Shown here: positions 1-64,000 of the stretch, in pieces
How positions within the stretch are numbered: position 1 is the first letter of the stretch
How the letters are laid out: each line of letters starts with the position of its first letter
Source: Polytrichum commune
Lineage: Eukaryota > Streptophyta > Polytrichopsida > Polytrichales > Polytrichaceae
DNA length: 64,000 bases
Direction of reading: 5' to 3'
Assembly (NCBI GenBank): GCA_950295325.1
Contig: OX485804.1
Coordinates: forward strand, 52,254,429-52,318,428
Notes under the pieces: generated by a model
Told to the model about the DNA's origin: nothing
What the model saw: only the letters and a program-made list of their open reading frames with translations
Databases searched by the model: none
Made by a program: the position numbers and the translations under genes

Positions 1-278
1 TAATATTTTGTATAATCAAAATACAATCTTGATCGAGCATAAGTATCCTTCAGTCTCGCATGTTTCTCCAAATGTTGAAAGATGGTAGCACAATCCATTG
101 CATCCACTTCAAGCCCACAAAGAGAGATATGTATAAGAGCATCAAGGGTCTTCAAGTTCAACCTATTGTGAAAGTGGCTTTTAACTGCATTTTGTTCGGA
201 AAATCCTCTTTCACAAATAGCTATACTTGATGGAATGAGTATAATTCTCTACCAAAGTTGCATAAGTTTAGGCCAATT
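1..278 (-). pseudogene. hAT transposase, C-terminal dimerisation fragment (cut by window edge)
   Basis: Read on the minus strand from 278 down to the window edge, one frame stays open except for a TAG near 252. It encodes residues typical of the hAT C-terminal dimerisation region: WPKLMQLW, then IPSSIAICERGFSEQNAVKS, then NRLNLKTLDALIHISL. The 'S..ERxFS..n.vKs..RnrL...tl..L..I' pattern is the family signature of hAT transposases and plant zinc-finger/hAT proteins. No start codon is present and the protein continues beyond position 1. The nonsense codon and missing N-terminal part make it a decayed fragment. I infer it is a transposon relic rather than a domesticated gene, because no other conserved transposase part is visible in this window. 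Confidence 0.72.
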
Positions 279-929
279 TGTGTGCATTCCAAATTGCTAC
301 CACATATGTGCCAAGCCTCAAATATTGCTTTGTTCTCACACTAAGTATTCCTCAAATATCCCTCAATGTGAGAACAAAGCACTCAATAAAAAGTTCAACC
401 CCTCACACTTGTAACCATTACACTTGCGCATGTCAAAGTGTTTCCATAAATTCCAGGATTTCTGCCTTACACATGTCACTTTCTTCTTCAATGTATTGAA
501 ACTTCAACAACATCCTTCCGAGTCACAATTCGGTATTTGTGATTCAGACATTATCATTGCTTGGTTAAATAAAGGGCTGAGAAGTTTGGCTGCATTGTAC
601 TCTACAAACACCTTAGAGCACAAACTAATTATCTTGAAATGTATGGTAAATGGGCGTGTATTCATGAATTCAATAACACTCAGTAAAAAGTTCACCCCTA
701 AAAAATACATGTTTGGGAATTAATACCACACACACTACATGTGATAATCAGTGTAGTTGGGCATTGATCAAACAAAGTATCTACCACATGTGTAGAGGGT
801 AAAACTAGTGAGAGTGGAATATCTTCCAACATCTTAGACGTTGGGACAAATCGGTGACAAACTTCATGGCCTTGTGAACACTAATAAAAGTCCAATATCA
901 CACCCGAGTGCACAACTACTACTTGTGAT
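279..929. other. no recognisable gene
   Basis: Unremarkable AT-rich sequence upstream of the hAT fragment. The short open frames here are not convincing. It may be further decayed hAT DNA, but I cannot align it to a transposase. Confidence 0.4.
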
Positions 930-1570
930 GGTACCACTGGTGAGAGTGGAATATCTACCATTATCCTAGATATTGGAATAGACTTAGGGGATGAACTTCA
1001 AGTCCTTGTGAACACTGATAGCGTTCCACTCACAGATTCAACAACATTATTGATTCCAATCTAATGTCAATTCAAGCATTGCATTTAATCAATGAGAATT
1101 TCACATCGTATATTAAACTCAATTGAAGGGGTTCTTTGCCCTATGCATGACCTCAAAATTCATATCATCTTGAGTTGAGACGCCTACTTTCCCCAATTTT
1201 CAATCAAACAAAGCATTCTAGATCTCCTCCCATTTTTAAAACTTCAATTCAAGTGACCTAGGCCATACAAAAGTTTATATCACAGATGTAGGTGATGCCA
1301 CTGGTGATAGTGGATTATCTACCACTGGCCTAAAGTAAGTGACAAGCTTTAAGAACTTGTGAACGTTGATGGCATTCAAATCACATATCCAACAACAATA
1401 ATGCTTCCTTTCTAGCTTCAATTAAGGCATTGTGAATTGTACATTAAACTCAATTTGAAGGGGCCTCTGCACTATGCAAAGTCTACCTCAAATCACCCCA
1501 GTGTCAAGTTGAGACGCCTCATAGTTAACCCAATATTTAACCAACCAAAGCATCACTTTTCGAGATCTAT
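930..1570 (+). repeat. two degenerate direct repeats of about 330-365 bp
   Basis: Landmarks recur in the same order: GTGAGAGTGGAATATCTACC near 939 and a variant near 1303; ATTAAACTCAATTGAAGGGG near 1112 and a variant near 1443; GTTGAGACGCCT near 1176 and 1509. A third, more diverged start lies near 807. No coding potential. An old local duplication of unknown origin. Confidence 0.5.
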
Positions 1571-2107
1571 TGGGGCAAATTGTTCATTTACATACCTACA
1601 CAAAACAGTCGTGGAAATATATCTGCAAGAGACCAAGAACGACGGTCTTGTCGGCATATTTCTTAGCCTCCACCACCTCTTTGAGCACCGTCTCAACTGT
1701 AGAGCCTTCCTGGTTACAAAGGAAATTGCAAGAACAACGCTAAACCGAAGTATGTAAGTGAGTGTAGGAAGTTCTCATACTATTTTATGGTTATGTTTTC
1801 TGGATACTTGAGCTACAATCTATAGTACTTATGTTGCCTAGTAATACGTGTCATTTCAGTTTCTAGCGTGTTGATTGACATGTCTTTTTTCTTCTTCACA
1901 AATCATAGTACGTGTCAACTTCTAAATTGTGCGTGTCAATTGACATGCAATTTTTTTTTGTGTGTCAAAAGTGAAAAACTTGCAAAAACTTTGTCAAACA
2001 TACACACTGTCTGCATGCCTTGTGTTTGGGACCATAGGGTTTGCTGGCAAACATGTCGGGAAATGGGAATTACCGAGAATCATCCTCCTTGACCTCACTG
2101 AGCACTT
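1571..2107. other. flank shared, inverted, with 7801-7990
   Basis: No gene. Roughly 1820-1990 resembles the reverse complement of 7801-7990 (for example the shared AACTTGCAAAAACTTTGTCA). Both segments lie just outside a terminal repeat of the AGGGCCACTTC family, so this DNA may belong to a larger element. Confidence 0.4.
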
Positions 2108-2613
2108 AGGGCCACTTCAGACACGAGACTGAGAGCCCATGACCATTACACTTCAAGCACTCTCATTGGTGGAAAAAGGCGGAGCCAATCCAAGTTTGCT
2201 TTGCACTACGCTTGAGGGACCGACGGAGTATGTGAATGCAAGATGGATGCAAAGTCTACATGGCTTCCTACATGGTATCGAATGGATCATGTTTCATGGT
2301 CACTTGGACTATTTTCAAAAACCACCTCCTAGAGGTAGGCCTAACACAAAACCAGAAGACCATGGCACTCCGAGTGCTCACAACCGTTGGTTTATTTTAT
2401 TTGATCATGCGTGAGGACATGCATGAATATATAGAAATTCATTGAAATAGCATTTGGTTGAGAGTCCGGCCACGTATGACTTCACACTACACTTGAGGAT
2501 TCGTGACCACACTACATGATGTTGGAGGTGTGTTGGGACGGCCTTTGGACACTCTCTTTTGGGCTTTCACAATCTCATGGTCATGGCTCTTGGCTCATGT
2601 ATGAAGTGGCCCT
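2108..2613 (+). mobile_element. MITE, AGGGCCACTTC family, copy 1
   Basis: Starts AGGGCCACTTC and ends GAAGTGGCCCT, so the ends are inverted repeats. The similarity extends inward about 40 bp (GAGACTGAG...CCCATGACCAT against the complement of ATGGTCATGGCTCTTGGCTC). No transposase coding. Five further copies occur in the window. I could not see a convincing target duplication, so the superfamily is unassigned. Open frames inside it are incidental. Confidence 0.68.
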
Positions 2614-4431
2614 TTCTCTTGGAGAAAGCACAACTCTTATCCTATCGGCTTGAAGATATCTATGCATGTAGTTGCATGCTTCATGCTGTGCTGGTTTGTG
2701 ACCATGTCTTCATAATTTATATGGTTTGATTTAGGACTTTGTCTACTTGCTAAGTTGACTTGTCTTCAACTTATTAGGCGATGTCCATGTCCGTTTTGGA
2801 TGTAAGTTACCTAGCAACAACAAGCCCCCTATAAGGTACGTGGGTGTTATTGTGTTAGTTCTATTTGTTCTCCATCTTCTGATGAGCATTTTAATGTAAC
2901 GAAACTTATGTTGCATCAGCAAGTTCACAATGAAGCATCGGGGAAATTTGGATTGAGTGTCGGACCTTCTTTGATTTAGTTACGATGATCGAACATGCAC
3001 GTGTGTTCATTTTTTGAATGAGTATATGGGTCTTTCGGTTGGTGGACTACTCAGAGCATAGTAGTTCTCATGATGTGAAGACATAATCCATTTTCTTTTC
3101 AACATGATTCTTCTTAATGTCCATTCCTGAAACCATGCATAAGCACAACACCACTCAAAAGTAGGTGTCTAATTAAGAGATGTACCCGAGGCTGGCATGG
3201 GGCAAGCACGCGCGTGCCGCGTAGCGTTCGTCGCACTTCTTTGCTTTTCTTATGCAAATTTCACAGATGCTCTTAAGGTTCACAAACCTAAAGGTGAGTG
3301 TTGATTCATTTCCAACTCTGTCCCACTACACTAAGTTGAGGTCAGTTTGATGTCAATTTTTGAATCAAATCATCTTTGATAAAAAATCCACATGTTATAG
3401 AGTAGTCCACTCTTGTCTCATCATCCCAATGGGTGAGTTGAAGAAAACACCACGAAGCTCTAACTAATGGGTACGTGAAAGACATGGTGTTTTAGCCATG
3501 CCCTTCAAGGCCACTTTCCTCCCAGTATCCCTTTCATGGGCGGCTTCATCAAATCGGTCATCACGCGTATTCTTGTATGTATTGCACGTTCATAGACAGA
3601 TCAAACATGACTTCTTCTTCTTCTTCTTCTTCCAACATGCTTTATTGAAAGTGCGAGGTTCAATTTCAACTTGGAGAAGTTCTTTTTGACGTAGTTTATC
3701 ATAAAAATAAGACTTTGAGAAACTTAAACAATGCTAAGTCAATGATTTTGGTTGAATACATCACAACGACAATCGTTGATATCTTTAAATACAATGTATC
3801 AACTACCGGCCCCATATGATAGTTATCACCTCATGAAAAGTCTGTGTAGAGTGTGTTGGATTTTAAAGCACACAAGGTCTACATCAACAAACAACTTGTC
3901 AAGTCAATACCGGTAAGTGAAGCTCTTGGGACATGCTTGTCACGGAATAAGAGTTACTTAGGAATGCATTACTTTGAGTTATGTGCATTCTTTTGCACTG
4001 CTAGCAGTTGTTGTAGCATTGTGTCATCTACACACCGTTCATGGTATTTAGTGTCACGCACACTATTTGCGAACAAGCTAAACTAGATGCTTAGAGGTCT
4101 CAAAGTGTCACGGCTTTTAATTGTCAACGTGATACTCTTGATCAACATAAGTAACTTCTTGAAGTGAAAAATGTTTACATACTGGTATTTAAAATTGTAC
4201 GTTGGGATATTTGAGATGGTAGTTGCATTTTAGTATGCAAGAGGAAGATATTTTGGAGCATAGTAATGTCAAGTGTCATTTGTGTACATTTTAACTCAAT
4301 GTGTAGACCATTGTGTAACATAGGCATACACTTCATAACATTATTGAACATACGCGTGTCAAGATGTCAGTAAGCGCACTTGAACGCCAAGTGTCACGAG
4401 GTGACATTACTTGTGAAGTTGTTGATCATTA
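2614..4431. other. no recognisable gene
   Basis: AT-rich intergenic DNA with no gene-like open frame. A short (CTT)n run lies near 3610-3632. Confidence 0.45.
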
Positions 4432-4439
4432 ATGTGACC

Positions 4440-4856
4440 CACGGGGAGGTCACTCCATTGTAAAGTTGAACAACCACGTGTGAACACTTTACATGTAAAA
4501 AATCCTACTTTTTACATAAAGCATCACAAAAATGGGTCAAACTTTTATCAAAAAAAATTCTTGAGTAGGTATACACGGTACCTATTACATAGTACAAAAA
4601 ATTGGTAACTAAATTTGATGATTTTTAAAATTTATAAAACATGTCATTTCTAACTAGAATGACGCAAAATTGAACTAAAAAATTACTACAAAAATGAAGA
4701 TGACTAAAAATTTCCAAAAAAAATACAAAAGAGGCTATCAATGGTTATGTATATGTAGAAAAAACTATCATAAAATTATCTATGGCATGTAATATAGGGG
4801 TAGCAAACTTTGTTCGCACGTGGTGTTCAACTTGACAACGGAATGACCTCCCTGTG
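4440..4856. mobile_element. hAT-type MITE with perfect 8-bp target duplication
   Basis: A 417-bp element flanked by the direct repeat ATGTGACC at 4432-4439 and 4857-4864. The ends are inverted repeats: it begins CACGGGGAGGTCACTCC and the complement of its right end reads CACAGGGAGGTCATTCC, with similarity continuing about 38 bp to CACGTG. An 8-bp duplication with CA-starting ends is the hAT superfamily signature. The AT-rich interior has no coding frame, so it is non-autonomous. A diverged copy sits at 50439-50851. Confidence 0.87.
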
Positions 4857-4864
4857 ATGTGACC

Positions 4865-6455
4865 TAGCATTTTCCTCCAAACAAGGTAAGTGACACTATT
4901 ATGCATGTGACGTTGAATACCATAAATGGCCTAATGCATTTGATTCCTTAATTTTCATTCTAGTTTATCACATTATTGATCTTTGAGCCTATCTTTCAAG
5001 ACATCAATGATTTCTATTCAAACTTTAGCGTCTCCTTGGAATGTGGTACTAAAAGACACATGAGCTACAACGTTGCCTTGGACAACTTGTGTATTTTGTT
5101 GTCTCTAACCTCTACGATGAGCCCAACATAACAAGAGAGATAGATGATGTCAACCAAAGGTTAGTGTGAATGAAAGACTCTTCGCCCTTGATCAATGACT
5201 TAGATTTATATCATGTAAATCAAGAGCGTTCACAACACTATGCTAGAGGACAAGTGCTACTGCCTCTTGTCAAAGGTGCTAACAAGTGCAATTCATGCCA
5301 ATCCATATAAACTGTGAGATTCATTTTACAAAATAAGGCCATTGATCTTCATTGGGCCTCCACTTTTGTCTCATAGAGCATACAATAAAAACACAAGCTC
5401 ATGAACCAATAAACCGGTTGTTCTCGGGTTTAGTGTAAAGTGGAAGTATGTAATAAATAATGCTCCGATACTGACCGAAAGAGCCACAAGTCACATAACT
5501 ATTAACTATATCCCATGATAAAATTGATGTGGCGCAATTTCTTTTACGATTTGGCATGCAAAATGTTGAACCTCCCAAGTAGATACTAACATAACAATCA
5601 TAACGAACCCCTAAACTTCCCAAGCAATCCATTTTAAGTTGATGGGTGATTTCTTCCGTACATTAGTCCCACCTAATTTAGTCATCCACAATCAAAATAA
5701 CTATAAAACTTCAAGGCCAACATGGATATCTACCCATAGACACACAAGCCGTGCAATTTGAAGACAATTAGAATGTGGACAAAAATGTCAAAGTGGGAAG
5801 TGGTCATGTGAGGGTATTGACTCTATGGCAATGGTTGTCACTCCAATGCAAAGTTTGCATAAGCATCACCGATGTTACATTTGGTAAAAGTGAAACATTT
5901 TTGAGTTTCATATAAAAATGGCCTTTTGCTCACATCAACCATCCGATTTAACATTTGGACAATCTTTAATATTTAGGAAATTCTTTGCATATATGTAAAT
6001 TATAAATAGGGGCAATATACATACTCCAAACGCAAGGTGGCTAGCCTATTGTGGTTTGCGCCTTTTGTCGTGAGAGTTCGTGGAGGTGCTCAACTATTGA
6101 GTTGTTCCCATCTATAACATCACACAAGCATTCCACACATATTCCAAGTAAAATTTGATTGGTCAAAAATCTCTTTTGGGGAATAAAAAACATGACATTC
6201 TTTTGTGCATCCCTTCCTTCAATTATTTATGATTGAAAAATACAAAAATATTCATGCCTATTTTCCCCTCCTAACAACTCATCTCCCACGTTTCAAAATC
6301 CCACGGATAAATCCCATTTCAACCTCAAATCTTGTCCACGAAAAGTCCGCAACCAACATCGAGTGAAATGCACTCAAAACAACCCTTTCAAAGGCTTGGG
6401 AAGTTAAGGGTTAACATCGTCTTTTTGTGTGTAAAAACTTGTAGAGTTGTTATTG
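4865..6455. other. no recognisable gene
   Basis: AT-rich intergenic sequence. Nothing structural or coding stands out. Confidence 0.45.
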
Positions 6456-6953
6456 AAGGCCACTTCACACACAAGACTGAAGGCCCGTGACCATTGCAAT
6501 CTAAGAGCTCTTATTGGTCGAAAGGGCAGAGTCCGTTCAAGTTCACTTCACACACAAAGGTGAAGGCCTAAAGGCCCAAAGAAGACTTCATGGATGAAAA
6601 GTCTACATGGAGTCCTACATGGCAAACTATGGATAAGGTTTCATGGTGTCTTGGAATTTTCGTCAGGGATGCAAATTTTGAGAAACCATGACTTTAAAAA
6701 AAATTAAAAAAAAATTCTAGCATGACAAATTTCAAGACATATTGCAGGGAAGATTCCAAAACAAATTCCGAAACAAATTTCAAGACAGACAAACACCACC
6801 AAGTAATTCTCTTAAATTGACAAAGTCTGAGACATATTACATTAAACCAAATCCTCCCCTCTTTCCCCACCAACAAAATATTGGACGAGAGTCAAGGGTC
6901 CTCACCATTACAAGGTCACGGCTCTTGGCTCATGTGAGTAACTTAGTGGCCCT
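6456..6953 (+). mobile_element. MITE, AGGGCCACTTC family, copy 2 (short-type interior)
   Basis: Left end AAGGCCACTTCACACACAAG and right end GTGGCCCT. The interior carries the variant also seen in the 43535 copy (AAGGTGAAGGCC, CCTACATGGCAAACTA). The right part includes a short run of near-repeats (AACTTAGTGGC) around 6940-7000. Confidence 0.55.
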
Positions 6954-7294
6954 GACAAGTAACTTAGTGGCTCATGTGACTAACTTAGTGGCCCTGGTAA
7001 CTTAGCTTGCCTTGACAAGACCTTCCCTTTGTCTTGATGCATTCATGTTGCCACACTGATAACTAGTACTTTCGAGGACACCGAGGTCTACCTATTTTTG
7101 ATATTTTATAACTAATTGCGGGCCTCAAATGGCCCTTCCCCCTAACGTACTACGGTATTGTCTTTCCTAGTGCACCCACATGACCTCTCGAGTATCACTT
7201 ATCCTCCGTACATGGTATCATACCTCACAATTGCATCGGAACCTTATTGTTTTTCCCGGTTCCTTGTCGAAACTTGATTCATTAATTAGCACGA

Positions 7295-7786
7295 TGGGCC
7301 ACTTGGCACATGAGACCGAGGGACCGTGACCATTGCACTTCAAGCACTCTCATTGGTGGAAAAGGCGGAGCCGGCCCAAGTTCACTCCACACTACGCTCG
7401 AGGGACCAACGGAGTAAGTGAATGCAAGATGGGTGTGAAGTCTACATGGATTCCTACATGGCATCAAGTGGATCATGTTTCGTGGTCACTTGGACTATGT
7501 TCAAAAACCACCTCATGGAGGTAGACTTAACACAGAATCGGGAGACTTTGGAATCCACAACCGTTGATTTATTATATTTTGGCATGTGTGAGGACCATGC
7601 ATGAACATAAATTCATTGAAATAGCATTCGGTTAAGGGCCATGTTACATATGACTTCACACTACATTTGAGGGCCCGTGACCACACTACATAATTTTGGA
7701 AGTGTCTTGGGACGGCCCTTGGGCACGTCTTTTAGGCTCTCAGAATTTCATGATCACAACTTTTGGCTCGTGTGTGAAGTGGCCCT
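7295..7786 (+). mobile_element. MITE, AGGGCCACTTC family, copy 3
   Basis: Starts at the GGGCCACTTG end near 7295 and ends GAAGTGGCCCT at 7786. Same orientation and closely similar interior to copy 1, including the CATTGGTGGAAAAGGCGGAG segment. The right flank (7801-7990) resembles the inverted left flank of copy 1. Confidence 0.66.
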
Positions 7787-8417
7787 ATAGTATGTGGGCC
7801 TTATGAGGTCACCAATATGTGTTTTTGACAAAGTTTTTGCAAGTTTATGACATTTGACATGCCAAATCTTGCAAACGAAAAAAACAAAAGTACATATCAA
7901 TCGACACTTACTGTCACTTGTGAAGAAAAACAATTCACATATCTATTGATACCTTAGGTTTTGAAATGACACACGCTACTAGGTAGGTGACACTATAGTG
8001 GCATTTTAGAGTAAAATGTAGATGTCAATTGACATTCATTTTTGTTTTTGAAGACATAATGTGACACCTTGGATTTGAAGTTGAGTGTCAAAGGAAAATT
8101 GTCAAACATGCACATTGGTGGTCACACTTCTTGATTGGACGCATGCATTTGCGTGGTATATGACAAGGTTTGTACTTAATAACAAAGACCAAAATGACAC
8201 ATGTTACACGAGATTGGACAATGTGCTCATAATATCAACACCATTCTAGGTTTAGTCATTAACACAATTGGGAGGGCAAATGTGATCACTTGAAGAGAAA
8301 GATAATTTTTACTTTGAGTTTTTTTACCTTTTGCATCTCAACTTTGATTTTGAAATTGAAAGGACATTCTTTGTGATTCCCACTTATTAATACGGTGAGA
8401 TAATTTCCTACCAAATT
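7787..8417. other. intergenic, partly shared with 1820-1990
   Basis: No gene. The first 200 bp repeat, inverted, the flank of MITE copy 1. Nothing else recognised. Confidence 0.4.
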
Positions 8418-8420
8418 CAA

Positions 8421-8735
8421 CATTAGTAGAATACTATGCCCAAAAGAACCACAGCCAAAATCTGCAGTCTGATCAGACTGATCTGCAGTCGCTAAAAAAA
8501 CTACAGATTTTTCTTTTCTCGCTTTGCGACTGCAATATTTAAGATTTATGGGGCATGTAATATACCGTTGGAAATGTATTTTGAAGATCTTTCCAACGGT
8601 ATATTACACGCCCCCAAATTCCTAGACATTTAGTCGCTAAACTAGAAAACAAAATCTGCAATTGTTTAAAGACTGCAAATCATGATGGTCAGAAGAACCA
8701 GCTGCGGTTCTTTTGGGCATAGTTTTCTACTAGTG
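8421..8735. mobile_element. CACTA-type MITE with CAA target duplication
   Basis: Left end CATTAGTAGAATACTATGCC and right end complementary to CACTAGTAGAAAACTATGCC, flanked by CAA at 8418-8420 and 8736-8738. A 3-bp duplication and CACTA ends define this superfamily. The interior contains a hairpin made of TATACCGTTGGAAA and TTTCCAACGGTATA around 8560-8612. No coding sequence. A relative with the same central hairpin lies at 13881-14224. Confidence 0.82.
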
Positions 8736-8738
8736 CAA

Positions 8739-10418
8739 CAACAATACATGTTTGTGATCTTTTGAATACAACTAACCATTATTTCAACACGGTATGAAAG
8801 TGTTATTTTAGTTCATTTTTTTGGAGCTTCTATTGATCAATTTTAAGTCTTTGAAGTTTTGTTGCATTAGCAAATCTATGGTGAAACACTGACAAAAATC
8901 ATATTGAAATTCATACTTCCTATAGTTAAGGTTTTGTTGTCAAAGGACAAACTAACCAAAGGACAATAACCCAAGGCACAAGGTTTGAAGGAAAACTGAG
9001 CTAGCGTCTATAAGGATTAATATCACGTTGGATTGAAGTTTCTAATAACAATTTGTGTATTTTATTCCTTCATTCCTCCTTCATTAGTCTTAATTTGCAC
9101 ACTCTCATGGTTCATCAGGTGCTTTCTCAGTTGTGTGTGATCTTGTCCTATGTGTGTAAAATCTTATCACTTTAATTCCATCCACTGTGTCAATTGTGAA
9201 GCTCTTTCAACTTTGGCCAGAGTCTTTGTCTTGGCAATTGTCATTATAGTGGCCATATTCTTCCAATGGATTTCCATCCTATTGGGGTTAGTATCTTCTT
9301 CCTCGATTAAAAAACATGTTTAATATCGCCAATCATTAACCAAATTGCATTGCCAGAAGATTCATTCCTCATTCCATTTCTTTATAATTCATTTTATTTT
9401 CTTCCCATGGACTTATATCATGCATGAATCAACATATCCATATAGCATCTTGGTCAGCAATCACTGCAATCATTCAAAGTAACATACAATCATATAGCCT
9501 ATATTTATAGTTGATATTAAGTGCAACTAGCCTAGTCCTTATCCCAACATTGATCCAATCATAATCATACGTTCAATTGTTTGGCATAAGGCCATTGCCT
9601 CTTGTTTTAGACTATTGGCAACCTTAGCCTCTCTAAACTTCTATTCTCCCACTTATGTACTTTGACAAGTTACGTCATTGCACACGAGTTTGATTCTTCT
9701 CCCTCGTCTCACAACTCCCTTATCATTCCAATTAAAGTTAGGCTAACCACCTTTCATCTTTTCTCTCATCCTTCACATGTCGTTAACATTCTCTTTGTTT
9801 CTCTTACCTCACCTCTCACATGCTATTGGCTTTGTCTTGGCTATGGCCACTTCTTGCTTGCACAACATCTCTCATGCGAAGCATGGTTACCAAAACCTCA
9901 TAGGTTTGGTCTCCTTCACTCTTAACTCGTTTTATCTTTACTACATTCATCTCATGCACAATATACTCTATATTTAGAATATTAAAAAGCAATTATATGA
10001 TTTTTTAATTTCTTGTCTTTTGGACTTAAGATGGAATTGGTAGGCTATAGTTGGATGGATGTCATCTAGGAGTGGTTATAGCAAGCAATAGGCACAAGGT
10101 AGAGATTATAACTGTCTGCCAAAGACGAAGATAAGAGACTATTGCTTGAGGAATTGAGAAGGCCATTTCCAACGAGGATAGTTTGCTATAGGCAAGATTG
10201 AGAGATAGGCAAGAGACTTGATTACATAATGTTAGTTTTTGTTTCCAACCGAGAGTTGAGAGATGAGTGATAGCCTTCTTACTTGTGATAGGAGTAATGT
10301 GAGGCAATGCAATGATTATCAACTCAATCTATCGCCCATAAATTGGAAGTAGTTTCGTTGGAATAAGGAAAGAGAGCCATGTGATTGTGCTAAAAACTGT
10401 ATATGTTTGAATGTGTGC

Positions 10419-10449
<31 letters not shown>

Positions 10450-11949
10450 GATTGATAAGATAATGAAGGGATTGGCAAAGAGATAACATAAGCAACATAC
10501 ATAGGTTCTCCCAACTGTGCTCATTGTTTAGTGTGAAGTAGGTGATATAAGTTGATGATGTTCCAATCTCTTTTAAATTGTTTATTTATGATGCTTTTAA
10601 TTTATCATCACCTAGCTACTCAATAATCAAAGATAGTTGTATGATTAAGAGAAGTAGATGAGTAGCACCTGCGTACCTTAAACACAATCATATACCATAT
10701 ATTTTTAGGGTATTTATGGTAAATGAGTAGCATCCGCATAGCTTAAATAAATTATTTATATTTAGGCTATTGTCTTTTGGTGTCCATTATTGACTACAAG
10801 CCTTTTATAAATATCATTCATATAAGAAGGTGACCAAATGGAGCCAACATACATTAGTCCAAGATGAACTCATTTTGTAACCACTTTAAGCACACACATA
10901 TATCCAATACAAGAACCTCCCTATTGTCTATATTGGAAATGCCATAATCTAACTAATTCTTGTACTCAACTCATTCATGTTTAGGTCTAACAAATTCAGG
11001 TTTAGTATTGTTCATTTTGTAAGAGAAACCCATATAAAAAGAACATACCAAATGTCCGGCAAATTCCTGGTCCCACACGGTGCAGTGGTCTACAAGTGAG
11101 TAATGGTGTGCCACTTCGGCCACCCTCACCAGTAAAATGAGTACCAGAAATCAAAAATTGGTGTGCACCTCAATGAACGGTGAGAACCAACCGCTTGTTA
11201 CATACGAACTGGTTGAGTTTGGGGAATGACTAGTTTAAGTTCAGGACTTTAGGAAAAGTACCAGTCATTTTAGATGAATCTATAATAAACCTCAATTTAA
11301 TAAATAATTTTGAAAGGTCACAACATGTAACTTACCGGTTGGACTTGGAAACAGTAGGATTTTGACCAATTAAGGTAGATGGGGCTAATTTAGTTAGCTT
11401 TCTTGATTGGACACTTGTTTTTGGCTCCTAATCGGCAGTACAATCTTTTTAATTTGGTGGATGAATAAACATGGTGATTTAGCCGCCGTCTTGTTGATAT
11501 TTGGGGTAGTCACCTTTGCAAAAGTCAAACTACACCCACCACCTCCATAATAAGGAGTGCTATCCATTGAGCTATGAAACGCTTGATTTTTGTGCTTGAG
11601 GTGGGCAAACTAGGAGGTGGCATGTGGTTGTCAGGTGATGACCAACTTGTATTGTGAGCATTCTATAATGAAATAAACAACTCGGCAACATTTTATCTTA
11701 CATTTGATCACTTTAGAGACATTACACAACCAATATTGACATTAAACTTGGCTTTCATTGGCAAATGATCAATGTAGAATCTACTAACAATGATGTTCAC
11801 TTACACAAAATCAAATAATAAAAGAGTTCTCCCCCTATTTGTGAGGCCAAACCCACCACCCTTAAGCGTCCTAGTCCGGGTAATGGGTTTGGATATCACA
11901 TGTGTAACATAAAGAAACTTGTAGTAACGTGGAATGTACGTTCTACCTG
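8739..11949. other. no recognisable gene; microsatellite at 10418-10449
   Basis: AT-rich intergenic DNA. A (GT)n(GA)n microsatellite lies near 10418-10449. Short open frames around 9660-9980 and 10060-10510 have no recognisable domains and look incidental. Confidence 0.45.
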
Positions 11950-12575
11950 TCCCAAAACCTCACGTCGGGCACTGACTGGTGCACCTGGCCTTTTTACTTT
12001 TGCCAACATTGAACAATAACAAAGTTCCCCCTATAACACCACATCGAGAAGCAGAGAAACCTTTGGTTCCGGAGCCTAGATCAACACCTTCCTCAACTCC
12101 GATTTCAGTGGTTCCAAATTATTTTGATCTTGATCCACAATTGCTGACCTGCTCAAGTTTTCAAATGCTTGAATCCACCAGCTGCATGATTCCACAAAGC
12201 CGGAGATGTCCACATTAGCCTCGTCTACCGTATGTCCCCAAACCTCACGTCGGGCATTGACTGATGAACCTGGCCTTTTTACTTCTGCCAACATTGAACA
12301 ATAACAAAGCCCCCCCCCCCCTATAACACCACATCGAGAAGCAGAGAAACCTTTGGTTCCGGAGCCAAGATCAACACCTTCCTCAACTCCGATCGCAGCG
12401 GTTCCAAACACTTTTGATCTTGATCCACAACTGCTGACCTACTCAAGTTTCAAAGGCTTGAATCCACCGGCTGCATGATTTCACAAAGCCGGAGGTGTCC
12501 ACATTAGCCTCATCTACCGTATGTCCCCAAACCTCATGTCGGGCACTGACTGGTGAGCCTGGCCCTTTTGCTTGT
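11950..12575. repeat. tandem array, 285-289 bp unit, about 2.2 copies
   Basis: Unit starts (TCCCMAAACCTCA) fall at 11950, 12235 and 12524. Copies one and two are full length (285 and 289 bp) and clearly alike throughout; the third is cut off after about 50 bp at CTTGTGCC. Differences include a C-run near 12309-12321 in copy two. Open frames in both directions are not conserved between copies, so I see no protein in it. Confidence 0.85.
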
Positions 12576-13880
12576 GCCACACGTCAGATCGCTGGCTGAA
12601 GAAGAAACGGAGTACGATCGGACGGTTGAGTCTTGGTTCCGCCTGCTGTGAAGTTGCTCGGCTGCAAAGGCAGGTCAATTTCTTATGCAAATTTGGTACA
12701 CCCGGCTGTCTACATGTGTGAGAGAGAGTACTACTACTACAGCACTTCACTTTAGTGTAGGCACTCCTGGAAGCTGTGTGGGGCTCCCTATGAAATGGGA
12801 CTACCTTAGATATTGTCCCAAAGGAGGAGCCCAGCCCTGCCCTGCTAAGCTTACATGCAGGGCAGTAGCCAGGCCACCGAGTCGTTGGGGAGTGACGAGG
12901 CAGGAGCACGAGGAACCCCGCCCGCCACGGCCAATAGCACGGCGACACGTGTACGGCGCCGGACGTAACGATGACGTGTCGGCGAGGGCGCCGTGTTATG
13001 GGTTTGTAATCGACGTGTTCGTGTCCAATGAGGACATGGCACGTCAGCGAGATTCGATTGTATTTCGAGTTACGTTACGCTTCTTCGTAGCACTTTCGGG
13101 GTGGTTCGTTTGGTCTAAGGGTCGGTTCACATGTGGCCTCCAAGTCCCAAGTCCCGACATGAAGACGAAGTCTAGACTTTTGAGCTTTATGTCATATCTT
13201 GTTTATTCTATGCAAACAAAAACTCTCGGGGCTTGTGTTGCGAGTTGGGTCCAGCTTTAACTACGATCCGACTCTCAACACTACTGTAGTCCCGAGCTGA
13301 GCTGAGCCGAGCCGAGCCGAGCCTCCCAAAAAATGATGTTATGTAGACATCCAAGGCATACTTGGGAACTTAGGACTTGGGACCCTGTGTGAAGTCCATG
13401 GCTGAAGTCCCAAATTTTGTGCTCTCAATGGTTGTGATTGCACGGATTGACGTCAAATGAACTGGGAACTGGAATTTGGGACCCGTGTGAACCGGCCTTG
13501 ATTGGTAGGGTCCAAAAATGGGAAACGATGAATGACCACTACTGGTGCACTAGACTAAGAGTAGAAAGATTCTTGTGTGGACCCAAAACAACTGATTGTA
13601 AAAGTGGTGGCCTAAAGAGGACGCATGCATAAGCCAAATGCAACGGGTGGCCATATAGGTCATATTTCACACCACTTGGGATCACTTTTGGGTGTCATTT
13701 GAGTTAACCATTTTGTGTGCATTCGAATGCAGAGTAGGATACTCCGATGCTCAAATTCAAGAGACTCGATTGTACTGTACAAATGGGGAGTTCGACTACT
13801 TGTATGTGTGGGAAATTTAACCCACCATATTACGAGGGGATACAATTACAAAACAACTTGCAGTCCTCATCATTTCATCT
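12576..13880. other. GC-richer segment with ACGT motifs, no proven gene
   Basis: From about 12880 to 13090 the sequence is GC-rich with several ACGT-core motifs (ACACGTGT near 12945, GACGTG near 12974 and 13011, CACGTC near 13040) and CCAAT boxes, unlike its AT-rich surroundings. A 191-codon plus-strand frame (12685-13260) crosses it but shows no domain. It could be a displaced promoter or CpG-like relic. A GAGCC-type short tandem repeat lies near 13297-13325. Confidence 0.3.
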
Positions 13881-14224
13881 CACTAGTAGAAAACCATGCG
13901 AAAAAGAACCCCGGTCGCTTTCTTATTGCGGTTCTTTTGACCAGCTTGCTGTGCAGTTGCTAAACAACTGCAAATCTCTCTTGTTGGTTTACCAACTCAA
14001 ATGTTAGGAATTTGGGACCTTGTAATATACCGTTGGAAAGGTCTTGAAGATACCTCTCCAACGGTATACTACACACCCCAAAAAGACCTAAAACCACAAT
14101 CGCAAAACGAAAAAGGAACATCTGTCGTCATGTAGCGACTGCAGATCAGGGTGGTCAAAAAAAGTTAACCCACAATGGAAAAACGACCGACTACGGTTCT
14201 TTTTCACATAGTTTTCTACGAGCG
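13881..14224. mobile_element. CACTA-type MITE, second copy
   Basis: Begins CACTAGTAGAAAACCATGCG. The right end is a decayed complement (CGCTCGTAGAAAACTATG). The 3-bp flanks are TCT and CCT, one mismatch from a duplication. It shares with 8421-8735 the central hairpin (ATACCGTTGGAAAG and CTCCAACGGTAT around 14027-14068) and the GAACC-rich ends. Older than the first copy. Confidence 0.72.
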
Positions 14225-15667
14225 CCTTACTCACTCCATCGGTGACACACATTGCACAAATCTCAAGCCATTTTTTATGGCCAAATCGGCCTTTTCTTAC
14301 CCGTTTCCGTATTGGAGTGTATGTTACAATGATACGCCAATACTGACAAGAGCCACAATCAGTCCAAGAGCTGCTGGCTGAAGGGCTGAGGTGCCATGCA
14401 GTGGGCGCTGCCAAGTGTTGGGGCCAGTGATGATGGGGGGGGGCCAGTGCCTTTACAACACAGACGTTATAAGATGTTGTATAACAACACTACTGTACTT
14501 AAAGAAGGACTGAATGATAGTATATAACTTATAAGCACAAAGGTGGAGACTCCCGCTGCCATGGACAGTGCACGTGTCAGCAGCCATTGGAATTCACAGT
14601 GCAACGTGGCACATACACCGCAATTTGGGCCCCGAAAGAGAGAGAGAGAAGAAGAAAAGAAAAGGAAAAAAAGAAAAAAGAAGAAGGAAGGAGCTGTCCC
14701 ATTATTGATTTGTATGATCTCTATCTCATCGAGGCGAGGCTTTGAAGTCGACGGAAATTGCATCATGGGTGCAACGTATGAGAGCACTAGCTAGGCTTTG
14801 TGGTGGTCGAATTTCATGTAACTTTGAGTGTGGGGATCGCCCTCGCACCTTACCCGGCTCGAATGTCGCGTGAGTGGATTTAATGGGCTTTATACCTCGA
14901 CATTATTGAAAGTTTTCATAGACATCAAGAAAGATGATGGTTTTGGGTAAAGGTTTGAGTCGTAAGGATACGACATTGTGAACTCATTTAGTTTGATCTA
15001 GAATAACCTTGGGTCCACATGAACGTGTTTACGGAAACCAAGTTTCATCCCCTCAAAGTGAAAGCCAATGTTTGGGCTCCATAAGAAAGAGGTGGTGGAC
15101 TCACCCTCCTCAAACTTCAACATTCCCCAACGATCGTATTGGCTCACCGAACCTAGTTTTTTTTCAAGAGAAGAGTAGTGCACACCTCCTTGTGAATGGG
15201 GATCCAATTTTCGTGATCCTTCACTGGCACATGGAAGTGTACCTTTAGCACGACTGTTCACTCATTTCCGCTTTACACTAGAGCTTTCAAAGATCAGTTT
15301 GAAAGCTTGAACATTTTTCATAACATTACTCAGCAAAATGTGACCGCATTGTGGGTCCAAAGTATTATCTGGATCATTCAAAATTAGAGTATGAATTTGG
15401 TTAATTACGATTAGTGTTTTTAATCCAACAGTGGGAAGTGACCCACCTCCATCAAACCACCTCAGCCCTGTGGTGTTGCCTAGAAAACACACACTCAACT
15501 CCAAGCAATAAACCCCCACTATTTCATGAACTCATCAAAGCCAGTGTCTGGGGCATAATCGATCAAGATACTAGTGTTTCCAAGTCCAACTGGTTTTTTA
15601 TTTATCAATTGATTTGAGGTATATTCCATAGATTCCTCTAATTTCCCAAAGTCTTTGAATTCAAGCG
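14225..15667. other. intergenic; promoter-like GA-rich stretch at 14560-14700
   Basis: No gene assigned. Around 14568-14700 there are G-box-like motifs (GCACGTGTCA, CAACGTGGCA) followed by a long GA/AAG-rich purine tract, then short frames starting near 14764 and 14778. This resembles a plant promoter and 5' leader, but no continuing coding sequence can be followed. Confidence 0.3.
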
Positions 15668-15679
15668 GTTCGCGTGTAA
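15668..15679. repeat. candidate target-site duplication, 3' side of the retrotransposon
   Basis: GTTCGCGTGTAA here matches GTTCACGTGTAA at 29190-29201 at 11 of 12 positions. The two copies bracket the strand-skewed retrotransposon exactly where the simple tail stops. Confidence 0.6.
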
Positions 15680-15852
15680 AGAAAAGAAAAGAAAAAGAAA
15701 AGAAAAGAAAAAATAACGCCAGTATTATATACCGGCATGAATGCGAGCCCGTTAACCCTGTATTGATCACGGTGTCCCGTGATGTAATATAGGGCGTTAT
15801 GCCTCCTTTGGGAGGTGGGCTCTTGTTTCCATATTATATTAGTTAGTTTTAG
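15680..15852 (-). other. retrotransposon 3' UTR with hairpins and (TTTTC)n tail
   Basis: On the minus strand the element ends in repeated TTTTC units (plus strand 15680-15711). Just upstream, an inverted repeat pairs ATAACGCC at 15713-15720 with GGCGTTAT at 15793-15800. It encloses a perfect 7-bp stem (ATCACGG and CCGTGAT, 15766-15783, 4-base loop). A third small stem, CCTCC with GGAGG, follows at 15802-15816. Many LINE reverse transcriptases recognise such 3' structures; that role here is inferred. Confidence 0.6.
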
Positions 15853-16772
15853 TTAGGGTGGGGGGACCGGGGTTTGTTTGTTATCAAGTTTTCTTTTGTT
15901 TAGAACTAGGTATGTGAGGTATTTAATGGCGTTTTCGTGTATTTTCTTCATGAGGGATTTAATGTTGTGCTTTGGGATTTTAAGTTTGGTTAATTTTTCT
16001 ATGGAATGTTCGTGTATAGCTCCTCTTACTCCGGCTGTGATGGTAATTAGGGGGTTGACTTTCCAGCCGATGTTTTGTATGTTGTTGATTAGTGGATCGT
16101 ATTTGGTGTGTTTGTGGATGAGGGCTTCGTCCGGGAATCTGTCATGGCAGTATGTGAACTCAATAAATTGGATTGTGTGGTTGGGAGAGGGTAGGATGGG
16201 GGTGGGTGATTGGTTTTGGGCTCCTATAATGCATAGTATGTCGGGTTTTAGCTGGGCTAGACATTGGCATTTCGTTTGTGGGCATGTGCATGCTAAGAGC
16301 CAGTATGGTACTGTGTGATCTTGTGGTTGATTGTTATGGTTACCCGCATTGACCAATGTAAAAAACCTTGTGTTGTTGTTGGCTTGTAGTGTTTGGGTGA
16401 TCAGGTGGACTGCCTTGTTGTGTCTTGCAATTCTTAGTCCTTTTAAGTACGGGTGTTCGCATGTGGATAGTAGGTGGGGCCATGTGTCTCTGTCATTTTT
16501 TTGGCATAATGTGCAGTTAGGGTTCTGGAATTGGAGGGGCCAGAATATATGTTTTCTATGGTTGCCCATATATTGTGCATATCTAAATTTTAGAGTTTGG
16601 GTAATTTGTGTGTCGGGGACCTGTTTGCTTTTCCAAAAGTGGTTGGAAAGTTTTTGGTTGATTTGTTTATTTGATATCCATTTGTCGACGTAAGGGTATT
16701 TTTGGATGGCTAATGCGCATTCTCGGTTTTCGTGCTCTTTAGTTATAAATGTGTCGAAGGTTTCGGATTGCT
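15853..16772 (-). pseudogene. retrotransposon C-terminus: CCHC finger plus restriction-like endonuclease
   Basis: The frame runs from about 16772 to the stop at 15853. It opens with a helical stretch (EHENRECALAIQKYPYVDKW), then a finger with spacing C-x2-C-x9-H-x4-C (CTLC, HLLSTC) and RHNKAVHLI. Next come KPDILCIIG, IQFIEFTYCHD and a downstream K-x2-KY followed by IGWKV. A CCHC finger followed by PD...(D/E)xT...K..KY is the layout of the restriction-like endonuclease of R2, NeSL and Dualen elements. That would be a second nuclease besides the upstream APE domain. The second acidic residue is E rather than the usual D. The block is one frame away from the RNase H reading frame, with a break near 16770. 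The protein ends in a proline-rich TPVPPP. Confidence 0.68.
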
Positions 16773-18600
16773 CCGTCGTGTGTGCCAGTTGGGCAACTTG
16801 CTAACCAATATGGGGTTGTGCGGGCTATGTGTATCCGTGGTGTGGTGTCGGGTTTGTCATTAAATGTTCCCATATTTGCTAGTGTATCTGCCATTTCATT
16901 GCCATTAATGCATGTGTGCGCTCGTACCTTATGTATGTGGACCATGTGTGGGGTCCAATATATTTGGTTGACAATGGCTGCGATAAGAAGTTTGTCCGGG
17001 TGGTGGTGTTGGGATGTTGGGTGTTGTATATGGTTGTTAATTAAGTATATGCTATTGAGGCTGTCTGTAAATATATGGGTGTCTCTTTGGGTGATTTGTA
17101 TGGTTTTGATGGCTATGAGAATAGCATTTAGTTCGGCTCTTAAGATGTTTTGGTATCCGGGTAATCTTTCGGATATTTGGGTGTTGTTGTTGGGGCTATA
17201 TACTCCCGAGCCTGCGGTGTTGCCCACTATTTGTCCCTCGGAGTTTTTGGATGGTGGGATGAATGATCCATCTGTGTATATGCATGCTTGTGGGTCGTAT
17301 TTAAGGGGGTGGATGTGGTGATATGTGAGGGGTAGGGGTGTGGTGGTGGTGTTGGGGGAGGGGGGGATTATTACGTGGGGGGTGTTTTGCCATTTGTTGG
17401 AGAATTTAACGTTGTAGTGTGCATGGGTGGGTTGTATGTGGTGTGTTTCTATATGTGTGTTGGTTAGTCTTTTTAGTATGTTTTGTAGTTCTTGTGCGGA
17501 CCTTGGGTTTGGTGTTATTGTTATTTGGTTATGTATGCAGATGATGGACGTAAGTGATGGTTCAATGTATTGGTAATATTTGGGCCATTCTGGTGTGGGG
17601 TTATATTGGATGCTATGTGGTGGGATGGTTACTATTGTGTGTATGTCTGGGTGGTTGTTGAGTGGTATTTTTTGTGGTGTCCAATCGGTGTGGTTGATTA
17701 TTAGTATGGTAATGGTATTTGTGTCTTCTTTGGCTGCCATTCTAGCCCAGTGTATGGCTTCGACGGTTGTGTTATGGTCAGTGGGGAATGCTAGGCCTAT
17801 GCCATTCCATTTAGAGGAGTGGGCATGTCCTAGTGAGCCAAATATTATGTCTCGGGTGTGTGGTGAGTTGTATTGTGTTAGTTGTGTAGGATATGTGAGT
17901 GGGGATGAGTAGTAGGAGTGTGTGATGTTAAATGTTTCTATGAGGAGTTTAGTTATATCCGGGTGTAGTGTATGGTGTTGGTTTTGGGGTTGGATGGTTT
18001 TTGGCTTTTTCTTAGGTAGTATGGATATGTATCTTTGCATGAGCCATATTATCTCAGTCTCAAAGTCTTGTGGGGGTGGTTGTAGGAAGTTGGTTATGTG
18101 TGGTTGGTTGTTATGGTTAAATTGGTTCCATAGCCAATGTAATCGTTCCGTGGTGATTGTGGCTATGTATTTCCCATTTTGGTCATATATGTTGGATTCA
18201 AGGTTGTGTATTTGTATGGTGGGTTTATTACTAAGGATGTCTTTGTCCGGGTTGCATTCTTGTATGTTGGTGTGTAGGTTGGTGATATTGAGGGGGGGGC
18301 GTATGTATTTTTTGTCTTTTGTTTGTGTGTGAGTGGTGTGGGTGGCGTATTTTTGGATGGCTAGTTGTTCCGTTGTTTTGTTATGGAATTGTGTAATGCG
18401 TAGGAGGTTATGGTCTAGTAGGATGTTATCGGGGTGTAGGAGGTCCGTCTCCTTTCACCATTGTAGTGTGGGTCCTTGTGGATTTAGCCATTGACATAGG
18501 TATTGTTTTGTGATGGCTTGTGCTCCCCATTTGTCTTTTCTTGTGGAGGTTTTGTCTTTGATTATGGCGTGGATTGCCCGTCCGAGGGTGGGTTGGGGGA
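16739..18600 (-). pseudogene. retrotransposon PCIF1-methyltransferase-like domain and RNase H
   Basis: The frame descends from about 18600 to 16739, interrupted by TGA at 18455-18457 (after LQW). The first part has landmarks in the order known from the cap adenine methyltransferase PCIF1: IWLMQRY (helical domain), SSPLT, FGSLGHAHSSKW, then a Rossmann-like stretch ending LTSIICIHNQ. The catalytic NPPF is missing; the matching place reads AFPTD, so methyl transfer is unlikely. RNase H follows with its four acidic positions visible: IYTDGSF (about 17265), RAELNAI, FTDSLNS (about 17060) and NEMADTLAN (about 16880), plus VRAHT. RNase H would remove RNA during reverse transcription. The frame ends early at 16739; a one-base shift near 16770 leads into the nuclease frame. 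Confidence 0.72.
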
Positions 18601-19012
18601 GGGGGGGGGGGGGGGGGTGGTATGTTTGTGGGTGTTTGTTGTGGTAGGTGGGTGTGGTTTAATTGTTGTGTGGATGTTGGTGTCGGTGGGAATATCGTGG
18701 AAGCGTGTTGGAGTGCCGCTTTGATGGTTTTGGTGATGTGGTTATAGGTGGCCCGAAATTCTTCGGGGGTTAGGATGGCCGAGTTTTCTTTGTTTTGAAT
18801 TTGCTTTATTGTTGTTATTCCGTGTGTGTAGAGTTTGTCGAGGTATTTATGTGATTTTATTTTGGAGGTGTCGGTGAGGTTGGTGTATGTTTGTTGTGAT
18901 ATCCACATTTGTTCTAGTGGGGTTTTTCTGAGGGGGAATGCGCGATTTGTTGTGGTGACGTGGATCTCATATTCTCTTTTCAGGAGGAATAGAGTTCTTG
19001 CTATGGGGGATC
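18426..19012 (-). pseudogene. retrotransposon linker after the reverse transcriptase, with poly-C frame break
   Basis: Left side of the MITE insertion. It encodes LFLLKREYEIHVTTTNRAF and continues through TYTNLTDTSKIKSHKYLDKL into a run of prolines coded by an uninterrupted C tract (G on the plus strand, about 18599-18618). After the tract the meaningful frame (GRAIHAIIKDKTS, DKWGAQAITKQYLCQW) is offset from the frame that stops at 18426. Length change in the homopolymer is the obvious cause. Function unknown; it bridges the polymerase and the methyltransferase-like part. Confidence 0.6.
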
Positions 19013-19412
19013 TAAGAGCATCCTCAGTCGGTCTAGGTAAAGCTCACTGCAAACCAAGACCTATCTTGCTTAAAATTGCTCAAAATTTAGAGGGAGTGCA
19101 CCAAATCTTGCTTAAAATGGACAGATCCTCCCACACTCCCTCTAAATGTCAAAAATTTGGAGGGAGTGTGGGAGGATCTTTCCATTTTTAAGCAAGATTT
19201 GGTGCACTCCCTCTAAATTTTGAAAATGTGGTGTTTTCAATGAGGGATTTCACCTACGTCAAATTTTTACAATTCTTTTTTCTTGAGAAATATCTCACGT
19301 TTATTTAGGTGTGCTTCTAATGATGGTAATTTCAGTTTCTAATTTTAGGTCAGTCAGAAGATAGGTTTTGGTTTGCAGTGAGCTTTACCTAGACCGACTG
19401 AGGATGCTCTAA
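19013..19412. mobile_element. Tourist/Harbinger-like MITE inserted in the retrotransposon
   Basis: The element is 19016-19409, flanked by TAA at 19013-19015 and 19410-19412. Terminal inverted repeats of 52 bp starting GAGCATCCTCAGTCGG differ at one position. Inside is a second large inverted repeat (19078-19147 with 19151-19223) around GAGGGAGTGCACCAAATC, so the transcript would fold into a long hairpin. A 3-bp TWA-type duplication points to PIF/Harbinger; the superfamily is inferred. Removing the element and one TAA rejoins the retrotransposon frame exactly (KQQTCI to RSPIARTLF). Confidence 0.88.
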
Positions 19413-21651
19413 TGCATGTTTGTTGTTTTAGTTTGGGGAGGTGCAATGATCCTCCGTATTTGGCTACGATATATTTAGTTAGACCTTGGTAGATGTGGCC
19501 TAGTTGTCCGGGGTCGTTTAAGGCTTGGATGAGTTGTTGACCGATGCAATGTATGTAGTCCGGTAGGAGGGAGGTTACGTTTATGCCGAAGTTTTCGTGT
19601 GGGAGGTGTGTTAGTATGTTGGCCGTGCTTTTAGGTATATTACATATTTCTTTGGTTAATCTTCCTATGATTTTGTCTAGCTTTATGATGTCGGGTTTGG
19701 AGAAGGGGATTGCATAGTATGCATAGGCTATGCGGGGTTTTATGACCGTGTTAAGGATGTTGATTTTTTGTTTAAGACTAGCTGGGGAGAGGGTTAGCAA
19801 TTTGCATTGTTGTTTGGTCCTTTGGAGTGTAGTTTCTTTTTGGATGTTCCATTTTAGAGATGGTATGAGTTGGATACCTAGGTATGCGTATGGTTCATTT
19901 TGTGTGAGGGTGGGAAAGGTTTTTGTTTTGTAGGTAATGTTTTGGGATTGTATGTAGGCTTTGAATGTGTTGGGTTTAAGTTTCGATTGGTTGGGGCACC
20001 CGGTAATGGCGCATTTGGAGAGGTTTAGGTCCATGTGGGACCATTCGGCAAATTTTTGTAACTTGAGTATTTGTGGTTGTATGTGGTTTATGTTGTCGGA
20101 TATGATTGCTAGGTCATCCGCGTAGGCTGTAGTGGTGCACGTGGAGGTGGATGTACTGAAATGGTACCCCATGTCATCTTTTTCTAGCCATCTTAGTAGT
20201 GGTTCTAGGAAAATGATGAAGAGGTAGGGGCTAAGTGTATCCCCTTGGATGGTGCCTCGACTAATTGTTACTGGGGATGTGGTACCAAATTGATTACCTG
20301 TGAATGAGGTTGTTGAGTGTGTGTATATGTTTCCGACTAATTCAACTGCGTCTAAGGGGTAACCCATGTCTTCCATTAGGGCTAGTAATCTTGCGTGATC
20401 AATGGACCCGAAAGCGTTACGAAAATCAATGTAGGTAAGATAAATGTCTTTGTTGGTGAGTTTGGCGTCTTCCAGGGCTGCAATTATCATTTGTAATTGT
20501 CTTGAGGTGTTTCGTTATGGCCGGAAGCCCTCTTGACTGAAGTGTATTATTTTGTGTTTTTCCCCGTATCTTGTGAGTAGGGCCGTTAGGGTACTAGTGT
20601 ATAGTTTATATATGGTATTAGCTAGTGCTATCGGTCGATAATTGGCGAGGTGAATAGGGTCGTCTTTCTTGTGGAGTAGGATGGTTTTACTATGTTTCCA
20701 TTGGGTTGGGATTTCCCTATGTTTGTAGCAATGTTGGAAAAATAGAAAGATTAAGTCTTGGCATTTTGGTGGTAGTGCTTTAAGGATATCATTGGGTATG
20801 TTATCGGGGCCGGGAGCTTTACCTTTTGTTAATCTCTTGACGCAAGTGTCGTATATTGCTCGGGTAAATTGGGTGCTTATGGATGTAGTATGGTGGCCTC
20901 TTTTTTCAAGTATTATTCCATTATGTGTGTGCCAAGGGTATTTGCGAATTGCGCATTGGCATGTGTTTGGGTGGTCTATAGGGTCGCTACATATTGGTAC
21001 TTGTCTTTGGAAGGATGTTTGTTGTGTGTAGTATATTTCATTTGCTATATTTTGGGGTTTGGTTAGGATGTCTCCTTGGGCATTTTGTATGCAGTCTAGG
21101 GAACTTTCGATGGTTGGGTAGAATATCTTTTTGTGTATTGTTTTGGGTTTAATGTTGAGCAGTGCTCGGTATTTTGTGATGGCATTTTTGCAGTTGGTTG
21201 TGGTTTGTTTGACTATGATTTTGTGTGCTTCGATTTTTGCTTTTCGTCCTATGTTGACTATTGCTTCTATCCATCGTGCTTGCTCTGGGGGGTTCGTAGG
21301 GAGTGGGGGAACAATTAGATTGTTAATTAGTGTTAGGAATTGTATGTCGGGGTGGTTTTGGAGGTTGGTATGTGGATGTTGGCATGCGGCCCGAATGGCC
21401 TTTCGAGTTCCGTGATATATTTTGAGATGGTGTTTCCATAATTTTTGTTGTTTTCTAGGTAGGAATCCTCCTTGTTTTTTGGCTCTAGTGGTAAGTGGCG
21501 GTGTGGGTGTTGTCATGCATGTTTTTTCTATGCATTGACTTAGGGAGTTTATGATGTTTTGGAAGTCATTTTGGGCGTCTTGCCATTGTGTTTGTGTGAG
21601 TCGTTCTTGTTGTAGAGTTTTAGTGAGGTTTGTTATCTCTAGGTTTTGTTC
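19413..21651 (-). pseudogene. retrotransposon reverse transcriptase domain
   Basis: Copies element RNA into DNA at the nicked target. The minus-strand frame is continuous except for TAA at 20515-20517 inside QEGFRP-stop-RNTSRQL. Non-LTR reverse transcriptase landmarks appear in order: KGKAPGPDNIPNDIL (about 20820), KHSKTILLHKKDD, NYRPIALANTIYKLY, SQEGFRP, LTYIDFRNAFGSID (block with the first catalytic Asp), RGTIQGDTLSPYLF, and AYADDLAI with the catalytic YADD at 20113-20124. A thumb-like region with PYAYLGIQLIPSLKW follows. Upstream of the fingers, 20830-21516 encodes the usual basic linker (TTRAKKQGGFLPRKQQKLWK). The 3' end of the frame runs into the MITE at 19412. Apart from the nonsense codon the domain is well preserved, so the insertion is probably not very ancient. 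Confidence 0.9.
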
Positions 21652-22746
21652 TTATAAGAATGTGGTTTGGAGGTTTTGGAAGTTTGTGGGAGGTATGGGA
21701 TATATGATGCGGGGGTTGGTGGGGGTCGTTTTGGTCTCTTTAAGAACTATGCTATTAGTGGGTAGTTGGAGTTGTACTGGGTAGTGATCGGAATTTTGGT
21801 TGAGGTTTGTTATTGTGTAACTTTGTAAGGTGTTTTTGTTTGAGTAACCATCTATGTGGCTAGTTGATGTGTAGTTGTGACCTCCTTGTCTTGTGAATTG
21901 TTCTAGGTTGTTTATCGGGTGAAGTCCCAGGGTGCTTGTAAAGTGGGCCCATTCGTAGTCATCTTGGTTAGGAGGGGAGTTTATACCGTTGAAGGATCTT
22001 CCTTTTAGTAGTATGTCCCGGTTGAAGTCTCCCGCTAGGATGATGTAGTGGTTTTGGTGATTGTGGGTGATTGTTAGAAGTTCATTTTGTATGTCTTGTA
22101 TGAGGTGTACGTCCTGAGGGTGTGATGGCATATACATATTAATGAGGAGTATAAGTGTGATAGGTTTGTTGTTGATAAGGATGGCTTGTAAGTAGTGTGA
22201 TATTGGGCTAGGGGTGGGTATTTTGGTGATGTTTTCATTTGTATATATGGTTTTAGGTATCATTGCGAGTATGCCTCCTCGCGTCATAGTGGGTCCGGTG
22301 AATCGATTTTGGTTGGTGGTTAGGTTGTTAGAGTTGTTATAGAGGATTTTATAGTTTTGTAGCTTTTTGTCTATGTATGTTGTGGATTTTAGTTTTTGTA
22401 ATTTAGTTTCTTGTATGAGTATGATGTGGGGGGTTGTGGGTAAGGTTTGTGTAAGTTCTTGGATGCCTGGTAGGCTAGTACTTATGCATCATGTGTTCCA
22501 TGTGATTATTTTCAAGGTCGTTGTTTGGTGGTTGTATGTGTTCGTGATTGCGGGCGGTACGGGGTTGGTGTTTATGTCTTGTGTGTGTGGGTAGTATCCT
22601 TTTATTGTTTGGGTACACTTAGTGAGTTCTTCAAGGATTTTCCGGGGTATGTGAGGTAGTTTCATTTTCAAGTCGTGTAGGTTTGTTGGTTTACCTTTAA
22701 CAATGTTGTTATTAATACGGGAGTATGCTTGTGTTATTGTGGGTAT
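21652..22746 (-). pseudogene. retrotransposon APE-type endonuclease domain
   Basis: Nicks the target DNA to prime reverse transcription. Minus-strand frame with family motifs in order: LKIITWNT (start of fold), ILIQETK with catalytic Glu (about 22412), TRGGILAMIP, INMYMPSH, IILAGDFNRD (about 22020) and LNQNSDHYPVQLQL (about 21785). Two nonsense codons break it: TGA at 22489-22491 right after TWNT and TAA at 21652-21654 between endonuclease and polymerase. The preceding segment (22492-22746) joins the 2A modules in the same frame after TAA at 22747-22749. All parts stay in one register, so the original was one long polyprotein. Confidence 0.85.
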
Positions 22747-24287
22747 TTATGTGTTTGGGGTCGGGATGGTGATGTGGCGTGTGTTTAAGTTTATATTAGT
22801 CGGTGTGTTGTGTAGTCTTTGGAGAATTGTTAGGCATCTTGGGTCTAGGTCGTTGGTCATTAGTTGGTTGCAGATGTCTGGGTTGGGACTATAGACTATT
22901 ATGAATGTGTATAGTTGGTGGTGGGTTGGGTATTCTGAGAGGGATGAACTATGTCGGCGTAGGTGGGGTAGGTCGTGGTTATGTGGGTGGGTATGAGTTT
23001 GAATAATGTAAGGGTCGAATAGTCCCTCAAGGTGGGCATATTGGGCTTTTAGTGTTAGTGAGCCGTGTGTGAAATATTGTTGTTGTCTTTGTTTGTATTC
23101 TTTGGGAAGGTTTTTAAGTATGTGTGTGGGTTGGCCCGGGTTTGTTTGAATGTCTCCTCCCAAGAGAATGATAGTGGAATTGTTCCATGTGTAGTAGTAT
23201 ATAGTTTTGGTTTTTGGAGACTTGAGGTGTGTATGAGTTACATATGTAAAGCAGCCTATATATGTTGTGATGTTGATATGTGGAGTTGGAGGGGTGAGTT
23301 GTTTTATTGGTATAGGGGGGAATGTGTTGTGCATATTAGTGGAGCTTTGGTATGTGTAAGTGGTTGAAGCTTTGTGGTTGTAGTAGGTTATGTGGATTTG
23401 TTGTGGTGTTGTTGTTGGTGTGTGATGTGTGTATATAAAGTTTGTTATGGTGATTGGGAGTGTGGTGTATGTGTAAGTGTAACATTCATCCTCCGGGTGG
23501 ATGTGGTGTGGGAAGGTGAGTGGGGATGTATGACGTGATTGTTGTGTGGGGCGGAATTTTGAGACTAAATTATTAGCTATTTGTTGATTATATATGCATG
23601 GTTCCGGGGTATATGTCCGTAGTAAGGTATGATCTATCGGGTTCCTGCCTGTTATCATGCGTTGGTTGCATATTTGTGGTATAGGGCTATATGTTATTAT
23701 GAGGACATATATTTGGAGGTGGGTTGGGTATTTTGAGAGTAGTGACTTGTGCTTTTGGAGATGGGATAGTTTATGGTTAAGGGTGTTTTGTGTGCCATGT
23801 GTTAGGTGGGGTGTGAGTAGGTTTTCGAGATGTATGTAACGAGGTTTGGGCGATGTTGTATTAGGTTTGAAGTATTGGTTTTGTCTTTGTTTGTATTATA
23901 AGGGGAGGTTTTGGGTGATGTGTGAAAGTGGACCCGGGTTGGGTTGTATGTCTCCACCAAGGAGGATGATTTTGGAGTTGTTCCATGTGTAATAGTATAT
24001 GACCTTGGTTTTCGGAGTTTTAAGGTGATTATGATTTATGTATGTAATGCTACCTATGTATGTTGAGGTGTGAATATGTGGGATTGGGGTGGTAAGACGG
24101 TTTCTTGGTGTGGCCGGGGGTGTCATGTTTGTGTTAATGTGGTTAAGGTATGTGGAAGTGATGGAGGCTTTGTGATCATTGTAGGTTATGTAGTGTTGGT
24201 ATGATGTTGTTGTTAAAGTGTTATGTGGTTGGTGCCACTCTAAGGCCAATGGTTGTGTGTTTTGTATGGGGGGGGGGTATTGCAATG
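22747..24287 (-). pseudogene. tandem 2A-motif modules at the N-terminus of retrotransposon ORF2
   Basis: Two related modules follow one another in the same frame, about 798 bp apart. Each has a PKTK-x-IYYYTWNNS lead, a hydrophobic IILLGG, then a 2A-like motif, then an EYKQRQ...YF and HLE-x-L segment ending YSPxPxICNQ. Motif one, GDIQPNPGP, is at 23929-23952. Motif two, GDIQTNPGQ, is at 23131-23154. 2A peptides (consensus D-V/I-E-x-N-P-G-P) make ribosomes skip the last Gly-Pro bond and release the upstream product; some non-LTR elements carry one. Here Glu is Gln in both and the final Pro is Gln in the second, so skipping is plausible for the first and doubtful for the second. TAA at 23896-23898 falls where module two has an in-frame Glu codon. 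The true ORF2 start is not clear. Confidence 0.72.
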
Positions 24288-24515
24288 GGTATATGTGAGT
24301 GAGAGGGTGAGGATGGTGATTATTATATAAACTTGGTGTGTGTGGGGGATGGGGGTTTTGTGAGGTTGTTTGTGGTGAGTGCGTATGTCATTGTAGGGGA
24401 TGGTGTGTTGCTTATGGTGGTGGCGGTGTATGGAGGTAAATGTCTTTTATTTATGAGAAAATAGAGAGTACATAGTGTATGTATGAGCATCGTCCATGCG
24501 TATTCTATGCCTATG

Positions 24516-26352
24516 CTAATCATGTGATTGATATGGATCTTTGTGGAGGCTTGATGGGGAGTTCCTATAGTGGGCATTCGAGAATCCCGGTGGTGCGTGT
24601 GGGGGGTTGTTGGTGTCACCTCCGTATGTGTTGATCAAGGGCGTGCTCGGTGCGGATGGGAGTCTTGCTATGTTGGTGTGGGGAGGGTCCGGTGATGTGG
24701 CGGCCAACGTTTGCATTATGTTATGAATGCGATTGTTCGATTGTTGAAACTCCATCGCCATGGCACTCATGATGCTATGAATATTGGTGGCATGTGTCTT
24801 GAGGATGTCCGTCGAAGCCTCAATGCGCATGTCGGTGTTGTGGTTGATGTTGTGGGTGAGCGTGGTAAGTTTGTCATCCATCGTTTCGGTTAGCTCTTTC
24901 ATGGCCTTGGTGAAGAGTTTCTCCGAGACTAGCGGGGAAGATGCAGCTATGTTGTTCATGGCTTGGGCTTTTTGAGCAATTACTTCTCTCATGGGGGCTT
25001 GCGCTAGGCGGATGGCGGTTTGATTGGGTTCGGTGCCGTCAATGCTCCCTTTGTGTGGGACGAAGTCCACCCTTCTCCCAAGGATGTAGGTGGATTTATG
25101 TAGCCATTCGGTGTAAACTGCCGCGTTGAGACATTGTATATGGCACCAACCGGCTTGCCTATCATCGGGTTGGTTGGTCTTATATCCATATGTGATTCCG
25201 GTGATGTTCTCCTCTCCAAATAGCCTCTTGAGCGATTTGGTGATTGTTGATTGAGATTCGCGTTGCGGGAGGTTGTTGGCAACCAAGGTCGTGCTAATCC
25301 TTAGCTCCGATGGGTTACTCAAGTCTTTGTCTTTGGTGACGCTCACTTTGAGGCGTTCGGAATGGAAGGTGAGGCCGTTGGTGAGGATGTTTTCTCGGGC
25401 TTCTTCGGTGGTGAGGGTGATGAAGGCGAAGTCTCTCTCCGAATCCGATTTGGTGAGGGAGAGGATTTCGACCTCTCTCCCATCATAGTATGAATCTCTC
25501 ATGAGGCTCCTAAGTATGTCCAATGCCGTGTGGTTGCATAGTGCCTCGCCTTTGAGGTAGAGTCTCATGTTCTTAGCCTTGGTGATGAGCTCGAAGCCCT
25601 TCTCTACCTTCCCTATGGTGCGTTCTCCATCCCCCATGGTCATGACGAAAGCCCTTTCTTCCCGGAGTAGAGCGAGGCCGTCTCGTTGTGGAAATTGGAG
25701 GTAGAATTTGATAAAACCGGCCCAATTCCTCGTGACCGTGTTGATGCCGATGTCTATTGGATTGGAGTAGGTGGTACCAAGTGGTATGTTCATACTCCGA
25801 AGTCTCTCCATGCATGCGGTCTTGACCTCCCTTCGGTTGAGTTGCTTGTACTCGCCATCAAATCGTATGGTTACATGGAAGCCTTCGGTGAGGCCCGTGT
25901 CTTGGGATGTCTTCTCGTACATGGGAATTTGTGTGAAGTGGAGATGTTGTCCCGGCACCGCGTCCGGTCGCTCGTTGGGGTAGAGGATTTGTTTTGACTC
26001 TTGGGAATGCTCTTCGAATCGTTCTAAATTCTTGTACCTCATTGGTGGGTGTGCCAAGGGTGGCGAATTCTTCATCGGTGCGCTTCTCCTTCAACTCCTT
26101 CTTGCCTCTTTGGGTGGCTAGAGTTTCGTGCATGTGGAATCCTAGCCACATATGGCCGATCATGTCAATGCCAATTGTGGACATCCTCCTTGCTCTTGAG
26201 GATGTTGGTGTTGGCTTGTGTTGTGTGTCGGGTGTGGAGGTTGCGGTGTAGTCTTCGGCCTTCCTTCTCTTGGTGGATTGACTCTCCGTAGCATCTTCGA
26301 TTCGAGGGTTGCGGTATTGGAGTGTGGGGGGCGTGCTCTCGATGTTGTGCAT
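24516..26352 (-). pseudogene. retrotransposon ORF1 with RRM-like domains, frame-broken
   Basis: Probable RNA-binding protein of the retrotransposon. An upstream frame from ATG at 26352 (MHNIESTPPTLQ, with KRRK and RARR basic patches) gives sensible sequence to about 26000. After that the meaningful frame is the one that ends at 24516 (RFEEHSQESKQ, FHVTIRFDGEYKQLN). The two frames overlap from 26075 to 25858. The main part has RRM-like features: RDFAFITLTTEEA resembles an RNP1 strand, and ISTTLVANNLPQRES through AGWCHIQCLNAAVYTEWLH to ILGRRVDFVPH has the spacing of a second fold. A helical stretch (KLFTKAMKELTETMDDKL) may be a coiled coil. Codon use is less A/C-biased than in the rest of the element. 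Whether the shift is a mutation or programmed cannot be decided from one copy. Confidence 0.6.
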
Positions 26353-26385
26353 GGAATTGGCGGGGAACGCTTGGTGTGAGGTGTG

Positions 26386-28857
26386 CTAATATGTCATTTG
26401 TAGGGAGCTACCTCCCCTTTCTGGAGACACATTCTCCAACTGCGCGTCCATGTCAAGATCCTCCTCTGCATCCAGGTTGTGTGAGTGGGGGGCGTGATTG
26501 GAGAGTTGCGACGTATGAGTGATCGGCTGCTGGGATAGGACCTGTTGGCGGAATGCTTTGTACTGATCTTTGAGTGGGGGCGGCGGGTGTGTACCTGTAG
26601 GTTGGTTAGTGGGATTCATGACTTCAAGAGGTCTGATCAAGGGATTACCTTGTGCTATGATAAATTGTTGGTGTCGGGTGAAGAGCGCGTCTGAGTCGGT
26701 GTGTTGTGCGTGGTTGAGTTGCTGGATGGGTCCTGGTGTAGTGTGTGGTCGAGTTCGGATGTGCGTTGGCATAGTGTGTGTTGGGTGATGTGTGGAGTTT
26801 GTTGTTGTTGTTGTTGGTGGTCGGGGCTGGTGCGGTGTCGGGGGCTTGACGTGCTGCTGTGGGTGGTTCGGGGTCAGTTGTGAGTGCAGTGAGTGTTGTG
26901 AGGGCAGTAGTCTTGAGCTGAATTGTGGGTGGTGTGTGCAGGCGGGAGCTGGTGCTGTCTTCGGTACTGCCTCCGGTGCGGTGGGGTCTGCGGTCGTGAG
27001 GTGGCCGTGTTGGTGGTGCTGTTGGGAGTCGGCGACGGCGTTGGCGTTAGTTGGCCTGGTGTAGTGTGTGGTCGCGCTCGGGGGTTGTCGTTTGCTGTGG
27101 GTCGGTGAGGTGGGGCCACGTGTGTCTACGGGAGTTGGTTCGCTCCTGTTGGTGCAGCAGCTTGTGTCGTTGCGGTGGAGGGCGGTGTGAGAGAGGTGGG
27201 TGGGAGGGGAAGTGTGCAGGTGGATGGGTTTCTGCGGTGTTAGACTGGAGATGCTGGAGAGTGCATGAGGGGTTGAGTCGGTGGCTGTGGAAGTAGGAGG
27301 AGAGGGGGGGAGATGCTGGCAGTTGCTATGTGTAGGGGGACATAAGTGAATTGAGAAGTGGATGCTGGTTGTTGTGTGGTGGCGAGGTTTATGTAGGGGA
27401 TGTTGTGTGTTTTCTTGGGGGGGGGTGCGTTGTGGTGGCCGTTGGTGGCTGGCTTTGGTGGGAGCTGATGCCAGGTATGGTTTCGCATTTTTTGGTGTGT
27501 TTTGGGCTGTGTAGTGGCTTTGTGTGTATGCTCGAATTGGGAGGGTGTGATCTGTAGGGTGTGTCTTTGGGGTGTGTGTGGGTGGGCATTTTTTTGTTTT
27601 TTGTGTGTTGTTAGTTTTGCTTGCTTTATTGGGGATCTGTGGGTTGGTTATTTTGGCTATTGGGGTGTCTGTTGGATTGGTTTTTTGGGGGGTATGGGAT
27701 GTGTTGTCGTGGTGGGTGACCGGTGACAGTGTGTGCAATGTGTCAGAAGTTTGGTGCGAGTGGGGTCTGTAGGTTCTGGTTGGTTCTTGGGGTGTTTTCC
27801 GGGAGGAGTGCGGGGTGGCGGTGTTTAGGGGGATTAGGGTGTGAGTGAGTGGGTGTGGCTGTGGGTTGTGTGACTTCTTTGTTGGAGGTGGTATGTGTTG
27901 GCATTGTGTTTGTGTGGGGGTTTCGGTGTTGTGTGTGTGCCTTTGTGTGTGCAGCTTGGGTATTGAGCCGGTGGAGCGACTTCTGCGCTCGATTTGTTCG
28001 GCTGGCTGGGTGTGGCAGTTGTGTGGGTGTGGCAGTTGTGTGGGTGTGGCAGTTGCTGGTGCGGTTGAGGAGCATGGCGATCGAGTAGGGTAAGTTTCTG
28101 TTGCTTGCTTGGTAGCTGTGTGGTATAAAGGTGCCAGTGAGATGGAGTGGATTTGATCGGGGGCAGTTCGATTGATAGCTGTGGCGAGGTGGGTTGAGTG
28201 TATGTGGCAGGTGGATTGCTTCCTGTGCTGGTGATTCTTTGTGTGAGGTTGCTTCGTGGAGTTGCTTGTGTGGATGTGTCTTGTGTGGATGTGGTGTAGT
28301 GGTGTGGCAGAGTGGAGGTGTGTGTTGTGTGGGGGGGTGGAGTAGCGTGACGGTGTTCGTACCTGATGTGATGTAGCTGGTAGATCTCGGGTATGCTTCT
28401 GTGTTGTGGGTGGATGCGAGCATTGTGGGCCGATCGGAGGGGGAGGGCTGTTGTGACTTGCGGCCCTGCGTTCAGCTTGCTTGTCCTGGCCGGTTGCTTG
28501 TGCATTCGCCATCTCCCTTTCGGGCGATTGTTGGTGTGGCTGGTGTTGGCGAGGCGCTCTTGTGGGTCGTCGCAGGTACTTCTTCGGATGCCGGTCTTTC
28601 GGTGGCTGGAGCGGCTTATTGGTGCGCTCCGGGCGGGTGCGGGGTGCTGGTGGCATTGGCTTGGCGGGGGTTCGGTGTAGCGGATCTGCTCCTTGTGCGG
28701 CAGTGGCTCCTTGCAACGTTGGTGTAGGGTGGGAGTTAGATCTAGGGTTAGCAGGGGGGAGGTTGTGTTGATCTCCCTTTGAGGATGTTTGAGCCATGGC
28801 CCTGCAATCTGATTGTGGCTCAGCAGTGCATAAATCACTAATAAAGTTCCCCATTGA
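26386..28857 (-). CDS. low-complexity His/Thr/Pro-rich open frame in the 5' part of the retrotransposon
   Basis: From ATG at 28857 (MGNFISDLCTAEPQSDC) a frame of about 824 codons runs to a stop at 26386. It is dominated by H, T, P, S and N with no recognisable domain, except an acidic tail (DAEEDLDMDAQLENV). Other minus-strand frames in the same interval are also long and open (27834-29126, 27743-28423). This is expected when the strand is C/A-rich and poor in T, which makes stop codons rare. It may therefore be a non-coding leader that merely looks open. It might instead encode a disordered ORF1 partner. I favour neither strongly. Confidence 0.3.
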   Translation of the reverse strand, partial: SMGNFISDLCTAEPQSDCRAMAQTSSKGDQHNLPPANPRSNSHPTPTLQGATAAQGADPLHRTPAKPMPPAPRTRPERTNKPLQPPKDRHPKKYLRRPTRAPRQHQPHQQSPEREMANAQATGQDKQAERRAASHNSPPPPIGPQCSHPPTTQKHTRDLPATSHQVRTPSRYSTPPHNTHLHSATPLHHIHTRHIHTSNSTKQPHTKNHQHRKQSTCHIHSTHLATAINRTAPDQIHSISLAPLYHTATKQATETYPTRSPCSSTAPATATPTQLPHPHNCHTQPAEQIERRSRSTGSIPKLHTQRHTHNTETPTQTQCQHIPPPTKKSHNPQPHPLTHTLIPLNTATPHSSRKTPQEPTRTYRPHSHQTSDTLHTLSPVTHHDNTSHTPQKTNPTDTPIAKITNPQIPNKASKTNNTQKTKKCPPTHTPKTHPTDHTLPIRAYTQSHYTAQNTPKNAKPYLASAPTKASHQRPPQRTPPQENTQHPLHKPRHHTTTSIHFSIHLCPPTHSNCQHLPPSPPTSTATDSTPHALSSISSLTPQKPIHLHTSPPTHLSHTALHRNDTSCCTNRSEPTPVDTRGPTSPTHSKRQPPSATTHYTRPTNANAVADSQQHHQHGHLTTADPTAPEAVPKTAPAPACTHHPQFSSRLLPSQHSLHSQLTPNHPQQHVKPPTPHQPRPPTTTTTNSTHHPTHTMPTHIRTRPHTTPGPIQQLNHAQHTDSDALFTRHQQFIIAQGNPLIRPLEVMNPTNQPTGTHPPPPLKDQYKAFRQQVLSQQPITHTSQLSNHAPHSHNLDAEEDLDMDAQLENVSPERGGSSLQMTY

Positions 28858-29189
28858 TAGATGTGAAGGCCTCGTTGTTGGTGTCCGGTGATTGGTGGTC
28901 GGGTGTGTGTAGTGCACTTCGGGGTTGCACGTCGATGCTTGGTTCGGAGTTGGTTGGATCTGGTGCTCGTCTTGTCTGGTCGTGCATTCTTCTGTGTGCC
29001 CGCATCTTCTTCCTTGTTGTGCTGCCGCTTCTGTGTGACATCGCCTCTGCGTTCTCGCCGCTTCGGTGCGGAGCTCCCGCCGCGGTGTGGAGCCATCTCC
29101 CTACAAGCCATTATGAGCTGCAGCACACACTAGTGATCCCAAACTTCTTGCAGAGGCAATGAGGTCATACCCTGGGACAGAGGATCTTC
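28858..29189 (-). other. retrotransposon 5' leader
   Basis: Presumed 5' UTR between the candidate target duplication and the first long frame. Less skewed in composition than the body. It may contain an internal promoter, as full-length LINEs do, but no motif is decisive. Confidence 0.4.
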
Positions 29190-29201
29190 GTTCACGTGTA
29201 A
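29190..29201. repeat. candidate target-site duplication, 5' side of the retrotransposon
   Basis: GTTCACGTGTAA, 11 of 12 identical to 15668-15679. It sets the putative 5' boundary of the element. Confidence 0.55.
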
Positions 29202-29864
29202 CTAGTGGTTGGTTCTTTCCATTCATTGCTCAAAGCATGCAAACTTCTATGCTTGGAAGCGTGCCCACCATTGTCACTACTTGGCATGGTAGCTCTAATC
29301 TAAGAGACGATCGGGTAGGCATGCGCTTGGCATTTCTCCACGACTAAAATATTGCATACTTTCATATAACATTCACAAAATATAAAATCTCAAGAAAGAG
29401 TGCAGTTCTAAACATCTGAATATTGTTTATGTTATCAAGATTATATAGTCTAGATGGCGCATTCATGGATCCCATGTGACATAACTATGACCATCTCTTG
29501 GTCATTTTTTATCATTTTGTTTAGTCTAAATCGTAAACATTCTGATGTCATATATTTAGGGATGTCAAGATTTCGCACTCTCGTTTTGTGCACCCAAACC
29601 GATAGGTTGTCAAACATCCGATAGGTTGTCATGAATTCTCTTTTATTTAGTATGGTTCTCCCCTTTATAAAAACATATAAGTGAACCACCCCTCAACTAC
29701 ATTCCATTGCACCGTTTTGCACCCAAATCCGCCCCTGCTTTGCACCAGAGACATTCATACTACTCAAAGTGTGTTTAGGGTGTAGAATCAGGGAACTTGT
29801 GTAGGTGTTGCTTGTGGTTGTGGTGTTCATTAAAGCACCCTCTACATAATAATGCATCCATTAG
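29202..29864. other. no recognisable gene
   Basis: AT-rich DNA between the retrotransposon and the 142-bp array. Nothing recognised. Confidence 0.45.
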
Positions 29865-30398
29865 TTAAAATATGATAGTATTATGCTAATAACACAACAA
29901 TTAGGGTGTTAATCACACACTTAAGATAAAAATGAAACATTTAAGCATTTAATCAAGCACATGGTATGACTTAGGCTTGGGTTAGTCTAATAACGCAACA
30001 ACTAGTATAAGTATGTTAGCAATAGGGTAATAACACAACAATTAAGACGCTAATCATACAGTTAAGATAAAAATGAAACATTTTAAGTTGTCAATCAAGA
30101 ATTTGGCGTGCATTAGGCAATGGGTTAGTCCAGTAACACAATAATTAGCAAAAATATGGTAGCATTAGGCTAATTACACAATAATTAGGGTGCTAATCAC
30201 ACACTTAAGATAAAAATGAGACATTTAAGCATTTAATCAAGCATATGGTATGGCTTAGGCTATGGGTTAGTCTAATAAGACAAAAATAGGAATAAATATG
30301 GTAGCATTAGGCTAATAACACATAAATTTTGGTGCTAATTATACACTTAAGACAAAAATAAAACACTTAAGCCATTAATCAAGAATATGGTGTGCCTC
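29865..30398. repeat. tandem array, about 142-bp unit, about 3.7 copies
   Basis: The anchor CACTTAAGATAAAAATGA recurs at about 29921, 30062, 30205 and 30347 (spacings 141, 143, 142). Each unit also carries GGTTAGTCTAATAA and GGTAGCATTAGGCTAAT. AT-rich and non-coding. The unit size falls in the range of many satellite monomers. Confidence 0.85.
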
Positions 30399-31253
30399 CT
30401 AAACCACACTCATCGGTTAATCCATTGAACATGGTAGATAATAAGAGCATTTTGACGCCGGAATAGATTCAAAGGCCCCAATTTAGTCTAGTGGGACCCA
30501 ATTTCGATTCACTAACCACAACCCTATAGATGTCATCCCCCATAGTATTAAGTGTCGTGAAACTTAATTGTCGAGAACACCGAACATTGAGCATGGTAAG
30601 TTCTATGAAACTTAACCCTCAACACCATCGGGCCCTAGAATCGGGCCTCACTACTTTACATGTCACAAGGTTGGGCCCCAAAAAAGTTCATAAAGTGGGG
30701 CCGGATTGAGGGCTTCATCGGGCCGGTGCTCTGGCCGGCCCCAGGCCGTGTATAAAGCCGCCCTTAGTGTACGGAGGGGCCGTAGACTCCCTCCGTTAAG
30801 GCAAGTTCTAGGGTGCACTCATATCATTGACCATGAATAGGCTTGTCTCTTGTTGAGAATATAGTAGAGAAAGCTCAAAGGCTCAAATTATTTATGCAAT
30901 GAACCAAATAAAGAGGGAAGCCCAACAATAGTGGGTGGCATTGTCCTACAAGTTGGTAAAGTGGAGATTGCCAAGTGGCAATGTGTTGCAACCACAAGTA
31001 CAATGAAATTCCTCTTATTGGAAATTGTGCTGCAAGAACATTGGAGTTGGCAATGCATAAGAGGATTTTTAGAGCTTCATCATCTTGGAGCAAATGGCAT
31101 GGAACCAAATATACAAGTACGTTCAACAAGGAATCGTAAAGATTTTTTTTCTTTTTTTTCTTCTAATTTTTTTAAATACGTTGCTGAGGTGGAGTTTGTT
31201 AGAATTTAGAGCACCAATGAAGAGTTTTGCATGAACAACTTCTCTCATATTCG
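30399..31253. other. no recognisable gene
   Basis: Includes a GC-richer GGGCCGG stretch at 30700-30780. The short plus-strand open frame 30931-31209 has no domain. Confidence 0.4.
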
Positions 31254-31751
31254 ATGGAGACTTCCCACACGAGCCACGAGCCGTGACATGAAATTGTGAG
31301 AGCCCAAAAGAAAGTGTCCGAAGGTTGTCCCAAGACACCTCCAAAATCATGTTGTGCGGTCATCGACCCTCAAGTGTAGTGTGAAGTCATATGTGACCGG
31401 ACCCTCAACCAAATGCAATTTCGATGAATTTTTATTCATGCGGGTCCTCATACATGATAAAATAGAATATCAATGGTTGTGAGCGTTCAGAGTGCCATGG
31501 TCTCCGAGTTTTGTGTTAGGCTTACATCCAAGAGATGGTTTTTGAGAATAATCCAAATGACCATGAAACATGGTCCATTCAATGCCATGTAAGAATCCAT
31601 GTAGACTTTACATCTATCTTGCATTCACATACTTTGTTGGTCCCTCAAGCGTAGTGTGAAATGAACTTGGACCGGCTCCGCCTTTTCCACCAATGAGAGT
31701 GCTTGAAATGCAATGGTCACGGGCTCTCAGTCTTGTGTGTGAAGTGGCCCT
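31254..31751 (-). mobile_element. MITE, AGGGCCACTTC family, copy 4 (inverted)
   Basis: Reverse orientation relative to copies 1-3. It runs from the decayed left end (GAGACTTCCCACACGAGCC) to GAAGTGGCCCT at 31751. The interior contains the complement of the family's GGCGGAGCC segment (GGCTCCGCCTTTTCCACCAA). Confidence 0.66.
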
Positions 31752-34103
31752 TATGTCATCTTGTGAACACTAAAGAGAAAAAATATCCCCTAGCCCCTCC
31801 TCTCTTCAGTAGACAAAAAATGTATGTCACCCTTGGTTTTCAACTAAAGTGTATATATATCATGATATATATATATATATACACACACACACATATCATG
31901 AAATTATGTTCTCCTTGAGATACAATTTGGATGTGAAATCTTTTTGCAACCTATTACATGAAGAAGCACAAATTATGATTGATTGACAATACTTTTTTTT
32001 TGTTTTTGTTTTGTGTGTGCAATGTTTGGGCTGGGGGGGGGGTGTGGGAGGAGTAAAATAGTGCCTTGATTCATGATGTGTTTTGTGTTCATAGATATGT
32101 GGTTCAAAACTCAAAAGTGAACAACCTCTCTTGATTGTCTGCATGACAAGTAGCAAAGGACCCAAAAGCATGATAAGATATGACAAGTGTTCAAAAGTAC
32201 GATCGGGTATGACAAATATTCAAGCATTTGTTAACCATCCATGAGAAACATGTTGAAAAGTAGAGAAATACTTTAGAATGGGGACACATTGGGAATTTTG
32301 GCTAGATATGACCAGACTAAGTATGGACCCATGTTGCCCCCACCCTAAATTGGGGCAATAACTAGATGTGTGCATTCGAACCTCTCCGAATTGAGCTTAG
32401 AGTGAGAGTTCTTGATTTTTTTATATTTATTAAGAGCTTACTATTGATATTTTATATCTCAACATATATTCAATTGCAAAAGATGCTATGATCTATAGCG
32501 TTATCACTCAAGAATTTTGGCCTTGTCTAAGATTGAGTACCCAATATGAGATTTTTAGACAAACAAATGAACAAACAAATGACTGGTATGAACAACCAAT
32601 ATTTTCAAAGATACTATGAAGTTGGAAATTTAAATATATATGCATTAAAAGAAACACTTGTAGTTATTCATATCTCCTAATACCGGTTTACAGTATAATT
32701 TTTTTAACAATACTTTAGCTTCATAAGCGTCATACATCTAAACATATATCCCGACAAACATACCATGCATGCATTGTGTTGTGCTTCAAAGTTTTAAATC
32801 TAAACTTTGAGTAGCAAAAGTATTACTCAATGAAATGCTTGCTCAAGCTTTTAGTTTAATTGTGTAAATGAAAACTAATATGTAAAATTACTATCATCAA
32901 GAAGTTCATTTTATGATACTTGAATGACAACACAATCTCATGTTGGGAGAATTCATGTATTGCATGTTTGTATCCTTTATGTCCAAATTGTAGGAATGAG
33001 AACACTAATCTATTGAACTACTTGTAGCTCAAACATATTTTGGAATAGTTAGGAATAAATGAAGTTTATGAATGTACTTCATTTCCTTAGTTATAAAATC
33101 TCAACATCAATGCACATTTTTCCATCAACATGTCTAAGATTCAACAATTTTGTTTCTCATATATATATAAAATCAACAAAACTCAAAAACTTCTACATCT
33201 AAAACAATTAGAAGTTTATTTTTGATTATGAGGAACAACCACATAGTTCTATAGTGATGTGTCAGCTCATAGAATTGATTTATGAGGAATTTAAAATTTT
33301 CACTATTTGTTGACTTCCATCACTCTTCTTGATTAAAATATTATCATAGAGATTTTTTTAAATAAAAATTTATGAATGTAATATTAACTTGTAGAAAACA
33401 TATAAATTTATATATCTAGACTACTCATTGCCATGAAAATGCGTAAAATGAAAAAACACGTATGCACTAATAACTCAAATTCTGCACAAAATTTGCCTCC
33501 TGAAGCAATGTTGATTTTTTTTGTGATGTACAGACCAACAATGCACTGACCAACAATTTTATGGTGAGGAAAATAATATATTCCTAGCAGCCTCAACAAA
33601 TTAATAGTCATAAACTTGAACACCACATGATGATGGCAAGAATTATCAATTTTCAAACATTGTCTCCAATTGACAACAACAATACAAATTTCAATATGCT
33701 TGTAGATTGGTGAATTAATTTTATACTACACAATATATTTGATCTACAATTCACCTTCATCTAGCAATTCAATCAAAATACCTTCACTTGCACAATTGTT
33801 TTTGCATTTTTACAAAGTGGAGAAATGGTGACCAATGTGTGTATTCACGAGTGTTGAGAAGTGTTTGTCAACTCTTTGGTTATGTTGATGCTCCATGTTC
33901 TCTAAATGTCCTTCGCACCTAAGACCCTTGATCAGTCAGGGCGACTATGAAGTAATGCGCACATTTATGGGATATGCCACATATTTGATGAATATTTTAG
34001 TATATATATACCTCAATTTATTTTGGAATAATGATGTGGAAATGTGAAATCGGATGTTCACAAGAATGGGAAACAGGAAGAATAATAAGTTGGGGGCCTT
34101 CAC
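31752..34103. other. AT-rich intergenic DNA
   Basis: A (TA)n(CA)n microsatellite lies at about 31853-31893. A G-run lies near 32033-32042. No gene-like frame; 32380-33900 is strongly AT-rich. Confidence 0.45.
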
Positions 34104-34570
34104 TATCCCAAGAATCTCGACCATCTCTTTGATTTTTTCTTTGGCAATCTTGTCATCCATATCTGCCCATGCACCTGACAACAAACCTAGCAACAAATTG
34201 GGTGATATATACAAATTGTGAAGTGTATTGAGTACTTCAAGTGTAGCCTGTTGAATTGTTTTGCTTCAAGGATTGTCAAGAAAGGATGAGCTCTAACTGC
34301 ACTCACTTGCAAATAGGAAGAAACATAATAAAGTTCCTATCTGATCATGATTTTAAGACTACTTTTCATGCGTTTTCTTAGTTGAAACTTCTACATGGTT
34401 ATCCTAAAATTTAGGATACAAATCAAATCTCACTCGGTGAGCATTTTTTGAGTTCTTAGATCAGAAGCATCTGTATACAACTCCCAAGCCCATGAAGAGC
34501 CACCTCTCAGGCAAACAATCAACTCCAAAAGATATCCAACTCCGATCACAAGATCACATATAGTGAAGAA
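34104..34570 (-). other. two exon-like open segments, protein not recognised
   Basis: On the minus strand, 34434-34570 is preceded by CTCTACAG and followed by GTGAGA. It encodes a hydrophobic stretch (VIGVGYLLELIVCLRGG, SSWAWELYTDASDLRTQ). 34104-34247 is preceded by TTCAACAG and followed by GTGAAG, and encodes ATLEVLNTLHNLYISPNLLL then WADMDDKIAKEKIKEMVEIL. Both look protein-like, but their phases do not match when joined directly, so an exon is missing, a splice site is misplaced, or this is a pseudogene. They lie 0.6-1.1 kb downstream of the rhodanese stop codon on the same strand and are not part of that protein. Confidence 0.3.
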
Positions 34571-35164
34571 CTGTAGAGTATATCCGTGTGGTGGAAAGAA
34601 GCAGTAATGTCATTAAGCATCACCAAATCATTTTGGAAAGCACTGTCTTTCAGAAGTTCACCAAAAATTCAATAAGGATTGGACTGACTGGACCGTTTGT
34701 TTGGTTGGCTAGAAATATAAGTTATAGCATGATTGAAGTGGAAGAAAATCGTCACCTCCAGAACCTCATCACTTTCCCCATGTAGAAAGATGTTAAGTAG
34801 TTATAAGCATGCGGTACAATAAAATTCTATTAGACAACTTGTTTATGCATGTTAAGGGAAGAAACTCAGTAGAAATAATGTATGGTATGCACCGAAAAAC
34901 CTCTCAAATTAGCCTTGAAACCACGATTTGGTCTCCCAGTCCCTTGGGGGTTCGAGTCCTACAACACCTACAAACTCGTACAACTGATAGACAATTTCAA
35001 AAGCCTCGATGAAGAACTCGAATGGATAATTTTACACAGAAATTGAAATACAAGTTGACTTCTTTGACATCTTGGGTTGAGCTCAAAACCTCATACACTC
35101 TCATGCTACCTCTCAAAATTGAACTACTCAAAATTGGAGTCAAAATTGCAGCTATCTCCATTGA

Positions 35165-38100
35165 TTAATTCTCAGAGCCAGTGCTCTCAGCCTCCCCTCC
35201 CTCTACTGGTAAATCCTCCTTGAACCAATTGCGAATCCCACCTTCCATGTGCACTATGTTCTTATAACCTTCTAGTGTCAAAATGTAGGCAGCTATCAAG
35301 GACCTGCCAGCACCCACAATGTTAAAACAAATAGCCATGATGATAACCTAAAACTACACTAAACATCAGATTTGTTGCAGCTCATAATATTCACCATCGA
35401 CCCACATTTATTGTCTTACAGTCACTGGGTGACAACTCAAGAGGGTGGCATATGACACTTGGTGCTACATGACAAGTCATGAAGACCACTCTAATTAACA
35501 TGACCAATTAATGTCACATAAATCACATGTCTAGTGTAGTTACAACAAGGGCAAGGCATCTGATCAATCCTTAGTGGAGCTACAACTCATGCTAAACATT
35601 TTCACTACTAGAAGACACATCATGGAAGGAACTCCATCTCTTGATCAAAGAGGTGCATGGTTCCTCATGCAAGGTGTAGGTGCCTAATTAGATTATTTAT
35701 CTTGATCAAACACCTATATTTGAGCAGTATGCAGTTACATGTGATTCCAAGGACACACAAAAAACATATCTTCAGTAGAGATCGGACTACATTCTCAGAA
35801 TATAGTAACCATTCTAGGTCCAAATGTCAACATAATTGTGGGGGAGCTATACGACCATGTAATGATTAACCTTGAACAGTAATATTAAGTCGTAGCCACT
35901 ATGAGATATCTCGATGATATGGCATCTCTACTGTACGGAGGATGGTCATAACCCATAGCCATATCTCCTTCCAATTGGTGAAGTGGTAACCCAACAAATG
36001 ATATTAAATCTTGATTTCTTGTTTAGATTGATTCTTCCTTACTGGTTATGTATGTTAACTGAACATGTCACCCAACTATGGGTGATAGCCGTGCCCACTT
36101 GTGGCTCGTCAGGACAACTGGCTACAACACATGGCTGCGCCAATAACCAACACTCGTCTCCCAAATATGGGTTACAGCTGTGCCCACTCGCTGCTCCTGC
36201 AGCTCGTGAAGACGACTGGCTGGAAACCATAGGATAGTTGGGGTCCATATAACTATAACAGACGTATATAAAATTAACTATGCTCTGGCTCCATACTCAT
36301 AATCGAAGAATTTTCAGCTGACTCCCTTCCAGGTTCCGACTGATAGCATTGGAATAGAAGCTCCCCAATCACCTGTGTTATACTCTTGATTTCTGTGAAC
36401 CAAATAAGTTGATAGTCCCAACCTATGTACCGATTTCCAGGGATATTTAAAGATAAGAGCTAACCTGGACTGCTGACCGTCTGCCAGATTGGGAGTGGGC
36501 TTCACAGTGCCACCAGATTGGCAACCGATAATAATTTTAGCACCTTTATCCAGCTTGGAAGTCACATCTGTAGGCCCAATCCACACACAGAAAAAGGATT
36601 GAAAAAAGAGATGAATGGAAGAGGTACCTTGACTCTTTGCCCTCATTCATGGCCGAGCTGGGTCTCATTGTTCCCCCCATAGTGCATGCAACAACAACTG
36701 GCGACTCCTTATCAAGCATTTCCCCAATTTCTGTGCAAGGGCCAATGATGCACATTTACTTGATGGCATTCCTACTTACTAATGTTTTAGTAGAAGAGTG
36801 CCACTTATTTCTTTAAAACCCTACAAACAGTTAGTGCCCAAGAAAAGCCTCACACAGTGGACCAACCAAAGCTTTGATGTGCTAGGAAGAAGGAAAGATG
36901 ACTCCGATGTTGCCACCAGCTTATGAGTTTGTCTAAGTCTATATGTAATCCCATAACAGGCATTCCAAGAATTAGAGGGGCCTGAAGACTACTGCCTCTT
37001 TTCAAAAGTGAACACCTTGAACGGATATAGACAAGCTGGCAGGCACCTATCTCCTCCAAGGGCCCTAGGTTCACCTGCATACCCCCACTATGATTGGTGG
37101 AGCATGTCTAGTAGGGTGCACCGGAAATGAAGTGCTAGAAAGGCCACTCATCCTAGTACTATTATGCTGGCCTTAGGTGGCTTAACCTCAGAGTTCCCGA
37201 TCCAGGTAAAGACCTTAAGTTTAAGGCACCCTTTTGATGTGCAGACACAATCAAGATCCCACAGCACAGAGCATTGCCACTAGGTTAAAAGTCCCAGGGT
37301 GCTCCCGGGAAGTCACTGGTACAACTTTCCAACTCAAATAGACACTCTCGAAATCTTCGCATCATGCTTGTAACAAGGTAGAGGACCAATCAGAATATCA
37401 CATGCTTGAAGCGGAGTGAACCCAAAACACACTGCCCTGGGACAACTACAATGAAGAGGACTGTTCTCGATGAGTCCATCGGATGCATTGGCCACAAGGT
37501 GCATTCTACAAATCTTAATTTCAAGCATCAATCCTTAACACACATAATTTTGTTCCAAATGTGGGCTCCACGTCAACTTACAGAAATTATTCAAGTTACA
37601 ATGATGTGCCATAGTTACAGACGAAACAATATAATGTACGACTTCAGTCTCCTTTTCCTTGACTCATGCCAAGGAGACTTGTCACCTTTGAAACAAGGGA
37701 AAGAAAGAAAAAGTTTTCTGGAAACTGAGTGCAACTTTCGTTTCAAGGGTCCATGATTATCAGCTTTCTGGAAATGCCAGTAAATGAGCCTCACAGACAC
37801 CAATGGTCACCAGAAAGATCTTCGAGGTTTTTGATTTATGCCACAACATACCTTTCAAAAATTCAGGATTCTCTTCTGTTCCTGCAAATATTCCAAAGAA
37901 AGCAAAAGCCGCACGCCGTGCAATGTCCCAGGGAGTCCACTCCTTGATGAGTCTATAGAGTTGTACATTAATCGCTCCTGTGGGATGAGCCTACATGCCG
38001 AAATGTGACATCACATCAGCGTGAAGAATCTAACATCTCTGTGTAGATACGTCATTTCAAGTAACCTCATGATTTCAGCAGGACTGGCAAAGCCAAGCAT

Positions 38101-41100
38101 CTCCAATATGCAAGTGACCAGCGCTGAATGTTGACAAAATGTTGATACAAATTCTTTCATGTTTAACATCTTTCAGCACTCACTCAATCCACCTCATACT
38201 AGACCTTTGAGGTCTTGCAACTCTCAAATATAGGAACAAAAGATTTGTATATTTGGATCATATGTCCAAACGGGCAACCCTATGTTTTGTAGGCATTTGA
38301 TTCAATTTTGTAGTTTGATCCGATTGAATCAATGTAAAGTCAGTGTTGGTAGATTTCCTATTTGCAGGTTTATTATGAGTATTCTCAAAGAAGGACTACC
38401 TCTTCAAATTCAGCTTCTGGCCGCACGTCAAGGATAACGTAACCTTGTTCTTGTTGGAGCCGTAAAGCTTCCTTTGCTGATACTGACCGCATCTGCACAA
38501 CCAATCAAGGAAACAGTTGAGAAATCTTTAGATGGTCTTGAGGAAATCTAACTGTCAATCGTCTAAAGACTCCAATGGCCATGTCAGCATTCTACCTCCT
38601 AGCAAGATATTGAAACTAACCTACCAGTCTGAAGGGTCGATTAGATCAATTTGATCTGGCTGATTTACCAAAAACCAACCAGATCAATCTCCAAGTGGTA
38701 CAAGGAGGACACAAAACAACTTCTAAAGAATGGAAGTATATTGAAAATACCAAAAAGGTGAGAATCGAGTTACCTTGTTCTTCATGAGCACTTCACGCTT
38801 TGTTTTCCAATCCACCTCAGCTGCAACCTCAACAGACATGAACGAATGTGAGCAAACATCACCATCTCACCTGGAATATGAAAAATCTCAAGGAGTTGAC
38901 ATACAAGTATCAACACATAGATCTTAAGTCCCAAGTTTCAGGTTTCCAGTGCCTCTCAGAAAGCACAGAAAGCCCAAAGGTTCATAAATGAGAAAATCCT
39001 TGTTGCTGTGAGGTATCCGGGTGTTACTCGGTTATAATTCTTCATCAGACACCCATATTTGATTGGTGTGTGGTGAGGTGAGGATCAGAGAACAAACACT
39101 ATAAAGACACATGTTTGGAAGAGATTAAGCTATGTCTTCAAGCTTTATTAACTACTCCACACTCAAAAGTGAACACAACTGGGAGGGCCCTGTGTATTCA
39201 GTTGAGAAACCAACAAACATGCACTTCCAATTACATTTCTGAATCAATTGAGGTCCGATTTTCAATCCAATTAATGCTGATGCTTCATCGTAGATTTGCT
39301 AATGCAACACAAGTTTTGTTGCCGTAATTCTAATCGGTAGAAGTTGGAGAACATAAGAAACGAACCGAAGAACACCCATATACCATATACGAGGAATGGC
39401 AGCTACACCACGACTCCAGTCTCTGAGCTAAGGTTAGTTTTCCAAAAATCAGTAATAACTGTGTTAGTTCTCGTAGGTGTCATCCTCTTCAATCAACGGA
39501 AACCTCCGACAGAAACAAAGTGTTTGTCAACTTCATGTCTTCCAGAGACTCACTTCTTTCTCTGACCCACCTGCAGCAAATTGCTTGCCTTGTATGTATG
39601 TCTGTATCCAGGATTGTTACACTATCCGGATGTACAAGCTTCCAGAGTTCCACTTTGATATAGTCCAAGCTAAAAGTCATATGAAGGCAAATTGGATTAT
39701 TGCAGGATCCTTGATTGCCCTGTGGAATGGAGAGTTGTGTGAAGAGAGATTCACAGGATTACAAGAATCTCGTCTTCCTGTTCTTTAGGAGAGTTCATTT
39801 AAGTGGGTACATCTCTCGAGAACACGGGTTTCTTTATTTTCATTTGTATTCCAACCTTCATATCATGAAAAATGGGTGACCCTGGCTCATGACAAAACCG
39901 CCTCTTAACCCACAACCTCGAGCACTATAAATGCGGTGCTCGTAATGACAAGGTCAACACTACCTATAGAAGTTCCTCCATATAACATATTCAGGAACAT
40001 TCCTACAAACCCGTTTTCAATCCATCGCCCTGGACCCTTACAGCAATCTTCTTGTAAGGCCGGAGGGTTAAGTTAATTCTGGCTATACTGCAGCGGACAT
40101 TTCTCAGGTATCCTCGAAGACTGTGCAGCCCATATCTTGGGTACAACAACTGGGAAGTAAATTTCAAACTGCCCACATGCCCTATAGGGAATATCCTATA
40201 TGCTGAACTAAAATTGGGGTCTAAAATTGGGGTCCACAATGGAATCGGTAGCCCGATGACTATTTCCTGAGTGACGTTCATGAGCACCATAAGGGGTCCC
40301 AGATTCCAATGTGACCTGGGTTTGGGGTTTTTCTACATGGGGCACTAGAAGTGCAGAGAACAACAATCTCCCATTGCTAGTCGGTTCATTTGAACATGAT
40401 TCCCATGGGGAAGGAAGCGCCACGTGCTGGTAAACATGGACCGATATGTAGAATGACTCCCAAATAGCAGCATTCCACTAGAAAACACGGTGCGATAAAA
40501 GATAGAATTCCACTAGAAAAGAATGGCGGCGTATTTGAAATTTATTTTGAGGATGTAATAGCCAGATTTCAAGACTATTCATCAAATATGCAGGATAATC
40601 CCATGAACATGCGCATTATTTCAGAGCCCCCTTGGAAATACCCCATCATAGCGCATGATTCATATCTCTACAGGGGAGTTAACCCCTAGAGCAACCTTTC
40701 TTCGTCAAGAGGACCTCTTCTGTGTACTTTTGAGTCATGTGGCCGGGGATTACTTCACTTTTGTCATGACACGAATCCCATATTCTCCATCTCTTTGGCA
40801 TGACAGAGGAGTACCACCTAGTGCTAATAAATCAAAGTTCGAACAAACAAAAATCGCTTAATGATGCGGATTGCACACTAAGCCGAGGACACTATGATGT
40901 CCGAAATACATAGTGTCATTTGCGAAGACTCCATTCCGAGCAATTCACCCACCAAAGCCACGAGAATGAACCCATAAATCCCAGCCTTCGTTATATTGAC
41001 GACCAATCGCTTGAACATTTCAAAAGAAACGCTTGAAAATGCACGACAATACGACAAATTCCCAACAGGAAGCGCACCTGCAGACTTGGGAGGACCCGTG

Positions 41101-41294
41101 GCAATGCTGCGAACGGTAAGAGGCGCCCATTGTGTCTGCCCTCTGCATCCCCCTCTCCGTTGCCGCGAGGCTCCGGTCATGAGGGGCAAGAAAGTGGGAT
41201 GATGCTGCCTCTGCTGCTGAGCTCCTCCAGAAGCAGCCGGAGCCGCAGCCGCAGCGGTCGCCGGCGTCATCACCATACCCACCGCCATAGCCAT
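35165..41294 (-). CDS. STR14: chloroplast rhodanese-like domain protein, STR14-like (six-exon gene)
   Basis: Single-domain sulfurtransferase-like protein of the plastid; the physiological substrate of this family is not well defined. Exons, in transcript order: 41078-41294, 38774-38820, 38398-38490, 37852-37990, one of 36628-36730 or 36465-36567, and 35165-35303. All have GT-AG borders and the phases agree, giving 245 residues. Residues 1-72 are an Ala/Arg/Ser-rich presequence typical of plastid targeting. The rhodanese fold spans about 89-232: SVSAKEALRLQQEQGYVILD, DVRPEAEFEE, WTPWDIARRAAFAFFGIF, the active-site Cys at 181 (CTMGGT or CQSGGT), SLIAAYILTLEGYKN and MEGGIRNWF. The order and the WDIARR..FAFFGIF insert match Arabidopsis STR14 (At4g27700) as I remember it. 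Intron 1 is 2.26 kb and holds a dispersed repeat. The start is the first ATG opening the presequence. Confidence 0.88.
36465..36567 (-). other. STR14: alternative active-site exon 5b of the rhodanese gene
   Basis: 103 nt between GGCCTACAG and GTTAGCT. It encodes VTSKLDKGAKIIIGCQSGGT then VKPTPNLADGQQSR, closer to the usual STR14 sequence as I recall it. Only 60 nt separate it from exon 5a. Using both in one mRNA would shift the frame (206 nt), so they should be mutually exclusive. Confidence 0.82.
36628..36730 (-). other. STR14: alternative active-site exon 5a of the rhodanese gene
   Basis: 103 nt between CTTGCACAG and GTACCTC. It encodes IGEMLDKESPVVVACTMGGT then MRPSSAMNEGKESR. It enters after one base of a codon and leaves after two, exactly like exon 5b. 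It carries the catalytic Cys and the GGT loop. Confidence 0.82.
39016..39390 (+). repeat. dispersed repeat in rhodanese intron 1, paired with 49160-49520
   Basis: Shares with 49160-49520, in the same order and orientation, CATATTTGATTGGTGTGTG, GATGCTTCATCGTAGATT and AGAAGTTGGAG. Non-coding. It looks like an old transposon fragment present in two copies. Confidence 0.65.
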
Positions 41295-43534
41295 CTCTTC
41301 TAAACCACACCACCTGCACCTAACTTAACTTACACACACACACCTTCAAGGTCCTCCCAATCCTCTCTCGCTCTCTTCGACCTGCTTCCAGATTTTGTCG
41401 AACCTCCGAAACCTCTACCTCTACCACCGCACCCAATTGCTCCAGCATGAACCTGCCACCCCCTGTCCTACAAAGATGTGCGAGCGAAACTGGGGATATG
41501 TTGACCGGAGTGTGATATATCGATGGAAAGGTGGGAAAATCTCTGAGATTGTTAGAGTGGGAGATGCCGCAATAGAGTAGAGCCGTGTAGAGTAGGGAGA
41601 TTCGGAGGGGGAGCCATGGGAATTGGGTAGAGGCGAAATCTGGTGGCACACTGGAGCCTTGCTCCCATTGGCTCTCTTCTTCCCGATAGGCTACCCAGCC
41701 CTGGCGGAGAAGACTCGACTCCCTTTTCACTGCATACACTGAGCTCCCCTTACACTCAGTTAGAGCTCATGAATTCAGAACACAAAATTGGTCTTGTTTA
41801 CGACCAATTCTATGAATTTGTTTTTTTAATTTTTAATTTTTAATTTTTGGGCACGCGACTTGCTATCTGGTTCAATGCTTTGAGTGTCCCTAAACGCAAT
41901 TTTCTAGGTAGGAATTAGTAGGATCCAAAACCAATGTGATGACGACACGTGGTGAGTGTATTTCGAATTGGTATTTTGCATGTCGAACCAATAGGTAATT
42001 ACATGATGTTTGTTTGATTTTTTCATACAAACAATTGTTGTGCTTGGGCATCATAACATTGCTAAGAGGTTCACATGTTGCTTGATTCAAATGGGCATAC
42101 AAAAAGGTATGGGTATTGGAGAAAAGATTTTGAAAAAAATGTAGGGAAGTTGGTCATCCTTGATATAGAGCGATCGTCGTGTAGGTTCATATAGGCCGAC
42201 CATCTCCAGTGTAGAGTTTGAGGAGGCTCGACTTCGAAGCTACCTCGGCTTGTGGGCTCGGCAACCCACACCTCAGTAACCCCCACCTTAAGCTAGACAA
42301 TTGCCAATGATACTCAGTTGTCGAAGGTACTTTGCTCAAGTTGTGGGTTGTAGAAAAGGTACCAACCCCATAACGATCGGGGTTCGATTCATCACAAATC
42401 CTTGGCCCCACATAGCACCAGCAATGCTATGAGTAATGTTCATGATAACAAGCCCTTAGCTATTCATACCTTAACCACAACTTCACCAATGTTCATGTGT
42501 AAAGTGATTATGCCCAAAGTGTGATATTCACGTGGTATTGAACAAAAGTGTGAGAATGTTGAAAAGCCCATCGTCTTGGGAATCACAATATAAGAGCTCA
42601 AACGTTCGACGTCTCTAAAGCGACCTCCATGAGGTAGCTTAGGATTTTCACAAGGAGCTTGCCATAGTCGTTCCACAATTAAGTTGTCATACAAACGTTG
42701 TAAGCCCGAAAATAATTCAAACTCCCAAGTTGAAAGATCGTGTGAACAACTGTGAGTATGAGGCTCCCCGCCCATTAAACAAACCCTCAAGCTTCAACTC
42801 TCCACCCCTTCAGTGGAAGGGGGGCATGACTTCTCTTCTTCATGAAGTCCATGATACTCTCAGCCTACTAATGAGGAAAGGCCATATGTGCATGTTGGAT
42901 GGGATGGGTAACTTAAAACCATTTTTTTGTGGGGATCGAGGTATGATGGTCCTAGTTACTTAACCCCTAAAAGCTAAGACATGCATTATTGTGCAAGCAT
43001 CCACCTCTTTCCAACCATATCAGCATACACATTCACGTTATAATCTTATGATTCAAGACATGTGTATGGCTAAACATTGGTGTGAATAGTCCTAACTTTA
43101 CAAAGATGCCATCTGTACCTTCAATTTTACCTTAAGAAATACCAATTTTCTTCAAAAAGCTACTAAATTGGACTACAATGCTAATGTCGATTTTGGGGAG
43201 CCTTCATTTTGGCCTTTAAGGGTTAATCTCATGCGAACTCTTACACGAGGAGGCGGCCCCTTGGGAAACCCTCCTTTGCACGGGCTTGCATGAGACCCAA
43301 GCACCCATGCCTAATCACTTACTACACTAATAGTGTGCACATATTGTGGATAAATAAAGCAATGTGGATGAAACGTATTGTAGAACATCAAGTCGTTAAT
43401 AAATAAATAAATATTGTGGATAAACACCTGATGTGGTCCACGTTATATTCCAAGCCCATTCAAAGTAGAACATTCTCGTGGATTCTTGAACTAAGAGTGG
43501 TCCCTATTAATTGCAAATTTTAGTGTAGCAAGTG
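41295..43534. other. rhodanese gene promoter side and intergenic DNA
   Basis: The minus-strand 5' leader just beyond 41294 has a (GT)n run. Farther out, 41360-41800 has C/T-rich and ordinary intergenic sequence that should contain the promoter, but no TATA box stands out. No gene recognised in 41800-43534. Confidence 0.4.
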
Positions 43535-43844
43535 AGGGCCACATCACACACAAGACAGAAGGGCCGTGACCATTGCATTCTAAGATCTCTCATTGGTCGA
43601 AGAGGCTGAGACCATCCAAGTTCACTCCACACAAGAAGGTGAAGGTCTATAGGGCTCAAAGAAACTATCATTGGATGGGAAATTTACGTGGAGCCCTACA
43701 TGGCAAACTATAAAATAATGTTCCATGGTTTGTCATATTTTGTGCCAAGCCCACCTCCATGTTAGTGGTATGGCCTTTGAATGAGAATCAAAGGCCCTTA
43801 CAATCACATGGTCACAACCCTTGGGTCGTGTGTGAAGTAGCCCT
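43535..43844 (+). mobile_element. MITE, AGGGCCACTTC family, copy 5 (310-bp short form)
   Basis: Begins AGGGCCACATCACACACAAG and ends GAAGTAGCCCT. AAGTG immediately precedes the left end and immediately follows the right end, a possible 5-bp target duplication. The interior matches the short-type copy at 6456. Confidence 0.62.
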
Positions 43845-44874
43845 AAGTGGACATGGGTGCTTGGTTCTCATGAAAGCTCGGGCAAGGGCCCAACTCCTCG
43901 AGTCAAAATTCAAAGGAGATCTATCATGAGGTGTGGTTGAAGCTATTTCCAAGGTCATAAGCTAGTGGGAACGAGACTCTCCTTAGACACTCTCAATCCA
44001 CTTGTTGTTGCCAAAGGAAGAACTCGCTTTGCACTATATATGATGTCTAACATGCGGTGATATTGGTAACCCAAAAAAATCTATTAAAAAACTTTATAAT
44101 TTAATTTATGCATTCTGAAAGGAATATATGGGAGTGAAAACAAAGTCATTCCACTTCAGGTTTATTCATGTTATACTTCATCACTAGAGTGTCGAAGCCC
44201 TAGTGCCATGAATTTTGTAAGGGTCATTCCCTTGCTTGGGTCAACCTTGCAAAATGAAAAGTACTCATTATGATTATTGTTCACTCTACAAGGGTGAACA
44301 AAAAGAGTTTGAGAATTATAGTTCAACCATTTATTGATATTAATATCTAAAATGTAGTTGTTGTTGACTTGCCATCATGTTGTGTGAGCCCAACACAAAT
44401 ACGGTTGGTCACCACAATTAGCTTAACAAGGAAACAAATTTACCTTATTCATGGCTTAAACCTAGTCTTCTTCATATAGGAAATTGGACTAGACATAATA
44501 ACATGAGTAATGTTATGTTGTAATGGTAGATAACACGTGTGAATTGTTTCTCGCAATAAATGTTGATTGAAGATTCCATATGTCTTCGTCTTTTCAATCA
44601 CAAATGTGCGAAACTATATGTGCATGCCAAGTGATGTTTCTCTCTTGTTGGATGCAACAAAAACACACGATCTTTAAAACATAAAAGATTTGATGATCAA
44701 ATGTTATTTCTCAAAGAGAGATAAATGCGTGGAAGACTTGTATGAAGTTAGATATGCATTCGGACCTTATGATGTTTCAGTAATTTATTTACAATGATTT
44801 TAACTTTCAAAACTCATCAAAAGTTACAAAATACAATTCATTTGTGAGAAATCTGAAATACATACCAACAAAGT
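43845..44874. other. no recognisable gene
   Basis: AT-rich intergenic DNA. Nothing recognised. Confidence 0.45.
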
Positions 44875-47091
44875 GAGGGCCACTTCTCACATGAGCCAAG
44901 AGCCGTGACCATGAAATTGTGAGAGCCCAAAAGAAAGTTTCCAAAGGCCGTCCCAAGGCACCTCCAAAATCATGTGGTGCGGTCACGGACCCTCAAATTA
45001 GGAGAAAAGACAAAGGAGTTGGACTACGGAGCCAACCCCTAGCCAGGTATTTGAGGTGATGAGAACCGGCTAGAAAGGACCGAGAGGCGGCTCAAGTAGA
45101 CAGAGCCGTTAGGTTAGGGTTCAAGCCATGGGAACAGACCTCAAGCCTAAGGGAGTGGGCTTCATGCCATTGGGAACGGACCTCAAGCCTAAGGGAATGG
45201 GCTTCATGCCATTGGGAACGGATATGGACAATAGAAGAATAGGATAGTAAGAACAAGTGAATACGTTGTGTCTTTTGGAAGAGTACCGGTAGACGAAAAG
45301 ACATGCCCAAGGAATGATAATTCCCTTGGATGAATACAAACTACTTTAACCACTGTAAATGAATGTATGCATTTTGATGGACAGAGTACACGGATGTAAC
45401 CGAATCCCCCCTAGCACATCTAGGAAAGCAAAGGATTACACCAAATGCACTCCACATGTACATCCAATTAGAGCACGTGATCAATATTGTAAATAGATCC
45501 GTATGTGCTAAAATTAGAATGTGGCTACATTCGGGGCTTAAAATAGCTGATTCATACATATGGCATTGGGGGAATGAGACCTAACCGCCATATCAATTAA
45601 TTGGTAGATATCAGAACCTATTTAAGGAGGCACAAAGGAGACCTATAGGAGCTTGTTTTCATCGATCAAATCCACGTGAGCACCGCGAAGCATTTCGGGA
45701 GCGCACGATTGCTGCAAGATTTTTCAAGAGAACGAAGTTTGGATTTCAAGAAGATAAAGAGTTTCGCCGGAATCCGAGAAGACTCGAAGACGAAGAAAAT
45801 TGAAGAAAATTCTTCAAGAGAATTTCGAAGGCTAAACAAGTTGAAGACAAGAATACTCGAAGACGAAGAAAATTGAAGAAATTTCTTAAAGAGAATTTCG
45901 AAGGCTAAACAAGTTGAAGACAAGAAGACTAAGGATTCTCACGAACCTTAGGAAATTCAAGGTATTCATAAAACCTTCGAAGATGAAGGATTGAAGAACA
46001 TCGGAAGACTAAGGGTTTTCACAAACCTTTGAAGATTTAAGTTCTCACATAAGCTTTTGAAGACCCGGAAACTTTAGGAAGAGGAGATTGGAGATCTCTA
46101 ACACTTAAATTCCTCAAGAGAAACGAGTGAATCAAGGTGACAAGAAGAGTTGGAATCAGCAATACGAATTCATCAAGTATCATCCAACTAAGTTAAAACT
46201 AAAAATTCAACATTCTCTGCATTATCTAGACGGAATCTTTGGATAAGTATGCAAGAGATATAGAATGTACATGAAGATTAGAACGTATCCGGAATATTGT
46301 TCAAACACTTTGATACAAAGAGATTGAGGACACATTAATGCAGGAATGAAAAACTCTTGTACTTGAATATTCTCTAAGTGAGTAAACTTACATTAGTGGA
46401 GGAGTATGCTTGGAATCCATAACTCTCTTAGTGAAACATTCTTATATTGAATGGAATAAGAATAATTATAAGTCGTTCAAACCATGAAAGAGTTTGGAAT
46501 AACTCTTCTAGATAGTAGACATAAGAAAGGTGTTCCTCTAAGAACACTTAACCTTGACATTAGGATTTAGGGGAACATTAACTTGAAAACCTAGGGCACC
46601 TACTCCTCAGAGATTCACTCGACGGGAATACCATATTAGTATGCATCAGTCCACCTTCAGAATGGAAACATAAAGAGTGCTAATTTGGATAGGAGTAATG
46701 TCTATGTAAACCGGTCAACAGCGGGTTACACCATCTAAGGCTGAGGGTTGAAGGTGACCTCGACACGGGTCCTCACACATGATAATATAGAATAAATCAC
46801 CGGTTGTGAGTGTTCGAAGTGCCATGGTCTCCCAGTTTTATATATGTTAGGCCTACCTCCAAAGGTGGTTTTTGATAACAATCCAAGTAACCATGAAACA
46901 TGATCCATTTGATGTCATGTAAGAACCCATGTAGACTCTACATCCATCTTGCATTCACATACTCTGTTGGTCCCTCAAGCATAGTGTGAACCGAACTTGG
47001 CCCGGCTCCACCTTTTCCACCAATGAGAGTGCTTGAAGTGAAATGGTCACGGGCTCTCAGTCTCGTGTGTGAAGTGGCCCTGGTTGTGACT
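44875..47091 (-). mobile_element. MITE, AGGGCCACTTC family, copy 6, split by a nested insertion
   Basis: Its parts are 44875-44996 and 46765-47091, which align with the two ends of the copy at 31254-31751. About 70 bp of the MITE interior are lost at the junction, where 1.77 kb of unrelated DNA sits. Confidence 0.68.
44997..46764. mobile_element. nested insertion, possibly a solo LTR
   Basis: Sequence foreign to the host MITE. Contains a direct duplication of about 44 bp (45124-45212, CTCAAGCCTAAGGGA unit) and another of about 75 bp (45787-45915, GAAGACGAAGAAAATTGAAG unit). A TATA-like CTATTTAAGG lies at 45617 and long purine-rich tracts follow. That composition fits an LTR, but I see no TG...CA ends or clean target duplication, so the type is uncertain. 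Confidence 0.4.
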
Positions 47092-49159
47092 CATGAGTGA
47101 TGCAAATGTACTTTCAAAAATGAGTTGACAAAAACAAACACTCGTTTATGAAAACAAGATGATGCTTGGCAAGTTTGAATGGCAATACAAAATGGCTACA
47201 AAGTACTAGGCATTGGTGTGAGTGGTTGATGCAATGTGAGTGGTTCAATGAATGCATCGAGACTCCGGTCCTTAGAATAGGTCATGAGTGTTCAAACATA
47301 AAATACAAGTGACCATTGTAGGTAGTCCGTTTTGAAATGATGATTGGCTAAATGGGTGACAACCTTAACCCGTAAATGCTTTTAGCACGTTATGTTAGTT
47401 GTGTGTTCTCTATTGATAATGGATAATATGAAATCTTCATTGAACTCATTTCTAGTTAGTTTGTGTCCAGGTGTCAAGAAGAATAAGCTTTGCAAGACAA
47501 CAAGTTATCATAATTTATTTTCATATTTTGTAATTTCAAAATATCGTATGTAATGAGAGGTGCAAACATGAGATAATAAGCCTTTTGGGATAAAGACAAT
47601 CAGGAGTGACTTAAAACCCAATGTTGATAATGAGGAGATTCAAGGGGTTTCCGATCCTTAAACTTGACAACCCCTCAAACTCCCCTTTCAAGTGTTAACT
47701 CCTAATCGTTCAAGAGGCCCTATCCAATCCTTTTTTATGCACAAAATCATGTATTTGAGCTGCGTACTTTCATATTCAATCAATTGTGTCAAAAGCTACC
47801 CCATCTATAAGTAACTTGTTCTGCTAGTGAACTTTTCAAAACCGGTTGAAAATCCTAATGGCATTGGAGGTCTGGGCTACAATACATGGTTTGAGTGACC
47901 CTTGGATGCAAATACATACTTAGTGCTTTCATCCTTTATGCTACATGCGAGTGTATTTTTATTTTTGATTTCTTTGACATAAGAGAATGTACAAAATAAA
48001 GCACAATATCCAATAGGATAAAAAATATATCTTTTAAAGACATGGCGAGGCTCATAGGAACATTATTTCGTTGTATATTTAGACGTGTGGTCCTTTAACC
48101 CTTAGTTGCCCACGAGACCCAAAAGTGGTTGGCGATTGTTGTATAAGGGCCATAAGTTTGAGTAGTTATTGTATATGTCAAAAATATATAGTTGAAACAT
48201 GGGGTCATATGTCTCATGTATAATGTCCAAAATTTTATAAAATCGTACTCATAGTAATATGTGTGGCATGTATACATCCCTAAGTGTCCAATATATATAT
48301 TGGGGCAAGGTTTCCAGGGAACACTTGGTGGTACACAAATGGCAATCATCACAAATTACACAAAATATATCATGAGCTACAACATCAGTCACCAAGCCAT
48401 TTGTCATTGCTCTAGTCGGGCTAGTGTCATCATCAAGAGCCATTCTATGAGCCCTGGAGGCCCAAATGTGACACATGCACATGGAATAATGTACCCCTTA
48501 CGTACTAGAATGGAATGTTCAAGTACCACCCATGCTGCTACCATGTGTATCATACGTCTTCCTATGTGGTGGGGGGCGCGCGCAGGGGAGGGGGGGGGGG
48601 GTAATATGATAGTAAAAAAAAAATTGAAGTGAAGCTACTACGTTTCATAAAAATTGAGTGGAATTTGTTGTGATGTTGGGAAATGTTGGTGTAGTTACTG
48701 TGATGTGAGATCGTATGGTCCAAACCCAACAAAAATCCTTCATGAATTCAACACCATTTGGTACGTGATAACTAGGTTTGTATTCAAATCCACATATCAT
48801 ACTCTCCGCATACAATTTAAGCCTCGGACATTTAGAGGTTGAGGGTTGAAACCTAGACAAACATTGTGTTGCTTAATTTTCCGGAGGATTTGATGAACCG
48901 GTTGTAGCATATGAGTGGCATTTAAAATCTTAAGTAAAGTGAAGTTTGGCATGTTGGAAAACATAAAAAGGAATGATGCAGGAATGTGGATTAAGTTGTT
49001 GTGCATGGTATGCCATTGGGAATTGGTCCATTACGTCCATGGGTCAACATATTTTGAGATAGTATTGAGAGCAACACCTTCAAATCCACCATTGTAAGTA
49101 TCTAGATAAATTGTGTGGACAATATACATGTGATCACTCTTCTTGATCGGACATCTAGG
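47092..49159. other. no recognisable gene
   Basis: Intergenic DNA with a G-run at 48589-48601. Short open frames at 48261-48632 and elsewhere show no domain. Confidence 0.4.
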
Positions 49160-49520
49160 TATGCGGGTGTTATTCGGTTACTTATCTTCATTGGACATCC
49201 ATATTTGATTGGTGTGTGGAACAAACACCATATAAATACATGCTTAAAAGACAATGGGTTGCGTCTTCAAACTTTATGAACTAAGTCCACACTCAAATAA
49301 TGAACACATTTGGGAGTACATGTGTATTCAATTAAGTAATTAAGACGTACTTCTGATAACCATAACTAAATTATGGGAGGTTCACCTTTCAATCTCATCT
49401 TTGTTGATGCTTCATCGTAGATTCATTAATGTAGCACAAGTTTCATTGTGCAAATATAATCAATAGAAGTTGGAGTACATGAAAAGCGAACCAAGTATCA
49501 CCCATGCACCTTATAGGTAT
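49160..49520 (+). repeat. dispersed repeat, second copy (see 39016-39390)
   Basis: Diverged copy of the intronic repeat, with the landmarks CATATTTGATTGGTGTGTGG and GATGCTTCATCGTAGATTC in the same order. The common boundary suggests a transposed unit of about 360 bp. Confidence 0.62.
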
Positions 49521-50438
49521 TCAATTGGTACCATGTTACTATGGCAATTCGACACCATTGTGCTGAATAAATAATGTAGTAGCATAGTTGGTTCGTGCAA
49601 AAATTATTCCCCCCAAAAAAATTATAAAAGCTATCAATTATGAGCCCAGTCAAATGAATAGGTGAAAATTTATATTTCTAAAAAATGAATTTTTTCAGAC
49701 CACCCTGGAAAAAGCTATTGTTGGACCTAATCAAAAAGAACAAATTACTTCTTTCTTAATCATAGGGCATATGAGATTTCAAAAATAATATTCGTTTTGA
49801 GGTGCACAAACTAGCTATGGTGCTACGGTGTCAGATTTGTAGAAATTATTGTCAGAAATTGCAATTAATATTGGAGTTCAATTATGTAGCTTACATTTTT
49901 ATTTTTTATTCTAAAAATACATTTTGAAATTTTTTATTAGGTGGCACAATATATCAACATGGGTTGTACCATTGTAGAAGAGAACAAAGACCAAAAGGAC
50001 ACATGTGATGATGAGACTAGATTTGGGAAACACAATTGAGATGACCTATGTGATCAGTTAAGGAGATAATCTCCATTTTAACAAAAATAAATAAATTTTT
50101 TGGGCAATCTCAACTTTGGGTTTAAAACTTAAAATGATAGGATGCATGATTCACAAGTGCTAACTAGATGAGACAATCCCGAGTTTGATCCAACATATAA
50201 CAATGCATGTGGAGTTGGAAGTGCCCACAATAAGACCATAAACCTTCTATGCAATTGCCAAGGGATGATATTTGAGGTCACACAAGAATATGCTTAGGAG
50301 CCAAATCACTTCCAATATATGGTAATGCATTGGGCCAGGTATTTTTCACATGTGAGTAACTTCCAAGTGTATAGGTTTCAAGACGGACGATAGGGAATTG
50401 TTGCATACCAACAATGACTAAAAGCCACAAAAGAGAAT
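49521..50438. other. no recognisable gene
   Basis: AT-rich intergenic DNA. Nothing recognised. Confidence 0.4.
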
Positions 50439-50851
50439 CAGGGGGAGGTCACTCCATTGTAAAGTTGAACAACCATGTGTGAACAATATACATGTAAAAA
50501 AAATCCTATTTTTTACATAAAGCATCACCAAAATGAGTCAAACTTTAATCAATTATTTTTCATGAGTAGATATACACGGTACCTATTACATATTAAAAAA
50601 AATGGCAACTAAATCTGATGATTTTTTATATAGATATAAAACATACCGATTCTAATGAGAATGACGCAATATTGAACTAAAAAAATTACTACAAAAATGA
50701 AGATGACTAAAAATATTAAAAAATAACTATCAATGGTTATTTTTATGTAAAAAATTTTGAAATTTGAAAATGATCTATGGCATGTAATATAGGGGTAGCA
50801 AACTTTGTTCGCATGTGGTGTTCAACTTGACAATAGAGTGACCTCCCTGTG
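50439..50851. mobile_element. hAT-type MITE, second copy
   Basis: About 413 bp, alike throughout to 4440-4856. Left end CAGGGGGAGGTCACTCC, right end GTGACCTCCCTGTG. No matching 8-bp flank is left (AAGAGAAT against CTTATGAA), so this copy is older or its flank has been rearranged. Confidence 0.8.
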
Positions 50852-51550
50852 CTTATGAATGACTCTTGAAGACAAATTCTTCCAAATGGAAAGTGGTAGG
50901 AAGGTTACAATAAGTATCCTTGTGTTCCTCATGAAATTCCCTTGTCAATGGAGACGATCCCTTTCCAATGTGAAAAGATGGCCATTCACAAAAGAATTTA
51001 AAGTCAACGAATGAACTAAATTTTCCCGTTGTTTATGCAGTATTGTATATAAAACGTTAAATGTAGTATGAAATGTTTCGACTATGAATTTATCACGGTT
51101 TCTTGAAGTTTAATGATTCTAAGTAGATAATGAACAAATCGTGAAAATTACTAAGTATTAGCTTACTTTTAGATGATCTATTGAAACCACCATATATACG
51201 CTCCATGAAGTTAAGGTCTAAAGAAGTGGTTCTCTTTACCAGTGTATTGCATAAGTATGATTATGTGCTCAGTGTGACACCTTTATGAAGTTCAATATAT
51301 TAGAGTTCTAATAAACACAAATGCATTTGACTCCGGCTCCCGCTAAGGATGTGGGAATGTGGCAAGTGTTAGGCATTCAAGAGATTAGGTAACTCATAAT
51401 TAAAACCAAATCATTGCTTGATCCAAAATTACACCCTACTTAAGCCCAACGGCTTGATCCATCATTAGATATGCACATGTGTGTATGATGCTAACAATAT
51501 TGACTTTTAAAGCACCCGTTTCTTTCATCTACTAGTATATTGTATAATTA
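50852..51550. other. no recognisable gene
   Basis: AT-rich intergenic DNA. Nothing recognised. Confidence 0.4.
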
Positions 51551-52206
51551 CAGTAACCTCCTGCTAAAAGTACGCAACTTGAACATGCGTAGTTTGTGCA
51601 TACTTAGTTGGTAGGTGCGTACTTTAGGATTTAGGGTTTCCCAAATCGCTATCGCTTGTGTTTCGCTATAGCTAGTAGGTGTGTACTTTAGGGTTTAAGG
51701 TTTCCCAAATCGCTTGTGTTTCGCTACAATGTCGAAGAAACCAAACGGAAAGCGTCTCAATGAGCATGAACGCTGCGAAATCATCTTGAAGCTTAGCATA
51801 ACGCATATTCCGAGTAAAAGGGCTCTAGCCTGAGAGTACATCATTAGTGAAGGCGATGTTAACACTCAAGAACTGAATGTCGGTTTAGAAAACGAAGTTA
51901 TGTTCTAGGGTTTTGACTCTCTTTATGAGCAAGTTCTTGACATCGAGGATTAGTTGCTATGCCTTGAAGTTCAAGTAGAAGCAGAGGAAACATTTGAGGG
52001 CCTTAAGAAATCGTTTGAATCATTTCAGAGTAAGATCCGAGCAGTCGGTCTCAAAGCCAAACGCAAAAAACTACAAAACTTACGCCAAATGACGATTCAT
52101 GACATGTTCAACTAATAAATCTTGAACCCTAAATTTTTTGCCAAAAAATGCATACTTAACCGGGATGCGTACTTAAACAGGTGCGTACTTAAGCGGGAGA
52201 TTACCG
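51551..52206 (+). mobile_element. internally deleted pogo/Tigger-like element
   Basis: Left end CAGTAACCTCCTGCTAAAAG. The right end is complementary to CGGTAATCTCCCGCTTAAGT. TA flanks both sides (51549-51550 and 52207-52208). TA duplication and CAGT ends are typical of pogo/Tigger elements. Near both ends there are further GTACGCA-type sub-repeats (for example GTGCGTACTT). The transposase core is missing. Confidence 0.75.
51729..52115 (+). pseudogene. pogo-like transposase remnant (N-terminal HTH fused to C-terminal tail)
   Basis: One frame from ATG at 51729 to TAA at 52113-52115. It begins MSKKPNGKRLNEHERCEIIL and continues with a CENP-B/pogo-type helix-turn-helix pattern (PSKRALA-stop-EY). 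It ends with a basic helix and RQMTIHDMFN, resembling the short C-terminal motif of plant Tigger-like proteins. About 129 codons remain, with the DDE core absent. In-frame TGA (near 51831) and two TAG codons (near 51906 and 51951) disable it. Each can be explained by a single C-to-T change. Confidence 0.6.
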
Positions 52207-52208
52207 TA

Positions 52209-54560
52209 CTACTAAAATTTAGATTTTTGTTCATAATTGTTTCCAACAATTTCTTTGAAAACAAACAACACGGATCCACATATCTCTCGTGAAAGTTTGA
52301 CAAAGCGAATGTATGTTGGAACATCCAATCTTCAAGTTGAGTTAACGAAAAGTTTAGACTTTGAGAGGATATCCTTCTTTTTAACATAAAGAAGAGGTGG
52401 ACATGTTCTTGAAAACCTCCTTAGTGTCCAAAACATGTGTACATAAAGAAAAGAAAAAGGAAAAAAGAAACATCCATGTTATGGCACTAGCATGAATGTG
52501 CGTCCTTTAGTCCTATGTTGATCATGGTACATGTGGATATATATATTATATATGCCCAAAAATACTTGCAAAAAAACCATGAGAGGAAATTTTCATTATG
52601 AGTAGCAATTTATCATAATGATTGACAACTCAAAGGTTTAGTTTGAACTTTAAAGAATTTGGTGGCTAGGGTTTGCGATGGGCTTACCTAGCAATCCACG
52701 TATGGAGTAACTTACTCAACAAATATGATACAACCTGAAATCATAAATTGGATTGGAGAGAGAGGGAGAGAGAGAGATTCAACCACCCAATATAAAAAAA
52801 AAACTTGATCCCCTATAGGTTTGTGGTCCATTCATCCCAATTGACTTGGACTAGAATAATTTGAGGTTTTCGAAGTTAATTTGAATTTCCTTAGCAAACT
52901 TCACTTTGGGATCAAAAGGGCCTCAACATTGGATCCAACTTGGAGTGTTGGTTTCTCAAACTAGGAGGAGTTGTTTCCTCAATTGAGGACCAACAAGATT
53001 CGGCGTGAAAGTGACGCCACATTGTCAACACTTGATATTTCAAAGTATTTCGACTTGAACCATGTTGTGAACTCTTTTGGGTTCACAAATTTGTCGACAA
53101 CCAGACTTATGATTGCTCAAATCCGGTGTTTCTTTAGTCTTGGACCCTGGTGCAACCTCACTCCAATAAGTCTTCTAATACCTCCGCTGCGTAGGTCATT
53201 TATGCATGGCCACAAAATCACACACAATTTTTTGTTGTGATCCAATGAAGCATGTGGTGTGCGTGCTTTCCACAACATCTAACCCGCCCCACATCGCCTA
53301 AAGCATACGAGCATTGACATTATTAACCCATGGAAGTTCAAGAATACGACTCATTCAAATGTGGTGGCCAATGCGTCAATCCAAGTTAATCTCCATAACT
53401 TGTCAAGGAAACGACGACACTTTGTCAAACCTTGACATGCACTCAAACTCGATCATTGTTAGATCGATTGAAATTCTAACGTATGTATACCCAAAATCAA
53501 CACAATGTACCTACCAAAGTCACACATTTGGGACTTCCAATGTTTGGTTTCGGGTATATCGTACCTTTAATATACAAGATTTGTTCAATCACATTTTCGG
53601 GGGGGGGGAAACGATTACGAGAAGCGTGTATAACTAAACTCATTCCCAAGGCTCCAAATTCAATCAAAGTCCACATGCAAAAAAATTCCGAAAACCAATG
53701 TGGCACACTATTAAGGAAAGACACTCAACACACCAAACACATATGCAAGAAACTTGGTGATTCTTGACCACAAAATAAGACAATAATAAGTTTCAAGGCA
53801 CTAACTCCAGGCGGTCCTATGATGAATGAATGCATGAATGGATGGATGGATGGATGAATGGGTGGGTGGATGAGACTTGGAGGTAATGAATGGACGTCCA
53901 CGATGTGGGAGGGCGGGAAGGAAACGAGTGGCCGCGTGCAGCAGTTTTCCCGCATACCGACGACCGCTGACGTTTTCTCTTTTGTTTTCGTTCGTTGCCA
54001 GGAACGGTGTCAGTGAGGGAGCTGGGATGACGACCGGATGTGGAGCCTGTGACGTTGGATGACGGTGGATGGATCTTGGACTGGGGTCGTTGGACGCCCC
54101 CGATGAAGATTCTTGAATCTTCGTTGATTGGGCGGAGGAATTGGATGAAAACGCTTGGGATGAAGAAAGATGAAATGTGACCTCGTGTCCCAGAGATGGA
54201 TATGGCTGCCTGTTTTAACTTCCCATTTTATCATTCGTGATTAGCGTTGTCAAGGAGGAGACGGCTTGGTTTCATTGGCATTTTAGACCCATAATTTTTT
54301 GTGTTCATTCAAGTGGATGATATTATAGTGAATGGATGAACTTGTCTTCCACAAGTGATTTCCACGGAATGACATAAGTTTATTGGATATATTCTAAACC
54401 AATATCAACATTGGTTAGGGTTGCATAAGGTAAAATTGGGCACTCTAGAATTTTAAATATTGCCCATGGTAACGTTCTCGCAATTCATTTTTCTGTTCTA
54501 TTCTCTATCCGTTCACTTGTTCCCATTTAACTTTGTCCTTGGTCTACTTTACAATTATAG
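52209..54560. other. no recognisable gene; ATGG microsatellite at 53822-53875
   Basis: A GA-rich run lies at about 52756-52778. A (ATGG/ATGA)n microsatellite lies at 53822-53875. A GC-richer stretch (53880-54120) has open frames without domains. Confidence 0.4.
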
Positions 54561-56070
54561 TGTTGCGCACATGAGTGCCTACTGGCCAGTTAGCCAGGCG
54601 GTGGGCGACGTTTTTCATCCCCCTCCGGATGGCGGCCCTCCCTCCGCCGGTTGTGGGAGGCGGAGCGGACCGTCCGCCCCAGTCTGGAAGGGACGGGTCC
54701 GCCTCCATCAACCTTGCTTAATTAACTCATTCCCGGGAATTTCCATGGGAATTCCTTTGACCATCTTCTAATTAAAGTGGACCAGCTCCTTTGCTTTGGA
54801 GTTTAAGAAGAGTTTGTCCACTCTCACCTTGCTCTCCCATTGACGAACGCATATTGAGTGTTTAGTGAGGCACTTCACTGCAAGTTAGGGCTCTCTAACT
54901 GTACCATGGAGGAAGGGTTAGGATTTTTGGGGACCATGATGCTTGCATCACCTCCACTTTTTGGCACTCCAGGACCTTCAAATGATGGTCACGTTGTGGG
55001 TTTAGGGTGAGTACCTCTTTTAGCAAGGGAGTGGACCCATGGAGCTATCAAATACCTAGTAGAGTTGGTAAAGGAGCGCATTGAGAGTTATGGCACAACA
55101 TTCTTCAAGCAACAACTTTGGGAGAGGATTAGGGAGCAAGTTGTCAAAGATCATCCAGGCGAGGCACGACGGACTTGGACTCAAGGACAAGTGGGACAAG
55201 CTCGAGCGGCATTACCATAAGGAGAAGAAATTGCATAATGTCATGGGTGACAATGCGGGTTCACAATGGATTTGGTTCAATATGATTGACAAGGTTCTTT
55301 CAGACACGGCCAAAGCTAACGGGGTGCCCGGTGGTATGGACAATGGTCATAATGTGGGCATGGAGGACCAACCTGCATGTCAACCAGAAGAAGTAGCACA
55401 TGAGGTTCCAGAGGAGGAACCAAAGTCCCTTAGAACTAGAGCCTCCAATTTGCCTGGGGTTAGAGGGCAACCTGTGAAGGGGAGGAAGTTGGCTAGTGAC
55501 ATGGCGGCCTCCTTGGATCGTTTTTGCGAGTCCACTCGTAGAATCGAGCAATTGAAGTTGGAAGCCGCTATCAAACTACACGAGGACAATAGGAAGTTAA
55601 AGTTAAAGATGTTCAAATTGACACAAGCATCACAAGAAAGGATGGCAAATCTTTTTGCCAATGTTCTTCAAGGCTTAAAGAAGTAGTTCCACCAATGTGG
55701 ATGTTTCCAATTGCCTATTGTTTATCTTTATTGTGCAATATAACAATATTGTTTTCCTTTTTACTCTAACAAGTTTTAAAAACACAAATACAATTGTATG
55801 CTCATTTTATCGTCCTTTCAGTTACATGACAAATGCCGTAAGGTTGTCGTATTATTAACGGAATTATTTCTAACCGCCCCCGCAATTTCCACGCAACGGG
55901 GGCGGGGGGGGGGGGGGGGGGAGAGGTGTATGGCCGAGGGCGGAGGCGGGGCCAGTCAGCCACCTAATAGTGGTCTGACCGGCCCCCCCGCCGGCCAACC
56001 GCGGGGGCCACTTGGCGTCAGCCAGGTTGGGGCGGAGGTGGCCCTCCGCCCATGTGCCCTACACCTATGC
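54561..56070 (+). mobile_element. Harbinger-like element carrying only the Myb/SANT gene
   Basis: Proposed ends: GTGTTGCGCACATGAGTGC near 54562 and the complement of the sequence ending near 56070, GTGTAGGGCACATGGGCGG, 14 of 19 alike. Both ends have GC-rich subterminal blocks (GGCGG/CCGCC clusters at 54597-54720 and 55870-56060), unlike the AT-rich interior and flanks. No transposase (DDE) frame is present. The TSD is unclear (ATA against CTA). Confidence 0.45.
54906..55686 (+). pseudogene. Myb/SANT-like (trihelix) DNA-binding protein of a Harbinger-type transposon
   Basis: In PIF/Harbinger elements this protein accompanies the transposase and binds element ends. From ATG at 54906 (MEEGLGFLGTMMLASPPLFG) the frame meets TGA at 55008-55010 and then continues with EWTHGAIKYLVELVKERIES and LWERIREQVVKDHP. 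Near 55180 the meaningful frame shifts to KDKWDKLERHYHKEKK, completing a trihelix-like pattern of spaced tryptophans. It then runs to TAG at 55686 through a central VPEEEPKSLRTRA and a C-terminal helix (RKLKLKMFKLTQASQERMAN). One nonsense codon and one frame break make it inactive. The 201-codon frame starting at 55081 lacks the first helix and is probably only the intact tail. A domesticated Myb-like gene is a less likely alternative. Confidence 0.65.
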
Positions 56071-57100
56071 AATTTCCCCTTTGAGTTATATTTATTGGGG
56101 TTAAAGTGGTAATCTATTGTCGCCTAGTAGCTACTAAAGCATAAACAACTTGTTTTTTGAATCATGGCTCGTCCATGATAACTTCTTCGGGTCTACAAAT
56201 CAATAATCCCTAAGGTTGGGTCCCCACATTGGTCATAGGTAACATTCCCAATGGAATTTTAGCTCTCATGTCTCTCATCCCCATGCATAACTACTTAATG
56301 AAATCTACAAATAGTACACAATCAAAATAACTTCTAGGTGTATCCTAACTCTATGTGCATTAATCTTCTCGTGGAGAAAAGAGTTGCCCAAAACTGAGCA
56401 ACTTGGTTTGGATAGGCAAATTTGTCTAAAAACTTAATGCTCCTCTATTAGTTCCTTGGGTGTATTTGTTGCTTCAACCACAAGCAACACATTTCTATAC
56501 TTGGTTTTCAACTACGTACAGAAAGAACAAATGACATGTTGTAATAAAATGTGTAATATCATGTGATATATTCTACCCCCATCAAATCCTTTTTTATTAG
56601 TTTATGATCTATATTTTTCTCCCACTCCAAATGCACTTTCAAGTTATGTGTTGTTTGGACACCAAGGGGCAACTTATAGTGAAGCTAGAGGGCCCATGAA
56701 GGTTGGTGGAAATGTCAAGGTTGATACTAAAGCTTGAGTAGCTAAGGGAACGAATAAGTTTGAATGAATGGAAACCAATGTGGCATGATACTAATAATCT
56801 TTCCTTGTCGACCTGATTTTACATCCAACCCACCTACCTCTTTGAGGTGGGTCCAACAAAACCAATAGACAATTGCATAATTTCACAACCCTTTGTACTA
56901 TGTTTTATCATGTGGAAGGGTTCACATGAAATGGATAATAAACATCATTCAATTGAGAACCCAAGCGCATTTATCTTATAACTACCCACACTTGAAAATC
57001 CACGACCACACATATTTTAAATCCAATTTCCATGGCACAACCTTCGGATCGATTTCAAGGCCGTTGACAAGAGACCTCAACATGGAGTATCCTATTCAAG
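56071..57100. other. no recognisable gene
   Basis: AT-rich intergenic DNA. Nothing recognised. Confidence 0.4.
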
Positions 57101-57700
57101 CCAGAGGGGGCTATTGAGACTTTCCTATTGAAGTTTAAAGGTCAGGGGTGGGATTGAAGCGGTAATGTCTATGACCTCAACTTACATTATCGCCCAATGT
57201 TGCAAATTGGAATTTAAGGTTAGGGTTTGTGGTTGGGGAGAGAATGTCTTTGACATCAACCTATATTGCCATCCAATATTGGGATATTATGGTCTTAATA
57301 TTGGGGGTTGAAGTGGCAATGTCTCATGACATCAACTTATATTGGACATCATCCTATATTGAGATAACAAGGTCAGGGTGACCTTAATCCAACCTCAAAG
57401 TGTAATGCGGCCCTCGATCCAATAGTGGTGTACACATATGAACAAACATACTATAGGGGATGATGTAGGAGGATATGAAAGGAAGCTTATGTCTCCAAGT
57501 ATCATTTGCCGGTATACAAGGTTGGGGTTGAAATGGGAATAACTCTTACCTCATCCTATACTAGTATCCAATATTGGGATATCGGGGTATTCATGTGGAA
57601 GTTGAGGTGGGGATGTCTCCAACGTCGACCTATACAACCTGACCTCCGTAACATCACCCTCCTTCATGTCACCCCTTCTTTTGTATCCTAAAACCATAAG
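57101..57700. repeat. degenerate short-period repeat region
   Basis: Phrases such as AATGTCT-(n)-GACATCAAC, CTATATTG and ATCCAATATTGGGAT recur at intervals of roughly 80-110 bp (for example near 57185, 57245, 57325 and 57560). Non-coding. A related fragment appears at 60115-60175 next to the reductase gene. Confidence 0.5.
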
Positions 57701-60467
57701 GAATGAATATCCTCACATTTGAATCTCATTCCTTGTTGTCACAATTCCCTCTCATATATCATGGGTTTAGCCTTGTTGTTGCCGGATCCTCCAAAGGATG
57801 CAAGTAGAATTATCTTGGTCGATTTACCATTCTTACATGTTATGATTTTTTGTCAACAATTAACCCTCGTGGTTGAGGCACTTGGAGGTGGGGTAGGGTT
57901 TAGGGGGTGGTTAGGAAGACTCTCCAAAGGCTTGAAGAGTTTATAAAACAAAAGGTGAGTTAATATGCAGAGAAGATCATCAAATGTTACCGCACATTGT
58001 GAAAGAAAATTACCTTTGGAGATCAAACCACCATAGGTTGGGAGCTTTGGCATGTTTGAGATGCGAGGCATGTTTCAAACTTCATTTTGATGTTGTTTCT
58101 CTTCCCTACATGCATAATGTTGGGCTTAAATTATTTCAGCTTCGTGAACTAAGAGATTGGAATGGCACTTGCAGGTTGTTGAGAGTGGACATGCTTTCAA
58201 ATATAAGAAAAAGTGGGGTGGTGGGTGCCCAAAATTGGGTTTAGAGGCCGTTGGTTGTCAAAGCTCTTTGCAAGTTGAGGGGGGTCTTGTTTTTTGCCTT
58301 TGTCTTCATGGTCCCATGGTCTATATTGCATTTGGAGGTTTGATGTTTTAGTAAAATAAGTGCACTTGTTTTGGTGCAATTCGATGTTGAGCACATAATT
58401 TCATGAAGCTTTTACAACTTTCATTTAATTTGAGACTGTAAAAGAGGTAGTAGTGCCTTCATATTGAAATGATTATATTGGTGCTTCTTCAAGCCACCAT
58501 ATGAGTTTACAGTAACATCTAGTCGTCACGATTGAGATTTGTGTTGTATTTGCTAGTATTTTTGTTGCTAAAGGGGTAAGCAAAGTCGGATGCCATTACT
58601 CCACTCAAAGTCTTGGGTTTTGAATTATGCGTCATGAACTTTGTTTTCACGCTCTTGAATTCACATAATCCTCTACCACCTCTTGTAGATGAAATGGTTC
58701 CTCAAACTTGTGTGCGGCAATTGAATTGATAACCCAAAGCCTTGAAGAATTTGGGATAATGAATGTGTAGCAAGAGATTTGTGGTTGTTGCTCCCACCCC
58801 AAGCAAATAATTATGCACCAAAATCCATTACACTTGCGATCCAACCAAATCTGGTGAATCTAATCCATTGCACTTGCAATTCAACCCAAACGATCATTAC
58901 AAGGCTCCTATAGATGTCATGCATGTTCCCTCCCTTGTTCGCACATGATATTGCAATGACCTTCATGTGACACATACCTCGCTAAAGAATGGTTGAAATA
59001 TGGCATCATGAACTTTGGCTATAGTGATCATAGTGATGAAATTCATACCCAATCACATTTCTTGTGATTTGTCACTAGAAAAAAATCCGTGAACTAAGAT
59101 GTATGATATTAATATGTGTGCAAATTTGGGAGATTATATGCATCCTATGCATGAAATCATCAATTTCAACATTGCAATGTTGCACTTTGTGTTATTCCAT
59201 TATGTCATGTGCCACACTAATTCTCTTGTTACCACACATTCATGTTAACACTACACAATTCCTTAATATCATGTGCACTTTGGTTGCCACCAATGTGATT
59301 TTAGAAAGGTTAAAGTGTATTATCATCCAATATATACACTATTATTCGGGCATTCTATTAATATAGCAGACCCTCCTCATAAATATTGTAGGAAAGAAAA
59401 ACACACGAAGGAACACGTCACCAACACCTATTACTTTGAAAGGTTGAAGTAACAATTTCCTTTTCACACTTATAAGACTCCACCAAATTCTAAAAAGTGC
59501 AAGCACAACACTCCCAACAATCTCCACGACACATGCAAACATCAGAGAATGAAAGAACTAGAGCAATTGTGCACAACATTTGAATGAATGCAATCTGGTG
59601 CTTCCGCACGAGCTACCCACTTTGATTCAATGAGGCATCTGAAACACACCCAAAAAAAAACTTCCACCGGGAATTCAACCAGAACAACATAACACAAGTT
59701 AACAAGAAGCCCAACATATCATTAAGCAGACCATTGTGAAGCCTCAAGGGTGAACTCAACTAGGCTATTATGAAGCCGAGTGATTAAGAATGGATTAGTG
59801 GCAACCTGGTTAACTACTTGTAACCCCTAGTGGTAATCTTGCTAACTACTCTTAACTCCTCTTAACTCCTCGTATCTTGGACAAGTGACATGGGATGAGC
59901 ACTATGGATGAGAAAGGAACCAACTGGTAGACCAGTGACCATCATAACTAGTAAATGTGAACATCCATCCCCACAGTCAATCAACTGCCACCTCTTAGCT
60001 TGTCAACTTAAAAAATATAAACCCCTTGTGTCTAATAATCACATTGTTGGATAAGTAATTGTCCACTTCATCGGCCCCCACTAATGTGCCCGAACACTCT
60101 TTGTTGGGATAATGTGATGGGGGTTGAGGTCCGGGTGGCCTTACTCCAACCTCAAAGGGTGAGGTGGCCCTGAATGTAAGTAATTGGTGAACATGGATGA
60201 AAAAGCGGACGACGGGGGGTGACGTGGGAGGACGTGAGCGGAAGCTGTCGTTGGTCCAAGCTTCGTTCGTCGGTATCCGGCGGGAAAGGAAGGTGGAGGA
60301 GGAAGAAGGAAGAGGAGCTTCTTCGCAGCGAAGAGCACCAGCACCATCCGCCATAGCCATAAGCCACCGAACAGAAGGTTCTCGCTCACGGGGCCGAAGT
60401 CAACACTTACGTAGGAAGAGTTGGAGCTGCCGTTGCCGCGGTCGGTACAGTAGCACAGCGGGAGGGC
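57701..60467. other. intergenic DNA and upstream region of the thioredoxin reductase gene
   Basis: No gene in 57701-60100. From 60180 to 60467 the sequence becomes GC-richer with ACGT motifs (GTGACGTGGG, GGACGTGAGC near 60220), consistent with promoter and 5' leader of the reductase. No TATA box is obvious. Confidence 0.4.
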
Positions 60468-61766
60468 ATGCTCCTGGGGCTCCGTCGAAGCGGTCAGCAA
60501 CTTCGGCCGTGGATTGAAGCGCCGCACAGCTTAAGAAGAGCAGCCATTGGGGGTTCATCAAGACCTTTACCATCAACATCGACACCATCAACACCATCAT
60601 CACCAACATCACCAACACCTTGTCTAATATCATCAGCAACAACAGGAGCGAGAATGGCATTAGAGGTTGTGGAGACGAGGGTTGGCATCATAGGCTCAGG
60701 CCCCGCCGCACACACGGCAGCGATATACTGTGCGAGAGCGGAGCTTCAACCGGTGCTGTTGGAAGGGTGGTTGGCGAACGGTATAGCGGCAGGGGGGCAA
60801 CTGACAACCACAACAGATGTGGAGAATTTCCCAGGATTCCCCGAGGGAGTTTTAGGGGTAGAATTGACGGACAAATTTAAGGCACAGAGCATCCGGTTCG
60901 GGACGAAAGTGTATTCGGAGACAGTAAGCCGGGTGGACTTCTCGTCACGGCCGTTCAGATTGTACACGGACAGCAAGGAGATTAAGGCTGAGACTGTGGT
61001 AATTGCAACGGGCGCGGTGGCGAAGAGGTTGGACTTTCCAGGATCAGGGGAAGTGGATGGGTATTGGAACAGAGGAATTTCTGCATGTGCTGTATGTGAT
61101 GGAGCTGCTCCCATCTTTAGGAACAAACCCTTGGCTGTCATTGGAGGGGGTGATTCGGCTATGGAGGAAGCCAACTTTCTGACGAAGTATGCATCAAAAG
61201 TTTATTTGATACATAGGAGAGACCAGTTCCGGGCGAGTAAGATCATGCAAGCGAGGGCTTTGGGGAACCCTAAAATCGAGGTGATATGGAATACTGGGGT
61301 GGTTCAGGCTTCTGGGAATAAGAGGGGGTTGTTGGCTTCGTTGAAGCTGGAGAATCTGAAGACAGGGGTGGTTACGGATTTGGAAGTGTCTGGATTGTTC
61401 TTTGCAATTGGACATGAGCCTGCTTCAAAATTTTTGGATGGGCAGGTGGAGACTGATGGTGATGGGTATATCGTGACAGTTCCTGGTACCACGCAGACAA
61501 GCGTTGCAGGAGTTTTTGCAGCTGGGGATGTGCAGGATAAGAAGTATAGGCAAGCCATCACTGCAGCGGGTACCGGGTGTATGGCGGCCTTGGAGGCAGA
61601 GCATTTCTTGCAAGAGCATGCCCTTCAAGAGGGTAAGTCTGAGGATGAGCCAAAAGATTTGACATCAAATGGTGATGGAACAGGTCCTCAGGCTGTCACT
61701 TCCGTTCCTAGTGTCTCCCCCCGTGTATCTTCAAGTGCAACTTCAAATGGCCCGAGTAAATTTTAG
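60468..61766 (+). CDS. NTRB: NADPH-dependent thioredoxin reductase, plant NTRA/NTRB type
   Basis: FAD enzyme that passes electrons from NADPH to thioredoxin h/o in cytosol and mitochondria. One exon of 432 codons. Residues 1-62 form an Arg/Ser/Thr/Pro-rich presequence. A second ATG (60654, residue 63, [11 protein letters not shown]) matches the start of the mature enzyme, so two starts could give mitochondrial and cytosolic forms, as proposed for Arabidopsis NTRs. Visible motifs: FAD-binding GSGPAAH (76-82), [19 protein letters not shown], catalytic CAVC (207-210), NADPH-binding GGGDSA (226-231) with HRR (249-251), and [11 protein letters not shown] (353-363). These are all characteristic of the low-molecular-weight plant class. 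After the family's usual end near EGKSE there are about 42 additional Ser/Thr/Pro-rich residues, which is unusual. The gene symbol is assigned by family; NTRA and NTRB cannot be told apart here. Confidence 0.93.
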
Positions 61767-64000
61767 AAGCCAATCTCTCTCTCACTCATTCTGTGATGAC
61801 GATGATGATAGTAATAACTTAATGATGATGATGCTTTCCATCCTTATATGCGCTCAATGCATTCTAAATTGGAGTGCACCCGGTGCACAGCAGGAGTAGG
61901 GTTTGCCGCGGTCATTCTGCATGAGACGTCGTCCACGGCAAGGGTGAAAGAAGCTCCGATAGTTGATGAGTATCATGGCTGCTGTTACTTAGCCTGAATT
62001 TTCACAAACTTGACACCATAGGCATATCCGTGGTGCCTTCACTAGGTGACACTATGTGCACATTGACTGTCTGTTTTCATCATTTCAGGCACTGAGGAGC
62101 TCTTCTAACAGTCATTTTGACAGACATTCCACTTTAGTGTGGAATTGAGTGAGGTGGACTACTGGCTTTCAAAATACCCCAGTGGGCCCGCCCAGCAAAC
62201 ACATGATATTTCGAGTAGTATTTTCTTCCTCGCAGCATGCTGGCACCATGGCAGTAAAGCATAACCTAATCATTGGACCAATCCAGGAATCTGGATAGTG
62301 TGTCAAATATTTTCTACTTGTACCAGTGGGAGCATAATTTTGAGCGACTTCACCCACTTTTCAAAAGATTAGTATGACCACAACAATTGGAATATGAAGT
62401 GCAACATTGCAAGCCTTTTTATCTTGTGCTTGACACTAACTTGTGGTTATCATGTGTCAATCTGAAAGGGGATTGGGACTGAGCTTGGTGGTTGTGATCA
62501 TCATCAATGACATAGAGTTTGATCGTTGTGTTGTGGATTGTCTTATTTTCTTTTCTCAATTGTGGGGTTTCTGTTGCATGATTCAGAAATTCTTCAGTGT
62601 ACGCCCATAGTATTTCAGGAGTCTTGCCTTCACCCAGGAGACCGCCAGATATCGACATACCTGTGTAGCAATTGTTTAGTATTACTTTCTTTATGTGCTC
62701 CATCATCTGTAATTTATTCATCATCATGGTTCTGCTATATTGAATGACAGTGCTTCAAAAACATATAGAATTGTTTTGATTTGTTTGTTTTGAAAGTGCC
62801 TTTTGTAATCCAAAATTTCCGACTGAGCAGTATAATCGCCTCAATAGTAGTATGTATGTAATATTTAAAGGTTGTCAAAGACCATTTCAGTTGTCAAATA
62901 AACTTGAAAATTGCTACAGGGAGAGTAAGATGATGGCAAGCTGATTGCTATCCAGATTTGTTAATGATGGTTATGCTAAGTGTGCAAGTTTTCTTTCATA
63001 ATATGTACAAATGTTCAGAAGGGTCATAAAGTTCATTGATGAAATTTCAAACTTGGCAGTGATGACAAACACACTTGATTACGCACAAACATGTCATGCG
63101 CCACAGGAGGTGCGAAGCATCCCCACGACGACCACAAAACTGTCAGTATTTCGCACTTGCGTCATTGGGTTTCTCTTTGGGTTCATGGGATTGGGAGGAA
63201 TAATGTGGTCTTCAGCTAAACTGCATGGCTACAACCCCAAGTTGAGATTGCCGCTCAGGGTCATCTAGTCGATTTCAGAAGACTTGCAAGGAGACAAGTG
63301 CTTTCTGATATGGAGCAATTTATGTAGGGTTACAAGCTTGTGTTGCTTTTGGCAATGTTGCCGAGATAATATATTTGACTACCTCACATTGGCTGCTTCA
63401 TTTTTGCTTGACATTTGGCCATGGACTACTCTTTTCATGGGGATGGATGTAGTTCAAGGCTCAAGACATATCTCCTGATCTCTTACATCCTCGTGGGATG
63501 GAAATTTCTGCACCTTCTGAAGGTGTTGATCATAACATGTTCAACCCCACTAAAGTGGCTAACCTGGGCCTATTGCATTGTAGTTTCTGTTCAGGTATAT
63601 ATTTAAAAAAAATCACTCACCATCCTGGAGGGCCCTGAGCAGTAGGAAGGACAATCTGAGCATCCAGAGGGACTCTTGCTGTTGGTGTGTCAGTTTTGCC
63701 CTTCAATACTCATTGTTTGTGCTTGCCCTCTGACACAAGAAGGGTGATAGAATGTTGGACTAGAGTTAGCATATCCAGAGTGTAATCATTTTAGAAGATT
63801 TTGGAAGAGTTCAAGGTCTACTCTGAGCCTAATGATATCATTTTTGTTGACCTAAGCTTCCTTGTCTAAGTTTCATAATTGTGGGTAGGAAAACCGTCTG
63901 ACAAAAATGGGATGCACTTTGAACAGCTAGGAATCTATACATCCTAAACTGCCAGGACACTTTTGATGTCCTTGTGAGATGACAACCATCTCGTGACAGG
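61767..64000. other. reductase 3' region and intergenic DNA, no further gene supported
   Basis: Beyond the stop codon lies a 3' UTR of unknown length. A plus-strand frame of 85 codons (63011-63268) has a hydrophobic segment (VIGFLFGFMGLGGIMW) that could be a membrane helix, but no homology is recognised and it is short. Other frames here look incidental. Confidence 0.4.

Follow-up and report, generated by a model that had tools for sequence, protein, structure and literature searches.

A candidate pair of mutually exclusive exons that would exchange the predicted catalytic loop of a chloroplast rhodanese in the moss Polytrichum commune

The rhodanese gene STR14 of Polytrichum commune was found to carry two neighbouring, homologous versions of exon 5, here named 5A and 5B. 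The best explanation, which we consider probable, is that they are mutually exclusive exons generated by duplication of exon 5 and kept apart by steric exclusion, giving two isoforms with different predicted catalytic loops. Mutually exclusive splicing had been proposed at this place in a sequence-only reading, and the proposal was supported, at the level of sequence, by exon anatomy and evolution, because the two are neighbouring homologous internal exons of equal phase, their double use or double skipping breaks the frame, the spacer between them is short and 5A bears signs of protein-level constraint. The window, that is, the whole stretch of DNA analysed, was 64 kb long and belongs to contig C2; positions without a contig prefix refer to the window.

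Gene structure and identity

The gene encodes a rhodanese of 245 aa and spans 41294 to 35165 of the minus strand in seven exons, two of which (5A and 5B) are alternative:

Exon 1: 41078..41294, minus strand, 217 nt; ATG at 41294, donor GTGCGC, presumed transit peptide
Exon 2: 38774..38820, minus strand, 47 nt
Exon 3: 38400..38492, minus strand, 93 nt; the rhodanese domain begins here (DVRPEAEFEE)
Exon 4: 37852..37990, minus strand, 139 nt; donor AAAG/GTATGT, common to both splice paths
Exon 5A (alternative): 36628..36730, minus strand, 103 nt; EIGEMLDKESPVVVACTMGGTMRPSSAMNEGKESR; Cys181
Spacer between 5A and 5B: 36568..36627, minus strand, 60 nt; adenines at spacer positions 3, 12, 16, 28, 29, 48, 57 and 59
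Exon 5B (alternative): 36465..36567, minus strand, 103 nt; DVTSKLDKGAKIIIGCQSGGTVKPTPNLADGQQSR; Cys181; canonical land-plant form
Exon 6: 35165..35303, minus strand, 139 nt; last coding exon, SLIAAYILTLEGYKNIVHMEGG..., stop TAA

The 3' end of exon 1 was consistent with the consensus of STR14 homologues. Among the matches listed, the top proteins came from Ceratodon purpureus, Sphagnum fallax and unnamed contigs, followed mostly by flowering-plant proteins, and many of the latter carried the name 'rhodanese-like domain-containing protein 14, chloroplastic', on account of which the protein was assigned to the plastid. In agreement with orthology to STR14, the named best matches were land-plant STR14 proteins and a single full-length copy was found in the genome; the search of the 408-Mb genome gave no second full-length STR14 gene, the other examined matches being a rhodanese relative on C4 and fragments borne by repeats. 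The C4 relative (C4:19225267-19225791; L023:4259-5182) is a single-frame, single-exon gene distant from STR14, and its loop after the Cys is longer and different (SVGGTLQTFVERKGPK...). The Pfam Rhodanese domain (PF00581, cut-off 22.2) scored 53.0 bits in the 5A isoform and 51.8 bits in the 5B isoform, and by this measure the two predicted spliced isoforms fit the family equally well.

Anatomy of the exon pair and the encoded loop

Both exons are exactly 103 nt long, have AG directly upstream and GT directly downstream, and agree in entry and exit phase. The two adjoining exons described in the sequence-only reading were confirmed on the minus strand, 5A at 36730-36628 and 5B at 36567-36465; their separation of 60 nt was verified from the exon borders, and the four splice-junction coordinates proposed earlier agreed with the gene model. 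Either isoform comprises 245 aa and lacks internal stops. Cys181, at the catalytic position, stands in CTMGGT in the 5A isoform and in CQSGGT in the 5B isoform, so the Cys and GGT loop claimed for both exons held, and the identity given as about a third was right, being 11/35 amino acids (31%), with 50/103 at the nucleotide level. As had also been stated, inclusion of both exons breaks the frame: a stop follows 22 nt into 5B and precedes the last junction by 81 nt. A message that retains the 60-nt spacer also has its stop 81 nt ahead of that junction, and skipping of both exons causes a frameshift with a 167-aa product.

The structure encoded by exon 5 was examined in a Ceratodon homologue modelled with AlphaFold (mean pLDDT 70.7, about 55 in the loop region), in which a strand at 172-175 leads into Cys176 and the next helix starts from 195. 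Based on this layout, exon 5 would encode a strand together with the catalytic Cys that follows it and the long loop reaching the next helix. The Cys matching Cys181 was invariant across 38 aligned homologues, and Cys181 heads the predicted active-site loop of a rhodanese in both isoforms. Judged by this model, the swap of 5A for 5B replaces the predicted catalytic loop and leaves the remaining protein unchanged.

Resemblance of 5A to 5B and protein-level constraint

An exon-5 profile was built from 91 distinct segments of 120 listed homologues and slid over the six frames of the window. The scores of 5B and 5A were 90.8 and 46.5, the next-best segment reached -9.5, and the highest score in 60 first-order random sequences of 64 kb, each scanned on one strand, was -1.1. 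In addition, both strands were scanned for open, phase-matched segments with AG/GT borders that differed from exon 5 by no more than 15 nt in length, a procedure patterned on the criteria in PMC3228551. Of the 809 segments that qualified across the window, none but 5A and 5B reached at least 10% of the 5B self score. Each of the two also reached it in a truncated form, which for 5A ends at a GT inside the exon. With our own gap costs, 5A attained 40.8% of the 5B self score. In the control runs, which covered exons 3, 4 and 5A, exons 3 and 4 recovered only overlaps with themselves and 5A recovered 5B and its own overlaps. Regarding the criteria in PMC3228551, 5A and 5B are neighbouring internal exons (at least two are required) flanked by further exons, namely 4 and 6; they are similar in length, splice-site type and reading frame (103/103 nt, AG...GT, same phase, no in-frame stop); and the 40.8% compares with a minimal homology score of 15%. 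No trace of the duplication was seen in the spacer and flank comparisons, with 16/60 and 14/60 bases identical.

A neutral null was obtained by random mutation of 5B down to 50/103 identical bases in 20,000 trials, a design that presupposes an ancestor resembling 5B and a single mutation model. The BLOSUM62 score of 5A to 5B was 76, compared with a simulated mean of 9.5 (sd 13.4) and maximum of 64, and 0/20,000 trials reached 5A; the family-profile score of 5A was 51.5 against a simulated maximum of 20.1. Plain amino-acid identity (11/35) was by itself not beyond neutral drift (simulated P 0.066). At the divergence of 5A, a stop is expected in 68% of the neutrally simulated sequences. At family positions invariant in at least 95%, 5A keeps 9/14, including the Cys, GGT, P, G and SR, and 5B keeps 14/14; the five departures of 5A are K11P, I13V, L28M, Q32K and Q33E. 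Differences between 5A and 5B by codon positions 1, 2 and 3 numbered 17/34, 12/35 and 24/34 (chi-square p 0.010), being commonest at the third and rarest at the second position. Under the simulated null, these results indicated that 5A is shaped as protein and is not neutral debris; the simulation excludes a long neutral decay of 5A and is compatible with a very recent loss of use.

Origin and age of 5A

A homologue set of 174 distinct proteins was assembled from 120 of 500 matches to the full 5A isoform and 120 of 288 matches to 5A residues 150-222. Among these listed matches, which included Ceratodon and Sphagnum, 0/174 resembled 5A more than 5B and one was equally close to both; exon-5 identity was at most 20/35 with 5A and 16-25/35 with 5B. 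A search of public proteins with residues 163-203 of the 5A isoform gave no candidate, and no second copy of 5A was found in the 408-Mb genome. From these comparisons, 5B is the ordinary land-plant exon and 5A the extra one.

The 5B loop shares GCQSGGT with Ceratodon-type proteins, with one residue fewer between PEFL and the Cys, a difference that makes close kinship of this moss with Ceratodon improbable. In place of the GCQS of these mosses, 5A carries VAC and TMRPS, which are frequent in vascular plants, and because of these states an early split of 5A from 5B is hinted at. In the exon-5 tree (32 rows after removal of identical segments, 35 columns), 5A was placed on a long branch (0.93) apart from 5B. 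The AU test on the 35 columns rejected none of the placements compared, with p-AU of 0.161 for 5A with 5B and of 0.272 and 0.351 for 5A with mosses.

Proposed basis of exclusion

Splicing of exon 4 to 5A to 6 would give a protein with the loop CTMGGTMRPSSAMNEGKESR, and splicing of exon 4 to 5B to 6 would give one with the loop CQSGGTVKPTPNLADGQQSR. Joining of 5A to 5B would be prevented by geometry, any 5B branch point in the 60-nt spacer being so near the 5A donor that the two could not be engaged together. Double inclusion that leaked through should trigger nonsense-mediated decay (NMD), because its stop precedes the last junction by 81 nt, and such a position is usual for NMD targets.

The spacer adenines that fall in the usual branch-point range, 31-48 nt from the acceptor, stand 12-29 nt from the 5A donor, and all spacer adenines at least 12 nt from the 5B acceptor lie within 48 nt of that donor. 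For vertebrates, a steric threshold of about 50 nt between the 5' splice site and the branch point has been described for joint recruitment (PMC7969005), and introns shorter than 60 bp made up fewer than 0.2% in a four-eudicot set (PMC6581728). Given the adenine positions relative to the vertebrate threshold and the rarity of such short eudicot introns, splicing of 5A to 5B should be very poor. The adenine geometry thus agrees with the earlier view that the spacer is probably too short for efficient splicing, by vertebrate and eudicot yardsticks from which the moss minimum may differ. Taking frame and spacer geometry together, use of a single exon per message is predicted. We further infer that both isoforms are made, that steric hindrance keeps the exons apart, and that the two loops serve different sulfur donors, acceptors or partners.

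The 371-nt region enclosing the exon pair folded no better than shuffled sequences (z +1.69; 97/100 shuffles at least as good), and no convincing docking/selector repeat was found, with only two weak inverted repeats in 2561 nt. The donors of 5A and 5B match the consensus equally (7/9 bases each), and splice-site matches do not rank the exons.

Other features of the window and genome

The intron after 5B contains a 41-base direct repeat, at 36067-36107 and 36156-36196, whose copies are 80% alike and 89 bases apart. Elsewhere in the genome, six dispersed repeat copies carry pieces of STR14 exons 2-4 with intron edges and with stops inside, their source being at about 38834-37933 of the window:

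L017: C3:37656000-37665900, repeat copy
L018: C1:255500-265400, repeat copy
L019: C2:42504500-42514400, repeat copy
L020: C4:696000-705900, repeat copy
L021: C1:68363000-68372900, repeat copy, exon 2 not seen
L022: C7:36865000-36874900, repeat copy, exon 3 not seen

The matches of all six stop at the identical base of exon 4, and kilobase stretches are shared at about 87-99% identity; because of this common end point and these shared stretches, a mobile element seems to have captured the STR14 piece once and then spread it. At about 16000-28000 of the window, a 12-kb stretch of extreme strand bias was noted on the minus strand (GC skew up to +0.51, AT skew about -0.37), with five minus-strand frames of at least 350 aa. 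Three of these frames were scanned; one matched Pfam RNase H, on the strength of which the stretch is probably a retroelement, and the other two gave no Pfam match. It is adjoined by a tandem array at 29868-30391 with a 142-base unit in 3.7 copies.

Discussion

The intactness of 5A could also be accounted for if it were a relic, i.e. a formerly functional alternative exon long under constraint whose splicing has since become rare or ceased, leaving 5B as the source of all the protein. The 0/174 homologues nearer to 5A than to 5B, among the matches listed, and the loss of 5/14 near-invariant residues are in line with such a history. However, the frame, both splice borders, the exact length, the Cys and GGT are all intact, and 68% of neutrally simulated sequences of such divergence are expected to contain a stop, although recent disuse would leave no mark; we regard this history as unlikely. 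Alternatively, double inclusion or spacer retention could serve as an NMD target that tunes the dose of STR14, in a switch between productive and unproductive splicing to which the 5A protein is beside the point. The both-exon and the spacer-retained messages indeed each have their stop 81 nt upstream of the last junction, but a poison exon need not retain a rhodanese loop, Cys181 and phase, all of which 5A retains, and the joining of 5A to 5B that the switch calls for is disfavoured by the spacer geometry. Such a role is accordingly judged to be highly improbable.

The probability that 5A is a chance open segment, or a piece of another rhodanese gene inserted in the intron, is negligible. Movement of STR14 sequence seems to have occurred, as the six examined repeat copies of the same genome hold captured pieces of the gene, but the captured pieces found are confined to parts of exons 2-4, the loop of the nearest other rhodanese (C4:19225267-19225791) is longer and different, and no second 5A copy was found in the genome; the profile score of 5A, moreover, was far over the best of 60 random sequences. 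For practical purposes, a chance segment or transferred fragment is refuted by the profile score, the loop difference and the genome search, which gave no second copy.

Mutually exclusive splicing of 5A and 5B, the explanation preferred here, can be set beside known systems. The whole protein and exon 5B are like land-plant STR14, unlike which the moss gene has the extra exon 5A, with 0/174 homologues nearer to 5A among the matches listed. Dscam-type arrays consist of tandemly duplicated exons which are spliced one at a time with the aid of docking/selector RNA pairing. The moss gene differs in having two exons only, and supporting RNA pairing was not found (z +1.69 over 371 nt; 2561 nt for repeats). 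The tandem duplication of exons is shared with these arrays, the exons of Dscam being spliced singly (PMC1397879).

On sequence grounds, the 5A/5B pair of STR14 is most likely a member of a known exon class, notable for the exchange of a catalytic loop in a plant enzyme. FLOWERING LOCUS M (FLM) of Arabidopsis is a transcription factor whose exon swap falls in the DNA-binding part, unlike the moss STR14 swap, which exchanges the predicted catalytic loop of an enzyme. The likeness is that FLM, also a plant gene, uses its exons 2 and 3 in a mutually exclusive manner, giving FLM-beta and FLM-delta, two proteins implicated in opposing flowering effects (PMC6987439). Exons 4a/4b of vertebrate OGDH are similar in being mutually exclusive exons of a metabolic enzyme subject to steric exclusion, which in the moss is proposed; in human OGDH the branch points lie 25-41 nt from the upstream donor, under the steric threshold of about 50 nt (PMC7969005). 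The OGDH branch points in that source were mapped experimentally and are unusually distant from the acceptor, whereas the moss spacer is simply 60 nt long and its branch point is deduced.

In an Arabidopsis proteome study, mutually exclusive exons accounted for 11/2442 identified splicing events (PMC13136898), from which the class appears to be rare in plants. Since alternative splicing was reported to contribute little to the proteome in Physcomitrella (PMC6581706, a review), a second protein is not to be presumed. The words 'mutually exclusive' and 'rhodanese' are absent from the Physcomitrella splicing paper PMC5457400, and no published report of the 5A/5B pair was found in the available portions of the literature on mutually exclusive exons, rhodanese, STR14 and chloroplast.

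A further reading, possible but tentative, is that 5A is an old second catalytic loop which diverged from 5B no later than the early radiation of mosses and has been retained in this lineage, so that there would be two chloroplast sulfurtransferases with distinct donors, acceptors or partners. If this were true, the two isoforms would differ in nothing but the active-site exon, and a single gene would stand in for two paralogues. Production of both isoforms would make the pair a compact plant case of exclusion by spacer length alone; comparing the isoforms would then reveal the loop residues that determine the sulfur acceptor of a plastid rhodanese.
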